Origin: Candidatus Electrothrix communis
Lineage (GTDB): Bacteria > Desulfobacterota > Desulfobulbia > Desulfobulbales > Desulfobulbaceae
Direction of reading: 5' to 3'
NCBI GenBank assembly: GCA_030644725.1
Contig: CP130629.1
Location: 3,301,501 to 3,365,500, forward strand
DNA: 64,000 nt
Shown: positions 1-64,000 of the stretch, one piece after another
How positions within the stretch are numbered: position 1 is the stretch's first letter
How the letters are laid out: each line of letters opens with the position of its first letter
Translations under genes and position numbers: made by a program
The notes under the pieces: generated by a model
What the model saw: only the letters and a program-made list of their open reading frames with translations
Database searches by the model: none
What the model was told of the DNA's origin: nothing

Positions 1-471
1 CTGACCGGAGACGTGTTCGGCTCCTCCCGCTGTGATTGCGGAGCGCAGTTGCAGGCCGCCATGAAGATGGTGGATCAGGAAGGCAGCGGCGTTATTCTGT
101 ATATGCGCCAGGAAGGGCGAGGAATTGGTCTGATTAATAAGCTCAAGGCGTATAACCTGCAAGACGGAGGGTTGGATACCGTGGAGGCCAACGAGCATCT
201 CGGTTTTAAACCGGATCTGCGGGACTACGGCATCGGAGCGCAGATGCTTCGTGATCTCGGGGTTCGCAAGATGCGTCTGCTGACCAATAATCCCAAGAAG
301 ATTATTGGACTGGAAGGATATGGCTTAGAGGCCGTGTCTCGCCTGCCGATTGAGGTGCTCTGCGAATGCGAAAGCCGGGATTATCTCCGCTGTAAACGCG
401 ACAAAATGGGACATATACTGGAATTGTACGGGGAGGAGGAGGCTTCAGGATCTATCAAGAAAGAGTCCTGA
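1..471 (+). CDS. ribA: GTP cyclohydrolase II (C-terminal part; gene enters from the left edge)
   Basis: GTP cyclohydrolase II opens the imidazole ring of GTP to make the first riboflavin intermediate, in the cytoplasm. The frame is open from base 1, so the start lies outside the window. Visible are the zinc-ligand pair in [10 protein letters not shown] and the catalytic-loop motif [11 protein letters not shown], followed by the conserved LLTNNPKK segment. The tail ends with a short charged stretch. It may be a RibBA fusion with a DHBP synthase domain upstream, which cannot be judged here. The next gene is convergent and is separated by a strong hairpin. Confidence 0.93.
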
Positions 472-540
472 GTTTACTCTACCGTCTTTCTGGTTGCTCA
501 GCTTGTGAATATTAGCGAAAGCTGAGTAATCGTCTTTGTT

Positions 541-571
541 GTTCGACAGGGACTCTCTGTCCCTGTCGAAC
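541..571. terminator. 13-bp perfect hairpin between convergent genes
   Basis: GTTCGACAGGGAC (541-553) and GTCCCTGTCGAAC (559-571) form a perfect 13-bp stem with a 5-nt loop, between the converging ribA and gltA genes. Neither side has a real T-run, so it is either a weak bidirectional terminator or an intergenic hairpin repeat. Confidence 0.5.
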
Positions 572-600
572 TGCTCGCCTGTGTTGCGTTCGTTTACCGT

Positions 601-2022
601 TTACCAATTCACCATATAGCAGGACAAATTTCGTCCCTCTTCAAGATCCTTCCCTTCCATAAAACGCTGCATGGACTCGGCAGCCACCTTGCCCTGATAG
701 ATAGCCTTGGCCGCAGTCTGTGGGCCGAGAACGTCATCGCCGCCAGCGAAAATCCACGGAACCGAAGTCTGGAGGGTCCGGGAATTCACCGTATAGGTAC
801 CCCAGGATTCCAGCTTGAGATCTGTGCCGTTATCCGCCTCATGCTGGACCTTCTGGCTGATAGCTGGGATAATGGAGTCAGCTTCGATGGTAAAGTTTGA
901 CCCTTCCTGCATGACTGGACGACGACGACCGGAGTCATCCGGCTCGCCCAGTTCCATCCTGATGCACTCGACCCCGGTGAGCTGGTTCTCTTCATCGGCA
1001 TGAATCTTCACTGGCGCAGCAAGGATTTCCACCCGTACCCCTTCTTCCTCCAGATGATGGATCTCAGAGCCGGAAGCGGGCATCTCTTCTTTGCTTCGCC
1101 GATAGAGGATAAACACCTCGTCAGAGCCGGTTCGCAGAGCTGTTCTGGCTACATCAATGGCTACGTTGCCGCCACCAACCACCACCACTTTTTTGCCGAT
1201 ATCTACGATTTCTCCGGTAAGCACTCTTCGAAGATAGTCCACGCCATGCAGGACGCCCTTGGTGGTCTCTTCTCCTTCAATTCCTAACTTGCGTCCCTCA
1301 TGGGCACCGACACCGATAAAGACGGAATCGTACCCATCTTCTCGGAGCTCCTGGAGCGTCTTATCCTTACCTATGGTCACACCGAGTTTAATTTCTACTC
1401 CACAGCTCTTCAGGGCAGCAAGTTCCGCACCAATAATGTCGCGCGGCAGCCGATAATGGGGGATACCTACAGAGAGCATACCGCCGAACACGGGCAGGGC
1501 TTCATAGATGGTGCATTTATATCCTTGATGGGCCAGAACATGGGCGGCGGTGATCCCGGCAGGGCCGGATCCGATAATGGCGACCTTGCGCCCGTTAGGG
1601 ATAGCGCATTCCTTGGTCATTGCTTTCTTGTTAGCCACCATCCAATCGGTGAGATATCGTTCCAGCATACCGATGGCAACCGACTCGCTCTTTTTGCCCC
1701 GAAGGCAACTGCCTTCGCATTGAAATTCATGCGGGCAGACCCGGGAACAGACAGAGGGCATGGTGCTGGTCTCCCGCACCTTCCAATAGGCCTCCTCGAA
1801 TTTTTTATCTCGAAGTAAGGCTATGAATCCTGGAATGTCATTACGGATCGGGCAACCGTCTACACAAGCGGGCTTTTTGCATTGCAGACAGCGTTGAGCC
1901 TCAAGTATCGCGGTCTCTTCACTGTAGCCCGCAGTTACTTCCTTAAAATTTTTTATTCGCTCAGCCGGATCAAGTTCCTGCGGATGCTGCCGGGGGATAG
2001 CCATTCGTTCTGCCGGTTTCAT
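601..2022 (-). CDS. gltA: NADPH-dependent glutamate synthase-type oxidoreductase (small subunit family)
   Basis: This flavin/iron-sulfur oxidoreductase resembles the ~470-residue GltA-type glutamate synthase and the GltD small subunit. It would move electrons from NADPH through FAD to Fe-S centres. The N-terminal cysteine clusters (RCLQCKKPACVDGC and SVCSRVCPHEFQCEGSC), an FAD-binding GSGPAG and an NADPH-binding GGGNVAIDVA are all visible. The start at 2022 is chosen because GGAGG (2027-2031) sits just ahead of it; a frame extension to 2055 has no such site. No large glutamate synthase subunit or NfnA-like partner lies nearby, so the substrate is open: the same family includes NfnB/SudA-like subunits of bifurcating transhydrogenase. 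Confidence 0.85.
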   Translation of the reverse strand: MKPAERMAIPRQHPQELDPAERIKNFKEVTAGYSEETAILEAQRCLQCKKPACVDGCPIRNDIPGFIALLRDKKFEEAYWKVRETSTMPSVCSRVCPHEFQCEGSCLRGKKSESVAIGMLERYLTDWMVANKKAMTKECAIPNGRKVAIIGSGPAGITAAHVLAHQGYKCTIYEALPVFGGMLSVGIPHYRLPRDIIGAELAALKSCGVEIKLGVTIGKDKTLQELREDGYDSVFIGVGAHEGRKLGIEGEETTKGVLHGVDYLRRVLTGEIVDIGKKVVVVGGGNVAIDVARTALRTGSDEVFILYRRSKEEMPASGSEIHHLEEEGVRVEILAAPVKIHADEENQLTGVECIRMELGEPDDSGRRRPVMQEGSNFTIEADSIIPAISQKVQHEADNGTDLKLESWGTYTVNSRTLQTSVPWIFAGGDDVLGPQTAAKAIYQGKVAAESMQRFMEGKDLEEGRNLSCYMVNW

Positions 2023-2073
2023 TACACCTCCTACGACTCTGTTAGTTCTGATCACAAAATTAAAATGGTACTA

Positions 2074-2101
2074 ATTATAACCTATTCTGTTGGTAGAGCA
2101 A
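2074..2101 (-). promoter_or_regulatory. Putative sigma70 promoter for gltA
   Basis: On the minus strand TTGCTC (2101-2096) and a perfect TATAAT (2079-2074) are separated by 16 nt, about 50 nt upstream of the chosen gltA start. Position and match support it; no experimental support. Confidence 0.5.
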
Positions 2102-2259
2102 GATTTTGTCTCTTCGGTAGTCAATAATGGAGCACTTTTTTGTGTGAAAAAGCTTAAGTAATTACAATTATGTTAATTAATATTGTAGAGTAGAGTTTTT
2201 TAATAATAATTTGAAAATACAATGATTATTTATCAGGCGATGACTTGCTTGAGGCATCC

Positions 2260-3159
2260 TCAACAGGTCCGGCTGAAAATATATTGAGCCAAAGCTCGTA
2301 ACGGCTCTGCACGCTCATCAAAAGAGGAAAGGACTTCTAGGGCGCAGTCCACAGCCTCCTTTGCCAACGCACGGGTTTTCTCCTTACCAAAAAAAGCCGG
2401 ATAAGTGGCTTTACCCTGTTGCGCATCCGTGCCCGCAGTTTTTCCCAACTGTTCTGTTGACGCAGTAACATCCAGCAGGTCATCAACGATCTGGAAAGCG
2501 AGTCCCACAGCATCTCCATAGCGAGTCAGGGCCTCAAGCTGTTTTTGATCGGCCTGGGCAGCAAGGGCACCCATCCGAACAGCTGCTGTGATCAACGCTC
2601 CGGTTTTGGATCGATGAATTGTCTTGAGGAGATCAAAGGGAATTGTTTTATCCTCGCTGGCGATATCAAGATATTGCCCGCCCACCATTCCTTGGGAGCC
2701 CGCTGCATGAGCTAAAACGGCAATAAGATGCAGGCGTGTTTCTGTTCCAGGGCCGGGCAGGTTGGGATTGCTGAGCAAAGCAAAGGCATAGGTCAACAGG
2801 CCGTCACCGGCTAAAATTGCCTCGGCCTCCCCGAATTTTTTATGACAGGTGGGCTGCCCTCGACGCAGATCATCGTTATCCATCGCTGGTAGATCATCAT
2901 GGATTAAGGAATACGTATGGATACATTCAAGGGCGCAGGCGGCTGGCAGTAATTTTTCTTCAATTTCCGGGGCGTCATTGACAGAGCGTCCTGCTGCAAG
3001 GCAGAGAATTGGTCTTATGCGTTTTCCGCCAACAAAGAGGCTATAACGCATCGACTCAATATGACCGGAGAAATCCCCCTCCTGTTGCATCATATACCGT
3101 TGCAGACCATTTTCCACAATCTGGCGTTGCTGGCTGAGGTAGTGTTGAATATCGAACAT
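2260..3159 (-). CDS. ispA: Polyprenyl (farnesyl/geranyl) diphosphate synthase
   Basis: IspA condenses DMAPP with IPP to geranyl and farnesyl diphosphate for quinone, undecaprenyl and related lipids, in the cytoplasm. The 299-residue length is normal for bacterial IspA. The first aspartate-rich motif DDLPAMDNDD is at residues 88-97 and the second, DDLLD, near residue 225. GGKRIRP for substrate binding is near residue 44. No dxs gene follows, although dxs is a frequent neighbour. Chain length cannot be read with certainty, so another short-chain prenyl synthase is possible. Confidence 0.93.
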   Translation of the reverse strand: MFDIQHYLSQQRQIVENGLQRYMMQQEGDFSGHIESMRYSLFVGGKRIRPILCLAAGRSVNDAPEIEEKLLPAACALECIHTYSLIHDDLPAMDNDDLRRGQPTCHKKFGEAEAILAGDGLLTYAFALLSNPNLPGPGTETRLHLIAVLAHAAGSQGMVGGQYLDIASEDKTIPFDLLKTIHRSKTGALITAAVRMGALAAQADQKQLEALTRYGDAVGLAFQIVDDLLDVTASTEQLGKTAGTDAQQGKATYPAFFGKEKTRALAKEAVDCALEVLSSFDERAEPLRALAQYIFSRTC

Positions 3160-3498
3160 TTTTTTTATGTGTTTTTTCTGGAGCGATTGTATTAACTGGA
3201 ATTTGGTCGAAGAAAGAAGAGTCCTGATGCAGGTCGTCGATTCAAATGAGGGCCTTGTGAAACGCGCTTTTCCTTCTTCTTAATATCCGTCCGGCTAACA
3301 GCAGCAGTTTCCTGCATACTCTTCTTTTTTGATACTGTAAACTCTTCCGTTCAGTCAGGGCAAACAAAATTGGTATTATAAAAAATGAGAACAGCCTGAA
3401 ACGAGGAGATTCTTCAGGAAACCGGGAAGGTAAGGAGAGAGAGACGACAGGAGAGGGGGAGTAAGAATATTCTGTAGAGGAAAAAAGCAGAAGAAAAA
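3160..3498. other. Intergenic stretch without a supported gene
   Basis: About 340 nt between the M15 peptidase gene terminator and ispA, both on the minus strand. It is purine-rich on the plus strand. An open frame on the minus strand (3242-3508) is Ser/Leu/Arg-rich, runs into the terminator and looks like a compositional artefact. The ispA promoter probably lies here, but no clear boxes were seen. Confidence 0.4.
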
Positions 3499-3534
3499 CA
3501 GGGAACACCGATCAGTAGACCCATGTGTTCCCTG
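3483..3534 (-). terminator. Intrinsic terminator after the M15 peptidase gene
   Basis: CAGGGAACAC (3499-3508) pairs with GTGTTCCCTG (3525-3534). Read on the minus strand, the 10-bp stem is followed at once by TTTTTCTTCTGCTTTTTT, a good U-tract. It lies 9 nt past the stop codon of the gene ending at 3543. Confidence 0.8.
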
Positions 3535-3542
3535 TAAGAGAA

Positions 3543-4091
3543 TTACCAGCTACGGACACGACCGGTATCAATATGAACAAAATTTGATTTTGCATAATAG
3601 CCTACGCCACCGGATTTAAGTGAGATAGCGCAATCACGGACTGTCTTGGTTTGTTCTCCGGTAATGCGAACATCAATGGCCTGACCCTTCATATGCAAAC
3701 TGCGTTTTGCTACCCCGCCACTTTTTTTGCGTAATTGCTGGTTGGTTTTGGGGGAACGGTAGCCGGAGATAATTTCATATGTACTGTTGCAGCACATTTT
3801 TTGCTGTATTGACCAAAGAATATCCAGAACAGCCGGATCAATACGATGAACTTCTGAGGTCCTGAAATCGCGGAGATAGGTGTTTATTTTGGCCAAGGCC
3901 TCCATGTCATAATCTTTTGCTGTCGCGTATGTTATATCAAGGCGCTCACGGGTATGAGTATGGTAAAATGACAGGATTCTTGGTTTGGCGGGCAGGGAAG
4001 AGGGGATTTTAGCCCAAGCGGGAGCAGCTTGGGCAAGGCAAAGACCAACAGCAGCCTTTGCTCCCAAGGCGAGAAAAGAACGTCTATTCAT
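3543..4091 (-). CDS. ycbK: Tat-exported YcbK/MepK-like M15 zinc peptidase (DUF882)
   Basis: This 182-residue protein matches the DUF882/YcbK family of peptidase M15-like murein endopeptidases, acting on peptidoglycan cross-links in the periplasm. The N-terminus NRRSFLALGAKAA with a hydrophobic stretch ending AAPAWA is a twin-arginine-type signal peptide. Zinc-site motifs are visible: HMKGQAIDVRI, with the family His and Asp, and FVHIDTG near the C-terminus. ISGYRSPKTN is also a family hallmark. The start has an AAGGAG site about 10 nt upstream. It is transcribed alone, ending at an intrinsic terminator. E. coli MepK is the closest characterised relative; exact cleavage specificity is inferred. 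Confidence 0.88.
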   Translation of the reverse strand: MNRRSFLALGAKAAVGLCLAQAAPAWAKIPSSLPAKPRILSFYHTHTRERLDITYATAKDYDMEALAKINTYLRDFRTSEVHRIDPAVLDILWSIQQKMCCNSTYEIISGYRSPKTNQQLRKKSGGVAKRSLHMKGQAIDVRITGEQTKTVRDCAISLKSGGVGYYAKSNFVHIDTGRVRSW

Positions 4092-4518
4092 AAAATCCTA
4101 CTCCTTCGGTTGTTTTTGTATATAAGGCATTTTGATGACTATATAAACTGTTTATGCTCAAACGACCTGAAATAATAAACAATATATTCATTAAAAGATA
4201 TATTTCCCCTCCTGTCAATACCCTTTTTTGAGTCTGTAACAAGAAATTATTTCTATACCGGATGTATAAAAAAAAATGAATGCAGTAAATGACGTTCTCT
4301 CTTGCATATAAATATTAATTAAAAAGCATTCTTGCATATCGATCGCTCCCGTATTTAGCAGCAAAAGGAGAGATCCTCTTGATATTACGCATTGACATGG
4401 CTTTTTTTTTTCCTATATCATTAACGCTCAAGCAAATCAGTATTGGGTTGAAACACTCATAATCAGAAGGTTTCAGATTTTTTCCTCTTTTATAGGCGGT
4501 AAATTATGGTCGCAAAAT
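4092..4518. other. AT-rich divergent intergenic region
   Basis: These 427 nt separate two divergently transcribed genes and are AT-rich with several A and T runs. Apart from the promoter-like pair at 4392-4419, and the presumed minus-strand promoter of the M15 peptidase gene, no gene or RNA structure was recognised. Confidence 0.5.
4392..4419 (+). promoter_or_regulatory. Putative sigma70 promoter for the AAA ATPase gene
   Basis: A perfect -35 box TTGACA (4392-4397) is followed after 16 nt by TATATC (4414-4419). A run of ten T lies in the spacer. The pair is about 100 nt ahead of the ATPase start. Confidence 0.45.
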
Positions 4519-6873
4519 ATGGTTGCTAATAGCTCAAAAATTCTCATCCTTGGTTCCAACGTCAAAATAACCAATCTCCCGGTGAAGGAGGTGAGTTTAC
4601 TGCAAGAAGGCAGCCTACCAGCCTATGGCTATAATCCCGGCGATAATATTGATTTGCTTGCCGGGCCGGTAAGTGTTGAGAAGGGGAGATTAGAACAATG
4701 CCTGACATGGCTGAATTCTTATCTTGCTGAATCCGGTCTCACTCCCCAGGTTGACTGTCTCACCTATGGACCTGAGAAGCAAGTATATCAAATTTTCAAA
4801 AGGCAGAAAATCGGTGGTGAGGATGATCATGACGGCTGGTTTATGGTGAATCAGTTATTGCCGTCCGAGGAGCGGATGAAAAATTCACCCGCCTTTGTGA
4901 TCAACGAGCATGAGTGTTCCATTGTCGGCAATAATACCGGGATGGTTCTGATAGACGACTCCGGTGTGCCTCCGCAGGTCTGCGACGATATGATGGGCCT
5001 GAATCCTGATATGTGGTGCATCGCTATGGGGATCTCTGTTGCCCATTGGCAGCAGTGGGCCCAGCGTCTTGGAAAGCGTTTTACCCTTTTTTGCCGCCTT
5101 TCCGATTTGGAAACCACCCGTATGGAAATGGACTCCGCTGTCACTTGGGAAAGTATTGTTGCCATGTGCCTTCGGGCCCTCAAAACAAGCGAGGTGGGTC
5201 TCTGGGATCCGACAACTAAACGTTTTCTCTGTCATATCGTGGTGGAAATGTTTCCCCATGCCATTCTTTATGTCGGTCCGGGTGGCACATTTTTTCGCTA
5301 CCGTAAAGGTATGTTGCCGAAAAAAAGCTCGTTTAAGAAACGTGGCTCTGTGCCCTGTTATGACACGATGGTCACTGCAATGTTGACCATAAATATCTTT
5401 CGCTTCAATTGCCTTGATTTCTGCCGTAATTGCTTTTTTGCTTTTTCAAAGCAGGTGCTGGTCAATTGGAAAGTACTTAATGACCACGGATATCATTTTG
5501 ATGGCCAGCTCAAACTGCCGGAACTGGATTTCGGCTCGGTTTGCCCGGCTGACTGGCCATGCTCTGTTATCGAATGTGGTGAGGCACGCGGCGGCGGTCG
5601 TCTGAAGTCTGCTTGGCAGGACCAGGCTTCCAGCTGCCAGAGTGATTGCCCCTGCGCCTCTTCCGAGATGATCAGAAAAGATCCAAGTTTTGTCGAATTG
5701 CCCCACTCCTCCACAGAATTTGAGAAAAATTTAGCTCTGGTGGCCAGTCAGTCCTGGGGAGAGGAAAAGAAAAAGGCTTTGCGTTCCTTTTTCCATCGTA
5801 AATATGAATCACATTGTAACCTGCAAAACGACGGGGTTCGCTATGCCGGACATATAGATACCATCATTTCCGTGTTGCATAACCTGAAGGAAGAAGTCAA
5901 TCGCGGTACCGGGTTTGATCATCTTCCTATGTGTCAAATCGGCCATCTGCGGACCACGGACCCGGCAGAAATCGATCCGGTCATCACCCTGCATCAGGTC
6001 ATGGATTCCTATGTCTCCAAGGAAGCGGTCCTGCGTCCTCTCTGTATCGGGGTATTTGGTCCGCCGGGTTCAGGGAAATCCTTTGCCGTAAAACAGGTCG
6101 CTGATGAGATTGCTCGCCATCATGACGGAAATCCCTTTGATTTTTTTGAATTTAATCTTACCCAATTTGCCAGTCCTGAAGAAATCAATGCAGCAATCGA
6201 TCCGATCAGGGCTTCGGTGGCCCAGGGCCGGGTGCCTATTGCCTTCTGGGATGAATTCGACTGTCGATATAACGGTGATGAATTCGGTTATCTTCGCTTT
6301 TTTCTGCCCTCAATGCAAGATGGCGTAACCTATGTTCATGGTATTCCTTACCATATTGGGCGAGCTATCTTTGTCTTTGCAGGTGGTGTCAAGGCGAGCT
6401 GGGAGGGCATGGAGGATCTGCTCTCACCCGAAAATGGCGAGCAGTTGAAGAAATCCAAGACGTTGAAAATACCTGACTTTATGAGTCGTCTCCGGGTTGT
6501 TCTGGATATTGACGGCATTCAGATACCGGGCCACCTTCTCCAGGATTCCGCCAGCGAGGAGGAACTGGAAGAATTACGCCGGATTCTCCATAAACGCGCC
6601 CTGATCATTGCCCATCAGATGCAGACCCATTGGAAAAAAGCAGCTCGAAAAAGTTCAGGCCTGCTGCTTCGCTTACTCATTGGTGAATATAAATTCGGGG
6701 CACGCTCCATAGAGGCGGTCATTGAAGCCAGTCGGGCTGCCGATCGCCTGGTCTATGGCCTGCCCGAGCTGATCGCGCCTTCTGCGGCCCGTATCCATGC
6801 CAATTGGCGGGTGGAGTTGGAACGCAGGATTGATCATGTGCGCAAGTCAGCAGGGTTGCGAGCTATTTGGTAG
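4519..6873 (+). CDS. Large two-domain AAA-type ATPase (ribokinase-like N-terminus suspected)
   Basis: 784 residues. The C-terminal half is an AAA-type P-loop ATPase: Walker A GPPGSGKS at residues 514-521, Walker B IAFWDEFD at 574-581, a sensor-like strand IFVFAGG, then PDFMSRLR and KFGARSIEAVI. From memory, these last motifs recur in ATPases found beside RyR-domain proteins in prokaryotic conflict loci. The N-terminal half contains VTWESIVAMCLRAL and a strand pair ending in HIVVEMF, which recall the PfkB/ribokinase-like domain of that group; this is a recall-level inference. No RyR gene or other partner lies next to it. The start is uncertain: no clear ribosome site precedes 4519, and a 7-codon frame at 4506-4529 overlaps it after AGGCGG. 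Confidence 0.75.
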   Translation: MVANSSKILILGSNVKITNLPVKEVSLLQEGSLPAYGYNPGDNIDLLAGPVSVEKGRLEQCLTWLNSYLAESGLTPQVDCLTYGPEKQVYQIFKRQKIGGEDDHDGWFMVNQLLPSEERMKNSPAFVINEHECSIVGNNTGMVLIDDSGVPPQVCDDMMGLNPDMWCIAMGISVAHWQQWAQRLGKRFTLFCRLSDLETTRMEMDSAVTWESIVAMCLRALKTSEVGLWDPTTKRFLCHIVVEMFPHAILYVGPGGTFFRYRKGMLPKKSSFKKRGSVPCYDTMVTAMLTINIFRFNCLDFCRNCFFAFSKQVLVNWKVLNDHGYHFDGQLKLPELDFGSVCPADWPCSVIECGEARGGGRLKSAWQDQASSCQSDCPCASSEMIRKDPSFVELPHSSTEFEKNLALVASQSWGEEKKKALRSFFHRKYESHCNLQNDGVRYAGHIDTIISVLHNLKEEVNRGTGFDHLPMCQIGHLRTTDPAEIDPVITLHQVMDSYVSKEAVLRPLCIGVFGPPGSGKSFAVKQVADEIARHHDGNPFDFFEFNLTQFASPEEINAAIDPIRASVAQGRVPIAFWDEFDCRYNGDEFGYLRFFLPSMQDGVTYVHGIPYHIGRAIFVFAGGVKASWEGMEDLLSPENGEQLKKSKTLKIPDFMSRLRVVLDIDGIQIPGHLLQDSASEEELEELRRILHKRALIIAHQMQTHWKKAARKSSGLLLRLLIGEYKFGARSIEAVIEASRAADRLVYGLPELIAPSAARIHANWRVELERRIDHVRKSAGLRAIW

Positions 6874-6909
6874 ATTGCGTACCCTTTCTTCCCGTTCCGG
6901 GGCTTGTTT

Positions 6910-6978
6910 CTTCCTTTACATAAAGGAAGCTCAATGGCCATCACGCCGTAAACATCAAGGGTTACGGCGTGAGAGGCC
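6910..6978. terminator. Two stacked hairpins after the ATPase gene
   Basis: CTTCCTTTA/TAAAGGAAG (6910-6918, 6921-6929) and TCACGCCGTAA/TTACGGCGTGA (6941-6951, 6962-6972) are perfect inverted repeats, the second extended by GGCC on both sides. No T-run follows, so termination is plausible but not certain. The rest of the 275-nt gap to the next gene is AT-rich and shows nothing else. Confidence 0.45.
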
Positions 6979-7148
6979 GTCGTTCTCTGTTGAGAATCGA
7001 ATTATCCCCCTTTCATATATTTTCCCGTTATCAATAATCACTCTTATCTTGCTACTTTCATTTGACTTGTTGGCTTATTTGAAATTTAATTTTAATGAAT
7101 CTGTATTGTAACGTACTCTTCTTATAAATTTTCATCATACCGGTTGAA

Positions 7149-7523
7149 ATGAAATCTCTTAATAAAAAAATGGCGGAAAAGCGTACTGATGAAAGAATAG
7201 AATTAACCGGCTATATCGTAAAAACCATTGACACTTCCCTTGAACACCATTTACCTATTAGAGATATCTCTATAGAAGGATTGTGTTTAATAAGAGTTCC
7301 AAACAAAATTGCGTACAAGGAGAGTCCGACAATAATTACACTCTCGGGAAATCGTCTTTCGGAATGCTACAAATTGACGATCATGCCGTGTTGGAGGAAA
7401 AAAAACGAACTTTATTGGGATGTGGGATTTTATATCCACAGGGTACCTGTGTCCTGGAAGAGATTTGTCAGAATCAAAAAAATGCAGACGAAAAAAAATA
7501 GAGGTGCATTCTGGGGCTTATAA
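7149..7523 (+). CDS. PilZ-domain c-di-GMP-binding protein
   Basis: This 124-residue protein carries the two signature motifs of PilZ domains. RTDER near residue 12 fits RxxxR, and DISIEG near residue 38 fits D/NxSxxG. YWDVGFYI matches the last conserved strand. Such single-domain proteins bind c-di-GMP and act as effectors of motility, polysaccharide or surface processes. It stands alone after the ATPase gene, with a poor ribosome-binding site; an internal ATG at codon 9 is an alternative start. The target process is unknown. The diguanylate cyclase near 58-60 kb could supply the signal, but no direct link is seen. Confidence 0.75.
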   Translation: MKSLNKKMAEKRTDERIELTGYIVKTIDTSLEHHLPIRDISIEGLCLIRVPNKIAYKESPTIITLSGNRLSECYKLTIMPCWRKKNELYWDVGFYIHRVPVSWKRFVRIKKMQTKKNRGAFWGL

Positions 7524-7983
7524 AACGCTTTCTCCTACTCATTGGCTGCGTATTCCGCTGCCTGACCTTGGTAAGCGGCCCCCGTGACCTCGACCTGTAA
7601 TCCCGATTTTCGGTAATTTTGTCCATTTTGACCGCCCAAAGGGCCGTCGTCCTGTAGAGGGGGAAAAAAATGAAGGCAATTAACGGAGACAGTGTAAGGA
7701 GGACAAGCGCTGCATGGTCTGTCTCAAGTACGACCCTGTTAATTACCTTCACTTATAATATAATCATGATGCGCCATAAATCAAGATTCAATATCAAGTG
7801 ATTTTTGATATCCACTTTTACTCGCTTATTATCTTGGGTTTTGCCTATTTGGGTCGCCAAAGGGCCATCATCCTTTTGCGAGTGAAAAAAGTTGTTTTTT
7901 TGTTGTAGAAGTCGATATAAATAATTGTACATCGTCTTAAGCATAATTATTTTCTCAAGCCGAAAACTTAACAGGAGATCAGC
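7524..7983. other. Intergenic region with two diverged copies of a ~65-nt motif
   Basis: This 460-nt gap has no convincing gene. Two related segments, about 7615-7672 and 7830-7892, share CGCCAAAGGGCC (one copy has an extra C), then TC.TCCT and a run GAAAAAA, about 215 nt apart. The first is followed by a 44-codon frame (7670-7804) after AGAGGGGG, but the second copy encodes only eight codons, so the similarity is more likely structural than coding. Confidence 0.45.
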
Positions 7984-8184
7984 ATGCTTGCATACAGACA
8001 AAAAATATACGCCTTCGAAAGGGCTATTAGGATAATTGAAGAGTTATCTCGAAGAGATCCTGTTTCTGTCTCCGCCTCCAAAAGATCGACCCAGGTGCTT
8101 AACAACACCTACTTGAAGCTAATTGAGATTTTTCCTGTCTCTGATTGGTCAGGGACAAAAGACCATGAACCTCTACCTTTATGA
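7984..8184 (+). CDS. Small hypothetical protein (66 aa)
   Basis: A 66-residue frame with a good ribosome-binding site, AGGAG six to seven nt before the ATG at 7984, and an intrinsic terminator about 45 nt past its stop. The N-terminal half is helical and charged (FERAIRIIEELSRRD). No family was recognised. The clear translation and termination signals are the reason for listing it; a non-coding transcript is the alternative. Confidence 0.45.
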   Translation: MLAYRQKIYAFERAIRIIEELSRRDPVSVSASKRSTQVLNNTYLKLIEIFPVSDWSGTKDHEPLPL

Positions 8185-8229
8185 TGATGCTTCATGACTT
8201 TTAGCTGAATTCATCTTATTGTCACCTCA

Positions 8230-8266
8230 CCGGGCATATGCTCTGCATATAACCCGGTTTCTTTTT
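8230..8266 (+). terminator. Intrinsic terminator
   Basis: CCGGG-C-ATATGC (8230-8241) pairs with GCATAT-AA-CCCGG (8245-8257) around a 3-nt loop, followed directly by TTTCTTTTT. It would end transcripts from the 66-aa gene. Confidence 0.7.
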
Positions 8267-8275
8267 GCCCAAATT

Positions 8276-8310
8276 CTGGGATTCGAACCCGCGACCCCGA
8301 CCTTATCCCC
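8276..8310 (-). other. tRNA 3'-half-like fragment (possible attachment-site remnant)
   Basis: On the minus strand the segment GCGGGTTCGAATCCCA follows GGTCGGGGTC, which closely resembles the variable loop and T-arm of a tRNA. Only about three T-stem pairs form, and no matching acceptor, D-arm or anticodon arm is found on either side, so it is not a functional tRNA. It sits just before the YhaO/YhaN pair, where an integration scar would be expected. Confidence 0.4.
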
Positions 8311-8497
8311 CTGTCACCGCGCCTTCCTATTTTGCGCTGTGACACCTGCATGTGTACATTTTTCTGAATAATTATTAATACCTGTTTACTTTTAAAATTC
8401 AGCATGGTTAAGTCTTGTTCGTTTAGGATCATGGTTTTATTTTCCATGTTTGCCTTTTATTAACAATGTGAGCTTTCATTGAGTCCAGGAGATGTAA

Positions 8498-9763
8498 ATG
8501 TTCAAATTTATTCATGCAGCCGATATTCATTTGGACAGTCCATTACGCGGGTTATCTCGATACGAATCTGCTCCTGCTGAATCCATCCGTGATGCCTGTA
8601 GGCGCGCGTTTAAAAACCTAGTGGACCTCGCAATAGATGAGAAAGTGGACTTTGTCTTGTTGGCCGGTGACTTGTATGACGGCGACTGGAAAGATTATAG
8701 CACGGGCATATTTCTGAGCAAACAGATGGGACGATTGGGGCAGCACAAGATCCAAGTATTCGCAGTGTCTGGAAATCATGATGCAGCAAATCGAATGACC
8801 AAATCCTTGGATAGCCCCTCGAATATGAAAATATTTTCCTCAAGGAAAGTTGAAACGGTCACATTGGAAAACCTCGGTGTGGCAATTCACGGGCGCAGCT
8901 TTCCAACGCAACATGTTGACGAAAACTTAGCTGCGGGTTTTTGCACCGCTGAAAAGGGGTTTTTCAATATCGGACTCTTACACACGAGCCTCGACGGTCG
9001 TGAAGGCCATGCTCATTATGCGCCATGCTCATTGGATGACCTTCGTTCCAAGGGATACCAATATTGGGCTTTGGGGCACATACATAAGCATGAAATTATT
9101 AAAGAAGAGCAGTATATTGTCTTTTCCGGTTGCATCCAGGGACGTCATGTTCGCGAAGCTGGTGCAAAGGGTTGTGTCCTTGTCTCTGTTAATGATGGTA
9201 TCGTTTCCGAAATCGACAGGATATCCATAGATGTTTTGCGATGGTCCCTGTGTGATATTGACCTAACTGACGCCGAGGAGAACCGAGAGGTTCTAGAGCG
9301 TGTTCGAAAAAGCATCGAACAAGAACGTGTATCAGCAGAAGATCGGCCTCTTGCTATGAGGATACGATTGCAGGGGGCTACTCAAATAGCGGATGAACTT
9401 GCCGCCTACCCAGATCGGCTTGAGCATCAAATAAAGGCCCTTGGTGCCGAGACTGCCGGAGACGACCTGTGGATTGAGCGAATAGAGAATTTAACCACCG
9501 GTAAGCTTGATTTGGAATCAACGTTGGCAGATGACAACGCTATGGGCCGATTGCTGAAAGAGATTCTGAATATCACCAATGGCACTGACAATATTGACGG
9601 ATTGAAAGATAAAATTGCCGAACTCAGACAAAAGGCACCATCCGAGGCATTTGGCGATGACTCCATTTTAAACCTGGATGACGAGCAAACCGTCCATAGA
9701 ATTGTTGATGAAGCAAAGCATATGTTGATCGGTAGGTTTCTGACGATAGGAGGTGCGAAATGA
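8498..9763 (+). CDS. yhaO: YhaO-like Mre11/SbcD-family metallophosphatase (DNA exonuclease)
   Basis: This 421-residue protein has the calcineurin-like phosphoesterase signature of SbcD/Mre11 nucleases: DIHLDSP (residues 9-15), GDLYDG near 57, GNHD near 90 and GHIHKH near 193. These residues would bind the two metal ions used for DNA cleavage. A well-placed AGGAG precedes the ATG. The stop overlaps the start of the Rad50-like gene by 4 nt, so the two are translationally coupled and very likely form one complex. The C-terminal ~150 residues are helical and would contact the partner, as in B. subtilis YhaO/YhaN. A role in break repair or against foreign DNA is inference. Confidence 0.88.
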   Translation: MFKFIHAADIHLDSPLRGLSRYESAPAESIRDACRRAFKNLVDLAIDEKVDFVLLAGDLYDGDWKDYSTGIFLSKQMGRLGQHKIQVFAVSGNHDAANRMTKSLDSPSNMKIFSSRKVETVTLENLGVAIHGRSFPTQHVDENLAAGFCTAEKGFFNIGLLHTSLDGREGHAHYAPCSLDDLRSKGYQYWALGHIHKHEIIKEEQYIVFSGCIQGRHVREAGAKGCVLVSVNDGIVSEIDRISIDVLRWSLCDIDLTDAEENREVLERVRKSIEQERVSAEDRPLAMRIRLQGATQIADELAAYPDRLEHQIKALGAETAGDDLWIERIENLTTGKLDLESTLADDNAMGRLLKEILNITNGTDNIDGLKDKIAELRQKAPSEAFGDDSILNLDDEQTVHRIVDEAKHMLIGRFLTIGGAK

Positions 9764-12700
9764 GAATCGATCGTCTCGACCTACTTGCTTACGGCCCATT
9801 TACGGAGCAATCCTTAGACCTCACCGAGGGCAACTCTGGATTACATCTCATCTACGGTGACAACGAAGCGGGTAAAAGCACTTCGCTTCGAGCCCTTATC
9901 GCTTGGCTCTTTGGTATTCCTGTCAGGGCCAACGACAATTTCTTACATTCGAATCCGCAGCTCCGAATCGGGGGACAATTGCGAATTTCAGATGGCGCAA
10001 CCATCGAATTTACAAGAAAGAAGGGGAACAAGGATACTTTACTGAAATTTGGTGATAATGAACCGATGGATGATAGTTTTCTGATACCGTTTCTTCCTGC
10101 AAGCATTGACGAAAATCTCTTTACAAAGCTTTGGGGAATTGATCATGAAAGACTGATCGCAGGAGGCCGTGAACTGCTGGAACAGTCTGGAGATCTTGGT
10201 CAGGCTCTTTTTAGTGCAGCAGTTGGGACAACGAATCTCCGGGAAGTTTTGGCTGAGATGCAAAACAGCGCGGACAAGATTTTTAAACCGCGAGGTTCCA
10301 AGGCGGTCTTAAACCAAGCAATCGCGAACTATAAGGACGCTCAGAAGAGAATAAAAGATGCGACCTTGCCCGTTTCTGACTGGAAGAAACTGCAAAAAGA
10401 TCTATCAAAGACGAAAACGGCCATTGAGGAACTCGAAAAAGACATTGAATCGCAAGGCAAGGTGAAAAGTCGCCTGGAGAGGGTCAACCGAGTAAAGGGA
10501 GCCTTGGCCCAGCGTCGGAGTGTCTTGGAAAAAGTTGAAGCCCTTGGTCAAGTAGATCTGTTGCCGGAAGATTTTGAGGAAAAGAGAAAAATCGCTGGCA
10601 GCACGCTTCAAACGGCCCGTGAAACCAAGGAGCGACGAGAAGCAAAACTGCTCCGTTTACAAGAAGAAGCAGAGTCTTTAAATGTTCGTAACGATCTTTT
10701 CCAAAATGAGGAAGCCATCTTGGCGCTTCATAAGGAACTTGGAGCCGTCGAAAAAACGCTTAAAGACCGTCCGCAACAGGATGGCAAAAGGCGTTTACTG
10801 CGCAATGAAGCGGAAATCTTCCTTAAAACCGTTCGCCCGGATGTCGGTTTGGATCAAGCCGACGATTTACGACCTCTCCTCAATAACAAAAAATGGATCT
10901 CAGGATTGGCCCGAAAGCACAGCCTGTTGGTCCAAAAGAGGGAACAGGCCGAAGCATCCATTAGAGATATTGAAGATGAACGCAAATCTCTCCAAAGCGA
11001 ATTAGACAACAACTCGGCATCCGACATTGACTTGAAAGCGCTTAAAGCCGCGATTGCAGCAGCTCGAAAAGCGGGTAATGTGGAGCAGCGGTTAGCCGAA
11101 GCACAAAAGCAGGCTGCTGAAGAACATGAGGCATGCCAAAATGAGCTGGCAAGGCTGGGAAGGTACACCGGCTCGGTCGATTCCGTATTACAACTCTCCC
11201 TGCCTGTATCGGAGACGTTGGATCAGTTCGAAAAAGAAAATGACGCATTGTTGGAAGAATCTAAAAATACAACTCGAAAAAAGCATGAAGTCACCGAGGA
11301 GAAAAGGCAGGCGGAACAACATTTAAAGGTGCTTCTGCTGCAAAATGATGTGCCGACCCTTGCCGATTTGGAAACGTCACGAGATGTTCGAAATGTCAGT
11401 TGGGATTTGATCAAACGCAAGTATATCGAACAAACCGATGTTGCTGAAAGCGAGCTTCCTGAATACATCCAAGCTGACGATTTGCCATCTTCATACGAAA
11501 AAAAGGTTGAGTCTGCTGACGATATATCTGATCGCCTCCGCATGGATGCTGACCAAGTCGTCAAGCGGGCAGAGCTCGAATCAAAGATAGAAACTCTCCA
11601 GTCACGAATTGATGATTTACTGGGAGTCCTCGAAAACGTCAAGGCAAGACAAAATGATTTCCAAGTAAGATGGTTCACTCTCTGGGAACCGTTGAAGATA
11701 GAGGCCGGAACTCCGAGAGAGATGAAGCAGTGGCATCTCAAAGCGGAGAACCTTATCGAAAAAATCCAAACTGCCAAACGCTCCTCTGCACATCAAAAAA
11801 GTCTTGCCGAAGAGTGCGAACAACTCAAGCGGACTGTTTCAGAGCAAATATCAGGATTCGATTCATCGACAGAGACGAAGGATATGAACCTTGAATCCTT
11901 GACCTCGCTGTGCGAGCAGCGAGTTGAGGAAGAAGAAGCGATTCGTGACAAGCGTCGCCGGAATGAACATTCACTCAAAGAATCCGAAATTCGTCTGAAG
12001 AGAAAACAGGATGAATTGAAGTCAGCCGGGATAGACCTTTCAAGATGGAAGCAGGAATGGATCAACGCCATAGAGGGCTTAGGTTTACCTGAGGATGTCC
12101 ACCCTGAGCATGTCATCGAAACGTTTGAGAATCTAGAGTCTTTCGTTGACAGATACGACAGATCCGAGGACTTGCGCAGGCGAATTTACGGAATGGATCA
12201 GGTTAAAGAGAAATTCGAGGAAAAGGTATTCGAGTTTGCCGACAACATAGGATTCAAACGAGAAGGGATAGAGGCATCAGCGATTGCCGCTCAATTGAAT
12301 AACGATCTGAATTCGGCACGGGAAGCCCGCGCAAGGTTGACTGAAATAAAATCCCAACTCAAAGAAATCGAGGATGAAATTAAGGATACCGACATCACGA
12401 TCCGAAATTCCAAAGAGCAGTTAGCCGCATTGAGGACTCAGGCCAAGGTTCAAATTGATGAGGAACTGGTGGCGGCTGGTGAAAAATCGCAAAACAAACG
12501 AGACCTCCAGAAGAGCTTGGATATGCTTGAACAAGAGCTCAGTCGAAATGGGGATGGCTTGAGTATTGAAGATTTGGAAAAAGAGTCGGAAGAATTGGAG
12601 ATTGATGCTATCGAGAGTGAACTTCAAATAATTTCTGATGCCCTGAAAGAGCTTCTCAACGAACGTGACACGTTAAGAGATCACCGACAGACGCTTCAAA

Positions 12701-13275
12701 ATGAAATCAACGCGATGGATGGCAGTGCCTTGGCTGCAAATGCATCGGAAGAGGCAGAGGAGCATCTCGCCAGTATAGCGTTGAATGCCGAACAATATCT
12801 TCGTCTCCAGGCCGCCGCACTTATCCTCGAACAGCGAATCGAAAACTACCGCAAGGCAAACCAAGCCCCGGTCCTGGCAAGAGCAGGCGAATTGTTCTCC
12901 AAGCTTACCTTGGGTTCCTATGCGGGACTCCGCGACGAATTGGATAACAAAGGGAATCCCATCTTATTGGGAGTACGCCCCGATGACAAAGAGGTTACTG
13001 TCGAAGGTATGAGCGATGGTTCACGAGACCAGCTTTACCTCTCCCTACGGCTGGCTACGCTTGAACAGCATTTGAGCAAGGGGGAGCCCATGCCTTTTGT
13101 CGTGGACGATATTCTCATTGGCTTTGATGATAAGCGTACTTGCGTCTGCTTGGAAGTTCTTGCGGAGTTAGCATCAAGTACCCAGGTGCTTCTTTTTACC
13201 CATCACAGAAGAGTTATTGAACTGGCAAAACAAATTACCGCGAAAGCTGGGATTTTTATACATGAGATTGGCTAG
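9760..13275 (+). CDS. yhaN: YhaN-like Rad50/SMC-family ATPase
   Basis: At 1171 residues this is an ABC-type SMC-like ATPase. The N-terminal Walker A GDNEAGKST is at residues 33-41. About 800 residues of charged, heptad-rich coiled coil follow (roughly 180-1000). The ABC signature MSDGSRDQ lies near 1085 and Walker B FVVDDILIGFDD near 1112. No Rad50 CxxC zinc hook was seen in the middle, which fits YhaN rather than SbcC. It overlaps yhaO by ATGA and should gate that nuclease in an ATP-dependent way at DNA ends. The pair forms an isolated operon between a tRNA-like fragment and a MITE. Confidence 0.88.
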   Translation: MRIDRLDLLAYGPFTEQSLDLTEGNSGLHLIYGDNEAGKSTSLRALIAWLFGIPVRANDNFLHSNPQLRIGGQLRISDGATIEFTRKKGNKDTLLKFGDNEPMDDSFLIPFLPASIDENLFTKLWGIDHERLIAGGRELLEQSGDLGQALFSAAVGTTNLREVLAEMQNSADKIFKPRGSKAVLNQAIANYKDAQKRIKDATLPVSDWKKLQKDLSKTKTAIEELEKDIESQGKVKSRLERVNRVKGALAQRRSVLEKVEALGQVDLLPEDFEEKRKIAGSTLQTARETKERREAKLLRLQEEAESLNVRNDLFQNEEAILALHKELGAVEKTLKDRPQQDGKRRLLRNEAEIFLKTVRPDVGLDQADDLRPLLNNKKWISGLARKHSLLVQKREQAEASIRDIEDERKSLQSELDNNSASDIDLKALKAAIAAARKAGNVEQRLAEAQKQAAEEHEACQNELARLGRYTGSVDSVLQLSLPVSETLDQFEKENDALLEESKNTTRKKHEVTEEKRQAEQHLKVLLLQNDVPTLADLETSRDVRNVSWDLIKRKYIEQTDVAESELPEYIQADDLPSSYEKKVESADDISDRLRMDADQVVKRAELESKIETLQSRIDDLLGVLENVKARQNDFQVRWFTLWEPLKIEAGTPREMKQWHLKAENLIEKIQTAKRSSAHQKSLAEECEQLKRTVSEQISGFDSSTETKDMNLESLTSLCEQRVEEEEAIRDKRRRNEHSLKESEIRLKRKQDELKSAGIDLSRWKQEWINAIEGLGLPEDVHPEHVIETFENLESFVDRYDRSEDLRRRIYGMDQVKEKFEEKVFEFADNIGFKREGIEASAIAAQLNNDLNSAREARARLTEIKSQLKEIEDEIKDTDITIRNSKEQLAALRTQAKVQIDEELVAAGEKSQNKRDLQKSLDMLEQELSRNGDGLSIEDLEKESEELEIDAIESELQIISDALKELLNERDTLRDHRQTLQNEINAMDGSALAANASEEAEEHLASIALNAEQYLRLQAAALILEQRIENYRKANQAPVLARAGELFSKLTLGSYAGLRDELDNKGNPILLGVRPDDKEVTVEGMSDGSRDQLYLSLRLATLEQHLSKGEPMPFVVDDILIGFDDKRTCVCLEVLAELASSTQVLLFTHHRRVIELAKQITAKAGIFIHEIG

Positions 13276-13431
13276 AAGGGTAAAAGGGTGGCCGAACTTA
13301 GAACCAAGCCTTTCTTTTTATTCATTGAAACAATGTGATTTATCTTTTAAGGTCTAGTATTTTCAGAAAAAATAAGGAAGGTAACCAGAGTGAAATATGA
13401 ATTATTCTAGCTCAAGGAGAGATCAATAAAA

Positions 13432-13549
13432 GAGCCTGTTGATTAAGTCCGATTTTGGATTTTCAACCACAACAGAGTGGGTTTCGTGACAGCTAGGTAC
13501 GCAGCATGTTGTGTAGAAAAATTCCAAAAGAGACTTAATCAACAGAGTC
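13432..13549. mobile_element. 118-bp MITE-like element with 6-bp target duplication
   Basis: The left end GAGCCTGTTGATTAAGTC (13432-13449) is inverted at the right end as GACTTAATCAACAGAGTC (13532-13549), with two mismatches; pairing continues inward imperfectly to about 32 nt. ATAAAA flanks both sides (13426-13431 and 13550-13555), a classic target-site duplication. It carries no coding capacity. It ends 10 nt before the ATG of the next gene. The source transposase is not in the window. Confidence 0.82.
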
Positions 13550-13559
13550 ATAAAAGCCC

Positions 13560-14327
13560 ATGCAGAAAAAAGTAATATTAATATGTATTATATCCTTTTC
13601 GTTGTTTTTTGGGCCAAACATGAGTTTCGGCAGGCGTGGTTGTTGTTCTCATCATAGTGGGGTATGTGGTGGTAGTTGCTGCGATGGCACTCCTTTATCT
13701 GAAAAATGCGGAGGAAGTTCGTCTCAAAAAAAATCGAGGAGTTCGTCGCCAAGTTATTCACCGCCAAGTTACTCATCTCCGAGACGTTCTAGTTACTCAT
13801 CGCCAAGACGTTCTAGGAGAAAGAAATCGTCAAATACATATACACCAACAGCAAGTTACAATTCTCCAAGAAAATTTTCTCCTTCAAACACGTCGGAAGA
13901 GCAGGAGAAGAAAAAGAAATCACCCGTAACAATAAGTGCTGTAGTTTCAAAGATTTTGAATTCTGACACGTTGGAAACAAATAAAAAGGGCCATAAAAGA
14001 ATATCCCTTTATGGCATTGATGCTCCAGAAGAAGATCAACCTTTCGGGAAGGAAGCAAAAGATTTTTTTAGAAAAAAGGTTTTTAAGAAAAAAATAAAAG
14101 AAAAGGTCTATGACAAAAAAGATGATGGTACAGATATTGCCCTTGTGTTTGCCGGTGGCAAAAATATTAATGAGTTGATGATAAAGGCTGGCTATGCATG
14201 GGTTTATCAACCTTCCTGTGATGAGTCATTTTGTGATGATTGGGTTAGGTATGAAGAGGAAGCCAAGGCACAAAAAAAAGGGTTATGGGGTGGATCAGGA
14301 CGGATTGCCCCGTGGATCTGGAGATAA
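13560..14327 (+). CDS. Secreted SNase-like (thermonuclease-fold) protein, catalytic arginines missing
   Basis: This 255-residue protein has a signal peptide (about 1-23), a Cys-rich segment (RGCCSHHSGVCGG, further Cys at 40, 41 and 50), a Ser/Pro/Arg low-complexity linker (60-120) and a C-terminal staphylococcal nuclease-like domain (122-255). GIDAPEEDQPFG and INELMIKAGYAWVY are typical of the family. Aligned by eye to staphylococcal nuclease, Glu43 is kept (E157), but Arg35 is Ser149 and Arg87 is Thr191, so normal nuclease activity is doubtful. There is no ribosome site at the start; the nearest AAGGAGA (13414-13420) is beyond the MITE inserted just upstream. Expression may therefore be altered. 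Confidence 0.75.
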   Translation: MQKKVILICIISFSLFFGPNMSFGRRGCCSHHSGVCGGSCCDGTPLSEKCGGSSSQKKSRSSSPSYSPPSYSSPRRSSYSSPRRSRRKKSSNTYTPTASYNSPRKFSPSNTSEEQEKKKKSPVTISAVVSKILNSDTLETNKKGHKRISLYGIDAPEEDQPFGKEAKDFFRKKVFKKKIKEKVYDKKDDGTDIALVFAGGKNINELMIKAGYAWVYQPSCDESFCDDWVRYEEEAKAQKKGLWGGSGRIAPWIWR

Positions 14328-14592
14328 ATTCTATAAAGGAGGTGTCTCATCACAGATGTTATATGAAATAAAGAAGAGTTGCCATCCCATGCGGGCGACC
14401 CTTCCCCCTTTTTCCAGAAATAATTTCCCCACATTATTGATCAATTTAATCACGTTCAAATCACTTGTCATCATTTGGAAAAGGTATTAAATACATAGAC
14501 CGGTGACTGCAAAATTCGGCTTGGAATGCTGGAAAATAGACAATAAGGGCAGTTACCGTTCCTGAAAATTTGCAACTGATAAGAGTATCTTC

Positions 14593-15669
14593 ATGGCAGG
14601 AAGCACATTCGGCACGGTCTTCAAGGTGACAACTTGGGGTGAATCGCACGGCACCGCCCTTGGGGCAGTTATTGACGGTTGTCCTCCGGGGATTGATCTG
14701 ACCCCTGAGATTATCCAGGCGGAACTGGAACGTCGTCGGCCGGGAAAGGGCGGGGCCACTTCTCCGCGCAACGAGCCAGACATGGTCCAGATTATGTCCG
14801 GGATCTTTCAGCCGGAAGGATGTGCCTCTCCCAAGACCACAGGTACGCCGATTTCCCTGGTGATCTTTAATAAAGACGCCCATTCTAAATCCTACAGCCA
14901 TTTGCAGGATGCCTTTCGACCCGGCCACGGGGATTTGACCTATCAGAAAAAATACGGTATTCGTGATCACCGAGGCGGCGGGCGAGCTTCTGCCCGCGAA
15001 ACAGCAGCTCGGGTGGCAGCCGGAGCCGTGGCGAAACAGCTGCTTGATCGGTACGATATGTCGGTGCAGGCCTATACCGTGGCTTTAGGCGGGATCAAAG
15101 CGGAGCAACGTGATTTTGAGCAGATTGAGCAGAATCGCCTTTTTTGCCCGGATAATGCAGCTGCAGAGCGGATGGAAGAGCGGATCAGAGAGGTGCGCAG
15201 CCAGGGTGATACCCTGGGCGGTATTGTCGAGATTCGGGCTCGCTGCAAGGTTGGTCTTGGTGAACCGGTTTTTGATAAGCTTGATGCGGAATTGGCTCGT
15301 GCCCTGATGTCCATCGGCGCGGTGAAAGGGGTTGAAATAGGTTCCGGTTTCCAGGTCGCAGAAATGCTGGGCTCAGAAAATAATGACGCCATTGCCCCTG
15401 AAGGATTTCTCAGCAATAATGCAGGCGGAATTTTGGCTGGGGTCAGTAACGGCGAGGAAATCATCGTCCGGGTGGCGGTCAAGCCCATCCCCTCGATCCA
15501 TAAGGAACAGCAAACCGTAAATACTGAAAATGAACCGGTGCGCATCAAGGTGGGTGGTCGTCATGATATCTCTGCCATTCCGAGAATCATCCCGGTCTGT
15601 GAAGCAATGGTACGCCTGACCCTTGCAGATCACCTTCTCCGCCAGCAGGCAATACAGATAAGCGAATAA
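14593..15669 (+). CDS. aroC: Chorismate synthase
   Basis: AroC converts EPSP to chorismate, the last step of the shikimate pathway, using reduced FMN in the cytoplasm. The 358-residue length is normal. Family signatures are intact: WGESHG near residue 15, RPGHGDLTYQKKYG near 110 and RDHRGGGRASARET just after it. Upstream, 265 nt contain no clear gene; a 44-codon frame at 14356 follows an AGGAGG, but the spacing is poor. glgA follows after 35 nt and may be co-transcribed. Other shikimate genes are not adjacent. Confidence 0.96.
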   Translation: MAGSTFGTVFKVTTWGESHGTALGAVIDGCPPGIDLTPEIIQAELERRRPGKGGATSPRNEPDMVQIMSGIFQPEGCASPKTTGTPISLVIFNKDAHSKSYSHLQDAFRPGHGDLTYQKKYGIRDHRGGGRASARETAARVAAGAVAKQLLDRYDMSVQAYTVALGGIKAEQRDFEQIEQNRLFCPDNAAAERMEERIREVRSQGDTLGGIVEIRARCKVGLGEPVFDKLDAELARALMSIGAVKGVEIGSGFQVAEMLGSENNDAIAPEGFLSNNAGGILAGVSNGEEIIVRVAVKPIPSIHKEQQTVNTENEPVRIKVGGRHDISAIPRIIPVCEAMVRLTLADHLLRQQAIQISE

Positions 15670-15704
15670 GCAGAGCGGAAAACTCTGCACAATACTGCAA
15701 AATA

Positions 15705-17336
15705 TTGCAAAACATCACCGAACAACGATCGGGACAGAAGACTGTGAAAAAGATCAAAAAGGTTGTGATGGTTACCCGCGAGTACGACGGCGTGGCCGGG
15801 GCCGGGGGCGTAAAGGATGTCTGTCGGCAACTGTCGGAAGCCTTAGTACGGCATGCCGGTTGTGATGTTCGGGTGGTGTTACCCTGTTACGGATTTATGG
15901 ATGCTGCCGCTCGTGGCTTCAAACGGGTCCAGCTTCCCTGTCGTCAAGAGGCCGCGAACATTCCCACGGTCTTTGATGTGGACATGAATTATCCAGACAA
16001 GGAGCGAAGGGAGTCGGTTTCCCTGTGGAGGAAAAAAGAGCGGGGGGTGGTGATCTACCTGCTGGACGCACTTCGTTTTGCGGAAAAACAGGCTGTCTAT
16101 ACCTATACTCCGGCGGAAGAGAAAGAAAAAAAATGGCAAAAGGCCGGGAAAGGTCATGTTGATTTTTTTGCCATGAATGTCCTGCTCCAGAAGGCGGCTC
16201 TGGACCTGATGATTCTCCTGAATCTGCGACCGGATATTATTCATTGCCACGACGGGCATGCAGCCATCCTGCCAGCCATGCTCCAGGAGCATGGCGGATA
16301 TCGCCATTTCTTTTGCAAAACCGGTGCCGTGGTCACGGTTCATAATGCGGGGCTGGGCTATCATCAGGAGGTGGATGATCTGGATTTTGCTGAGGCGATC
16401 ACCGGGCTACCCGAATCTGCTCTTCGTTCCGGTCTGTTCAATAAGGCCTTTAATCCCTTTGTTGCTGCTGCTGGCTATGCGCAGATAAACACGGTCAGTG
16501 AGCAATATGCCCGTGAGCTTCAGGAAACCGATGAGGATAGTCGGACGGGTTTGCTTGGTCATAAATTCCTGAAAAAAGGCGTTGAGTTGGTGGGGATCAC
16601 CAATGGGGTTAATCCTGGAGACTTTAACCCGGCACAGGGGACAAAAAGAGGCTTAGCCGCCAACTTCAACCCAGAAACAGGGAAGCTGGACGGCAAGAGA
16701 TTATGCAAAGAGGAGATGCTGCGTTCATGCGGCGCGGGCGAGGACTGGGCAGCTGTTGAGCAGTATGGTTCCCTAGGGGATACGCCGGAATCACCGCTGT
16801 TCACCTTTATCGGCAGGTTGACAGCCCAGAAAGGGCTGGATCTTCTTTTGCAGGCCGTCCCCTTGCTTACCACGGATTTTCAGCTCCTGGTTCTTGGGAG
16901 CGGTGACAGCGCTTTAGAGCAGAAATTACAAGACTTGGCAGAGGATGATACCTTTCGTGGCCGGATCTGTTTTTTGAAAGGGTATGATCCTGATCTGGCC
17001 CTCAAGATATACGCAGCCGGGGATTTTTTTCTCATTCCGTCTCTCTACGAACCCTGCGGCCTCACAGACTATATCGCCCAACTCTTCGGCAATCTTCCCA
17101 TTGTTCACCATGTGGGCGGGCTGGTCAAGGTACTGGACAGAAAAACCGGGTTTGCCTACCAGGAACATACCCCGGAAGCCCTTGCCGAGACCATGTCCTT
17201 GGCCTTGGAAATATACCGGGACAATCCAGAGCAGTTGACCGTCATGCGGCGGACAGCTGTCAAACATATCCGAACCCATCATAGCTGGCAGCATGTGATG
17301 GAGGATTATCTCTCGCTGTATCGCAAGGCCTTGTAA
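15705..17336 (+). CDS. glgA: Glycogen/starch synthase (GT5 family)
   Basis: GlgA extends alpha-1,4-glucan chains from ADP-glucose (or UDP-glucose) for glycogen storage. The N-terminus VMVTREYDGVAGAGGVKDV carries the nucleotide-sugar loop of GT5 enzymes, where the usual KxGG is replaced by GAGG. The C-terminal Rossmann domain has FIGRLTAQKGLDLL and the donor-site motif YEPCGLTDYIAQLFG followed by HHVGGL. The start is uncertain: TTG at 15705 gives 543 residues, while GTG at 15744 gives 530 and begins closer to the conserved core. Neither has a strong ribosome site. The next gene starts about 10 nt after the stop, suggesting one operon. Confidence 0.88.
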   Translation: MQNITEQRSGQKTVKKIKKVVMVTREYDGVAGAGGVKDVCRQLSEALVRHAGCDVRVVLPCYGFMDAAARGFKRVQLPCRQEAANIPTVFDVDMNYPDKERRESVSLWRKKERGVVIYLLDALRFAEKQAVYTYTPAEEKEKKWQKAGKGHVDFFAMNVLLQKAALDLMILLNLRPDIIHCHDGHAAILPAMLQEHGGYRHFFCKTGAVVTVHNAGLGYHQEVDDLDFAEAITGLPESALRSGLFNKAFNPFVAAAGYAQINTVSEQYARELQETDEDSRTGLLGHKFLKKGVELVGITNGVNPGDFNPAQGTKRGLAANFNPETGKLDGKRLCKEEMLRSCGAGEDWAAVEQYGSLGDTPESPLFTFIGRLTAQKGLDLLLQAVPLLTTDFQLLVLGSGDSALEQKLQDLAEDDTFRGRICFLKGYDPDLALKIYAAGDFFLIPSLYEPCGLTDYIAQLFGNLPIVHHVGGLVKVLDRKTGFAYQEHTPEALAETMSLALEIYRDNPEQLTVMRRTAVKHIRTHHSWQHVMEDYLSLYRKAL

Positions 17337-17345
17337 TTGAAAGTG

Positions 17346-18314
17346 ATGGATTTTCTTTCTACGAATACGGCAGAAAAGGGAGCCAGCTACAGAGCTGGAA
17401 CCGGGAGAGAAAGGGGTACACAGGGCGGGCGTCGCCACCGTCATAGCTGGTTTGACCGACAGCGAAATTTTTTTATCCGTCAATTTTTTGCGGATTTCTT
17501 TACCCTGACCTATTCGTTTCAGAAACTGTATAGTTCCTATTGTGACTGCCGGGGCTCGGCAATGGGAAGCAGCTGCTATTTACTCCATCACCAGGGGGAA
17601 AATGCCCATTGCAGAATCTGGGATCAATTGAATGGGATGATAGGAGAAGAGACCGATAAGGGGCCGCTCTGGAATTTGCGAGATCTTTGCCGTCGTGTCT
17701 GGCCAGAAGGAGAGCACGGGGAGAATATCGAAGGTTCTTTGGTCGACTGGCTTATGGGATCCATTTTTCATGAAGCCATGCGGTTGAGAGAGGATGTCAA
17801 CATTCTTAATAATTATGGGAGTGCGACCTTTAAAAATCGACAGATGAGAGCAGCCCAGGAAAATGGTTCCCAGCCGCAAAATTTCCCTGCTTCTCGTTTG
17901 GCAAAGATTATGGATCGTAAGAACCTGATCAAGCGCGTTGCCGTTGATGTTATGCAGCAGATGGAACAGTTAGCCTTTCTCTTCGGTCAGGCCAATAATA
18001 TGCTCCGCACCATGCTGTCTGGTCTTGCTGATAATTTCCTGCTGGTTCGTTTCCTTGTGGAACAGGAAGATATTGTGGAGGATCTTTGGGGCGAGGGACT
18101 TGTTGATGTCTTTGCTGATATGTTCCTTGGTACACCGGCGCGGGGATTCTGTGCTGCTGGCAGCAGTTATATGAGCGGCCAATGGTATACCCGTGCTTTG
18201 ATTATGTATAAACGGGCCCTAGTGTTTGATGAAGGATGTAACGAGGCAGGGGGGAAAATCGAGGAATTGCAGCTGTTGATCCAAAAGAACAGCGCTTTTT
18301 TGGGCGCAGCATAG
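17346..18314 (+). CDS. Unknown protein translationally linked to glgA (322 aa)
   Basis: No family was recognised. The gene begins within 10 nt of the glgA stop; a TTG at 17337 is an alternative start. The N-terminal ~40 residues are basic and low-complexity. The middle contains a Cys pair (YCDCRG) and a long predicted helical region (about 150-250). The C-terminus, GQWYTRALIMYKRALVFDEG, resembles a tetratricopeptide repeat unit. There is no signal peptide and no membrane segment. The coupling to glgA suggests a role in glycogen metabolism or its regulation, but that rests on position alone. Confidence 0.7.
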   Translation: MDFLSTNTAEKGASYRAGTGRERGTQGGRRHRHSWFDRQRNFFIRQFFADFFTLTYSFQKLYSSYCDCRGSAMGSSCYLLHHQGENAHCRIWDQLNGMIGEETDKGPLWNLRDLCRRVWPEGEHGENIEGSLVDWLMGSIFHEAMRLREDVNILNNYGSATFKNRQMRAAQENGSQPQNFPASRLAKIMDRKNLIKRVAVDVMQQMEQLAFLFGQANNMLRTMLSGLADNFLLVRFLVEQEDIVEDLWGEGLVDVFADMFLGTPARGFCAAGSSYMSGQWYTRALIMYKRALVFDEGCNEAGGKIEELQLLIQKNSAFLGAA

Positions 18315-18387
18315 AAACAGGGCGAACAACAGGCTGCCCTGCCGGAGAAGTCATTTTCCAGGAAATAACAGAAAAAAGGAAGACATC

Positions 18388-19392
18388 ATGAGCATAAGAA
18401 TCGGGATTAACGGGTTCGGGCGTATCGGAAGAAATATTTTTCGGGCACTCAGTGAAGACAAGGCATTTGCAGATATTGAAGTTGTCGGTATCAACGATCT
18501 CACCGACATTAAAACCATTGCCCATCTGTTGAAATACGATTCGGTTATGGGAGTAAGCCCGTCCGATATCATAAGCAGTGATAAGGGTATCATCGTTGAC
18601 GGCCGGGAGATACAGGTGTTCAGCCATCGAAACCCGGCAGATATTCCCTGGAAAGAGATGGGTGCGGAATACGTCCTCGAATGTACAGGTCTTTTCAGGG
18701 ATCAAGACACCGCAGGTGTCCATATTGATGCCGGAGCCTCCAAGGTGATTATCTCTGCGCCAGCCAAGGGCGGGGTGAAGACCTTTGTTATGGGCGTGAA
18801 TGAGGATGAATATGATCCGACTACGCATCATGTTGTTTCCAATGCCTCCTGTACAACCAACTGTTTAGCTCCGGTTGCCCAGGTGATTCTGAATAATTTT
18901 GGGATCAAGCGGGGGCTGATGACCACGGTTCACGCCTATACTGGGGATCAGCGCCTGCTGGATTTTCCCCACTCCGACCTGCGCCGGGCACGGGCTGCAG
19001 CCATGTCCATGATTCCCACTAATACCGGTGCTGCCTCAGCTGTGGCCTTGGTTATCCCGGAATTGAAAAATAAATTTGACGGGTTAGCTGTCCGGGTTCC
19101 GACCCCTGATGTCTCGTTGGTGGATGTGGTTATGGAGGTTGAGCGCGAGACCACTGTGACGGAAGTCAACAAGGCGTTTCAGGAGGCGGATGGTCGTGTC
19201 CTTCGTTATTGTGATGAGCCGCTGGTGTCCATTGACTTCCAGGGCGATCCTCATTCCTCCATTGTCGACGGCCTCTGCACCCGGGTTTTGGGGACCTCGG
19301 TCAAGGTCATGTCTTGGTATGATAACGAGTGGGGGTATTCCAATCGGATGCTTGATCTGGTCCTGCATATGGAAGCAAATAAGCCATTATAA
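18388..19392 (+). CDS. gap: Glyceraldehyde-3-phosphate dehydrogenase, type I
   Basis: This enzyme oxidises glyceraldehyde-3-phosphate to 1,3-bisphosphoglycerate with NAD(P)+ in glycolysis, or runs in reverse for gluconeogenesis. The 334 residues include the N-terminal dinucleotide fold GINGFGRIGRN, the catalytic ASCTTNC near residue 154, HAYTGDQ and the C-terminal WYDNEWGYSNR. AAGGAAG lies ahead of the ATG with good spacing. It follows the glgA operon on the same strand and precedes the carbonic anhydrase gene; whether they are co-transcribed is unclear. Confidence 0.97.
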   Translation: MSIRIGINGFGRIGRNIFRALSEDKAFADIEVVGINDLTDIKTIAHLLKYDSVMGVSPSDIISSDKGIIVDGREIQVFSHRNPADIPWKEMGAEYVLECTGLFRDQDTAGVHIDAGASKVIISAPAKGGVKTFVMGVNEDEYDPTTHHVVSNASCTTNCLAPVAQVILNNFGIKRGLMTTVHAYTGDQRLLDFPHSDLRRARAAAMSMIPTNTGAASAVALVIPELKNKFDGLAVRVPTPDVSLVDVVMEVERETTVTEVNKAFQEADGRVLRYCDEPLVSIDFQGDPHSSIVDGLCTRVLGTSVKVMSWYDNEWGYSNRMLDLVLHMEANKPL

Positions 19393-19450
19393 TTTTTTTT
19401 GGGGATACACTGCGGTGTTCTCACCGGGTTACCCGTAACAGGAGAACGAT

Positions 19451-20191
19451 ATGAAGAAAATAATGTCGGCTATCGCCGCTGTGTTGGCTCTGACAGCAGG
19501 GAACTCGGTAGCCTCCGGCGGAGGACACTGGGGATATACAGGCGAAGGTGCTCCAGAACACTGGGGATCGTTGAATCCAGCTTATGTTCTTTGTGATAAG
19601 GGGGCTAATCAGTCACCGGTTGATTTGACCAATTTCATCGAAGCAGAACTGGAGCCGATCCACTTTAATTATACAGGCCTGGTGACTGAGGTTGCCCATA
19701 ATGATTATGCGATTCAGGCGAAGTACACAGCTGGTTCCACTATCAAGGTGAATGGAAAGATCTTCACCTTGAAATATATTAATTTTCACGCGCCCAGTGA
19801 ACACATGGTTAACGGGGGCCAAGTTCCTATAGAAGTTCATTTCGTCCATACTGATATTGACGGCAACTTTGCCGTTATCGCAGTAATGTATACCCTTGGC
19901 AACGAACATGCTGAGTTGAAAAAAATCTGGCAGCAGATGCCTGTTGAAGCGGGTAAAAAGGTAGGCATGGCCTCCCAGGTGAGGGCAGATCATCTGATGC
20001 CGGAGAACAAAGATTATTATCGCGTTAACGGCTCGCTGACCACCCCTCCCTGTACCGAAGGGGTGCTGTGGCTGGTTATGAAAAATCCTGTCCCGGTCTC
20101 GGAAGCGCAGGTCAAACAACTTGCCAAAGTCTTGAAGCATCCCAATAATCGTCCGGTTCAGCCGCTCAATGCCCGCCCGATTTTGCAGTAA
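19451..20191 (+). CDS. Alpha-type carbonic anhydrase-like protein, first zinc His replaced by Asn
   Basis: A 246-residue exported protein (signal peptide about 1-22, AMALTAG-like core then VASGGG) with the alpha-carbonic anhydrase fold: HWGY, NQSPVDL, APSEH, EVHFVH, SLTTPPCTEGVLW and NNRPVQPLNAR. Alpha enzymes hold zinc with three His. Here the second and third are present (H113, H130) with E128, but the first (His94 in human CA II numbering) is Asn111, in KYINFHAP instead of the usual QFHFHAP. The proton-shuttle position is Tyr86. The protein may be inactive, weakly active or bind a metal differently. AGGAG precedes the start and an intrinsic terminator follows the gene. Confidence 0.88.
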   Translation: MKKIMSAIAAVLALTAGNSVASGGGHWGYTGEGAPEHWGSLNPAYVLCDKGANQSPVDLTNFIEAELEPIHFNYTGLVTEVAHNDYAIQAKYTAGSTIKVNGKIFTLKYINFHAPSEHMVNGGQVPIEVHFVHTDIDGNFAVIAVMYTLGNEHAELKKIWQQMPVEAGKKVGMASQVRADHLMPENKDYYRVNGSLTTPPCTEGVLWLVMKNPVPVSEAQVKQLAKVLKHPNNRPVQPLNARPILQ

Positions 20192-20233
20192 CGCCTGATT
20201 CCTTGATCCTGCTTTCTGCGGGTATTTCTCAAA

Positions 20234-20264
20234 AAAAGGGGCTGCGGAGCCAGGAGCCCCTTTT
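20234..20264 (+). terminator. Intrinsic terminator after the carbonic anhydrase gene
   Basis: AAAAGGGGCT (20234-20243) and AGCCCCTTTT (20255-20264) form a perfect 10-bp stem ending in its own T-run, 43 nt after the stop. Confidence 0.8.
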
Positions 20265-20463
20265 GATTCCAACCTGTTGTTACAACAGTATTTAAGCGAG
20301 ACCCCCCTGCTCGTTTCAGAGCTTTCACTTGCCTAATAAAAGAATTTCTGTTATCATTGCAACCTTCCCTCATATTTTTTTCAAAAAATACGATTGCAGT
20401 ATCCAATTTCATTCAACTTGACCTGTCATCACATTAATCAAAAATCTTAGAAAGGCTGAACCA

Positions 20464-21906
20464 GTGAAAACAAAAATACTTGTTGCTAACCGGGGGGAAA
20501 TAGCTATACGGATTATCCGAGCTATCCAGGAATTAAATTACGAAGCTGTAGCTATTTATGAAACGCCTGATAAGGATTCTAAACATATACGAATAGCCGA
20601 TGAAGCGATCTGGCTCGGCGACGGCCCCCGCTGTGATTATCTCGATATTGATAAAGTTATTAATGCGACCATTAAGAGCGGTGCAGTGGCAATTCATCCT
20701 GGCTACGGTTTTCTGGCCGAGAATGCTGATTTTGCCAGGGCCTGCGAAGATGCGGGTATTATCTTTATAGGCCCCTCTTCGGATGCGATTGATAAATTGG
20801 GCAATAAGGTTATGGCACGGACAATCATGGCTGAAGCTGGGATCCCTATGGTGCCGGGTACGCAGAACCTGAAAGCCGGTGAAGAAGGGCTGGAAGAGGC
20901 TAGGGAGTTCGGCAGGAAGTACGGTTACCCAATTATGCTCAAGGCAACCTCCGGTGGCGGTGGTCGCGGCATCCGACGGGTCGAGACGGAGAAAGAGCTG
21001 GGAGAACAGTACGAAATCGCCCGTGCCGAGTCCCAGGCTGCTTTTAACGACGATTCCGTGTACCTGGAAAAGGTTGTGGTCAATCCCAAGCATATTGAAG
21101 TCCAGATTATTGCCGACAGCACCGGTCATACGGTCCATCTCGGAACCCGTGACTGTTCTATTCAGCGCCGCAACCAGAAGCTCGTCGAGATTGCTCCGGC
21201 TTTCCAGCTGACCCCAGAGCAGCAGGAAGACATCAGCCAGACCGCTGTGCAGGCTGCCAAGGCTGCCAATTACTTCAATGCAGGCACGGTGGAATTCCTC
21301 TTTGACAACGACGGCAGTTATTACTTCATGGAGATCAATACCCGTCTCCAAGTGGAGCACACCGTCTCTGAGATGATCACCGGTATTGATATTGTCCGGA
21401 CCCAGATTAAGCTGGCCCTGGGTAAAGAGCTGCTCTTCAATCAAGAGGATGTCCAGCTGCGCGGGCATGCGGTGGAGTTGCGGATCAATGCTGAAGACCC
21501 CAAGAACAACTTCATGCCCGAAGGCGGAAAAACGGTTCGGGTCTATCGTTCACCGGGCGGCTACGGTGTTCGTTTGGACGGCTTCTGCTACCAGGGTTTC
21601 ACCATTCCCCAAGTCTATGATTCCTTGCTGGTCAAGCTGACCGTGTTCGGTTGGTCCTGGCACGAGACCGTGGATCGGCTCAGACGTTGTCTGAAAAACT
21701 TTGTTATCAGCGGTCCGAAGACGACTATTCCTTTCTTTCTCAATCTGCTTGACGAGCCTGATTTTCAAGAAGGCCATTTTGATACTTCGTTTCTTGACAC
21801 CCATGATAATCTCTTGAATTACGAAGAGGATGCCAGTGAAGTGAATAAGCTGGCTCGTCTGATCGCCGAGATTCATCAAAAAGGTGAAAATACCTACGCG
21901 GCGTAA
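20464..21906 (+). CDS. pycA: Biotin carboxylase subunit of pyruvate carboxylase (subunit A)
   Basis: This 480-residue ATP-grasp enzyme carboxylates biotin using bicarbonate and ATP. Visible are the N-terminal ILVANRGEIAIRI, the glycine loop KATSGGGGRGIR, the substrate region HLGTRDCSIQRRNQK, and EINTRLQVEHTVSE with catalytic Arg. The pycB-type gene follows on the same strand, which points to a two-subunit pyruvate carboxylase rather than an acetyl-CoA carboxylase AccC, since no accB lies nearby. The start is GTG, with a weak AAAGG site. The enzyme would make oxaloacetate from pyruvate for gluconeogenesis or the TCA cycle. Confidence 0.92.
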   Translation: MKTKILVANRGEIAIRIIRAIQELNYEAVAIYETPDKDSKHIRIADEAIWLGDGPRCDYLDIDKVINATIKSGAVAIHPGYGFLAENADFARACEDAGIIFIGPSSDAIDKLGNKVMARTIMAEAGIPMVPGTQNLKAGEEGLEEAREFGRKYGYPIMLKATSGGGGRGIRRVETEKELGEQYEIARAESQAAFNDDSVYLEKVVVNPKHIEVQIIADSTGHTVHLGTRDCSIQRRNQKLVEIAPAFQLTPEQQEDISQTAVQAAKAANYFNAGTVEFLFDNDGSYYFMEINTRLQVEHTVSEMITGIDIVRTQIKLALGKELLFNQEDVQLRGHAVELRINAEDPKNNFMPEGGKTVRVYRSPGGYGVRLDGFCYQGFTIPQVYDSLLVKLTVFGWSWHETVDRLRRCLKNFVISGPKTTIPFFLNLLDEPDFQEGHFDTSFLDTHDNLLNYEEDASEVNKLARLIAEIHQKGENTYAA

Positions 21907-21933
21907 GGGATTCCCAGAAAAAGAAGATCCGCT

Positions 21934-21959
21934 GTAGGGGCAGACCTGCGTGTCTGCCC
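21934..21959 (+). repeat. Dispersed hairpin repeat, GTAGGGGCAG family
   Basis: GTAGGGGCAGAC...GTCTGCCC folds into an 8-bp stem with a 6-nt loop. It sits between pycA and pycB. Related copies are at 27781, 35289, 48814, 48861 and 54654. Confidence 0.75.
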
Positions 21960-22010
21960 GGCATGAAAGGGCGACCGGATAATCAAAGAATATTTCACGG
22001 ATACAAAGTT

Positions 22011-23915
22011 ATGACACGAATTACCCAGGATATGGAGACAGCAGCAGTGCTCAAGGCATTGCGTGAGGCTGATGGCTATTATATCACCAATACGGCCCGG
22101 GACATGTCCCAGTCCGATTATAAAAACCGCATCTTGCTGCATACCGACTTGATGGCTGCCAAAGCCAGAGAGGCAGCCGGATATTTTTCATTGGAGATCA
22201 CCGGTGGTGCCTCGGTGCATGTGGATATTCTCCGCAAGCAGGTAGACCCCTTTCTCAAGCTGGAACTGTTGCGCGAAGCCATGCCCAACACCATGTTCCA
22301 GACCCTCTGTCGGGGTGTGAACCTGTTCGGCTACCGTCCGTACCCGCAGAATGTGATCCGCTTTACGGTTCGGGAGTTTGCCAAGTACGTTGATGTTTGG
22401 CGGACCTTTGATTTCATGAACCATATTCCGAACATGCAGGCCGTGTTTGAAGAGGTGGCCAAGGCAGGCAAGATCAATGAGCCCTGCATTTGCTTCTCCA
22501 CCGGACCGGAGCATACCAATGAATACTATGTCAAAAAGGTCCAGGATATCCTGGACGTTACTGGCGAGGATATCACCCTCTGCATCAAGAACCACGGTGG
22601 CTTAGGTACCCCGCGTCGTATCGGTGAGCTGGTGGATGCGGTCAAGCAGGCCTACCCAGATATCATCATCCATTACCACGGTCATAATACCGATGGCAAT
22701 GACGTGGGCCGCATTGTTGAAGCGGTCATGAACGGAGCCAAGATTGTTGATGCCTCTGATCACGCCTTTACCGGCTTCTACGGACCTCCGCCCATCCTGA
22801 CCGTTATCCAAACTCTGAAGGATCTGGGCAAGACCGCTGTAGGCATTGATGAAGAGGCGGTGATCGCCTCTTCTGATATTATCAAGGACGAGCGCCAGCA
22901 TTATGCCCAGTTTGAATCCCAGATCAAGGGCTTCCAGCCCACGGTTCAGATCCATAAATTGCCTGGCGGAGCTATGGGCTCCAGCTTGGAGCAGGCTGTT
23001 AAAGGCGGTTTCCTGGATAAGATGCCGGACATCCTGCATAAGGAATTGCCCAAGGTCCAGAAGGAATTGGGTAATTACTGGAGTGTGACCCCTGGTTCTC
23101 AGATCCTCTGGACAACAGCTGTTTCCAATGTCCTGGACGGTCGCTATGAAGCACCGTCTGGAGATCTGAAAAATCTCCTCCTGGGCAAGTACGGTCCTTT
23201 TCCCTTTTACCAGCCAGATGAATGGATTTTTGAAAAGGTCTTTGGACCGGACTGGAAGACCATCCTTGAGGAAGAAGGCGGCATTGATGATATCGAAGAC
23301 ATGGATATCGAGCAGGAGCGTACCACCTTGGCTGATCGCTTGGGTTGTGAACCCACAGAACAACAGCTGGTCACCTATCTCCAGCATCCCAATGATGCGG
23401 TCAACTTCTTTAAGTTTGAAGAAAAATTTGGCAAATCCTATGTTCTGCCCCCGTCCATCTTCCTCCGCCAAGGCGGCTTTGATTTGGGTGAGAGTATCAC
23501 CTTCAAGGATCACTCGGGCAAGGAACATATGTTGGAGGTCGGCCCTGTTCAGAAGAACGAGGGTGGCGAGACCAATGTTTACCTGAACGTGGATCACCAT
23601 GAGCGGGTTTATGTCTTTGAGCCGGAAGCGGTGGAAGGCACCCAGGCAGTGGCGACTTTATCGAAAGAAGAAATTGCTGAGCTGGCCAGTGTCGGCGATA
23701 TTCGGGCACCTTTTGCTGGCAACGTCAGTGGGATTAATGTAAAGGAAGGGCAGGAGATTGCTGAAGGCGAGCAGATCATGGTTCTCGAAGCCATGAAGAT
23801 GCAGACCCCGGTTGTTTCAGAAATTGCCGGTACGGTGAAGACGATCAGCGTCAAGGTGGGCGCGGCTCTCAAGGTCGGTGATAAGCTCTTGAAGGTTGAG
23901 GTTAACGAAGAATAG
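22011..23915 (+). CDS. pycB: Carboxyltransferase and biotin-carrier subunit of pyruvate carboxylase (subunit B)
   Basis: The protein of about 634 residues combines a carboxyltransferase domain (roughly 1-470) with a C-terminal biotinyl domain whose lysine lies in VLEAMKMQTPV. Metal and substrate motifs such as HYHGHNTDGND are present. It accepts the carboxyl group from the pycA product and transfers it to pyruvate; a decarboxylase role as OadA is the alternative, but no membrane OadB/OadG genes are near. The ATG at 22011 (MTRITQD) is preferred, because an upstream in-frame ATG at 21963 lies in sequence derived from the dispersed repeat and adds 16 atypical residues. Confidence 0.9.
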   Translation: MTRITQDMETAAVLKALREADGYYITNTARDMSQSDYKNRILLHTDLMAAKAREAAGYFSLEITGGASVHVDILRKQVDPFLKLELLREAMPNTMFQTLCRGVNLFGYRPYPQNVIRFTVREFAKYVDVWRTFDFMNHIPNMQAVFEEVAKAGKINEPCICFSTGPEHTNEYYVKKVQDILDVTGEDITLCIKNHGGLGTPRRIGELVDAVKQAYPDIIIHYHGHNTDGNDVGRIVEAVMNGAKIVDASDHAFTGFYGPPPILTVIQTLKDLGKTAVGIDEEAVIASSDIIKDERQHYAQFESQIKGFQPTVQIHKLPGGAMGSSLEQAVKGGFLDKMPDILHKELPKVQKELGNYWSVTPGSQILWTTAVSNVLDGRYEAPSGDLKNLLLGKYGPFPFYQPDEWIFEKVFGPDWKTILEEEGGIDDIEDMDIEQERTTLADRLGCEPTEQQLVTYLQHPNDAVNFFKFEEKFGKSYVLPPSIFLRQGGFDLGESITFKDHSGKEHMLEVGPVQKNEGGETNVYLNVDHHERVYVFEPEAVEGTQAVATLSKEEIAELASVGDIRAPFAGNVSGINVKEGQEIAEGEQIMVLEAMKMQTPVVSEIAGTVKTISVKVGAALKVGDKLLKVEVNEE

Positions 23916-23944
23916 CTTCTCCTATAGTCACATATAAGTGCGCG

Positions 23945-23972
23945 GGATGCCCTCTTTCCCCTCTGGGCATCC
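23945..23972 (+). terminator. Hairpin after pycB
   Basis: GGATGCCC (23945-23952) pairs with GGGCATCC (23965-23972), followed by a pyrimidine-rich stretch whose T-run comes only about 25 nt later. Probably a terminator; strength is uncertain. Confidence 0.5.
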
Positions 23973-24077
23973 TGCTTACCCCCCTTCTCCCTCCCTTTTT
24001 TCAGCACATCCGTCCGACCTTTTTTCGTTACACGTATGATAAACATTGAAGCTGTTTCTAACCCCGTGTGAGGAATA

Positions 24078-24983
24078 ATGCAAGATACAACAAGGAAGTA
24101 TGCAGCAGACCCGAGAAGTTCAGAGGAATTGCTTGCGGCCCATCGCCAAGAGATGAATGCTGAAGATGATACCCGTGAAGCCATAGGTGTTCTTCATTTT
24201 CGAGGGGGATGGAAAGAATTTGAGCTTGGCAGGCAGCTCACAGAGAGTGAGGATCCTGAAGATCGTGTTATTGGCGCGGATATTCTTGCCCAACTGGGTT
24301 GGGAGAAGCGATCATTCCATGAGGAATCGGTCCAGATCCTGATCAACCTGCTTAATGATCCTGATCATAATGTCATCCATTATGCGGCAATCAGCTTAGG
24401 GCATCGTAATGATGCGCGGGCAATTCCTCCGCTGGTGGAGCTAGCTCTCCATGAAGACCCGCTGGTCCGCTTTGGAGTCACCTTTGGGCTCAGTTGTCAT
24501 GATGATGAGCAGGCCATTGCGGCCCTGATTCAACTGAGTCGCGACGATGATAACGATGTCCGCAATTGGGCCATGTTTGCTCTTGCCGCTCAGACCGATA
24601 TGGATGGTCCTGATATCCGCGAGGCCTTGGCCGCAGGCTTGCAGGATCCTGAGGTGGAAATTCGCGGTGAGGCCTTGATTGGTTTAGCCCGGCGAAAAGA
24701 TGTACGGGTCTTTGCTGAGCTGGTCAAGGAATGGGCATTGCATGATGTCAGCATATTGAGTATTGAGGCGGCTGAGAAACTGGCAGATCCTGATTTGATT
24801 CCCCATCTTATGAATCTGCAAGAGAGCCTGGATTTTTCAGGTGACCAGTATTTTGAAGACAGGATACAGGATGCTCTTGAAGCCTGCGAGCAGCAGGCAG
24901 GACTTGTCTTCAATCCCAGTGATTACGATCAAGACGCAGGCCAAGAATCGGACCAAGAACCAGACCGAAAACCTGATAAATAA
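24078..24983 (+). CDS. HEAT-repeat protein
   Basis: 301 residues made mainly of HEAT/PBS-lyase-like helical repeats: LLNDPDHNVIHYAAISLGHR, LHEDPLVRFGVTFGL, SRDDDNDVRNWAMFAL and LQDPEVEIRGEALIGL are successive units. Such solenoids are protein-interaction scaffolds. The C-terminal ~20 residues are a run of Asp, Glu, Gln and Lys. There is no signal peptide. It precedes the type I restriction locus by 53 nt on the same strand, but no functional tie is known. Confidence 0.75.
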   Translation: MQDTTRKYAADPRSSEELLAAHRQEMNAEDDTREAIGVLHFRGGWKEFELGRQLTESEDPEDRVIGADILAQLGWEKRSFHEESVQILINLLNDPDHNVIHYAAISLGHRNDARAIPPLVELALHEDPLVRFGVTFGLSCHDDEQAIAALIQLSRDDDNDVRNWAMFALAAQTDMDGPDIREALAAGLQDPEVEIRGEALIGLARRKDVRVFAELVKEWALHDVSILSIEAAEKLADPDLIPHLMNLQESLDFSGDQYFEDRIQDALEACEQQAGLVFNPSDYDQDAGQESDQEPDRKPDK

Positions 24984-25036
24984 AGGGCTCCTTCCTGGAT
25001 CCCCACGATAATCTGATCAAAAAAAACATAAAAAAT

Positions 25037-26671
25037 ATGTCCAGCAAAGCAGCGCCCAAAAAATCGGTTAAAAAATCCCCCTCAAAAGCACCCGCCAAAA
25101 AACAGAAATCCTTTGAGCAAACCCTCTGGGATACCGCTGATAAACTCCGGGGCAGTGTCGAGTCGTCGGAGTACAAGCATGTGATCCTGAGCCTCATCTT
25201 CCTGAAGTTTGTCAGTGATAAATTTGAGGAGCGCAAGGCTGAACTGATTGCCGAAGGGCAGGGCGATTACCAGGACATGGTGGAGTTCTACACCATGAAG
25301 AATATCTTCTACCTGCCCGAGGAATCGCGCTGGTCCTTTCTCCAGCAACAGGCCAAGCAGGATGATATCGCGGTCAGAATCGACACGGCCCTGCATGCGG
25401 TGGAAAAGAAGAATAAGGCCCTGCGGGGTGCCTTGCCGGATAATTATTTTACCCGCCTGGGCCTGGAGGCCAGCAAGTTAGCGGCCCTGATCGACTCCAT
25501 CAATAATATCGATACGGTGGCGGATCAGGAAGAGGACGTGGTCGGGCGGGTTTACGAGTATTTCCTGGGCAAATTTGCCGCCACCGAGGGCAAGGGCGGG
25601 GGCGAGTTTTACACCCCGAAATGCGTGGTCAACCTGCTCGCCGAGATGATCGAACCCTATCGGGGCAAAATCTATGATCCCTGCTGCGGCTCAGGCGGCA
25701 TGTTTGTCCAGTCGCTCAAGTTCATTGATAGCCACCAGGGCAACCGCAAGGATGTCTCTATCTACGGGCAGGAGCTGACCGCCACCACCTATAAGCTGGC
25801 CAAGATGAATCTGGCCATTCGTGGTATTGCGGCCAACCTGGGCGAGGTATCTGCGGACACCTTTTTCAAGGATCAGCACCCGGATCTCAAGGCCGATTTT
25901 ATCATGGCCAATCCACCCTTTAACCTCAAGGCCTGGCGCAGCGGGGAAGAACTGGTTGACGATCCCCGCTGGGCAGGCTATGAAGTGCCGCCTGCTGGCA
26001 ATGCCAACTATGGCTGGATCTTGCACATGATCGCCAAGCTCTCAGATCAGGGCGTGGCTGGTTTTGTGTTGGCCAATGGCTCCATGTCCACCAATACCAA
26101 GGGGGAAGGGAGCATCCGGCAAGCGATTATTGCCAATGATCTGGTGGATTGCATGATTGCCCTGCCGGGCCAGCTCTTCTACACCACCCAGATTCCGGTC
26201 TGCCTCTGGTTTCTGACCAAGAATAAGGGGCCGCAGACCGTTGCGGGCCATAGCACGAGCAATCATCGCGAGCGACAAGGCGAGACCCTGTTTATCGATG
26301 CCCGCAATATGGGGAGCATGGTGGATCGCACCCATAAGGAGCTGACTTCCGAGGATATTGCTGAGGTCGTGGGTGTGTATCATGCTTGGCGTGGGGAGAC
26401 TCCGCTCCCTTCAGGGGTTGGAGAAGGCGGGAAGGAGTATCAGGATGTTGCTGGCTTCTGCAAGGCAGCAACTCTGGAGGAGATCGCGGCCAATGATTAT
26501 GTGCTCACGCCGGGCCGTTATGTGGGGGCAGCGGAGATTGAGGATGACGGGATTCCCTTTGAGGAGAAGATGGGGGAATTGAGCAAGGCCTTGTATGGGC
26601 AGATGGCGGAGGCTGGGGCACTTGATGGGGTGATTCGGGGGAATTTGGAGGTGTTGGGGTATGGGGAGTAA
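25037..26671 (+). CDS. hsdM: Type I restriction-modification methyltransferase subunit
   Basis: HsdM methylates adenine at the site chosen by HsdS and is also needed for restriction. Over 544 residues it shows the N-terminal helical HsdM domain (SFEQTLWDTADKLRGSV), the SAM-binding motif DPCCGSGGMF near residue 213 and the N6-adenine catalytic motif NPPF near 291. A Lys/Pro-rich extension of about 20 residues precedes the core. The hsdS and hsdR genes lie downstream on the same strand, with accessory genes and REP-like repeats in between. The downstream DUF1016 gene overlaps by 11 nt. Confidence 0.94.
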   Translation: MSSKAAPKKSVKKSPSKAPAKKQKSFEQTLWDTADKLRGSVESSEYKHVILSLIFLKFVSDKFEERKAELIAEGQGDYQDMVEFYTMKNIFYLPEESRWSFLQQQAKQDDIAVRIDTALHAVEKKNKALRGALPDNYFTRLGLEASKLAALIDSINNIDTVADQEEDVVGRVYEYFLGKFAATEGKGGGEFYTPKCVVNLLAEMIEPYRGKIYDPCCGSGGMFVQSLKFIDSHQGNRKDVSIYGQELTATTYKLAKMNLAIRGIAANLGEVSADTFFKDQHPDLKADFIMANPPFNLKAWRSGEELVDDPRWAGYEVPPAGNANYGWILHMIAKLSDQGVAGFVLANGSMSTNTKGEGSIRQAIIANDLVDCMIALPGQLFYTTQIPVCLWFLTKNKGPQTVAGHSTSNHRERQGETLFIDARNMGSMVDRTHKELTSEDIAEVVGVYHAWRGETPLPSGVGEGGKEYQDVAGFCKAATLEEIAANDYVLTPGRYVGAAEIEDDGIPFEEKMGELSKALYGQMAEAGALDGVIRGNLEVLGYGE

Positions 26672-27767
26672 CAATTCAGAAATAATGAGCAGAAAGGATG
26701 TTCAGGTACCCCTGTCTCCGGATGTTGATGGGCTTATAGTTGATTTGCGGCAATTGATAGATGAAGCCCGCTCAGCAGTTGCCGTTACTGTTAATGCCGG
26801 GTTGACCTTTTTGTACTGGCGGGTCGGTGCGCGAATAAATAAAGAAATACTTAATCAAAGCAGGGCAGAATACGGGAAACAAATTGTTGCCACAGTGTCG
26901 CAACAATTGACAGAGCATTATGGAAAGGGGTTCACTTATTCCGCTCTGACACGAATGGTGAAGTTTTCCTCTGTTTTTCCAGATAAAGAAATTGTTGCCA
27001 CACTGTCGCAACAATTGAGCTGGTCACATTTTCGAGAGTTGCTTTCCCAGGAGAAGCCGTTACAACGAGAATTTTACGCTGAAATGTGCCGCGTAGAAAA
27101 ATGGAGCGTTCGTACGCTGCGGCAGAAGATTGACGGGATGCTCTACGAGCGTACAGCACTGTCAAAAAAACCTGACGAGTTGATTCAGCACGAACTCCGC
27201 CAGCTACGCGAGGAAGACTGCCTCACTCCTGATCTGGTTTTTCGTGACCCGTATTTTCTCGATTTCCTTGGGCTGAAAGATCGCTATCTGGAAAAGGACC
27301 TGGAAGACGCCATCCTGCGGGAACTTGAACAGTTTTTGCTGGAGCTGGGCAGTGGCTTTGCTTTTATGGCTCGGCAAAAACGCATTCAGCTGGACAACGA
27401 CGATTATTATATTGATCTGCTCTTTTATCATCGTGGCCTCAATCGGCTGATTGCCATTGATCTCAAATTGGGTGATTTCAAAGCGGAGTACAAGGGACAG
27501 ATGGAGTTGTATCTCCGCTGGCTGAATAAATACGAACGCCGTCCTCAGGAGAATGAGCCTTTGGGGATCATTCTTTGTGCTGGGAAAAAGCAGGAGCTTG
27601 TCGAGCTGTTGGAGCTGGGGCAATCTGGAATTCATGTTGCTGAATACCTGACCGAGCTGCCAGCCCGTGAGCTTTTGGAGCAGAAGCTGCACAGTGTGAT
27701 TGTATCGGCAAAGGAGCGGATGAGTATCTTGCCTGAGCAGGTAGGTGTTGAGGATAAGGATGATTAA
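26661..27767 (+). CDS. DUF1016 / YhcG-type PD-(D/E)xK nuclease-domain protein
   Basis: 368 residues with the N-terminal DUF1016 helical domain (LTFLYWRVGARI, SWSHFRELL) and a C-terminal PD-(D/E)xK-type nuclease fold: DDYYIDLLFYHR followed by IAIDLKLGDF gives the Asp and D-x-K residues. Such proteins are often located inside type I restriction loci, where they may be an auxiliary nuclease; the mechanism is not settled. The start at 26661 has GGAGG eight nt upstream and overlaps the hsdM end, so translation is coupled. Confidence 0.85.
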   Translation: MGSNNSEIMSRKDVQVPLSPDVDGLIVDLRQLIDEARSAVAVTVNAGLTFLYWRVGARINKEILNQSRAEYGKQIVATVSQQLTEHYGKGFTYSALTRMVKFSSVFPDKEIVATLSQQLSWSHFRELLSQEKPLQREFYAEMCRVEKWSVRTLRQKIDGMLYERTALSKKPDELIQHELRQLREEDCLTPDLVFRDPYFLDFLGLKDRYLEKDLEDAILRELEQFLLELGSGFAFMARQKRIQLDNDDYYIDLLFYHRGLNRLIAIDLKLGDFKAEYKGQMELYLRWLNKYERRPQENEPLGIILCAGKKQELVELLELGQSGIHVAEYLTELPARELLEQKLHSVIVSAKERMSILPEQVGVEDKDD

Positions 27768-27780
27768 TACAGTGTGTTCC

Positions 27781-27806
27781 GTAGGGGCAGACCTATGTGT
27801 CTGCCC
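27781..27806 (+). repeat. Dispersed hairpin repeat, GTAGGGGCAG family
   Basis: The same hairpin as at 21934 with one loop change: GTAGGGGCAGAC and GTCTGCCC arms around a 6-nt loop. It is followed directly by the tandem duplicated segment. Confidence 0.75.
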
Positions 27807-27813
27807 GGTAAAC

Positions 27814-28204
27814 AAGGGCGAACACGCAGGTTCGCGCCCTACATTGTTCTGCGAAAGCGACAAGATCATGGCGTGAATTCCACCCCGCGATAAATCACGG
27901 GGCTCTAATCGGATGTCCCTACGGGACAGGGTAGCAAATATGATGAATGGATTGTTTGGCGTGGGTGGTACATTGGAGAGGTTTCACCTAGTTCCCAAGC
28001 TCCAGCTTGGGAACGGTTTCTCTTGAAGCTCTGCTTCACATAAGGGCGAACACGGGGGTTCGCGCCCTACATTATTCTGCGAACGCGACGAGATCATGGC
28101 GTGAATTCCACCCCGCGATAAATCACGGGGCTATTATCGGATGTCCCTCCGGGACAAGGCAGCAAATATAATGAATGGATTGTGTGGCGTAGGTGGTACG
28201 TTGG
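27814..28204 (+). repeat. Tandem duplication of a 163-bp REP-like segment
   Basis: Positions 27814-27976 and 28042-28204 are equal in length and differ at 14 positions by eye (about 91% identity); 65 nt separate them. Each unit contains a hairpin GGGCGAAC.../GTTCGCGCCC, the palindrome CCCCGCGATAAATCACGGGG, and a short GTCCCT..GGGAC hairpin. The intervening part has its own stem, GTTCCCAAGCT with AGCTTGGGAAC. The region from 27768 to 28227 contains no supported gene other than these repeats. Confidence 0.85.
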
Positions 28205-28227
28205 TTAAAATATTTCGAGATGACGGT

Positions 28228-28365
28228 ATGCTTCTTCGGAAAAAGGAGAATGGCAAATTGTCTTGGGAAGAGACCTATAAAGCTATGTCCAAGGAGCAGG
28301 AGGACTGGGGTGATTTTGAGGTGATTTTGTCCGATGGATTGAAGAGGTTGGATTATGGGGGGTGA
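28228..28365 (+). CDS. Small acidic protein ahead of hsdS (45 aa)
   Basis: A short gene whose product contains LSWEETYKAMSKEQEDWGDF followed by a C-terminal LSDGL. It overlaps the hsdS start by 11 nt. An in-frame ATG at 28141 would give 74 residues, but its first part is encoded by the duplicated REP-like segment, so the native N-terminus may have been replaced. The sequence recalls small antitoxin-like proteins seen beside restriction and toxin genes; this is only a resemblance and no toxin partner is visible. Confidence 0.5.
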   Translation: MLLRKKENGKLSWEETYKAMSKEQEDWGDFEVILSDGLKRLDYGG

Positions 28366-29731
28366 GTGGCCAGAAAGAGTTCTTAGTGATCTGATTTCAG
28401 TGAAACATGGTTGGGCTTTCAAAGGAAGTTTTTTTGATGAAGCAGCCGAAAAGGGACCCATTGTCGTAGCAATTGGCAACTTCAATTATTCAGGAGGATT
28501 TCGGTTCGATTCGACTAAGATCAAAAGGTATACTTCAGATTATCCAGCTGACTATGAACTTATTCCTGGTGAAATTCTTCTGGCAATGACCTGTCAGACA
28601 GCTGGCGGAGAGATTTTGGGAATACCTGGAAAGGTTCCTGACGATGGAAATACATATCTTCACAATCAACGATTGGGGAAAGTGATCGTTGAATCAGAAG
28701 GTGTCGATGATGGGTATCTATACTGGCTCTTTTTGTCCAAAGGGTTCAATCATCATCTGTATTGCACGGCAACAGGCACCAAGATACTCCATACGGCTCC
28801 TGAAAGAATTTTGAGTTACAGATTTTTTCTTCCTTCCCTTCCCGAACAAAAAACCATAGCCCACATCCTCGACAGCCTTGACGACAAAATCCAGCTCAAC
28901 CGCCAGATGAACGCCACCCTAGAAGCAATGGCACAGGCCCTGTTCAAGAGCTGGTTTGTTGATTTTGACCCGGTCATCGACAAGGCCTTGGCCGTAGGTA
29001 ATCCCATCCCCGAACCGTTGCGCAAAAGGGCTGAGGCCCGCCGATCCTTGGGCGATAAGCGCAAGCCGCTGCCCGCTGACGTTGCTCAGCATTTTTCTGA
29101 TCGTTTTGTTTTCAACGAGAAGGTGGGTTGGATGCCGGAGGGGTGGAAGGTGACAACTATAGGAAAAGTGTCTCGATGTTTTGATCGAAAAAGGATTCCT
29201 CTTTCTAAAGAGCAGCGTGAAGAGAAGAGACCGGGGAATATTCCTTATTATGGGGCGACTTCAGTTATGGATTACATAAATGAATGGATCTTTAATGATA
29301 TCTACTTGCTTGTCGGAGAGGATGGATCGGTAATAAAAGAAGACGGCACGCCTTTTATTCAGTACATATGGGGAAAAACTTGGGTCAATAATCATGCACA
29401 CGTTTTACAGGGAATTGCTGATGTTGCAACCGAACATTTGATGCTTTTTATGAGGTATCAAAATGTGAGTGCATATGTGACAGGTGCCGTACAACAGAAG
29501 ATAAATCAAAAAAACTTGAACAGCATTCCTTTCTTGAAGGCATCTGACTCTCTTAATCAAAAATTTGCTGATATGATTGCTCCGTATTACCCAAAGATTC
29601 GACATCATTTTGAGGAGACAGCTAACCTCGTTAACCTCCGCGACACCCTCCTCCCCAAACTCCTCTCCGGCCAACTCCGCATCCCAGATGCAGAAAAATT
29701 AATTGGGGAGACAGCCCAGCCCCCGCGATAA
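28355..29731 (+). CDS. hsdS: Type I restriction-modification specificity subunit
   Basis: HsdS reads the bipartite DNA target through two target-recognition domains. The 458 residues divide into TRD1 (about 1-165), a conserved helix (LPEQKTIAHILDSLDDKI, near 170-210), TRD2 (about 255-405) and a final helix (NLRDTLLPKLLSGQLRI). The last codons (QPPR) and the TAA stop are supplied by the REP-like repeat that begins at 29721, so the original C-terminus may have been slightly different. The target sequence cannot be inferred. Confidence 0.93.
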   Translation: MGGEWPERVLSDLISVKHGWAFKGSFFDEAAEKGPIVVAIGNFNYSGGFRFDSTKIKRYTSDYPADYELIPGEILLAMTCQTAGGEILGIPGKVPDDGNTYLHNQRLGKVIVESEGVDDGYLYWLFLSKGFNHHLYCTATGTKILHTAPERILSYRFFLPSLPEQKTIAHILDSLDDKIQLNRQMNATLEAMAQALFKSWFVDFDPVIDKALAVGNPIPEPLRKRAEARRSLGDKRKPLPADVAQHFSDRFVFNEKVGWMPEGWKVTTIGKVSRCFDRKRIPLSKEQREEKRPGNIPYYGATSVMDYINEWIFNDIYLLVGEDGSVIKEDGTPFIQYIWGKTWVNNHAHVLQGIADVATEHLMLFMRYQNVSAYVTGAVQQKINQKNLNSIPFLKASDSLNQKFADMIAPYYPKIRHHFEETANLVNLRDTLLPKLLSGQLRIPDAEKLIGETAQPPR

Positions 29732-29824
29732 ATCACGGGGCTCTAATCGGCTGTCCCTCCGGGACAAGGCAATCCCGTCCCAAAGGGACGCCCCTTTCTA
29801 GCCCAGTGTTTTAACGCTGGGCAC
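29721..29824 (+). repeat. REP-like module 3 (three hairpins)
   Basis: It contains CCCCGCGATAAATCACGGGG, GTCCCTCCGGGAC, GTCCCAAAGGGAC and GCCCAGTGTTTTAACGCTGGGC-type hairpins in series. It closely matches the module at 31856-31960. Its first palindrome provides the hsdS stop codon. Confidence 0.82.
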
Positions 29825-29844
29825 CAGGTAAAGAAAATAGAGTC

Positions 29845-31863
29845 ATGATCAGCTACAAAATCCACCTCCAAACCCTGGAAGATATCAACCTGCTCCGTGA
29901 ATCCTCCGACCTGGAGTGCAAACGAGCCAGTGGTCGCGATGGTCGCGGCGAGCTACCCAAGGATTTCTGGGAAACCTATTCGGCCATGGCCAACAGCGAC
30001 GGCGGCACAGTCTTGTTAGGGATCAGCCAGAAAGGAACCCGGTTTCACCTAACCGGCATCGAACGGATTGACAAGGTCAAACAGGATCTCTTTAATACAG
30101 CAAATAATCCCGGCAAGGTCAGCGTCAACCTACTCAATAACACCTCAGTACGCCTCCTGACTATTGACAACAGGTCACTGCTGCAAGTGGAGATTCCCCG
30201 AGCCAACCGCGAGCAACGACCGGTCTATCTCAACGGTAATCCCCTGGGCAACACCTATGTCCGCATGCATGAGGGTGATCAACGCCTGTCCGACGAGGCC
30301 GTCAGGCGGATGCTGGCTGAGCAGGCCGAGGACAGCCGTGATGCACGTATTCTCAAGGGCTTTGGCCTGGATGACCTGAACGCGGAAAGTATCCGGGTCT
30401 ATCGGCAGATCTTCACGAATCTGAAACCAGGCCATCCGTGGAACGAGCTGGAAACGCTTTCCTTTCTCCAGAGGATCGGGGCTTGGCGGAAAGACAGGGA
30501 GAGCGATCAGGAAGGGCTGACAGCAGCCGGGCTGCTGATGTTTGGGGAGCACACGACCATTCAGGAGGCCTTCCCTTGTACATGCTTGATTATCAGGAAA
30601 GACCAGCAAGCCAAAGCGAACCACGCTGGCTGGACCGGATCACCCTGGACGGCACCTGGTCAGGGAATCTCTACGATTTTTACCGCAAGGTCTTTCGCAA
30701 ACTGACCGAAGGCGTCAAGGTGCCTTTTGAGCTGGACGGTGACCGACGGCTGGATGAGTCCCCGATCCATGTTGCGCTCCGGGAAGCCTTATGCAATGTG
30801 CTGGTCCATGCTGATTACTCGGATCGCCTTGCTGTCCTGGTGGTGAAATCGCCTGCAATGTTCGAGTTCAGAAACCCCGGTATGATGCGGATTCCTGTGG
30901 AGCTTGCCCTGCATGGGGGCTATGCAGACTGCCGCAACCGTTTGCTCCATCAGATGTTTCGCTATGTGGGAATCGGCGACCAATCCGGTTCCGGTATTTC
31001 CAAAATCCTCTCTTGTTGGCATAGGTACCATTGGCGTGCTCCAGAGCTGTTTGATAGCCGAGAGCCCCGTGATCAAACCATGATGCGGATGCGGATGATT
31101 GATCTTTCCCCCAAGAATTGGTGGTTCAGTTGCGACAACGTTTTGGGCAAAACTATGATTCCCTGTCCCATGAAGAACAGGTTGCTCTGGCCATCGCTGT
31201 TGTGGAAAACACGGTCACTCACCAACGCTTTTGCACACTCAGCACCTTTCATCCGGCAGACGCAAGTCGTATCCTGCATGGCTTGGTGGAGCAAGGGTTT
31301 CTGGAGCAGACAGGAAGCAGTCGGGGGTGGTATATCATCTCTCCGGGACAAATATTCCAGGACCGGAGGATGTGTTTGACTCCCCTCTTTTGGATTCGAG
31401 CTCCGGCAATTTGGATTCGAGCTCCGGTAATTTGGAGGAGAACTCCGGTAATTTGGATTCGAGCTCCGGCAATCTGAAGGAAAGCTCCGGTAATTTAAAA
31501 CGCGACACTTTAGGACGACTTCTCTCACCCACCCATGCATTACCGTTCGTAGATGATCTTGATAGCCTGGAATCCGATTACCTTGATACCCTGAAAGGCA
31601 TGGCTAAAGAACCGAGGGGGAAGAAGAAGGTTCCTCGGGAGGTGATAAAGGCGGTGCTGCTGGAATTGCTGAACGGGCAGTTTATCACCATCAGCTGTCT
31701 TGCCGCACTGGTTCATAGGGGGCCAGTAACACTTCGTCGTCAATATTTGACCCAGATGGTCAGGGGCGGCGAGCTGGAAATAGCCTTCCCCAGAACCCCG
31801 AATGATCCAAGGCAGGCTTATACTGCTGCAACGCTTCACTCTTCCGATAAAGATACCCCGTGA
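29845..31863 (+). pseudogene. AlbA_2/Schlafen-type ATP-binding protein gene with three frameshifts
   Basis: The N-terminal part (29845 to about 30575) encodes an AlbA_2 domain: ESSDLECKRASGRDGRGE and SDGGTVLLGIS. Coding continues in a second frame from about 30575 (LYMLDYQERP; then ALREALCNVLVHADY, a GHKL-like ATPase motif), a third frame from about 31113 (VVQLRQRFG, a winged-helix region), and the first frame again from about 31345 to the TGA at 31863. Each shift equals loss of one base, next to CCC, CCCCC and GGG runs, for a net of three bases. It is either a decayed gene or a gene with homopolymer sequencing errors. Such proteins often accompany type I restriction loci as regulators. The stop lies inside the next repeat. 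Confidence 0.8.
31390..31494 (+). repeat. Five 21-bp tandem repeats encoding a 7-residue unit
   Basis: Units start at 31390, 31411, 31432, 31453 and 31474. Each encodes Leu-x-x-(Ser/Asn)-Ser-Gly-Asn. Units 1, 2 and 4 are almost identical, while 3 and 5 have diverged in the first three codons. The array sits within the AlbA_2 gene, between its winged-helix part and its C-terminal domain. Confidence 0.9.
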
Positions 31864-31960
31864 TAAATCACGGGGCTCTAATCAGCTGTCCCTACGGGAC
31901 AAGGCAATTCGTCCCAAAGGGACGCCCCTTTCATAGCCCAGTGTTTTAACGCTGGGCACT
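31856..31960 (+). repeat. REP-like module 4
   Basis: CCCCGTGATAAATCACGGGG, a perfect 9-bp-arm palindrome, then GTCCCTACGGGAC, GTCCCAAAGGGAC and the GCCCAGTG.../CGCTGGGC hairpin. It supplies the stop of the preceding gene and ends about 30 nt before hsdR. Confidence 0.82.
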
Positions 31961-31992
31961 TGGGCACCAGTAAAAGCCCGGCAGGTAATTCC

Positions 31993-34900
31993 ATGAAATT
32001 CACCGAAGCACAGCTGGAAAAAGCCATCATCACCCTGCTGGCAGAACAGGGTTTTCCCCACACCAAGGGTGATTCCCCAGACCTGCCAGCCCGCCAACCT
32101 GAAGACGTTCTGCTCAAGGACGATCTGCGCTCCTTCCTGACCAGCCGCTACGCCCAAGAAAACCTCACAGCCAGCGAAATTAACCACATCATCCTCCGCC
32201 TGGAGGCCTTGCCTGCTGCGGATCTTTACAATTCCAATCGGCAGATCCACAAGCTGATGGTTGACGGCTTCCTACTCAAGCGCGAAGACCACAGCCAGAA
32301 AGACCTCTACATCCAGCTCATTGATTACGCAGGTCTACCCGAGCAACACCAGCCCCGCCCGGAGGAACTGACCACTATCATTGCCGAGGAAGCACCCACC
32401 TACAGCAACGCCCACAGCGATCAAAATCATTATCGCTTGGTCAGCCAGCTGCCCATTACGGGCCGGGAAAAAATCCGCATTCCCGACGTGATCCTCTACA
32501 TCAACGGCCTGCCCCTGGTGGTCTTTGAGTTTAAGAGCGCCATCCGAGAAGAGGCCACCATCCACGATGCCTACCTACAGCTCACCATCCGTTATCGCCG
32601 TGATATCCCCGAGCTGATGAAGTACAACGCCCTCTGCATTATCAGCGACGGGGTCAACTCCCGCCTGGGTTCCCTCTTTGCTGCCTACGAGCAGTTCTCG
32701 GCCTGGCGCAAGGTCACCGGCAAGGAAACCCAGGTCCAGAATGGTATCAACTCCCTCCACACCCTGATCCAGGGCCTGTTTGCCAAGGACCGGCTCCGGC
32801 AGGTGCTCCGCCATTTCATCTATTTTCCAGATGACTCCAAGGAAGAGGTCAAGGTGGTCTGCCGTTATCCCCAATTCTACGCGACCATCAAACTCTTTGC
32901 CCATATCAAGGCCCATCGTAGGCCCCTGGGCGACGGCAAGGGCGGCACCTATTTTGGGACCACCGGCTGCGGCAAGAGCTTCACCATGCTCTTCCTCACT
33001 CGACTGCTGATGAAGAGCGTGGATTTTGCCAGTCCCACCATTATCCTGATCACTGACCGCACCGACCTGGACAACCAGTTGTCCGGCCAGTTCAGCAAGG
33101 CCAAGGAGTATATTGGCGATCAGATCGTATGCAGTGTGGAAAGTCGCAACCATTTACGGGAGCTGCTCAAGGGCCGGAGCAGCGGCGGGGTCTTTCTCAC
33201 CACCATCCATAAATTCACCGAAGACGCTCAGCTCCTCAGCGAGCGGGACAATATCATCTGCATTTCCGACGAGGCCCACCGCAGCCAGCTCAATCTGGAG
33301 CAAAAGGTGGTGGTTGATCAGGAAAAAGGCACGGTCAGGCGCAGTTACGGCTTTGCCAAATACCTCCACGAATCCCTGCCCAATGCTACCTATGTGGGCT
33401 TTACCGGCACGCCCATCGACGAGACCCTGGCGGTGTTCGGCCCGGTGGTGGATGCCTACACCATGAGCGAATCAGTCCAGGATGAGATTACGGTCCGCAT
33501 TGTCTACGAGGGCAGGGCGGCCAAGATCCTTTTGGATAATAGCAAGTTGGAAGAAATTGAAGCCTATTACGCCCGTTGTGCAGAACAGGGAGCCAGCGAG
33601 TACCAGATTGATGAGAGCAAGAAAACAACCGCTCGGATGCATGCCATTCTGGGTGACCCGGATCGGCTCAAGGCCTTGGCGACTGATTTTGTGGCCCATT
33701 ACGAGCGGCGTCTGGAAGAGGGCTCGACGGTTAAGGGCAAGGCCCTGTTTGTGTGCAGCAAACGTGAGATCGCCTATGCCTTTTGGCAGGAGCTGATTGC
33801 TCTACGCCCGGCCTGGAATGAGGTGCTGGCTTGCGAGGAGGGTGCCAACCTGAGTCCAGAGGAAGAAAAAAAGATTAAACCCATGGAGCGGGTCAAGATG
33901 ATCATGACCCGAGGCAAGGATGACCCGGAAGAACTTTACAAGATGCTGGGCTCCAAGGAGTACCGCAAGGAGCTGGCTCGCCAGTTTAAATTTTCCACCT
34001 CCAATTTCAAGATCGCCCTGGTGGTGGATATGTGGCTCACCGGCTTTGATGTGCCCTTTCTGGATAGCATCTATATTGATAAGCCCATCCAACGCCATAA
34101 CCTGATCCAGACCATCTCCCGAGTGAACCGCCGTTTTGAAGGCAAGGAAAAGGGGCTGGCCGTGGATTATATCGGGATTAAGAAGCAGATGAATCAGGCC
34201 CTGGCCCAGTATAACAAAGCGGACCAGCAAAATATTGAGGAAATCGGGCAATCCCTCATCGTGGTCCGTGATCATCTCGATCTGCTGAGCACGATCTTTC
34301 ATCGTTTTGATGCACGACCTTATTTTACCGGCACACCTGTGGAACAACTCAACTGCCTGAACCGAGCCGCTGACCACGCCATGCGCACGGACAAGAACGA
34401 AAAACGGTGTATGTACCTGGTCAAACGCCTCAAGGCGGCCTATGACATCTGTTGCGGATCAGAAGAGCTGCGCCAAGACGAGCGAGATCAAGCCCATTTT
34501 TACTTGGCTGTCCGCTCCATCATCTTCAAGCTCAATAAGGGCGATGCCCCGGACACGGCTCGGATGAACGCCCGAGTACGGGAGATGATTGCCGAGGCCC
34601 TTCAGGCTCATGGGGTGGAGGAAATTTTCAAGTTGGGCGAGGATAAGGCCGGGGTGGTTGATATCTTTGCTGATGATTATCTGGCCCGGCTGGAGAAGAT
34701 CAAGCTGCCCAATACCAAGATCAAGCTGTTGCAGCAATTACTGGCCAAGGCCATTAGCGACTTCCAGAAGGTCAACAGGACTCAGGGCCTGGATTTCAGC
34801 AAGAAGTTCAAGGCCCTGGTGGATCGCTATAACGAGCGCAAGGAAGAGGATGTGCTGGTCAGCAATGTGCTGGAGGATTTTACCGATGAAATCATAGATC

Positions 34901-35247
34901 TCCTCCAGGCCTTGAAAAAGGAGCGGGAATCCTTTACAGAGCTTGGCATTGATTTGGAAGAAAAGGCCTTTTACGATATCCTCAAGGAGCTGACCCGCAA
35001 GTATGATTTTGCGTATCCGGAAGACAAGCTGGTGGTCCTGGCCCAGGCCGTCAAAGGGGTTGTTGACGATAAGGCCCAATATACGGATTGGAATCAGCGC
35101 GAGGATATCCGGGCAGGGCTCAAGGTCGAGCTGATTCTTCTGCTGGCCAAGCATGGCTATCCCCCTGTGGACCGGGATGAGGTGTATCAGGAGATTTTTC
35201 AGCAGGCGGAGAATTTTAAGAAAAATAGGAAGGGTGTGTGGGAGTGA
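31993..35247 (+). CDS. hsdR: Type I restriction endonuclease subunit R
   Basis: HsdR drives ATP-dependent DNA translocation and cleavage in the HsdR2M2S complex. The N-terminal nuclease domain has PDVILYINGLPLVVFEFKSA (the D...ExK site). The helicase motor follows: Walker A GTTGCGKS near residue 322, DEAH near 426, TGTP (GFTGTPI) near 475 and TISRVNR near 710. The 1084-residue length is typical. ATG at 31993 is chosen, because the in-frame TTG at 31960 lies within the repeat. The C-terminal helical part (about 820-1084) would contact the HsdM/HsdS core. Confidence 0.95.
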   Translation: MKFTEAQLEKAIITLLAEQGFPHTKGDSPDLPARQPEDVLLKDDLRSFLTSRYAQENLTASEINHIILRLEALPAADLYNSNRQIHKLMVDGFLLKREDHSQKDLYIQLIDYAGLPEQHQPRPEELTTIIAEEAPTYSNAHSDQNHYRLVSQLPITGREKIRIPDVILYINGLPLVVFEFKSAIREEATIHDAYLQLTIRYRRDIPELMKYNALCIISDGVNSRLGSLFAAYEQFSAWRKVTGKETQVQNGINSLHTLIQGLFAKDRLRQVLRHFIYFPDDSKEEVKVVCRYPQFYATIKLFAHIKAHRRPLGDGKGGTYFGTTGCGKSFTMLFLTRLLMKSVDFASPTIILITDRTDLDNQLSGQFSKAKEYIGDQIVCSVESRNHLRELLKGRSSGGVFLTTIHKFTEDAQLLSERDNIICISDEAHRSQLNLEQKVVVDQEKGTVRRSYGFAKYLHESLPNATYVGFTGTPIDETLAVFGPVVDAYTMSESVQDEITVRIVYEGRAAKILLDNSKLEEIEAYYARCAEQGASEYQIDESKKTTARMHAILGDPDRLKALATDFVAHYERRLEEGSTVKGKALFVCSKREIAYAFWQELIALRPAWNEVLACEEGANLSPEEEKKIKPMERVKMIMTRGKDDPEELYKMLGSKEYRKELARQFKFSTSNFKIALVVDMWLTGFDVPFLDSIYIDKPIQRHNLIQTISRVNRRFEGKEKGLAVDYIGIKKQMNQALAQYNKADQQNIEEIGQSLIVVRDHLDLLSTIFHRFDARPYFTGTPVEQLNCLNRAADHAMRTDKNEKRCMYLVKRLKAAYDICCGSEELRQDERDQAHFYLAVRSIIFKLNKGDAPDTARMNARVREMIAEALQAHGVEEIFKLGEDKAGVVDIFADDYLARLEKIKLPNTKIKLLQQLLAKAISDFQKVNRTQGLDFSKKFKALVDRYNERKEEDVLVSNVLEDFTDEIIDLLQALKKERESFTELGIDLEEKAFYDILKELTRKYDFAYPEDKLVVLAQAVKGVVDDKAQYTDWNQREDIRAGLKVELILLLAKHGYPPVDRDEVYQEIFQQAENFKKNRKGVWE

Positions 35248-35288
35248 AACCCTGTATTCGCAAAAACTTCCCGTGTGCTATAGAAACA

Positions 35289-35314
35289 GGGCAGGCACAG
35301 GGACCTGCCCCTAC
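35289..35314 (-). repeat. Dispersed hairpin repeat, GTAGGGGCAG family
   Basis: GGGCAGG (35289-35295) pairs with CCTGCCC (35304-35310), in inverse orientation to the copy at 21934. It lies in the 150-nt gap between the convergent hsdR and serine hydrolase genes, and may serve as a terminator. Confidence 0.7.
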
Positions 35315-35398
35315 TTTCCTGTATCAAAAAAGTTTTTCTGCCCCAAAGGGGCTGTATTTGCCCAGCTCAGGGTAACCCCCTGAGGGGAAATGTCCTGC

Positions 35399-36484
35399 TC
35401 AGTTATTCCGCTCTTCTTGCCCACATGCTGCAACAAGGAGGCCCATGAGCGAGTCTGCTGGTCCGGGACCGGGCAGAAAGGGGGCGAAATCCCCAACACC
35501 GGCGACAACCAGGGCCATGCTGGGGATCACGGTGACGGTTTCCTTATTCCAATGCCCATTGGCCTGAAAGGTGTCTTCTGGCAGGCTGGGCCAGATCCTT
35601 TTGCCGGTGTTGATCCACCAGTTCATTCCATAATTCCCAGGTCCAAAGGGGGACTGATTGCCGCTACGGCTGCCATAGGTCCCGATCCCCAAATAATCAC
35701 GGGCCGGTTTTTTTGAAATGGGGAGTGATTCTGGTACCTGATTTCTGAGATAGCGCTCAAAGAAGCTCTTGCTCAAGAGTTGCTCTCCGTTCCAGTTGCC
35801 CTTATTGAGCCAGAACCAGCCGATTCGGGCAAAATCCCTGGGCGAGGTATGGACACCCCAGCCACATTTTTCAATCGGCTCAAAGACATCATCGTCCTGA
35901 AATTGCAGGGGACCGAGTCTGTTCTTATTCTGGATGATCTGATTGGGATCAGCAGCAAACACCCTGTTGAACAGCGTGTTATGATAGAGCTTGATCGCAT
36001 AATCATTATAGGAAAAGGCCTGCCCTGGCCACTCGCGCCGGGCATAGCCGCTGGTCATATTCGCCAGATGATGGAAAGTGATCTCTTCATCTTTTCCCAG
36101 CAGCTCTGGCATGAAGGCCTTGACTTTCCCGTTGATTTCCAGCTTGCCTTCCTGAGCAGCAAAGAGCAGAAGGGTGCTGAGCACCGGTTTGGTGGCTGAG
36201 GCCCACATGGTGCGGCCAGCCGGATTTCCCCAAGCCTTGATGAGGTAGCCGTTTTTTATAATGACCCCGGAACCACCCACAGCCTTGGTGAATTGTTCCA
36301 GTGCTCCTGCATTCCTGCAGAGGGCCTCGGCGGGCTGTTCTTTCCACTCTTTTCCAGGAAAAACGAGGTGCTTCGTTGGGTGATATGTCACTAGATGCTG
36401 TTTTCTTTTGTCCTCGGCTTGTGGGGAACAGAAAGAGAGCAGACAGAGACAGCAAAAAAAGAGCAGGTAAGGAGAGCTACGCAT
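35399..36484 (-). CDS. Exported serine hydrolase, class C beta-lactamase-like
   Basis: 361 residues with a signal peptide or possible lipobox (LLSFC) and a beta-lactamase/penicillin-binding-protein fold. The active-site SATK near residue 97 fits SxxK, and YND near 160 fits YxN. WGVHTSPRDFARIGWFW is typical of this family. Substrate is unknown; related proteins are esterases or D-amino-acid peptidases and only rarely true beta-lactamases. The SGNH hydrolase gene lies 15 nt upstream on the same strand, suggesting co-expression. Confidence 0.82.
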   Translation of the reverse strand: MRSSPYLLFFCCLCLLSFCSPQAEDKRKQHLVTYHPTKHLVFPGKEWKEQPAEALCRNAGALEQFTKAVGGSGVIIKNGYLIKAWGNPAGRTMWASATKPVLSTLLLFAAQEGKLEINGKVKAFMPELLGKDEEITFHHLANMTSGYARREWPGQAFSYNDYAIKLYHNTLFNRVFAADPNQIIQNKNRLGPLQFQDDDVFEPIEKCGWGVHTSPRDFARIGWFWLNKGNWNGEQLLSKSFFERYLRNQVPESLPISKKPARDYLGIGTYGSRSGNQSPFGPGNYGMNWWINTGKRIWPSLPEDTFQANGHWNKETVTVIPSMALVVAGVGDFAPFLPGPGPADSLMGLLVAACGQEERNN

Positions 36485-36499
36485 ATCTTATGCTTTGTG

Positions 36500-37450
36500 T
36501 TAGTTCGCGCTCTGTTGTTTTCTGAAGCGGGTCAGGAAAAGTCCAGCGGAACAGGCCAATATCAGGGCGAAAAGAAGCTGCTGGAGAGGAGAAAACTCCA
36601 CCAGGAAAAAGCTGACCGTTAGCAAGGGCAAGAGGAGTATCCGTACCAGAAAACGGATAATATCATGCTGGCGGATAAAATCAGCAATTGGCGGCGAATA
36701 GGTGTAATAGAGTTGAACAAAACAATATCCTGTCCGATTTGTCAACAGGTAGAGATCACGAAATTTTTTGAGCAGGACAACCTGGGGTTCAAGGACTGTT
36801 CCGTAGGCTGCTGTGGCAATAAAGCAACCGCCTCCACCACCACTGCTGCTGGCATTTTGGTTATTGACCAGCTGCGAATAAAAGCCCTGGGCGATTTGTA
36901 CAGAACCGTCTTCATTGGGATGGATTCCGTCAACATTGAGGTTTGCCCAGTCTGAGACCACATTGGCATAGGTGTCAACCAAGCTGGTATTGCCGCTTTG
37001 CGCGAGATTGATGATGCCTGGATTATAATTTTCCGGCTGATAGCCCGACTTGCTGATGTTGGGCGTGATAGTGGAGAGGATGGGCTTAGTCCCGGCGGCT
37101 AATGTCTGTTCAAGCATATTATTGAGATTGAACACCGTGGTTTCGGAAGAGATGCCGGACATGACGTCGTTGGCTCCTTCCATAATCACCACATAATTGG
37201 GCGCATATTGTGTCAGCACTCCTCCCAGACGAGAGACACCCTCGTAGGTATTCTCCCCTCCTTTACCCGCATTAGCCACCTGGGTACCAGAAGAGGAATC
37301 GTACATATTTTGGAGGTTGGTTGGATAGGGAGTCGCCGTATGCCCTTCAGTGATAGAGTCGCCGAAGCAGACAATTACGTCTGCATGGGAGAGAGAAATA
37401 ATGAATAATACTGCTATGATTCCTGCTGAGAATATTCTGAACAGCCTCAT
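36500..37450 (-). CDS. SGNH/GDSL-family esterase with CFI-box C-terminal domain
   Basis: 316 residues: a signal peptide (1-23), an SGNH hydrolase domain (about 24-195) and a C-terminal sorting-like domain. SGNH blocks are seen as [27 protein letters not shown] and [10 protein letters not shown], giving Ser, Gly, Asn and the Asp/His pair. After a GGGGG linker come [10 protein letters not shown], a Tyr-rich segment with SPPIADFI, and two hydrophobic stretches followed by LTRFRKQQ. This arrangement is what I know as the CFI-box C-terminal domain, probably for surface or membrane anchoring. Lipase or polysaccharide deacetylase activity is open. Confidence 0.8.
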
Positions 37451-37478
37451 TCTAGCCCTCTTGCTTATGCTTATCTCA

Positions 37479-38231
37479 TTAATAAATTTTTAGAAAAAAC
37501 TGGCTGTCACTGGGCAGAAATGAGGGGAGCTCAGGTTCTTGCTCTTCCTCGTTTCGCACATCTTCTTCAGGCGCTACTTTTTCTTGCTCAACAGACCAGC
37601 CGGTATTGTCCGTATAAACAGAAGCAAGTTTTTTGTATGCGTTGCTCCGGAACCCTATCCAATTGACTTCTATCTTGCCTTCTTCATTATAGGTTATTTC
37701 CGGTTTAATATCCGGAACCTTATTAGGGGCATGAATGAGTTGAGGATCGCTCCAAGCTTTTTCTTGATAGTGGCTGAAATAAATATCATCATTGCCACCG
37801 TCATTGCCAGCCCAAACCAGCCAGACCCTCCCCTTTGTATCAGCCAATGCTGCTGGAGTGATGGCGGAATGTTGCTCTATAGGAAGTGTTTGCGGTTCGC
37901 TCCATCCATTATTTTGCATCATTGCGTATTGAACAGATATCCCGCTGGGACGGACCGCAGACCAGAAAAGCCATTTTATCCCATCTGATCCTATCTCAAG
38001 GACCGGATGGAGATTGTTCGCATTATTATCGGTGATCTTGACCGGAGTCGTCCACTCACCGTCCTTTTGGGTACTGGTGAAGATCTCATAGCGGAGACCA
38101 TCTGATTGGGACCAAACCACATCTTGTTGCACCGCAGCAGCTTTTTCCGTTTTACCCTGGCAAGGGAGGGCAAGGATAAAGACAAAAAATACAAAAAGTT
38201 GAATAGCATGTCGGTTTGATTTCTTTTGCAT
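37479..38231 (-). CDS. Exported hypothetical protein with sialidase-type beta-propeller motifs
   Basis: This 250-residue protein has an N-terminal signal peptide (hydrophobic [15 protein letters not shown]) and four repeats beginning with short WS/W-type motifs ([52 protein letters not shown]). These resemble blades of a sialidase-like beta-propeller. The C-terminus is acidic, with a Glu run. It is 28 nt upstream of the SGNH gene on the same strand. Function is unknown; cell-surface binding is plausible. Confidence 0.65.
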
Positions 38232-38301
38232 CTTTTTCAGGGACTCCCAAGCTAATTGTTAAAAAACAAGAAACAAGCTCAAACAAACAGCAATTTCTTG
38301 G

Positions 38302-40257
38302 CTACATACCATATTTGCCTATATCGCGCAAGCCGACCAATATAAAATTATATACCGAGAGAGAAAAAAGTGTAAAAAATAATATGTTAAAAACAGGGCG
38401 GAAGATGATCCGTTGACAATGATAAAAGAGAACAGCCGCCATCGGGAGAATAGGAAGAAAATAACGTCCCTGGGCTTGAAAATCAACCGTCCAGGCATGC
38501 CAGCAGGCTACGATAATGAGCAAGAGAGCCGAGCCTGCTGAAATGATCAGCAGCGCAATGCCAGCACCTTGTCCACGGTAAGCGATGGAAAAAATCAGGG
38601 TGAGCAGCAGGCCGAAGCCGATAGAACGGACATAGTCGTAATAGGCAAAGGAACCAGAATATTGGGTGTATCCGTAGACGCCAAAGGAGGTGCGGAAGGA
38701 TTTCTCTCCCCAGCGGTCCGCAGCCAGAAAATGTTTCAGGGTTGTTCCCCGCTGACGCATTTCCAGGTAAGCATGCCTTTTTTCAATGGGTGTATCAGGA
38801 TTGAAGAGTTCATCTGCAAATTGTTGACGGGCCTTAAACATCAGGTCATTTTTATTAAAATCATTGATCCAGGCATCGGTCAGGCGAACACTGGCAAAGA
38901 CGGAGCAGCCGATGAGGAGGACTGCGGTCAGCCGGAATATTTTTTTTCCGTTCCAACTTGGGCGCAGGACCCATACTTTCCAGAGGAAATAGAGAAAAAG
39001 AAAGAGGTAGAGGAAATAAAAATTTTGTTTTAAGAGCAATAAGAACCCGAGGAGCAATCCCAAGCCCGCTATCTTGATCCAAGTATGTTTTGGTTGCTCG
39101 GAAAAAGCGAGGGAGGTCAGGGCAGATTTTTTGCCAGCAAGTTCATAGGCTGCGAGCAGACTGATACATGTGGCAAAGGCATCAGAGTTGAAGTAGCTGA
39201 AAATATACCATATTTGCGGGGAGATCAATAAGGGAAGGAGGAAAAAACGGAAGTCTTTTTTGGTAAAGGCAAAAAGAACCAAGGCCCCGAACAGCAGCAC
39301 GTTCAACAGACGAAGAAGAAAAAAAGGCTCCAAATAGAGCGGCTGTAAAAGACGGAGATATTTACCCACCAGGAGATAGATGATTTCTCCTGAATGGAGT
39401 CGGGAGACGCCATAAACGCTGTAGGTCTCTGTGATGGCCGGATCACCGACCTTGGGGGGCAGAGTATGGTCAGAGAAATATTTCCCCGCAGCAACATGCA
39501 CGTATTCATCAGGATGGGTGTTGAAATCGCTGATCAAGGCCATTGTCACAATCAGGCCGAGAGCTATCGCCCCAAGGACAGGAAGGAAATATGAGTTATT
39601 GAAAAAAGAGCGAAAGAGAAAATATCCTGCAATAGCAAGCAGGGCAACAGAGAGCAGGCGAGCAGCATCTATTGCATCAGTCAGCGGGGAAAACAACCGT
39701 TCCCTGCTCGGGAGGTGGAGTTTGAGCTGCGGATCTTTGCTTTTTATCTGAAGGGTTACCCCCTGGTCATGCCGGGTCAATGACTCCACTCCGCTGATGA
39801 TCTCAAGGTTTTCGAAATCGCCTTGACTGCGCATGAGATAGTCAGGGTATCCCCATTGCTTGATGCGCAGTCCTTTGATGGTCATCCAGGCTGTTTTTTC
39901 GCTGGGATCCAGACGGAGAGAATCTATCTTGGCTGTATTATTCACCCGTACGGAATAGGTACTCTTACCCGGCTCAATAAGCAGCTCGGTCATATTACGT
40001 TCGCTGAAATTCCCGGCGTTATTGGGCCAGTACACTTTAAAAACGGTACGGGTGTCTGTCTCAAGCTCCAGTTGCAGTAAGCCACTGTTCATGACCAGGA
40101 AATAATATCCGGTCGTAAGAACAAGAACAAAAAGAACAAGGCCCCACCATTGTCCGGTTTTTGCAGTGGACCTCTGCTGAGGGTCACTCTCGTCTTTGAG
40201 GCCAGCCAGAAGGGCTGGGTAGGTGGGCTGTTTGGAAAGCGAGCGGAACAAATTCAT
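38302..40257 (-). CDS. Large polytopic membrane protein, DUF2142/GT-C-like
   Basis: 651 residues with about twelve predicted membrane segments. After a first membrane helix (about 33-55) comes a periplasmic domain (60-180), then DFNTHPDEYVHVAAGKYF, a D-E motif that resembles the catalytic loop of GT-C-type glycosyltransferases and DUF2142 proteins. It would act on lipid-linked sugars at the inner membrane. The lipid or sugar substrate cannot be told. The next gene upstream on this strand is nadA; no pathway link is evident. Confidence 0.7.
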   Translation of the reverse strand: MNLFRSLSKQPTYPALLAGLKDESDPQQRSTAKTGQWWGLVLFVLVLTTGYYFLVMNSGLLQLELETDTRTVFKVYWPNNAGNFSERNMTELLIEPGKSTYSVRVNNTAKIDSLRLDPSEKTAWMTIKGLRIKQWGYPDYLMRSQGDFENLEIISGVESLTRHDQGVTLQIKSKDPQLKLHLPSRERLFSPLTDAIDAARLLSVALLAIAGYFLFRSFFNNSYFLPVLGAIALGLIVTMALISDFNTHPDEYVHVAAGKYFSDHTLPPKVGDPAITETYSVYGVSRLHSGEIIYLLVGKYLRLLQPLYLEPFFLLRLLNVLLFGALVLFAFTKKDFRFFLLPLLISPQIWYIFSYFNSDAFATCISLLAAYELAGKKSALTSLAFSEQPKHTWIKIAGLGLLLGFLLLLKQNFYFLYLFLFLYFLWKVWVLRPSWNGKKIFRLTAVLLIGCSVFASVRLTDAWINDFNKNDLMFKARQQFADELFNPDTPIEKRHAYLEMRQRGTTLKHFLAADRWGEKSFRTSFGVYGYTQYSGSFAYYDYVRSIGFGLLLTLIFSIAYRGQGAGIALLIISAGSALLLIIVACWHAWTVDFQAQGRYFLPILPMAAVLFYHCQRIIFRPVFNILFFTLFSLSVYNFILVGLRDIGKYGM

Positions 40258-40327
40258 AATACTAAGCCCTTCTGGCCTTGGTGAATTATGCGAATTATGC
40301 GTATTCGGAAGTACATCAGAGACAAAA

Positions 40328-41425
40328 TCAGATAGCCAGCATTCTATCCAGGCAGATTTTAGCTTGCACAGCTATTTCCTGCGGAACCTGGATCTGATTG
40401 ACGATATTTCCTTCAGCGAGATTGTCGAGCATCCAGAGAAGGTTGGTTGGTTTGATTGCTGACATGGTCGGACAAAGGCAGGCCGGGGTCAACGAGTCAA
40501 TGGTCTTGTCAGGATATTGTTTGGCCAGTCGGTCCACCAAGTTGATCTCTGTGCCGATAACCCAGTGACTGCCGGGTTTGCTGGCCGCAACGGCGGAAAT
40601 AATGGCCTCTGTTGAGCCTGACATATCTGCCAAGCGGATGACCTCGTTGCGACATTCCGGGTGGACAATCACCGTTGCTTGAGGGGCCTGGGTACGCCAG
40701 CCGTGAACATGCTCGGAAAAGCTGCGCATATGAACCTCGCAATACCCATCCCAAAGAACCACCCTTGCCTGCTTGAGTTCCTCCTGGGTGCATCCGCCCA
40801 TGGGTTCTCCCCGTCGCCAAAGCACAACCTGTTCTTCAGGAAGGCCTAAGGCGTAGGAGGCATTGCGTCCGAGATGCTGATCCGGAAAAAAGAAAACCAG
40901 CTCTCCTCGTGAGAGTGCCCAGGCAAGGACTCGCTCTGCATTTGATGAGGTACAGGAGGAACCGCCTTTTTCGCCGACAAAGCTTTTGACATCAGCGGAT
41001 GAGTTTACATAGGTAACCGGGGTCATGGATTCTTCCGCTACTCCGGTAACGGTGCCCAGTTCTGTCCAGGCTGCTTCAACAGCAGCTCGGGTGGACATAT
41101 CCGCCATGGGGCAACCAGCATCAAGATGGGGGAGAAGAACCTGCTGGTGTTCGGCAGAGAGAATATCCGCTGCCTCGGCCATAAAATGAACCCCGCAGAA
41201 GATCAGAAATTGTTTATCTTTGATCTTCGCGGCGTCAGCGGCCAGTTTTAATGAATCACCGGTGAGGTCGGCAAATTGATATAAAGAGTCGTGCTGGTAA
41301 TGATGGCTGAGGATGAGCAGGTCTCCTGCGAGCTCTTTTTTTCGGGCTGCAATGCGTTCAACAAGCTCTTCCTGTTTCATTCCTTGGTATGTTGATCCGA
41401 TATCTGGCTGTTGGGTAAATGACAT
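40328..41425 (-). CDS. nadA: Quinolinate synthase
   Basis: NadA condenses iminoaspartate with dihydroxyacetone phosphate to quinolinate for NAD synthesis, using a [4Fe-4S] cluster. The three cluster cysteines are in HLDAGCPM, VHPECRNE and ACLCPTM. Other family motifs are SHHYQHDSLYQFAD and FCGVHFMAEAA. The length of 365 residues is normal. GGAG precedes the ATG at 41425. nadB and nadC are not in the window. Confidence 0.96.
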   Translation of the reverse strand: MSFTQQPDIGSTYQGMKQEELVERIAARKKELAGDLLILSHHYQHDSLYQFADLTGDSLKLAADAAKIKDKQFLIFCGVHFMAEAADILSAEHQQVLLPHLDAGCPMADMSTRAAVEAAWTELGTVTGVAEESMTPVTYVNSSADVKSFVGEKGGSSCTSSNAERVLAWALSRGELVFFFPDQHLGRNASYALGLPEEQVVLWRRGEPMGGCTQEELKQARVVLWDGYCEVHMRSFSEHVHGWRTQAPQATVIVHPECRNEVIRLADMSGSTEAIISAVAASKPGSHWVIGTEINLVDRLAKQYPDKTIDSLTPACLCPTMSAIKPTNLLWMLDNLAEGNIVNQIQVPQEIAVQAKICLDRMLAI

Positions 41426-41520
41426 GATGACCGGCTCCTTTCCGTTTTTTTGCTATTTATTTTATGCCGCTAATAAGGCTGGTTGTATGAAATTTGTATC
41501 AAACCAGTTTTTTTGCTGCA

Positions 41521-41560
41521 AAACAATAAAAAAAGCCTCTGCCCGGTGAGGCAGAGGCTT
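41521..41560 (-). terminator. Intrinsic terminator after the HPF-CSD gene
   Basis: AAGCCTCTGCC (41533-41543) pairs with GGCAGAGGCTT (41550-41560); on the minus strand the 11-bp stem is followed by TTTTTTTATTGTTT. It lies 31 nt beyond the stop of the gene ending at 41591. Confidence 0.85.
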
Positions 41561-41590
41561 CTCGCTGCTTTGTTAATGCTTACACCATAA

Positions 41591-42130
41591 TCAGGCGGCC
41601 TTTACCCAGACTGCCTGTAATCCTTTAACGCCGTCTTCCATAGCAAGGCTTACAGCAGTACCTTCTTCAAGGTCGTCCATAGAAACATTTTTCAATGCAT
41701 TGGCATGAAAGAAAACTTCCTGATCATCATGGGTCATGATAAAGCCGTATTCGTCAAACATACGCCGGACAGTCCCACGGGCATCGCCCCCTGGAAGACC
41801 GCCTTGGGTTTTAACACTGACTTGACTCTTATGGTTTTTCTTTTTCTCTACAATATCTTTTAATTGCAGGCCAAGGACGTCAAAACTCTCAACCAGCAAG
41901 GGACGTACTTTTTCACCCCAGCGTTTGACCACGACAGTATCGTTGGGTACAGAAGCAACTAAGCTGATTTCATAACCCCCTTCCTTATAACCTGGGGTAG
42001 CTTCAATTGTTACGCGAAGATGAAGAACCAAGTTTGCATAATGGCGGATAAGTTTTTCTCGTTCTTCTTCTATTTTTTCCTGCCAGCCGTTGCGCATGTC
42101 AAGATTTCTGGCCTCAACTTTTAGATCCAT
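41591..42130 (-). CDS. HPF/RaiA-type ribosome-associated protein fused to a cold-shock domain
   Basis: The N-terminal ~105 residues match the HPF/RaiA (S30EA) fold: MDLKVEARNLDMRN, a Tyr/Gly-rich strand and DVLGLQLKDIVEKKK. The C-terminal ~65 residues form a CspA-like domain (GTVRRMFDEYGFI, EVFFHANAL). HPF proteins bind the 30S decoding centre in stationary phase; the CSD would add RNA binding. The fused form is seen in some bacteria but is less common than the HPF-dimerisation domain form. It is divergent from hemH, with GGAGG ahead of the ATG and a strong terminator behind. Confidence 0.83.
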   Translation of the reverse strand: MDLKVEARNLDMRNGWQEKIEEEREKLIRHYANLVLHLRVTIEATPGYKEGGYEISLVASVPNDTVVVKRWGEKVRPLLVESFDVLGLQLKDIVEKKKNHKSQVSVKTQGGLPGGDARGTVRRMFDEYGFIMTHDDQEVFFHANALKNVSMDDLEEGTAVSLAMEDGVKGLQAVWVKAA

Positions 42131-42479
42131 ATATCCTCCACAATTTAATAGTGCCAGTGACCCTACGTCACTGTTTTCTAAAAGATTACCCTAACCATTA
42201 TCACCCGAAGAATCTTCTGAACAGCAAGCAATACCCCTCCGATGCCCAAGAGTATCGAAAAATGTCCTGTATGATCCACAGAAAATGCAGAATAAGAAGG
42301 GGATGTTTGGCGTTGCCAGGAGAAATTCAGGGAATTTAGCATGGAATATAACCTTATCATACTTTTATTATAGACATTGATCTTTGAATAGACAAGATCT
42401 AAACGACATTTACTTGACGAAAGCTTTCCGGGCCGTGTAGTTTTATACATTATAAAAAAAGCAACAGGATGAAAGACGG
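42131..42479. other. Divergent promoter region between HPF-CSD and hemH
   Basis: A 349-nt AT-rich gap without a gene. It contains TTGACG (42414-42419) and the palindrome TTTTATA/TATAAAA at 42442-42458, which could be promoter or operator sites for hemH. AGGA lies 10 nt before the hemH ATG. No riboswitch was recognised. Confidence 0.45.
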
Positions 42480-43466
42480 ATGAAAGATATGGCCAAAAAG
42501 ATCGGTGTGTTGTTGTTGAATATGGGCGGTCCTGAAAAACAGGAGGACGTTCGTCCGTTTCTGTATAATCTGTTCTCGGATAGACAAATTATCCGTCTCG
42601 GCCCGGCGTTGTTGCAGAAACCGATTGCCGCCATGATCGCCCGCAGGCGTGCTCCGGTCAGTATGGAAAACTATCAGAAAATCGGTGGAGGTTCACCGCT
42701 TACCCGCATAACAGCTGAGCAGGCCCAAGCATTAGAAAAAAGATTAGAGCAGAGCTTAGCAGGTGAAGGGGGCTGTATCGTGCGTTCTTGTATGCGGTAT
42801 TGGCCACCCTTTGCCGATGCTGTTTTGCAGGAAATGGTCGATGCTGGCGTGACCGAGTTGATTGCGCTTCCCCTGTACCCCCATTATTGCCGGGCCACAA
42901 CAGGCTCTTCTTTATCCGATCTTAGACAGCAGAATGCGAGGCTTGGTCTGAATTTGCCCATACGGGAGATTCGTTCTTGGCCTGCTGAGCCGGAATACAT
43001 CGACGTTCTGGCTGCCCGTATTCAGGAAGGACTCTCTCTGTTCGCAGAGAGCGAGCAAGCGGCGGTGCAGTTGGTTTACAGTGCCCATAGTTTGCCGAAA
43101 AAATTTATTGATCAGGGCGATCCCTATGTGGAGGAAATCAAAGCCACTATTGCAGCAGTAGAAAAGCAGGTCGGCAGGCAGGGGAAACTCTGCTTTCAAA
43201 GCCGGAGCGGTCCGGTGGAGTGGTTAGAGCCCAGCACGCCGGATATGCTGAAGCAGCTGGCCGGACAAGGGTGTCAAAATATTCTGATGGTGCCCATAGC
43301 CTTTGTCTCTGATCATATCGAAACCCTGTACGAAATTGATATGCTCTATAAGGATCAGGCAGCGGAGCTGGGCATGCGACTTGAATCAACCCGAGGGCTG
43401 AATGATGATCCGCAATTTATCAAGGCCTTGCGGACCTTGGTCCTGCGTGCTGCTCGCTCAGAATAA
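42480..43466 (+). CDS. hemH: Ferrochelatase (or coproporphyrin ferrochelatase)
   Basis: HemH inserts ferrous iron into porphyrin in the late heme pathway, usually at or near the inner membrane. Signature motifs are LLLNMGGPEK, RYWPPF, the catalytic-His region SAHSLP and the metal/porphyrin-site Glu region SDHIETLYEID. The 328-residue length is normal. Two adjacent ATGs (42480 and 42489) give nearly equal products. The substrate, protoporphyrin or coproporphyrin, is not decided by sequence. It converges with the DUF2062 gene. Confidence 0.94.
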   Translation: MKDMAKKIGVLLLNMGGPEKQEDVRPFLYNLFSDRQIIRLGPALLQKPIAAMIARRRAPVSMENYQKIGGGSPLTRITAEQAQALEKRLEQSLAGEGGCIVRSCMRYWPPFADAVLQEMVDAGVTELIALPLYPHYCRATTGSSLSDLRQQNARLGLNLPIREIRSWPAEPEYIDVLAARIQEGLSLFAESEQAAVQLVYSAHSLPKKFIDQGDPYVEEIKATIAAVEKQVGRQGKLCFQSRSGPVEWLEPSTPDMLKQLAGQGCQNILMVPIAFVSDHIETLYEIDMLYKDQAAELGMRLESTRGLNDDPQFIKALRTLVLRAARSE

Positions 43467-43545
43467 TAACAGTATAATTTACTCCCTCCCCCTGTCCTCA
43501 AGGAGCGAGGGTGTAAATTCAGGGCTTCGCAATAACAGTGGAACA

Positions 43546-44052
43546 CTATTTGTTCAGCAGATGTTTTTGCTGTTTTTTCTCTTGCAGGCGGATAAAAAAG
43601 CGGATTGTGATCAGGTAGGTAATTATTCCAAGGGGGATTGCCAAGACTAGGCCACCAGTTTGGAGGACCAACATGGCATCAAAACCCAACTGTCCCATTA
43701 TCGTTATTCCCTCAAGGAAGGAAGACTGCCGGACCAGGACTAAGACCCCATGCAGTTGTTCCCAGTCCAGTCTTCCCGGCAAAAGAATGCTGCCGATTTT
43801 CCAGGATAGATAGTATTGACCCGCAAAGGTGAGGGGATTACTGATGATGGTCCCGGCCATGAGGGCGGCAAGGGTGTTGACCCGGAGCAGCAGAGTGAGG
43901 CCGATGATGCATAGGGTATGCAGGGGAAGGGTGGGAGTGACGGCAATGGCGGCCCCGAGGGCAGAGCCTATGGCTAGAGAAGAGGGTGAGTCTTGAAGAC
44001 GGATAAAACGGAGATAATAATATCGGCTTGTCCGCCGAATATTTAGTTTCAC
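43546..44052 (-). CDS. DUF2062 membrane protein
   Basis: 168 residues with three to four hydrophobic segments and the DUF2062 pattern SSLAIGSALGAAIAVTPTLPLHT, then ISNPLTFAGQYYLSWKIG. Such proteins are small inner-membrane proteins with no firmly known function; fusions to glycosyltransferases exist in other species. It ends 79 nt from the hemH stop, in convergent orientation. Confidence 0.78.
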   Translation of the reverse strand: MKLNIRRTSRYYYLRFIRLQDSPSSLAIGSALGAAIAVTPTLPLHTLCIIGLTLLLRVNTLAALMAGTIISNPLTFAGQYYLSWKIGSILLPGRLDWEQLHGVLVLVRQSSFLEGITIMGQLGFDAMLVLQTGGLVLAIPLGIITYLITIRFFIRLQEKKQQKHLLNK

Positions 44053-44257
44053 GGCAACGTTTTTTCTGGGCGTAAAATGAATGACACCTCCCTTCTAAGC
44101 GGCAGGGCGTCAAGATGGGATTGTTAGTGCTCTATTGTTGACTACACAGCCAGCAGAGCGCGGGCTTGAGCCGTTCCGTTGGATATTGACTGAAATGTAG
44201 TGAAGTCGATAGAGAATGTCGAGCAAAAAGGACTGGAATTGTCCGCAGAAAGGGTCC

Positions 44258-44299
44258 TGAAAAGAAAAAAGACCGGTCGGCTCCAGCCGATCGGTCTTT
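44258..44299 (-). terminator. Intrinsic terminator after pal
   Basis: AAAGACCGGTCGGCT (44268-44282) and AGCCGATCGGTCTTT (44285-44299) pair with one mismatch; on the minus strand a T-run TTTTTTCTTTT follows. It is 25 nt after the stop of the pal gene. Confidence 0.85.
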
Positions 44300-44323
44300 A
44301 TGAAAACGTCTTAGGAAAAAAGG

Positions 44324-45058
44324 CTATTCAAGGATAAAATCGTCCCGGCGATTATAGGCGTGATCAGAGTCCTCGGAACCGGTGAAAAGGGGGCGCTCTT
44401 CGCCATAGGAAATCGTCCTGATCCTGACACTATCAACACCGAGTTTTATCAGATATTTTTTGGCATTCATCGCCCTGCGCTCGCCCAAAGCCAAGTTGTA
44501 TTCATTGGTTCCGGTTTCATCGCAGTTTCCTTCAATGAGCACTTTGCTGGCTACGTTGCTTTTTAAGTATTCGCCGTCATGCTCAATGGATGCAACCTGA
44601 TCGTTGCGGATATTTGATTTGTCAAAATCAAAGTAAACAGGCTTGAGCTGAACTGAGGAGCGACCGTGCTCTTTTTTATATGTAGCTGATTTATTATTGC
44701 GATCCCCAAAGCCCAGTTTTTGTTCCCCTGCACCGCTGCCAGCATCAAGGGTTTCTATGATCGGGGTGTTATCGTCCTCCTCAGGCATGGGAAGATTCTC
44801 TGTTAAGGAGGCCATACTTTCTGCACTCAAATTTTCTTCACCTATAGAACCTTGCATGTTTTCTTCATCTATAGAGCCTTGCTCCTCCTGAAGGGCTCCG
44901 TAGCTGAGAGGATAGGTTGTTGCTGTTTCCATTTCGGACGTACTTGCCGCCTCTGTTGCCCCCTGATACGGTTCGATTTCTTTTGACCCGCAGCCGGAAA
45001 GGATGAGAGACAGGGTCATAGAGGTTAAAAAAAGCATGCGGGGCATGAAGGTATTCAT
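44324..45058 (-). CDS. pal: Pal-like OmpA-family peptidoglycan-associated lipoprotein
   Basis: 244 residues. A lipoprotein signal ends in LILSGC (Cys23). After an acidic, low-complexity stretch (about 40-130) comes an OmpA-like peptidoglycan-binding domain: YFDFDKSNIR, IEGNCDETGTNEYNLALGERRA and SYGEERP. As the outer-membrane member of the Tol-Pal system it would tie the outer membrane to peptidoglycan. The tol genes are not in this window. The linker, with a near-duplicate QGSIDEENMQGSIGEENL, is longer than in typical Pal (about 170 residues). Confidence 0.88.
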   Translation of the reverse strand: MNTFMPRMLFLTSMTLSLILSGCGSKEIEPYQGATEAASTSEMETATTYPLSYGALQEEQGSIDEENMQGSIGEENLSAESMASLTENLPMPEEDDNTPIIETLDAGSGAGEQKLGFGDRNNKSATYKKEHGRSSVQLKPVYFDFDKSNIRNDQVASIEHDGEYLKSNVASKVLIEGNCDETGTNEYNLALGERRAMNAKKYLIKLGVDSVRIRTISYGEERPLFTGSEDSDHAYNRRDDFILE

Positions 45059-45233
45059 GGGAGGATCCTCATCAAAATAAGTTGTAATGTAAAAGAGAAG
45101 AAAATATATTTATGTATGTATATTTAACTTGTTCCGGTATAGATCGTCAAGAAAAATTCTGATTCTCAGAGGCTTCTTGCCCGAAGTATTTTTGCTCGTC
45201 CGAGGAAGGCATTGCAATCGTTGTGGATGTGTC

Positions 45234-45263
45234 TTGCAAAATAAATGTACATGGTTGTATAAT
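45234..45263 (+). promoter_or_regulatory. Putative sigma70 promoter for the nth-xth fusion gene
   Basis: TTGCAA (45234-45239) and a perfect TATAAT (45258-45263) are 18 nt apart, 38 nt before the ATG. Confidence 0.6.
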
Positions 45264-45301
45264 ATTATTTTCATGGAAAAATTAAAGAAGGGCCTCAGAG
45301 T

Positions 45302-46756
45302 ATGAAAAAAGAAGTTTTCCCGATAGAGTTTGTCATCACTGCGCTGGAACAGGAGGTTGTTGATTACGCTGTGCCAGTAGTCGATTTGATTGCCGCACAG
45401 ACAAAGGATCCGCTCAAGGTGTTACTGGCAACTATATTGTCGGCACGGACCAAAGATGAGGTAACTGCTGCTGCTGCAAAGCGGCTGTTTGCTAAGGCAG
45501 ATTCACTTGAGGCGCTTGAACGCCTTTCTTTGGAAGAACTAGAAAAGATCATCTACCCTGTTGGTTTTTTTCGGAATAAGGCCAAATATCTTGCTAACCT
45601 ACCTGAGGTCATGAAGCGAGAGTTCAACGGGCGGATCCCTGATACGGTTGATGAGCTGGTGAAGCTCCCCGGCGTAGGGCGAAAAACAGCCAACCTCGTG
45701 GTGGCTGTGGCCTTTAACAAACCCACCATCTGCGTGGATACCCATGTCCATCGGATTATGAACCTTTGGGGATATGTCGAGACGACGACCCCTTTGCAAA
45801 CAGAGATGGCCCTGCGTGCAAAGTTGCCTGAGAAGTACTGGATAACCATCAATTCCTTGCTGGTTGCCTTTGGTCAAGGCATCTGTAAGCCGCGTGCGCC
45901 CCATTGTGATCGCTGTGTTATTGCGGAAGATTGCCCGCAACTTGGCGTGACTCCACGTAAGATTCCCGGTGCAAAGAGGGTGAGCTCAGGATCCAAATTT
46001 GTGTCCTGGAATGTCAATGGATTGCGTGCTGCGTTAAAGAAGGATAAGGGCTTTCTTGATGTGCTTCATGAACTTGATGCAGATATTTTTGCTGTGCAGG
46101 AAATCAAAGCCATGCCGGATCAACTTCCTGATGAGGTCAAGAATATCCCCGGATATACGGCATATTGGTATCCGGCGCAGAAAAAAGGGTATTCAGGAAC
46201 CGCTGTCTTTACCAGAAAGACGCCCAAGAATGTTATGTACGGCTTGGGAAAGGAAGCGTTTGATAGGGAGGGCAGGGTGTTGACCCTTGAGTTTGATGAT
46301 TTTTATTTTATCACTGCCTATTTCCCCAACTCCCAGCATGGGCTGAAACGACTGCAATACAAGCAGGATTTTAATATGGAAATCCTCCATTATATGAATC
46401 AGCTGGCGAAAAAAAAATCCGTCGTCCTTTGCGGTGATCTGAATGTGGCCCATAAGGAGATTGATCTTGCCAATCCTAAGACGAATGTGAAGAACCCCGG
46501 TTTCTGTCCAGAAGAAAGAGCCTGGATGGATGAAGTGATCAGGGCCGGTTATGTTGATACCTTTCGTTTATTCAATCAGGAACCGGAGCAATATACCTGG
46601 TGGAGCTACCGTTTTCATGCTCGGGCCAGGAATATTGGCTGGCGTATAGATTATTTTGTGGTGGACCCTGCCAGTCGGGACCGGGTTTGTTCTGCCGCTA
46701 TTCATGATGATGTGCTCGGATCGGATCATTGTCCGGTCAGCATTGAATTCACTTGA
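45302..46756 (+). CDS. Endonuclease III - exonuclease III fusion (base-excision repair)
   Basis: One uninterrupted 484-codon frame. Residues 1-213 are endonuclease III: HhH LPGVGRKTANLVV with catalytic Lys128, Asp146 in CVDTHVHR, and the [4Fe-4S] Cys set C195, C202, C205, C211 (C-x6-C-x2-C-x5-C). After a short linker (about 214-231), residues 232-484 are an ExoIII-type AP endonuclease: SWNVNGLRAA (N237), QEIKA (E267), GDLNVAH (D379, N381) and GSDHCPV (D475, H476). The glycosylase/AP lyase would leave a blocked 3' end that the second domain could clean. The two are normally separate genes (nth, xth). The LuxR-type regulator gene follows after 14 nt. Confidence 0.92.
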   Translation: MKKEVFPIEFVITALEQEVVDYAVPVVDLIAAQTKDPLKVLLATILSARTKDEVTAAAAKRLFAKADSLEALERLSLEELEKIIYPVGFFRNKAKYLANLPEVMKREFNGRIPDTVDELVKLPGVGRKTANLVVAVAFNKPTICVDTHVHRIMNLWGYVETTTPLQTEMALRAKLPEKYWITINSLLVAFGQGICKPRAPHCDRCVIAEDCPQLGVTPRKIPGAKRVSSGSKFVSWNVNGLRAALKKDKGFLDVLHELDADIFAVQEIKAMPDQLPDEVKNIPGYTAYWYPAQKKGYSGTAVFTRKTPKNVMYGLGKEAFDREGRVLTLEFDDFYFITAYFPNSQHGLKRLQYKQDFNMEILHYMNQLAKKKSVVLCGDLNVAHKEIDLANPKTNVKNPGFCPEERAWMDEVIRAGYVDTFRLFNQEPEQYTWWSYRFHARARNIGWRIDYFVVDPASRDRVCSAAIHDDVLGSDHCPVSIEFT

Positions 46757-46770
46757 CTTGGTGACTCGGT

Positions 46771-47421
46771 ATGGAATTATATTGTATCGTTATTGCAGAT
46801 GATCATAGTCTGATCAGGCAGGGAATAAAGGCCATGATCGGCCAGGAACCGGGCTTGCAAGTGATTGCTGAGGCTGCTGATGGTCGTGAACTTTTGAATA
46901 TCTTGGAAGAAGTCCGGCCGGATATGGTTATCGTCGATATATCCATGCCGCAGATCAGCGGTATTGAGGCAGTGGGGACAATTCATAGATTATACCCTGC
47001 TGTACGGATTCTCGTTCTGACCATGCATTCCAATACCCAGTATTGTTATCATGCTGTGTCCGCAGGTGCGCACGGGTATTTGCTGAAAGATGATTCAGAT
47101 ACGGAATTGCTCCCAGCTATTCAACAGATACGGGACGGAGAGCTCTATGTGAGTCCGCAATTAGCTGCGGAAGTTACCCGTGAAATGGCTTCAGCCCTCC
47201 AGGATCAAAAGGAGACACCTCTTGTTCATTTGACCAAGAGAGAGAAGGAAGTGTTGCAGTTGGTGGTGAATGGCTTGACCAGTAAACAGATAGGAGACAA
47301 GCTTTTTCTCAGCCCAAGGACAGTGGGCCACCATCGCTCAAGCCTTCTGAAAAAGTTTAATATGAAGAATAGTGTGGATTTGGCAAATTATGTTGTAAAA
47401 AATTCTCTTATTATTAGGTAG
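46771..47421 (+). CDS. NarL/FixJ-type response regulator
   Basis: 216 residues: a receiver domain (1-120) with the acidic pair in IADDH, phosphorylatable Asp in VIVDISMP near residue 55 and Lys in LLKDD near 107, then a LuxR-type HTH (about 150-210; LTKREKEVLQLVVNGLTSKQIG). It would bind DNA on phosphorylation. No histidine kinase gene is adjacent, so its input is unknown. The spacing of 14 nt from the nth-xth gene suggests possible co-transcription. Confidence 0.9.
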   Translation: MELYCIVIADDHSLIRQGIKAMIGQEPGLQVIAEAADGRELLNILEEVRPDMVIVDISMPQISGIEAVGTIHRLYPAVRILVLTMHSNTQYCYHAVSAGAHGYLLKDDSDTELLPAIQQIRDGELYVSPQLAAEVTREMASALQDQKETPLVHLTKREKEVLQLVVNGLTSKQIGDKLFLSPRTVGHHRSSLLKKFNMKNSVDLANYVVKNSLIIR

Positions 47422-47477
47422 TGATAGTTTTCAATATCAATTGCTTGCCCTAAAGATGAGTATATATACCTATATGA

Positions 47478-47507
47478 AATTGGGTATATCTCCCAATTGT
47501 TTTTTTC
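47478..47507 (+). terminator. Intrinsic terminator after the response-regulator gene
   Basis: AATTGGG (47478-47484) and CCCAATT (47492-47498) flank a 7-nt loop and are followed by GTTTTTTTC. Confidence 0.75.
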
Positions 47508-47621
47508 TTTTTTTTTCTTTAAATAAAAGAATAACATTTGTTTTGATCCGTTGCCTTTGATGCATAGAGAACAGAAGGTGCGGACCGCTGAGGGAATTAA
47601 ACACTCTGTAGGGGGCAAAGA

Positions 47622-47894
47622 ATGAATAAACTTGATCTGGTAAAGGCACTTGCTCAGTCCGCAAATATCAGTAAAGCAGACGCTGAACGCGGTTTAGTTA
47701 GCTTACTGGAAACTATGAAAGAGGCTATTGAGGTTGGCGAGCGCGTAAATCTTGTCGGTTTTGGCAGCTTTTCTGTTATTGATAGGGCGCCGCGTGTGGG
47801 GCGCAACCCGAAGACTGGTGAGCAGGTCAGAATACCTCCTCGACGCAGTGTTAAATTTTGCCCTGGCCAGGCGCTCAAACAAAAATTTTTTTAA
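47622..47894 (+). CDS. HU/IHF-family DNA-binding protein
   Basis: 90 residues with the typical HU fold: NKLDLVKALAQSANIS at the N-terminus, VGFGSFSV, and the DNA-bending arm with RNPKTGEQVRIPPRRSVKF. It would bind and bend DNA in the nucleoid. It follows a GGGGG ribosome site. A hairpin terminator lies about 50 nt downstream. HU and IHF subunits cannot be separated with certainty from sequence; the pattern fits HU better. Confidence 0.93.
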   Translation: MNKLDLVKALAQSANISKADAERGLVSLLETMKEAIEVGERVNLVGFGSFSVIDRAPRVGRNPKTGEQVRIPPRRSVKFCPGQALKQKFF

Positions 47895-47910
47895 TCCATA
47901 GTTTGCCCGG

Positions 47911-47932
47911 TGTCCCCAGGTTCCTGGGGACA
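47911..47932. other. 10-bp hairpin downstream of the HU gene
   Basis: TGTCCCCAGG (47911-47920) and CCTGGGGACA (47923-47932) form a perfect stem with a 2-nt loop. It has no T-run. Confidence 0.55.
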
Positions 47933-47945
47933 ATGTTCCGCACTC

Positions 47946-47990
47946 AAGGCGGCTGTCATCTGCTCAAGATGAACCAGCCGCCTTTCTTTT
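47946..47990 (+). terminator. Intrinsic terminator overlapping the end of lgt
   Basis: AAGGCGGCTG (47946-47955) pairs with CAGCCGCCTT (47975-47984), with a second CATCT/AGATG step inside, and TTTCTTTT follows. It ends the HU transcript. The last codons of lgt, read on the other strand, run through this structure. Confidence 0.72.
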
Positions 47991-48788
47991 GCGTACCGTC
48001 CAAAGGATAATCCCCATACCCACTAAAATCGCACTCAGTACCTGCCCCATCGTCATGCCGAACAAAACCGTGCCAAGATGTGCATCAGGCTCACGGACAA
48101 ATTCGACAAGGAAACGGAAAAAACCGTAGAGAATCATGGCTAGGGCTGTCATGGATCCGTGTGGCCAGTGGGAGAGTTGTTTCCCGTCCTGATCGACCTG
48201 CCAGGGTTTTCCTTTAAGCAACCAGAGTACGATAAATATAATAATTCCTTCCAGAAAAGCCTCATAAAGCTGGGAAGGATGCCTGGGAAGCGGGCCGCCG
48301 TAAGGAAACACCATGCCCCAGGGAAGATCCGTTGTCCTGCCGAACAGTTCTCCGTTGATGAAATTGCCGAGCCTGCCGAACCCGACACCAATGGGCGCGG
48401 TGACCGTGTACATGTCGATAATTTTCCAAGGATCAAGATCATGTCGCCTGCTGTAGATGGCCAAGGCGATCAGCACGCCTAGGGCTCCGCCGTGAAAAGA
48501 CATTCCTCCTTGCCAGGTGGCGAATATTTCCAGGGGATGCTTGAGGAAATAGGGGAGGTTGTAAAAAAGGACATACCCCAGCCTGCCGCCGAGAACAACT
48601 CCGGCGACGATGGCGATATTCAGGTTGTCCAGATGTTCGAGCAGTCGATCCCACTTAAATTTCTTGGCCTGATAGCTGACCAGCAGGTAGCAGGCTACGA
48701 ACCCTATGATGTACATCAGGCCGTACCAGCGAACATGGAAAGGGCCGAGAGAAAAAAGGATCGGATCGATTTGAGGGAAGGTGAGCAT
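47964..48788 (-). CDS. lgt: Prolipoprotein diacylglyceryl transferase
   Basis: Lgt attaches diacylglycerol to the lipobox cysteine of prolipoproteins in the inner membrane. It has 274 residues and seven predicted membrane segments. The motif HGGALGVLIAL and the Lgt signature GRLGNFINGELFGRTTD are present. Several lipoproteins in this window (Pal, the 79-aa lipoprotein) are substrates. Its start context is weak. The gene is followed convergently by HU, sharing terminator sequence. Confidence 0.95.
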   Translation of the reverse strand: MLTFPQIDPILFSLGPFHVRWYGLMYIIGFVACYLLVSYQAKKFKWDRLLEHLDNLNIAIVAGVVLGGRLGYVLFYNLPYFLKHPLEIFATWQGGMSFHGGALGVLIALAIYSRRHDLDPWKIIDMYTVTAPIGVGFGRLGNFINGELFGRTTDLPWGMVFPYGGPLPRHPSQLYEAFLEGIIIFIVLWLLKGKPWQVDQDGKQLSHWPHGSMTALAMILYGFFRFLVEFVREPDAHLGTVLFGMTMGQVLSAILVGMGIILWTVRKRKAAGSS

Positions 48789-48813
48789 AGTCTGTTTATT
48801 GGTTTTTTATGTA

Positions 48814-48932
48814 GTAGGGGCACGACGAGTCGTGCCCTGGGGAAATCGCAGCATTTCCCGGCAGGCACAGGGACCAGCCCCTACCCGAAATCAATATTAT
48901 TCTGTAGGGTGCGAACCCCTGTGTTCGCCCCT
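48814..48932. repeat. Cluster of three hairpin repeats
   Basis: A plus-strand GTAGGGGCACGAC/GTCGTGCCC hairpin (48814-48837), a minus-strand copy of the GTAGGGGC type (48861-48884) and a GTAGGG(T)GCGAAC.../GTTCGCCC hairpin (48904-48932). The last overlaps the end of the next gene. Confidence 0.75.
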
Positions 48933-49739
48933 GATCGTCTCACGAAATAGGGCATTCAGCTCTTCAGCGACTTCAGTACGCTCGTTGATGTCAGGACGCC
49001 CTTGCCCATGAAAGGCGGTGCCATGTCGTTCCGTCTCCGTGCTGATAAAGGCATTAATCTCAGGGATCGGATCGCCAAGGCCGAGTTCCGGGGTAACACG
49101 TTTTGTCTCCAGAAGGCTGGCGATACTTTGGCGAATATCTGAAGGAGCAACCGACTCCACGAGGTGCTCGAACTCTACCGGCGGAATCCCCCTGCCCTCC
49201 TCAATGTAGCGTATCGCAAGCAGCGGACGCAACACGTAAAAGTACTTCTTGAGCTTGACCTTGTCACGAAAGAGGTACTCGCGGGCGTTTCTTCGTGCCA
49301 TGTGGCTGTAATGGTAGCAGAGGGCTACGTTGTTTATTGCCGGTGGCGCGAGATTTCTGAGCTTCGCCGCAAAATCTCCTTGCTCAATGTAGCGAATGGG
49401 ACTGTTGAGCCATTCCAATAAGGCTCCGTTTGTTCGGGTGAACAGGTAGAGGGCCTTGCGCAAATCCCAGCCGGAGCAGTCAATTTCATCGACGATTGGG
49501 TACTCGATCACGTCCCGCCGCCGCTCTATATCAAAGGAGAGATACCAGTCTTCCTCGTGAACGTATATGAAGCGAACATCATAGTCCGAATCCGGGGATG
49601 CGAAACCCCAGGCCCGACTGCCGGATTCGCAGCAATAGAGAATGCGAACCTTGTGCTCGCGCTCGGCATCGGCGAGACGGCGGGAGATCTCTTGGGAAAT
49701 CTCTGGGTTGATTTCTCGATTGGAGAGCCTGGTTTCCAT
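48897..49739 (-). CDS. Nucleotidyltransferase, DNA polymerase beta superfamily (YcgL/RlaP type)
   Basis: 280 residues. The nucleotidyltransferase signature ESGSRAWGFASPDSDYDVRFIY (with GS...D.D for metal) near residues 38-60 and the downstream EWLNSPI, YHYSHMARRNAREYL pattern match PF10127-type proteins, called RlaP or YcgL. The substrate is not known. The final eleven residues (RGEHRGSHPTE) and the stop are encoded by the repeat at 48904-48932, so the original C-terminus has been replaced or extended. Confidence 0.82.
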   Translation of the reverse strand: METRLSNREINPEISQEISRRLADAEREHKVRILYCCESGSRAWGFASPDSDYDVRFIYVHEEDWYLSFDIERRRDVIEYPIVDEIDCSGWDLRKALYLFTRTNGALLEWLNSPIRYIEQGDFAAKLRNLAPPAINNVALCYHYSHMARRNAREYLFRDKVKLKKYFYVLRPLLAIRYIEEGRGIPPVEFEHLVESVAPSDIRQSIASLLETKRVTPELGLGDPIPEINAFISTETERHGTAFHGQGRPDINERTEVAEELNALFRETIRGEHRGSHPTE

Positions 49740-49788
49740 GATGTTTAGCGAGTATAGCAGGTTACAGCTTGGTTTTGTTTCAGAACGA

Positions 49789-50208
49789 TTATTTGATTTT
49801 TTTTGAAATGCTATTTAACTCCTTCAATAGCAAGGATTCAGATTTTCCTGTAGACTTTGATAATTCAGAGAGTATATCAGAGTCGAAATCAATATCATAT
49901 TTAATCGCAGTGGATTCACAACCGCAGCAAGATGCAGTATCCACAATCCATTTATTCATATAGGTTTTAAAAAAAGCAAAATCAATGGAAGATTCTCGTT
50001 TAAGGTGATGTCGGATTATATTTTGCACATCGTCGTCAGATCGTTGACTTTCAGGAACACCCTTAATCTGAAATAAATTTCTTTTAAAACCAGTTACTTC
50101 TCCACATTGAGTACATAATGAGGGTTTAAGCTTGGAAAACTTGTTGTCTTTAAGAATTTCTTTTGATTCTAGACCATTAAGCTTCTTGATTGAAATAGTT
50201 GTTTCCAT
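49789..50208 (-). CDS. Small protein with two CxxC-type pairs
   Basis: 139 residues with Cys pairs CTQC (about 32-35) and CCGC (about 94-97), which could form a zinc ribbon. The middle and C-terminal parts are helical and charged (SDILSELSKSTGKSESLLLKELNS). No family was recognised. It has no clear ribosome site. It belongs to a run of small minus-strand genes separated by repeats. Composition is AT-richer than the neighbouring housekeeping genes, consistent with recent acquisition. Confidence 0.6.
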   Translation of the reverse strand: METTISIKKLNGLESKEILKDNKFSKLKPSLCTQCGEVTGFKRNLFQIKGVPESQRSDDDVQNIIRHHLKRESSIDFAFFKTYMNKWIVDTASCCGCESTAIKYDIDFDSDILSELSKSTGKSESLLLKELNSISKKIK

Positions 50209-50267
50209 AATATATTGTTGTTTTTTGAGTGGCTAACTGTTTCAGTAAACATTCATCTCGACCCTCA

Positions 50268-50332
50268 GTTGCGTAGGTCGGATTGAGTACAACGAAATCA
50301 GAAAAGTTAAGAAATACGAGGTGTCTTGCTAC
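50268..50332 (+). repeat. Dispersed repeat family B, copy 1
   Basis: GTTGCGTAGG, then ATTGAGTACAACGAAATCAG, then TTAAGAAATACGAGGTGTC. Related copies at 51496 and 52316 share the core AACGAAATCAGA. It lies between two accessory genes. Confidence 0.72.
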
Positions 50333-50360
50333 GGAATAAGGCAACGGTTATTTTGCCTGA

Positions 50361-51119
50361 TCAATGATTTGCAAACCAAATAACATAACTTCTTAAGGGC
50401 TGAAAATTCGCACCTTTTTGATCCATTGCCTCAAGATCGGCCAGTGGAAAAACATAATTTGACTTCTTCTTTGTAACTTTGACGAAAATGCCCCGCAAGT
50501 CATCAATGTATGAGTCTATTTTTTCTACCGTTATTCTGTCGCCCACTCGTAAAGGGCCTCTCTCTTGCAGCTCTTCAACCTCAGCTTGGAAAGGAAAGGT
50601 TAACACCTGACGCAGGTGTTTATCCCAGGCTTCAAGGGCAGCTTCATCATCTAAGGCAATCTCGCGTAATACTTCTTTGATACCTTCTCCTTCTTTGCCC
50701 AAATGATCCCAAGCGTGTTTTTCGTAAAGAATGCCGATTATTTCATCAACGTCATCTCTCGTATCGCGAGGTTCTGTTTTTTCAACATCAGTGGCGTAGG
50801 TATAGTATTGATGGTCTGGTAAAAAGTCAGGAATTGCGTTTTTGATGACGACAATTCAATGAGTTGCGATGCGAAAAAAGGGTTTTTGGGACTTTTTACG
50901 AATCCATCAGTATTGGTTCCAACCGAATCCTTCCAGTTCACAGTCTGTTATATGTGAGTCAGGTATGTTTTTTAATGTCAGGCTGTCCCAGTTGATATAA
51001 AGAAGATTATCTTCCTCGATTTCCGCAATCCTGCCTTGCCATCCGCCGATATCCATTCCAGTGTCTGGATCTTTAACACCTGCTTTCACCACAACGGAAT
51101 CATTGAGTTGGAAATTCAT
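50361..51119 (-). pseudogene. Calcium-binding-protein-like gene split by a MITE
   Basis: Two fragments of one gene. The 5' part (51119-50915) encodes MNFQLNDSVVVKAGV, GGWQGRIAEIEED and LEGFGWNQY. The 3' part (50803-50361) encodes TEPRDTRDDVDEIIGIL, FPFQAEVEELQERGPLRVGD and DDLRGIFVKV, ending in a WFANH-type terminus. Removing the 99-bp insert and one 6-bp duplication joins them in frame, giving 217 residues. From memory the family is annotated calcium-binding protein; function is not established. As it stands, translation ends at a TGA at the left junction. The 3' part alone lacks a normal start codon (a TTG at 50702 is the only one). Confidence 0.75.
50810..50908. mobile_element. 99-bp MITE with terminal inverted repeats and 6-bp target duplication
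   Basis: GATGGTCTGGTAAAAAGTC (50810-50828) faces GACTTTTTACGAATCCATC (50890-50908), matching at 16 of 19 positions. AGTATT lies directly outside on both sides (50804-50809 and 50909-50914). There is no coding capacity. A single arm, GATGGATTCGTAAAAAGT, is also at 52295-52312. The element interrupts the gene at 50361-51119. Confidence 0.87.
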
Positions 51120-51194
51120 AACATGTTCTTATGTTTTAACGTTGAATGCATAAGTGATTATCCGCTTTCGTTTCACTCAAGCGGATCTACTCTG

Positions 51195-51479
51195 CTAAAG
51201 ATCATTTCTTTGTTCTTCAATCCAAGCTACGATGCAGGTCTTAAAGTCATGCCACCCTGACCCGTCGTAGTGCTCTAGCTCCTCAATTTCCATAAGCAAC
51301 TTTGCGATCCGAGCTAGATTTATATCCGATTGAGGTTTTACTTTCATGAGATTGAGAACCTTCTTTGAGATTTCCAATTCTGGCTTGAAGAGCGGTTCGT
51401 TCGTTGCGTGGTGACTAAAGTACGAGGACACTCTTTGGGCGTATTCGATGCTTGGCCATTTTACTTTTGTGTTGCCCAC
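51195..51479 (-). CDS. Small hypothetical protein (94 aa)
   Basis: Starts with GTG preceded by an excellent GGAGGAG at 6-nt spacing. The sequence is helical and charged, with SSYFSHHATNEPLFK and LLMEIEELEHYDGSGWHDF. No family was recognised. It belongs to the same minus-strand accessory cluster and follows a family B repeat just upstream. Confidence 0.6.
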   Translation of the reverse strand: MGNTKVKWPSIEYAQRVSSYFSHHATNEPLFKPELEISKKVLNLMKVKPQSDINLARIAKLLMEIEELEHYDGSGWHDFKTCIVAWIEEQRNDL

Positions 51480-51495
51480 CTGTGGCTCCTCCGTA

Positions 51496-51552
51496 GTTGT
51501 GTAGGGCTAATTGAGTGCAACGAAATCAGACAGGTTAAGAAATGATTTGTCC
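51496..51552 (+). repeat. Dispersed repeat family B, copy 2
   Basis: GTTGTGTAGG, ATTGAGTGCAACGAAATCAG, GTTAAGAAATG, diverging afterwards. Located between the 94-aa gene and the DUF1566 gene. Confidence 0.7.
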
Positions 51553-51583
51553 GCTTTCAAGACCTACTCTACTTGTAAAATTG

Positions 51584-52273
51584 TCAACGTACACAGCGCG
51601 TGAAATATGAATAAGGCTGATAAAACACATAGGCTTCGCCATCATTAAAATCAATAGCTATTCTATAGATTGAGCTTTCATACGATGTCCAATATCTGTC
51701 CGTATCAGCATGAAATGATGCATCAATTGTTGGTGATTCATAACTCCCCTCTGAACCACATTTAAATGGTTGAGTCGGATAATCTTTCAATGGTGTGGGT
51801 GTACCGTCTGTGCATACTACCAAACCTTTCAGTTCATCATAAGAAGGAAGGTACCAGTCTGAATAATTACCTAACTCTAATTCATCGCAATAAGTAATCG
51901 CTGCTGCATACTGTCTTTTAATTTCATCATCTGCTTGCTGCCACATCTTGCCACCATGCATAATTGTACATGCTGAATTACCTGTATCACCTCCAACGCA
52001 TTTTCCACAGTTATCCAAGTAAGCATCACCATCCCAAACTCCATTACAATCTTGGGCACAAGCTATTTCTCCAGTGGTACCACCAACACAAAGACCACAG
52101 TTGTCTAAATATGCAGCGCCCTTTCTTACATGATTGCAGTCATGTTTAACAAGAAGCAGAAGTGACATTGTTGGGATTAGGTTTGAATTTTTTGCTAATC
52201 CTTGAGAGCAAAAGAAAAAAATAAATATAACTGCAAGAGAGATTTGTAAACGAATTACCAGTACCGACTTCAT
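51584..52273 (-). CDS. Exported DUF1566 (Lcl-type) protein with Cys-rich repeats
   Basis: 229 residues. A signal peptide (about 1-27) is followed by two copies of a Cys-rich unit (AYLDNCGLCVGG and DAYLDNCGKCVGG), then a C-terminal DUF1566 domain: YAAAITYCDELELGNYSDWYLPSYDEL and RYWTSYESS. DUF1566 proteins are secreted or surface proteins; function unknown. The gene is short of the usual multi-repeat length. Confidence 0.72.
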   Translation of the reverse strand: MKSVLVIRLQISLAVIFIFFFCSQGLAKNSNLIPTMSLLLLVKHDCNHVRKGAAYLDNCGLCVGGTTGEIACAQDCNGVWDGDAYLDNCGKCVGGDTGNSACTIMHGGKMWQQADDEIKRQYAAAITYCDELELGNYSDWYLPSYDELKGLVVCTDGTPTPLKDYPTQPFKCGSEGSYESPTIDASFHADTDRYWTSYESSIYRIAIDFNDGEAYVFYQPYSYFTRCVR

Positions 52274-52294
52274 AATATTTTTTCTTTTAACTTT

Positions 52295-54605
<2,311 letters not shown>

Positions 54606-54653
54606 AATGCTATTCTCTCCTGAATTGTTCTGATTGATTTTCTTTGTATTATC

Positions 54654-54720
54654 GTAGGGGCAGGCCCCTGCGCCTGCCCGCTCAATGCATCGCACGGAAC
54701 GTTTAGGGCGAACACAGGGG
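54654..54720 (+). repeat. Dispersed hairpin repeats (two types)
   Basis: GTAGGGGCAGG...CCTGCCC (54654-54679) and a partial AGGGCGAACACAGGGG (54705-54720) like that at 27816. They fill most of the gap between the tautomerase gene and the Gln-rich protein gene. Confidence 0.72.
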
Positions 54721-54764
54721 GTATCCTTTACGTGGCTGGGATCAGGTGTTTTTTGTTGAAACCC

Positions 54765-55763
54765 CTACCATAATTTTTTCCACAATTCTTTCATTTTGGC
54801 CAAGGGGCCCTTGGGTTTTTCTTCAGGATTTTGCACTGGATTTTGCACAGGTTGCTGAGGTGGTTGGCTCTGTTGTTGTTCCGGTTTTTCAACAGAATTT
54901 GTTGGATCGGCCTGATGCTGTTGTACGTTGCCTGAAGACGTGTTACCGTTTGGAGTGCCGAGACGGTTAGGTTGAAAAAAGAGGCGATCTCCGCCCTGTT
55001 CGCAGGTTCCGGTAATTTTCGTCCCCTGCGGAGTCGTCAGCTGAACCTCGTCACCGGCCCTTTTACCTTCACAGGTTTTGTAGGCTGCCTCTGGCGGGTT
55101 TGCCTTGCCGTTGCCACGTTCGGCCTGCTGAGGCTGTTGCTGCTGATTGCCGTAGGAGCTGTTATTCTTGTTTTGACGGGGGGCTTGCTGTTGGGTGTTA
55201 GGCTCCTGTTGCTGCTGGACATTGGAATGCATGCCCTCGGGCGGCGTGCTCTGTTGCTGATAATGGGGGGCTTGCTGCTGGGGGTCGGGCTGACTGCTCC
55301 CGTTCCGAAGTTTCTGATACTGACCTCCCTTATGCGTTTTCATGCCAGCGTGGATGCCAGCGTTCATGCCTGGAGGAGAATCGGGACGCAGGTAGAGTCG
55401 GTCCCCGTCTGATTGGCATGTTCCAGAGACCGTTTCCCCTGTGGGGATGGTGACTTGTGCTGCATCTCCAATCTTTTTGCCGATACATTCCTGGTATGCT
55501 GCAGGCGGTATCCTGCTTACCTGGCGGAGGTGGTCCGGGATGAGGATAAGGCGTCCATCTTGCTGCTGTTTGCACTGTCCCGAGATAGTGTTCCCCGTCT
55601 CGGTGACAAAGCTCGATTTTTCATCGGGCTGTTTGCCCTCACAGGCTGTATAGGCCTCAAGTGGTGGTTTGGATATGCTGTTTTGTGGTTGTGCAAAGGC
55701 ATTGACAGACCAGGTCGTTGCCAGAGACAGGGTAAGGATTGCCGTTTTCTTGGTACAGATCAT
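54765..55763 (-). CDS. Gln-rich exported protein with three two-Cys repeats
   Basis: 332 residues from the ATG at 55763, which begins a good signal peptide (ending NAFAQ); a longer frame from 55853 is not favoured. Three ~45-residue units have the form (A)AY.xC.GK...G..I.G.C...D.L...P, beginning LEAYTACEGK, PPAAYQECIGK and EAAYKTCEGK. Units 1 and 2 are adjacent; unit 3 follows a Gln/Pro/Asn-rich linker of about 75 residues with runs of QQQ. The C-terminus is Pro/Gln-rich and basic. Each unit has one Cys pair, suggesting a disulfide fold in the periplasm. The domain is known from short secreted proteins; function is unknown. Confidence 0.72.
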   Translation of the reverse strand: MICTKKTAILTLSLATTWSVNAFAQPQNSISKPPLEAYTACEGKQPDEKSSFVTETGNTISGQCKQQQDGRLILIPDHLRQVSRIPPAAYQECIGKKIGDAAQVTIPTGETVSGTCQSDGDRLYLRPDSPPGMNAGIHAGMKTHKGGQYQKLRNGSSQPDPQQQAPHYQQQSTPPEGMHSNVQQQQEPNTQQQAPRQNKNNSSYGNQQQQPQQAERGNGKANPPEAAYKTCEGKRAGDEVQLTTPQGTKITGTCEQGGDRLFFQPNRLGTPNGNTSSGNVQQHQADPTNSVEKPEQQQSQPPQQPVQNPVQNPEEKPKGPLAKMKELWKKLW

Positions 55764-56074
55764 TGAAAAGTCCTCTTGTTTGAAGATGAGTTTTATTCTG
55801 CATTTCAGAAAGGATTGTGTACGGGCTTGTCCAATTCCGGGGCCGCAGGCCATAACCGATAAAGACTATTAAAGCGTAACAGACAGTTACGAACTGGCAG
55901 AATACAGCATTTTTATGTCCGGTGCAATCAACAGAGAGAATGATTTTTGCTCCTGATTTGATTCACCTCTTTTCTTCACTTATTGCTTAACGCTTTGTGG
56001 TATGCTATATTTCTTTACTTTTGAATTCAATTATTAAAATTTATCAATACCTTTTGTGCCCAACGGAGCTTTTT

Positions 56075-58003
56075 ATGAAGCACACCATTACCTTCCTGCC
56101 GGATAACATCACCGCAACTGTTGATAAGGGAGAAAACCTTCTGAACGCGGCTGCCCAGGCAGGCGTATATATCCATGCCTATTGTGGCGGAGACGGGATC
56201 TGCGGCAAATGTAAGGTGGTTGTCAATAAGGGGGAGGTCGGTTCGGACAAGGCCAACCTCAAGCAGGAGGATTGGGACAAGGGCTATCGCCTGGCTTGTT
56301 TATCTACTGTGGAGTCGGATCTGGAAATAACTGTTCCGGAGATGACCTCCAAGAGCGGCAAGGCCCTGAAACGCAAACCCAAGACCACTCGTACTATCTC
56401 GGCTAAGGCCCTGGACAGTCTGATCGGCAGCTGGGAGATTGAACCTCCGGTAAGCAAGCTTTATCTGGAGCTTAACCCGCCCACCCTGGAGGATAATATC
56501 TCTGATATGGACCGGGTGATGCGAGGGATTAAACAGGCCTTTCCCGACCATGTCGGAGAGCCTTCTTACGATCATCCAGAGCTGATCAAATATCTGCCTG
56601 CTGTTCTGCGTGAGTCGGATTGGAAGATCACCCTGCTTCTGCTCCGTCGTAACCAAGGCGGTTTTCGGATTATTGATGTGGAGGCCGGAGATACCACGGC
56701 CAAGCTCTACGGGCTGGCAGTGGATATCGGCACTACCACCTGTTCCGGGGTCTTGGTTGACCTGAATAACGGTGAGATCCTGGCCGAGTCTTCCGGCTAT
56801 AACGGACAGATCAGTTGCGGAGAAGATGTGATCTCCCGCATCGTTTATGCCAAACGACCTAGTGGCCAGAAGGCTCTGCAAGACAAGGTGGTCGGTACCA
56901 TCAATACGATCATTGAGGATATCTGTCGCGAGTTGATTATTTCACCGGCAGATATTGCCTATATGATGGCAGCGGGCAATACGATCATGGCGCATCTTCT
57001 GTTGGGATTGGATCCGAAATATCTCCGGGAATCCCCGTATGTGCCCAGTGTCAGCCGGTTCCCTCTGACTAAGGCCGCTGAGCTGGGGATTCATGCCCAT
57101 CCCTCCATGCGGCTTTTTCTCTATCCCTGTATTGCCTCCTATGTGGGCGGCGATATCGTAGCCGGGGTTCATGCCTGCCAGATGGCCAAGTCCGATAAGG
57201 TGAGCCTGTTCATCGATATCGGCACTAACGGCGAAATCGTGGTGGGCAATCAGGACTGGATGGTCTGTGCGGCCTGCTCTGCCGGACCTGCCTTTGAGGG
57301 CGGGGGAATCCGTTACGGGATGCGGGCCTCCAGCGGAGCTATTGAGAATTTTCAGATCCATCCAGAGACCTTTGATCCCATGATCGTGACCATTGGTCAT
57401 ATTAAACCTTCCGGGATTTGTGGCTCCGGCCTGATATCCATCGTGGCCGAGCTCTTGGAAAACGGCGTGATTGATCAGCAGGGAAAGTTCCGGCAAAACC
57501 TGGATACCCCCAGGATTCGCCAGGGAGTTGACGGCTGGGAATATGTCCTGGCCTGGTCCAGAGACTCCCTGATCGGGGAGGATATCGTGATCACTGAGGT
57601 GGATCTGGATAACCTGATGCGGGCCAAGGGCGCTATGTACGCAGGTTATCAGACCCTGCTTGAGTCAGTTGGTCTTAGTTTTGCCGATCTGGATCGGGTG
57701 ATCATGGCCGGGAATTTCGGGGCCTATATTGATCTGGAGCGGGCCATCTGTATCGGGCTGCTGCCGGATGTGGATCGGGAGAATTTCTATTATATCGGCA
57801 ATGCCTCCATGTTGGGTTGTCAGATCAGTCTTTCCGATGTAAACCGTTTTCAGGAACGTCTTGCGGTGCGCCAGCTTATGACCAATATAGAGCTGTCCGA
57901 GAATCCTGAATTTATGCAGCATTATATGGCTGCTCTCTTTCTGCCTCATACGGATATGAGTCTTTTTCCCACCGTTGCTGAAAAGTTGGCAGAGGCGGAG
58001 TAA
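56075..58003 (+). CDS. RACo-type ASKHA protein: reductive activator of corrinoid proteins
   Basis: 642 residues. The N-terminal plant-type [2Fe-2S] domain has C37, C43, C46 and C75 (AYCGGDGICGKCKV, RLACLS). A middle linker domain follows, then a DUF4445/ASKHA ATPase: VDIGTTTCSGVLVD, FIDIGTNGEIV and IMAGNFGAYIDLERAICIGLLP. RACo uses ATP to drive electron transfer to a corrinoid protein in methyl-transfer pathways such as O-demethylation or the Wood-Ljungdahl pathway. No corrinoid protein or methyltransferase gene is in the window. ATG at 56075 is preferred because of its GGAG site; the longer frame from 55997 adds a non-conserved hydrophobic stretch. Confidence 0.87.
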   Translation: MKHTITFLPDNITATVDKGENLLNAAAQAGVYIHAYCGGDGICGKCKVVVNKGEVGSDKANLKQEDWDKGYRLACLSTVESDLEITVPEMTSKSGKALKRKPKTTRTISAKALDSLIGSWEIEPPVSKLYLELNPPTLEDNISDMDRVMRGIKQAFPDHVGEPSYDHPELIKYLPAVLRESDWKITLLLLRRNQGGFRIIDVEAGDTTAKLYGLAVDIGTTTCSGVLVDLNNGEILAESSGYNGQISCGEDVISRIVYAKRPSGQKALQDKVVGTINTIIEDICRELIISPADIAYMMAAGNTIMAHLLLGLDPKYLRESPYVPSVSRFPLTKAAELGIHAHPSMRLFLYPCIASYVGGDIVAGVHACQMAKSDKVSLFIDIGTNGEIVVGNQDWMVCAACSAGPAFEGGGIRYGMRASSGAIENFQIHPETFDPMIVTIGHIKPSGICGSGLISIVAELLENGVIDQQGKFRQNLDTPRIRQGVDGWEYVLAWSRDSLIGEDIVITEVDLDNLMRAKGAMYAGYQTLLESVGLSFADLDRVIMAGNFGAYIDLERAICIGLLPDVDRENFYYIGNASMLGCQISLSDVNRFQERLAVRQLMTNIELSENPEFMQHYMAALFLPHTDMSLFPTVAEKLAEAE

Positions 58004-58008
58004 AATCC

Positions 58009-60273
58009 TTATGCTGTCCTTACTTGATTGCGACCACCTTTTTTGGCGGCATACAAGGCTGTGTCGGCATCCAAAATGAGGTGTTGTGGCGATTGCATAT
58101 GCTCGGTAAGGCAGGCTGCACCGATGCTGACCGTTACGTTCATTCGGTCGCCGTTTTCGCTTGCAATATCCTGTCTGCTAATGCTGGTCCGCATGCGTTC
58201 AGCCATATCCACTGCCTGGTTGAGGGGCGTTTTCGGCAGTACAACGGTAAATTCTTCCCCGCCGTAACGGGCTGCATAGTCGGTCTTTCGGATGGATTTT
58301 CTTAAAATATCAGCCATGCAGCGTAATACTTTGTCGCCTTCCAGATGCCCGTAATTGTCGTTTATTTGTTTAAAATGATCAAGGTCAAACATGAGAAGTG
58401 AAATTTCATCCCCTTGACGTTGTGTTGATTTTATATTGTCCGTTAGTTTTTCCTCCAGCACCTTGCGGTTGTACAGACCTGTCAAGGCATCGTGGAGTGC
58501 CATGTCCTCAAGATTTTTCTGCATCTTGCGCTTTTCCGTGATATCCTGTCCTATGGAAAGGAGACCCAGGACGTTGCCGTTGACACCCTTCAGGGTCTTG
58601 TCATACCATTCAATGTAGCGCTCCTGGCCGTCTTTCGTGACAATCGCATTTATATTCCCCTGTGTTTGTATATCGTTAATAGCTGTTTGGAATACCCCAC
58701 GTATTTCTTTCCAGTCCTGGTTGGAAAGAAATATTTCAAACCAGTCCTTTCCCTGCACTTCTTCAAGTTTATAACCGCTGATTTTTTCCATATACGGATT
58801 AAACGAGTTGATCGTACCGTCTGGATTCAGAACAAGGATAACTGTCTGGGCGGTTTCTATGAGGATTTTTGTAAAGTCGCGTTCTGAAATCAGTTCCCGC
58901 TCTATCTGTACTCGTTCCGTAATATCCTGGTTAACAGCCACCGCACCTTCAATGTTTTTGTCGGCATCTAAAACAGGCACTGTCCAGTGTGAAATTGTTT
59001 TATGGGTCCCGTCAAAACATTCAATTTCAATTTTCTCCTTATGCGATCTGTCCTTATTCTTATTTTGAATAACCAGAGGAATGGCCCATTCAGCCGGAGA
59101 ATCCGATTCGCCTGTACCGCGCCACCATGTTTTACTTTCTTCAAATTCAACATAATGCGCTCCCTGCCAGATAGTATGGCCAGCAGGATTCCCGTATCGA
59201 ATTTTCCCCTGACGGTCAGTAAGCCATATGCCCACAGGGAGGGTATCAAGGATTTTTTTCAACATGACTTCATTCTGCTGCAGGGCTTTTTCCGCCTGCT
59301 TCCTTTCCTGGATTTCTGCTTGCAGGCAGTGTGTTTTGTTCTGCACCTCCCGTTTTAGATACCATAACCCGAGAAGGGCAAAGACAAGAGAGACCGGGAT
59401 GATAATGAACAGCGCAGACTTGATGACGGCGGTCACGGGAACCTGCATTTCAGGGAGAATCGGACCGAACCATTTTTTATATAGACGATCATATGTTCCG
59501 TTTGCAACCACAAGAGCCAGCCCTTCATTCAGGTGGGCAAGCAGTTCCTTTCTGCCTTCGGGCACGGCAATGCAGAATCGCTGGGTCAAACCGGTGGCTT
59601 TTCCGTAGCCCAGTTTCATGCTCTCCTTTTTTTCTGTGGAGACACTGACGATATTTTTAAGACCCAGTTTTTTGATCAGCTGAATCCCCATCAGGTACTG
59701 ACATAAAACCGCATCAAACCTGCCCGAAGAGAGCAGCTGCATTGCCTCCTCGAACGAGGAGGTCAGGATAAGTTTTTCAGAAAGGTTTCTGCTGATCGCA
59801 TATTCATGAGCAGCATCACCAAGCATGATCAGAACTTTCTTGTCCTTCAGATCCGCTTCACTGCGGATTGATGTTTCTCCTTTGCGGACAAAGATAGTCC
59901 CGTGCATTTTTAGGTATGGCACTGTGAAGTCGAAATATTTTTCACGTTCATTGGAGTATGCCACAAGCGGCAGGACATCAAGACGTCCTTCTTTAAGCTG
60001 TTGTTTAATATCATGCCATGGGCCAACAGATATGTTGATATTGAAATCGGCAGCCTTGACAACAGCCTTGAGCAGTTCAACTGAAAAACCGTCGGCGGTG
60101 CCGTCCGATCGGACCAGAGCAAAAGGCGGATAGTCCAATTCACTGGCGGATTGAAGTGTTTTTTGGGAACCGGAGTAGTGGGTTGCCGAAACAGGCAGGC
60201 AGTATAATAGGGCGAGAACAGCGGCGATGGTGGATCTGAGCAGTATCAGAGCTTGTCGTTTATGTATCTTCAT
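58009..60273 (-). CDS. Sensor diguanylate cyclase (SBP_bac_3-PAS-PAS-GGDEF)
   Basis: About 754 residues. A signal peptide leads into a periplasmic solute-binding family 3 domain (45-270; ELDYPPFALVRSDGTADGFS), a membrane helix (about 282-304), a short coiled coil, two PAS domains (about 335-460, 465-590) and a C-terminal GGDEF domain with GGEEF. It would make c-di-GMP in response to a periplasmic ligand, probably an amino acid or a related small molecule. The A-site GGEEF is intact, so it should be active. Start at 60273 is the first ATG with a signal peptide. It converges on the RACo gene with a 5-nt gap. Confidence 0.9.
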   Translation of the reverse strand: MKIHKRQALILLRSTIAAVLALLYCLPVSATHYSGSQKTLQSASELDYPPFALVRSDGTADGFSVELLKAVVKAADFNINISVGPWHDIKQQLKEGRLDVLPLVAYSNEREKYFDFTVPYLKMHGTIFVRKGETSIRSEADLKDKKVLIMLGDAAHEYAISRNLSEKLILTSSFEEAMQLLSSGRFDAVLCQYLMGIQLIKKLGLKNIVSVSTEKKESMKLGYGKATGLTQRFCIAVPEGRKELLAHLNEGLALVVANGTYDRLYKKWFGPILPEMQVPVTAVIKSALFIIIPVSLVFALLGLWYLKREVQNKTHCLQAEIQERKQAEKALQQNEVMLKKILDTLPVGIWLTDRQGKIRYGNPAGHTIWQGAHYVEFEESKTWWRGTGESDSPAEWAIPLVIQNKNKDRSHKEKIEIECFDGTHKTISHWTVPVLDADKNIEGAVAVNQDITERVQIERELISERDFTKILIETAQTVILVLNPDGTINSFNPYMEKISGYKLEEVQGKDWFEIFLSNQDWKEIRGVFQTAINDIQTQGNINAIVTKDGQERYIEWYDKTLKGVNGNVLGLLSIGQDITEKRKMQKNLEDMALHDALTGLYNRKVLEEKLTDNIKSTQRQGDEISLLMFDLDHFKQINDNYGHLEGDKVLRCMADILRKSIRKTDYAARYGGEEFTVVLPKTPLNQAVDMAERMRTSISRQDIASENGDRMNVTVSIGAACLTEHMQSPQHLILDADTALYAAKKGGRNQVRTA

Positions 60274-60491
60274 AGGCTGATAAATCAAATGCGCTGTCGG
60301 GGAAAATGATGAAGTACTGCCCGGTGAAGAGCCGACAGCTGATCTGTCGGTAATATGCTTACATGCTATAGTTTATACCATAAAAAAACAAGTTCCGCTT
60401 GAAGGATTCCAGAAGGATAGCTTGTGTTGATAAATTTAGAGGTTATAATGAGGTGAGAAAACATTCAATGAAATTCAGCAAGGAAGATAAA

Positions 60492-60731
60492 ATGAACAAA
60501 AGAAATTTGATCTCAGCGGTCGGTATGTTGCTGCTTGGCACACTCGTTCTCTTGGCAGGTTGCTCGGGTGAGAAAGAGGAAGCTGGAGTGGTTAAGCAGG
60601 CCTCAGACAAGGTTGCAGGCAAGGCAATGGAGTATCTCAATAAGCCCCTGGATAAGGCTAAGCAATCTCAGGCTGCGCAGAATGTTCAAACGCAACAGAT
60701 GGAAGATGTGCTGGAGGAGAGTGGGGAGTAG
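60492..60731 (+). CDS. Small lipoprotein (79 aa)
   Basis: Starts at MNKRNLIS; the signal peptide ends in the lipobox LLAGC (Cys24). The rest (EAGVVKQASDKVAGKAMEYL...) is a helical Lys/Ala/Gln-rich segment of about 55 residues. AAGGAAG precedes the ATG; an upstream in-frame extension to 60399 is less likely. Function unknown. It diverges from the diguanylate cyclase gene. Confidence 0.75.
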   Translation: MNKRNLISAVGMLLLGTLVLLAGCSGEKEEAGVVKQASDKVAGKAMEYLNKPLDKAKQSQAAQNVQTQQMEDVLEESGE

Positions 60732-60760
60732 TCTCGATTTTTTCTGGCGTTCTAAAAGCG

Positions 60761-60794
60761 CTTCCCAATAATGTTTCTAAACAGCGTTGGGAAG
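60761..60794. terminator. Hairpin between convergent genes
   Basis: CTTCCCAA (60761-60768) and TTGGGAAG (60787-60794) pair between the lipoprotein gene and the convergent glycosyltransferase gene; an A-run follows on the plus strand. Bidirectional termination is plausible. Confidence 0.4.
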
Positions 60795-60805
60795 TGAAAA
60801 AGGAG

Positions 60806-61900
60806 TCACCGAACCTCAATACCGTATCTTGCATAAACTTGAAGGATATTTTCAACCATAGCTGTGAGGCCGTATTTCCCGGCAATATCCCGCCGCTGCT
60901 GCTCAATCATCTCTTCATCCCGCTGGATATGTTCTGCCAGCTCAAGTAGGCCTGCCTTGGCCGCAGCTAGATCATTATAATCAACAGCCCGGTACTGTTT
61001 GACGAACTCTAAGGGTTCAAGAAGAGAAGGGGTCCGGCAGACCAGCAGGGGCATTCCGTAGAGCAAGCCTTGGATAAAGGACTGGGAAATGCCTTCGGTT
61101 TCATAGGAGGAAAAGAAGATGATATCCAAGGCGGAGAAAAAACGCTCAGGATCTTCCTTATGACCGGTGAGGATGAAGCGATCTGCAACACCTGCTTCGG
61201 CAATATCTTTCTCCAGGATTGCGCGTCCGTTGCCGCCGCCGACAATCATGAATTTATACTTATCCGGCATGGATGCTGCCGTACGGGCAATAAATTGATG
61301 TCCTTTGTATTCGCGCAAAAAGGAGATGTTGCCCACCACAATATCCTGCTCGCCTATCCCGTATTGCTCGCGGATCTCCTGGCGATCCTGAGCGGAAAAG
61401 CGAAAACGCTCTTCATCAATACCTGTGGATTGAACAATAATTTTTTCCTTCTGCACCTTTTGTTCCGCCAGTTTGTCGGCGATAGATTCGCTACAGGCGA
61501 AAATGATATGGGCAAAAGCATTATAGCTAAAGGAGGAAGAAATCGGGGCCAGCACATGCCGGGTTTTTATGACCAGAGGCACTCGACAGATTCTTGCTAG
61601 ACAACCGGCCATCCAGGAATCTTCCGAGGAATGGGTGTTGATAACAGCGGGTTGAAGGTGGCGGATCAGTTTGTAGAGATCTCGCCAGGCAGCAAGATTG
61701 AACTTTGAAGAAAAGTCGATGTAATGGACCGGGATACCCTCGGCCTCGCCTCGCCGGGCAAGCTCAGCTCCCTCTCGAACAACCATGCCGACGCGGAAAC
61801 CTAACTTTTTCAGTTCTCGCAATTCGGTAAGTGTGCGTATCTCCTGGCCACCCCAGGAGCATGACCAATCAGTGTGTAGGATAAGAGGTGGTTGAATCAA
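60806..61900 (-). CDS. GT4-type glycosyltransferase
   Basis: 364 residues with the two-domain GT-B fold of family 4. The N-terminal WSCSWGGQEIR is the donor-side glycine loop, HSSEDSWMAG lies in the first domain, and the C-terminal YETEGISQSFIQGLLYGMPLLV corresponds to the E-x7-E nucleotide-binding site. It would transfer a sugar from a nucleotide donor, probably in cell-surface polysaccharide synthesis. Acceptor and sugar are unknown. No other polysaccharide genes are adjacent. Confidence 0.88.
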   Translation of the reverse strand: MIQPPLILHTDWSCSWGGQEIRTLTELRELKKLGFRVGMVVREGAELARRGEAEGIPVHYIDFSSKFNLAAWRDLYKLIRHLQPAVINTHSSEDSWMAGCLARICRVPLVIKTRHVLAPISSSFSYNAFAHIIFACSESIADKLAEQKVQKEKIIVQSTGIDEERFRFSAQDRQEIREQYGIGEQDIVVGNISFLREYKGHQFIARTAASMPDKYKFMIVGGGNGRAILEKDIAEAGVADRFILTGHKEDPERFFSALDIIFFSSYETEGISQSFIQGLLYGMPLLVCRTPSLLEPLEFVKQYRAVDYNDLAAAKAGLLELAEHIQRDEEMIEQQRRDIAGKYGLTAMVENILQVYARYGIEVR

Positions 61901-62288
61901 GGTGTTGATCCCTTATAAAAAATTTTAAGTGGAAATGCCGAGTAAGTGTTTCTGCCAGTATATAGATTCTCTTGTCGTTCGTAAAGTCGCTTCTTGCCCG
62001 TAATCCAAATCCAGGGGAGTTGGCAGAATCTTGACAAGGGGGCATGACCTGTGTACTATGATTTTTTGTTGGCAGGATGTTGTCTCATGATGGGGAGACG
62101 TGTCGATAAAAATATTTTTTTCTCTCGACATGATAATGCTTTGCATGCCGTTCGTTAGGAAGTGGTGTGCGAGGGGACCTGTAGAGCAGGAGTACTTTGC
62201 AGTGGCAGCTTGATGGATAGATCATGAAAAATATCATTTTGGACTTTATCTTGCAAAAAGATAAGTAATTCGAGATAGAGGTGCCATA
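61901..62288. other. Promoter-bearing leader region
   Basis: A 388-nt stretch with the promoter-like pair at 62031-62059. It has two tiny frames with possible starts (23 and 14 codons, near 62085 and 62224), the latter ahead of a 44-codon gene, and a hairpin GTCGA.../TCGAC around 62100. A regulatory leader or small RNA is possible; no known RNA family was recognised. Confidence 0.45.
62031..62059 (+). promoter_or_regulatory. Putative sigma70 promoter upstream of the leader
   Basis: TTGACA (62031-62036) and TACTAT (62054-62059) are separated by 17 nt. This is the best promoter match in this part of the window. Confidence 0.65.
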
Positions 62289-62436
62289 ATGAATCTCCGT
62301 GATGCTATCCGTATTTTAATGCTGAGTCCTATGTATTTCCGGTTACCGCTCCCTGAGCGGCTCAAACTGGTTAAGGAGTACTGTCAGGTGATGAACAGTA
62401 CTAGCCTTTCTCCGCGCCATTAGATAAGTACTCCTT
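62191..62436 (+). promoter_or_regulatory. Four AGTACT palindromes and competing hairpins ahead of acetolactate synthase
   Basis: AGTACT occurs at 62191, 62377, 62397 and 62427. In the RNA, AGTACTGT (62377-62384) can pair with ACAGTACT (62395-62402), or AAGGAGTACT (62373-62382) can pair with AGTACTCCTT (62427-62436); the two options exclude each other. The arms span the end of the 44-codon gene. This is reminiscent of an attenuator or operator array; no T-run follows. Confidence 0.45.
62289..62423 (+). CDS. Small protein upstream of acetolactate synthase (44 aa)
   Basis: ATG at 62289 is preceded by GAGGTG with 6-nt spacing. The product, MNLRDAIRILMLSP then a segment with PLPERLKLVKEYC, is a short amphipathic protein. 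It is followed after 142 nt by the acetolactate synthase gene. The alternating AGTACT hairpins overlap its 3' end. Its size and position suit a leader peptide, but it is not rich in Val, Leu or Ile codons as an ilv attenuator would be. Confidence 0.5.
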   Translation: MNLRDAIRILMLSPMYFRLPLPERLKLVKEYCQVMNSTSLSPRH

Positions 62437-62565
62437 GAACGATCACTACGCTTCAGTGCAAGCGGGCTACCTCTCTGGATAATTCTACAAATTCACAGAA
62501 ATGATTGCTGTTGTCGGCTTTCCTCTTTTTTCCTCTTTCCACCTCTTTCATGGAGAAGATGTATA

Positions 62566-64000
62566 ATGAACGGCGCAGAACTCATGGTCAAATGCCTAGA
62601 GAATGAAGGAGTTGAATACATCTTCGGTATTCCTGGAGAAGAAAATCTTGCCTTTCTGGAGGCCCTGCGGTCCTCTTCCATTAAACTGATCCTGACTCGG
62701 CATGAGCAGGCTGCCGGATTTATGGCAGCAACCTATGGCCGAATCACCGGTAAACCAGGCGTTTGCATTGCCACTCTCGGGCCAGGGGCGACAAATTTTG
62801 TCACCAGTGTATCCTATGCCTTCCTAGGCGGCATGCCCTGTCTGTTCATCACCGGCCAGAAGCCAATCAAAAGCTCCAAGCAGGGACGATTTCAGATCAT
62901 CAATGTTGTCTCCATGATGGCCCCTATCACCAAGATGACCCGCCAGATCGTCGGGGCCGACTCCATTGCCACCTTGGTTCGCGAGTCGTTCCGGGTTGCT
63001 GTCCAGGAGAAATCCGGGCCGGTTCATCTGGAACTGCCTGAGGATATTGCGGCTGAACAGACCAGGGTCACCCCCTTTCCTCTGACACCCATCCGAAAGA
63101 AACTTGCCTCAAATGAGTCTTTTGAAGAGGTGGCGGAAATCATCAAGAAGGCAAAAAATCCCCTCCTGCTGATTGCGGCGGCCAGTAACAGGCATCATCA
63201 GGCCGGTACCGCGCTTGAGCATTTTATTGAGCAAACCGGGATCCATTTTTTCTCCACCCAGATGGGCAAGGGCGCAGCCAATGAATTCCATCCTCGTTGC
63301 CTGGGAACAGCCGCCCTTTCTGACCATGATTATCTCCACTGTGCTATCGGAAAGGCAGATGTTATCATCAATGTCGGGCATGATATTGTTGAAAAACCGC
63401 CGTTTTTCATGCAAAGAAACGGGCTTGTCGTTATTCATATCAACTACTTTCATGCTGTTTTTGACGAGGTCTATTTTCCGCAACACGAGGTGATCGGTGA
63501 TATTGCGGACTCCATGCAACGTTTAGCTGCTCTTATTACCCCGAACTCCCTTGGTGGAGACGGCTATTTTAATCTCCTGAAGAAAGAGATTGATAAGCAT
63601 GTGTATAAACGCACCTTGCCTGCCACCTTCCCCTATACCCCGCAACAGCTGACTCGGGTTCTGCGTGAACTCATGGATAAGGATTCCATCCTTTCTCTGG
63701 ATAACGGGATGTACAAGATATGGTTTGCCCGCAACTATCGCTCCACGAATTCACATTCCGTGCTGCTTGATAATGCCCTGGCCACTATGGGGGCTGGCCT
63801 GCCAGTGGCCATTGCCGCCAAGATGCTCTTCCCGGAAAAGAAGGTGGTTGCTGTCTGCGGTGACGGCGGCTTTATGATGAATTCCCAGGAGATGGAAACC
63901 GCTATCCGCCTTAAGCTGGATCTGGTCATCCTCCTGATCCGTGATGATGCCTTTGGTATGATTAAATGGAAACAGGGAGGCATGGGCTTACCCGCCTTTG
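62566..64000 (+). CDS. Acetolactate synthase large-subunit family (truncated by the right edge)
   Basis: 478 codons are seen and the gene continues beyond the window. It is a ThDP-dependent enzyme with GIPGEENLAFLEAL, the catalytic Glu in TRHEQAAGFMAA near residue 47, GPGATNFVT, and GDGGFMMNSQEMETA for ThDP/Mg binding. It should join two pyruvates to acetolactate for branched-chain amino acids or acetoin. The small subunit IlvN is not visible, so IlvB and catabolic AlsS are both possible. GGAG precedes the ATG by 10 nt. Confidence 0.88.
   Translation, partial: MNGAELMVKCLENEGVEYIFGIPGEENLAFLEALRSSSIKLILTRHEQAAGFMAATYGRITGKPGVCIATLGPGATNFVTSVSYAFLGGMPCLFITGQKPIKSSKQGRFQIINVVSMMAPITKMTRQIVGADSIATLVRESFRVAVQEKSGPVHLELPEDIAAEQTRVTPFPLTPIRKKLASNESFEEVAEIIKKAKNPLLLIAAASNRHHQAGTALEHFIEQTGIHFFSTQMGKGAANEFHPRCLGTAALSDHDYLHCAIGKADVIINVGHDIVEKPPFFMQRNGLVVIHINYFHAVFDEVYFPQHEVIGDIADSMQRLAALITPNSLGGDGYFNLLKKEIDKHVYKRTLPATFPYTPQQLTRVLRELMDKDSILSLDNGMYKIWFARNYRSTNSHSVLLDNALATMGAGLPVAIAAKMLFPEKKVVAVCGDGGFMMNSQEMETAIRLKLDLVILLIRDDAFGMIKWKQGGMGLPAF

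What the first reader, a model, noticed from the sequence alone, without database searches (positions are those of the whole stretch)
50361..51119. Gene split by a 99-bp MITE that can be undone exactly
The element has 19-bp imperfect inverted ends and a perfect 6-bp duplication AGTATT. Removing it and one duplicate joins the two halves in frame (…GWNQY-YTYATDVEKTEP…) to a 217-residue protein. This fixes element borders, target-site length and the ancestral gene with unusual certainty. The loss looks recent, because both halves still read cleanly.
Basis: seen in the sequence. Interest (0 to 1): 0.75.

Follow-up and report, generated by a model that had tools for sequence, protein, structure and literature searches.

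The report
A short hopping element splits a gene
In a cable bacterium, a 99-base parasitic DNA element has jumped into a calcium-binding-like gene and cut it in two; relatives still carry the uncut gene, so the event can be read exactly, but the kind of event is ordinary.

Summary
Window 50810-50908 is a 99-bp element with 19-bp inverted ends (16 of 19 alike) between perfect AGTATT copies. It interrupts a minus-strand CcbP-like gene (Pfam PF11535) after codon 70, with a TGA formed at the junction. Orthologues in three congeners, one of them Candidatus Electrothrix aarhusensis, lack the element, keep one target copy and align without a gap through the junction. Of 23 matches in the own genome, 18 are substantial, one identical to this copy. 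Exact 6- or 7-bp duplications flank 19 of 29 two-ended copies; shuffled flanks give 0.4 on average. A 1,893-bp insertion sequence in congener G003 has like ends and the same duplication rule and encodes an IS1182-like transposase. So this is a MITE, probably moved in trans by that family; in this genome only a 114-residue transposase remnant was found. My limited paper searches found no description of it. A near-constant length and a hairpin core that may be kept by paired changes are the only unusual traits. Otherwise ordinary.

The parts
50810..50908 (+). 99-bp MITE (non-autonomous transposable element)
   Evidence: 23 matches in the genome, 18 substantial, one other 100% identical; empty site in 3 congeners
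50810..50828 (+). left 19-bp terminal inverted repeat
   Evidence: 16 of 19 alike with the right end; 18 of 19 with one end of the full-length IS in congener G003
50890..50908 (-). right 19-bp terminal inverted repeat
50804..50809 (.). target-site duplication, left copy AGTATT
   Evidence: single copy in relatives
50909..50914 (.). target-site duplication, right copy AGTATT
50839..50879 (+). inner hairpin of the element around a near-palindrome CAA(C/T)TCAATGAGTTG
   Evidence: RNAalifold and pair counts on 20 copies; mixed support
50907..51119 (-). first half of the split gene (70 aa, ends in a TGA formed at the junction)
   Evidence: aligned with intact orthologues
50361..50804 (-). second half of the split gene (147 aa plus stop); CcbP-like domain at residues 52-144, about 50373-50651
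   Evidence: Pfam PF11535, E 8.2e-14, above its cut-off
52295..52313 (+). solo end-like sequence GATGGATTCGTAAAAAGTT at the same place in two congeners; related but separate

Best explanation
A 99-bp MITE inserted by DDE transposition at the site AGTATT inside a CcbP-like gene of a Candidatus Electrothrix cable bacterium, duplicating 6 bp and ending the reading frame with a TGA built from the last target base and the first two element bases. The element carries no gene. It is moved in trans by the transposase of an IS1182-like insertion sequence of about 1.89 kb that has GATGG...AAAAAGTC ends and the same 6-7 bp, A-to-T target duplication. Shown: insertion, empty site, multi-copy family, like ends and like target rule in a transposase-bearing IS of a congener. 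Inferred: trans-mobilisation, loss of the protein's function, and that the transposase was present in this lineage recently and has since decayed.
For: Element and duplication. Empty site in G002, G003 and G004/E. aarhusensis with gap-free protein alignment. 18 substantial copies among 23 matches in the own genome; matches in 6 of 7 congeners, in 5 of them over the full length and in G001 one end only. Exact 6-7 bp duplications in 19 of 29 copies; shuffle mean 0.39, maximum 3. In G003 two identical copies of one IS type and five of a second (one damaged); 7 of 7 have both ends within 4 mismatches and an exact 6-7 bp duplication. Of 21 related transposase loci from other genera of the order, 15 (from 9 genomes) have both ends within 4 mismatches, 8 of them with an exact 6-7 bp duplication; backward-pattern controls in the same flanks gave 5 or more mismatches.
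Against: No complete transposase with these ends was found in this genome, and the own IS1182-like elements whose borders were set by comparing four loci have unrelated ends. The MITE core is not found in any IS examined, so descent from a known IS by internal deletion is not shown. 10 of 29 copies have no exact duplication. 6 of 21 transposase loci lack one or both ends within 4 mismatches, and 7 of the 15 with both ends lack an exact duplication. No transposition assay.
Confidence: 0.94

Rival explanations
1. The 99-bp unit is not chiefly a parasite but a small functional hairpin (RNA or DNA structure) that spreads with transposase help and is kept for a host or transcript role.
For: Near-constant length: of 29 copies 24 are 99 bp, three 98, two 100. 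Inner hairpin with 91.1% of cells paired, covariation score above 500 of 500 shuffles and above all six slid versions. Central near-palindrome conserved across subfamilies whose arms differ.
Against: The counts of pairs with two-sided changes (5; 162 of 500 shuffles as high, and 5 in four of the six slid versions) and of further pair types (72 of 500) are not unusual; much of the signal may be one old subfamily switch. End pairs were sought only 85-115 bp apart, so length outliers would be missed. No Rfam match in the window. Here it breaks a gene, and orthologous sites are empty.
Confidence: 0.15
2. The interruption is an assembly error or a minority variant and the gene is intact in most cells.
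For: Reads were not available; the element is repeated in the genome.
Against: An assembly slip would not make an exact 6-bp duplication that obeys the family rule; the genome is one contig.
Confidence: 0.04
3. The two halves are separate working genes and the element merely lies between them.
For: Both halves are open and show no other damage.
Against: In the three closest orthologues it is one gene with no gap at the junction; the listed frame of the second half starts only at 50702, about 100 bases past the junction.
Confidence: 0.04

Closest known systems
MITEs of bacteria (non-autonomous relatives of insertion sequences)
   Same: Short, no gene, terminal inverted repeats, target duplication, multi-copy, ends like those of a transposase-bearing IS.
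   Different: Core not recognisably derived from the IS interiors examined; near-constant length; hairpin core possibly conserved across subfamilies.
IS1182 family insertion sequences (proposed mobiliser)
   Same: DDE transposase with DUF772 and DDE_Tnp_1_6 domains; best NCBIfam match is the IS1182 model; 1,893 bp.
   Different: 144 bits, below the curated cut-off of 270. Makes 6-7 bp target duplications, unlike IS1272, an IS1182-family member reported to replace inverted repeats in its target (PMC5678879, passages seen).

Membership tests
MITE | Short element without a transposase gene, with terminal inverted repeats | tested here: met
   99 bp, 16 of 19 end match
MITE | Target-site duplication, with an empty site in relatives | tested here: met
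   AGTATT twice; single copy in 3 congeners
MITE | Multi-copy and dispersed | tested here: met
   23 matches, 18 substantial
MITE | Ends and target length shared with an autonomous element | tested here: met
   IS of 1,893 bp in congener G003, and relatives in the order
MITE | Autonomous partner in the same genome (usual, not required) | tested here: not met
   only a 114-residue remnant found; orphan families are possible, so this does not exclude membership
MITE | Mobilised in trans by that transposase | not testable with these tools
   needs an assay
IS1182 family (partner transposase) | Score above the curated NCBIfam IS1182 cut-off | tested here: not met
   144 bits against 270; called IS1182-like only
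IS1182 family (partner transposase) | DDE transposase domains | tested here: met
   PF13751, PF01609, PF05598 above their cut-offs; catalytic residues not mapped
CcbP-like calcium-binding protein (the split gene) | Pfam Calci_bind_CcbP domain | tested here: met
   E 8.2e-14, 52.4 bits against 21.5
CcbP-like calcium-binding protein (the split gene) | Binds calcium | not testable with these tools
   inferred from the family name only

The most novel reading that the evidence does not exclude
The element is a length-locked, hairpin-forming unit: selection on a single-stranded structure (for transposition itself or for a transcript effect) fixes about 99 bp and the central palindrome while the rest drifts, so that the family has outlived its transposase in several cable-bacterium species and is kept moving by related transposases that come and go.
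Probability: 0.2. Interest if true: 0.5.

Novelty: new member of a known kind. Interest (0 to 1): 0.3.

Why it matters
It gives a gene loss bounded by a species split in an uncultured, electricity-conducting bacterium, fixes the borders and target rule of a MITE family present in several cable-bacterium species, and ties it to a transposase clade found in several genera of the order. That helps annotation: other split genes in these genomes can be read the same way. It does not change ideas about how such elements work.

Tried and rejected
Partner IS in the own genome: the end pattern at up to 3 mismatches gave 60 sites (22 for the backward control); by eye on that list no facing pair 1-3 kb apart, except the outer ends of two MITE-sized copies 1.2 kb apart. 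Of 18 IS1182-model matches in the own genome, eight loci were scanned for ends. An end-like site in L085 looked promising, but comparing L085, L086, L087 and L093 put the IS border elsewhere, so it was rejected. The other loci were not scanned one by one.

MITE core inside ISs, to show an internal-deletion origin: nothing beyond the ends and words of 12-16 bases.

Phylum-wide exact search for facing ends with 48-76 bases between them: 4 of 395 genomes, the own one (5 elements) and three with other cores of 107-110 bp. The seven congeners were not among the genomes drawn, so that call says nothing about them.

Rfam scan of the window: no match. Papers: no hit for cable bacteria with transposase, with miniature inverted-repeat, or for Electrothrix with inverted repeat; the end sequence gave only unrelated listings; some searches were seen as listings. 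PMC10926707 (passages) reports 120 predicted ISs in Ca. Electrothrix scaldis; the terms mite, mobile and transpos have no occurrence in its main text. PMC10580974, PMC11976967 and PMC12093952 were searched for terms only. Whether the window is Ca. E. scaldis was not tested. The library holds open-licence papers only.

Rows dropped: of 49 loci fetched with the MITE (L001-L020, L034-L062), 11 had no end pair 85-115 bp apart. Of the other 38, nine were left out: four duplicate fetches (L043, L049, L055, L061), one orthologous copy (L047), two single-end hits (L019, L040), one decayed copy (L016), one 113-bp relative (L020), leaving 29. Further matches that were not fetched as loci were not examined. 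The 20-row alignment leaves out L002 (identical), L004, L017, L018, L059 and the 98- and 100-bp copies.

Full report
What is there. Window 50810-50908 is a 99-bp element with ends GATGGTCTGGTAAAAAGTC and, reverse-complemented, GATGGATTCGTAAAAAGTC (16 of 19 alike), between two perfect copies of AGTATT (50804-50809, 50909-50914). It lies in a minus-strand gene, 51119 to 50361. The first half reads 70 codons and stops at a TGA made of the last target base and the first two bases of the element; the second half reads 147 codons to its stop with no other damage. Element plus duplicate are 105 bases, so the frame is kept across the insert, but two in-frame TGA codons close it. The second half matches Pfam PF11535, Calci_bind_CcbP, E 8.2e-14; the first half matches no Pfam family and neither half an NCBIfam family. 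The second half has no match in solved structures. Calcium binding is inferred from the family name only.

Empty site. The one locus found in the named genome collection is from Candidatus Electrothrix aarhusensis (L021, 88% identity over the second half), so the window belongs to a cable bacterium of that genus or very near it. There the gene is a single 218-codon frame with one target copy, CCAATACTATA. G004, whose contig has the same length as that record and is taken to be the same genome, and two further congeners, G003 (CCAATATTATA) and G002 (CCAATACTATA), also have uninterrupted genes of 218-220 codons, and the joined window protein aligns with them without a gap at the junction. A 50% identical, uninterrupted relative lies in G007 (L026). 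G005 has one partial copy with a stop inside and one paralogue-like gene; G001 has paralogue-like matches only; G006 (69% complete) has none. Altogether 7 of 37 genomes matched, the own one included, all of one genus. A longer paralogue of 240 codons stands elsewhere in the own genome (L031, 44%), so the cell may not lack the function entirely.

Age. The insertion is younger than the split from E. aarhusensis. The copy at G000:C1:3609027-3609125 is identical over 99 of 99 bases. Against E. aarhusensis, NG86 gives dN 0.062, dS 0.130 for the first half (70 codons; 5 synonymous, 10 other changed codons) and dN 0.066, dS 0.322 for the second (146 codons; 21 and 17). These counts are small and cannot be placed before or after the insertion, so no date follows.

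The family. The own genome (4.85 Mb, one contig) gave 23 matches at E up to 1, 18 of them substantial; five copies, this one included, are 93% or more alike. Among 37 genomes searched, 10 had matches at E up to 0.001: the own one, six of seven congeners (five over the full length; G001 one end only; G002 none) and three others outside the genus with 21-26 bp of one end only. After the removals listed under Tried and rejected, 29 copies with both ends remain: 24 are 99 bp, three 98 and two 100. Exact flank duplications of 6 bp (14) or 7 bp (5) occur in 19 of 29; shuffled flanks give a mean of 0.39 and never more than 3 in 2000 shuffles. In an earlier tally the first duplicated base was A in 18 of 19 and the last T in 18 of 19 (it counts one orthologous pair twice and lacks L004). 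The identical copy L002 lies between two same-strand open frames (117 and 105 aa as listed) with no Pfam match above cut-off and no NCBIfam match; it may split a second gene, but no empty site was sought. In a rough frame count 23 of 27 copies overlap no frame of 90 aa or more; that count also misses the window copy's gene, so it says little about how many copies lie in genes.

The partner. In congener G003 two places hold identical 1,893-bp elements with ends GATGGTCAGGTAAAAAGTC and GATGGAATAGCAAAAAGTC and duplications of 7 and 6 bp. They encode a 574-residue protein with DDE transposase domains (PF13751, PF01609, PF05598), whose best NCBIfam model is IS1182, 144 bits against a cut-off of 270. 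A second type, about 86% alike in DNA, has four intact and one damaged copy there. All 7 of these 7 have both ends within 4 mismatches and an exact 6-7 bp duplication. In the order, 17 of 257 genomes have matches at E up to 1e-50. Of the 21 such loci outside the genus, 15 from 9 genomes have both ends within 4 mismatches; 8 of the 15 have an exact 6-7 bp duplication and 7 do not. The other six lack one or both ends within that limit, some of them at contig ends. Among the 15, L114 has GTCGG instead of GATGG and may be a chance pair, and L118 spans only 1,297 bp. The backward-pattern control in the same flanks never came below 5 mismatches; over whole loci it came down to 4. Several loci are copies within one genome (five in G466, three in G553), so they are not independent. 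Ends and target rule thus go with this transposase clade.

In the own genome the transposase search (E up to 1e-30) found one piece of 114 residues (78% identity, G000:C1:3439987-3440328), with no such ends near it. The own IS1182-like elements whose borders could be set by comparing four loci have unrelated ends. The family looks orphaned here, although two identical copies suggest that it moved lately. Either the partner was lost recently, or a transposase not recognised here serves it.

The core. The MITE interior was not found in the ISs examined. Twenty 99-bp copies align without gaps. RNAalifold gives 29 pairs, 7 with paired changes. For the 14 inner pairs alone, which the transposase ends do not explain, 91.1% of cells pair (shuffle mean 82.9), 21 cells have changes on both sides (1 of 500 shuffles as high) and the covariation score is 0.336 (0 of 500; slid versions 0.127-0.223). 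But the number of pairs with two-sided changes (5) is reached by 162 of 500 shuffles and by four of six slid versions, further pair types by 72 of 500, and related sequences can beat such shuffles without structure. The single copies tried fold better than their shuffles, as inverted ends alone would give. I read this as suggestive of a kept hairpin, no more.

Comparison. IS1272, placed in the IS1182 family by a source cited in the paper, was reported to replace stem-loops in its target instead of making the usual duplications (PMC5678879, passages seen). The elements here insert plainly and duplicate 6-7 bp, as the empty site shows. My searches found no paper on MITEs in cable bacteria, in a library limited to open licences.

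Noticed in passing
window 50281-50299, 51509-51527, 52329-52347 (all minus): A second short repeat, GATTTCGTTNNACTCAATC: three copies at up to one mismatch within 2.1 kb around the split gene, and a weak fourth at 51164-51182 (+); 23 sites in the genome at up to one mismatch against 0 for the backward control. A like sequence lies before the orthologous gene in E. aarhusensis (L021 about 2700-2730). Nature unknown.
   Followed up: partly
window 52295-52313: A lone GATGGATTCGTAAAAAGTT end some 20 bases upstream of the Lcl_C-domain gene start, at the same place and nearly unchanged in G003 and G004: perhaps an old solo end, possibly kept as part of a promoter region.
   Followed up: partly
L020 (G000:C1:1145308-1145420): A 113-bp element with similar ends and a 7-bp duplication AACCATT: perhaps a second MITE type in this genome.
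   Followed up: no
L036 (G007) and L047 (G005): The same insertion with AACGGTT duplications and the same near flanks in two congeners: an inherited copy.
   Followed up: no
G000:C1:3607725-3607823 and 3609027-3609125 (L068): Two 99-bp end pairs 1.2 kb apart, one with diverged ends and one identical to the window copy.
   Followed up: no
L114: A related transposase with GTCGG-type inward ends and outward-facing GATGG-type ends; unexplained.
   Followed up: no
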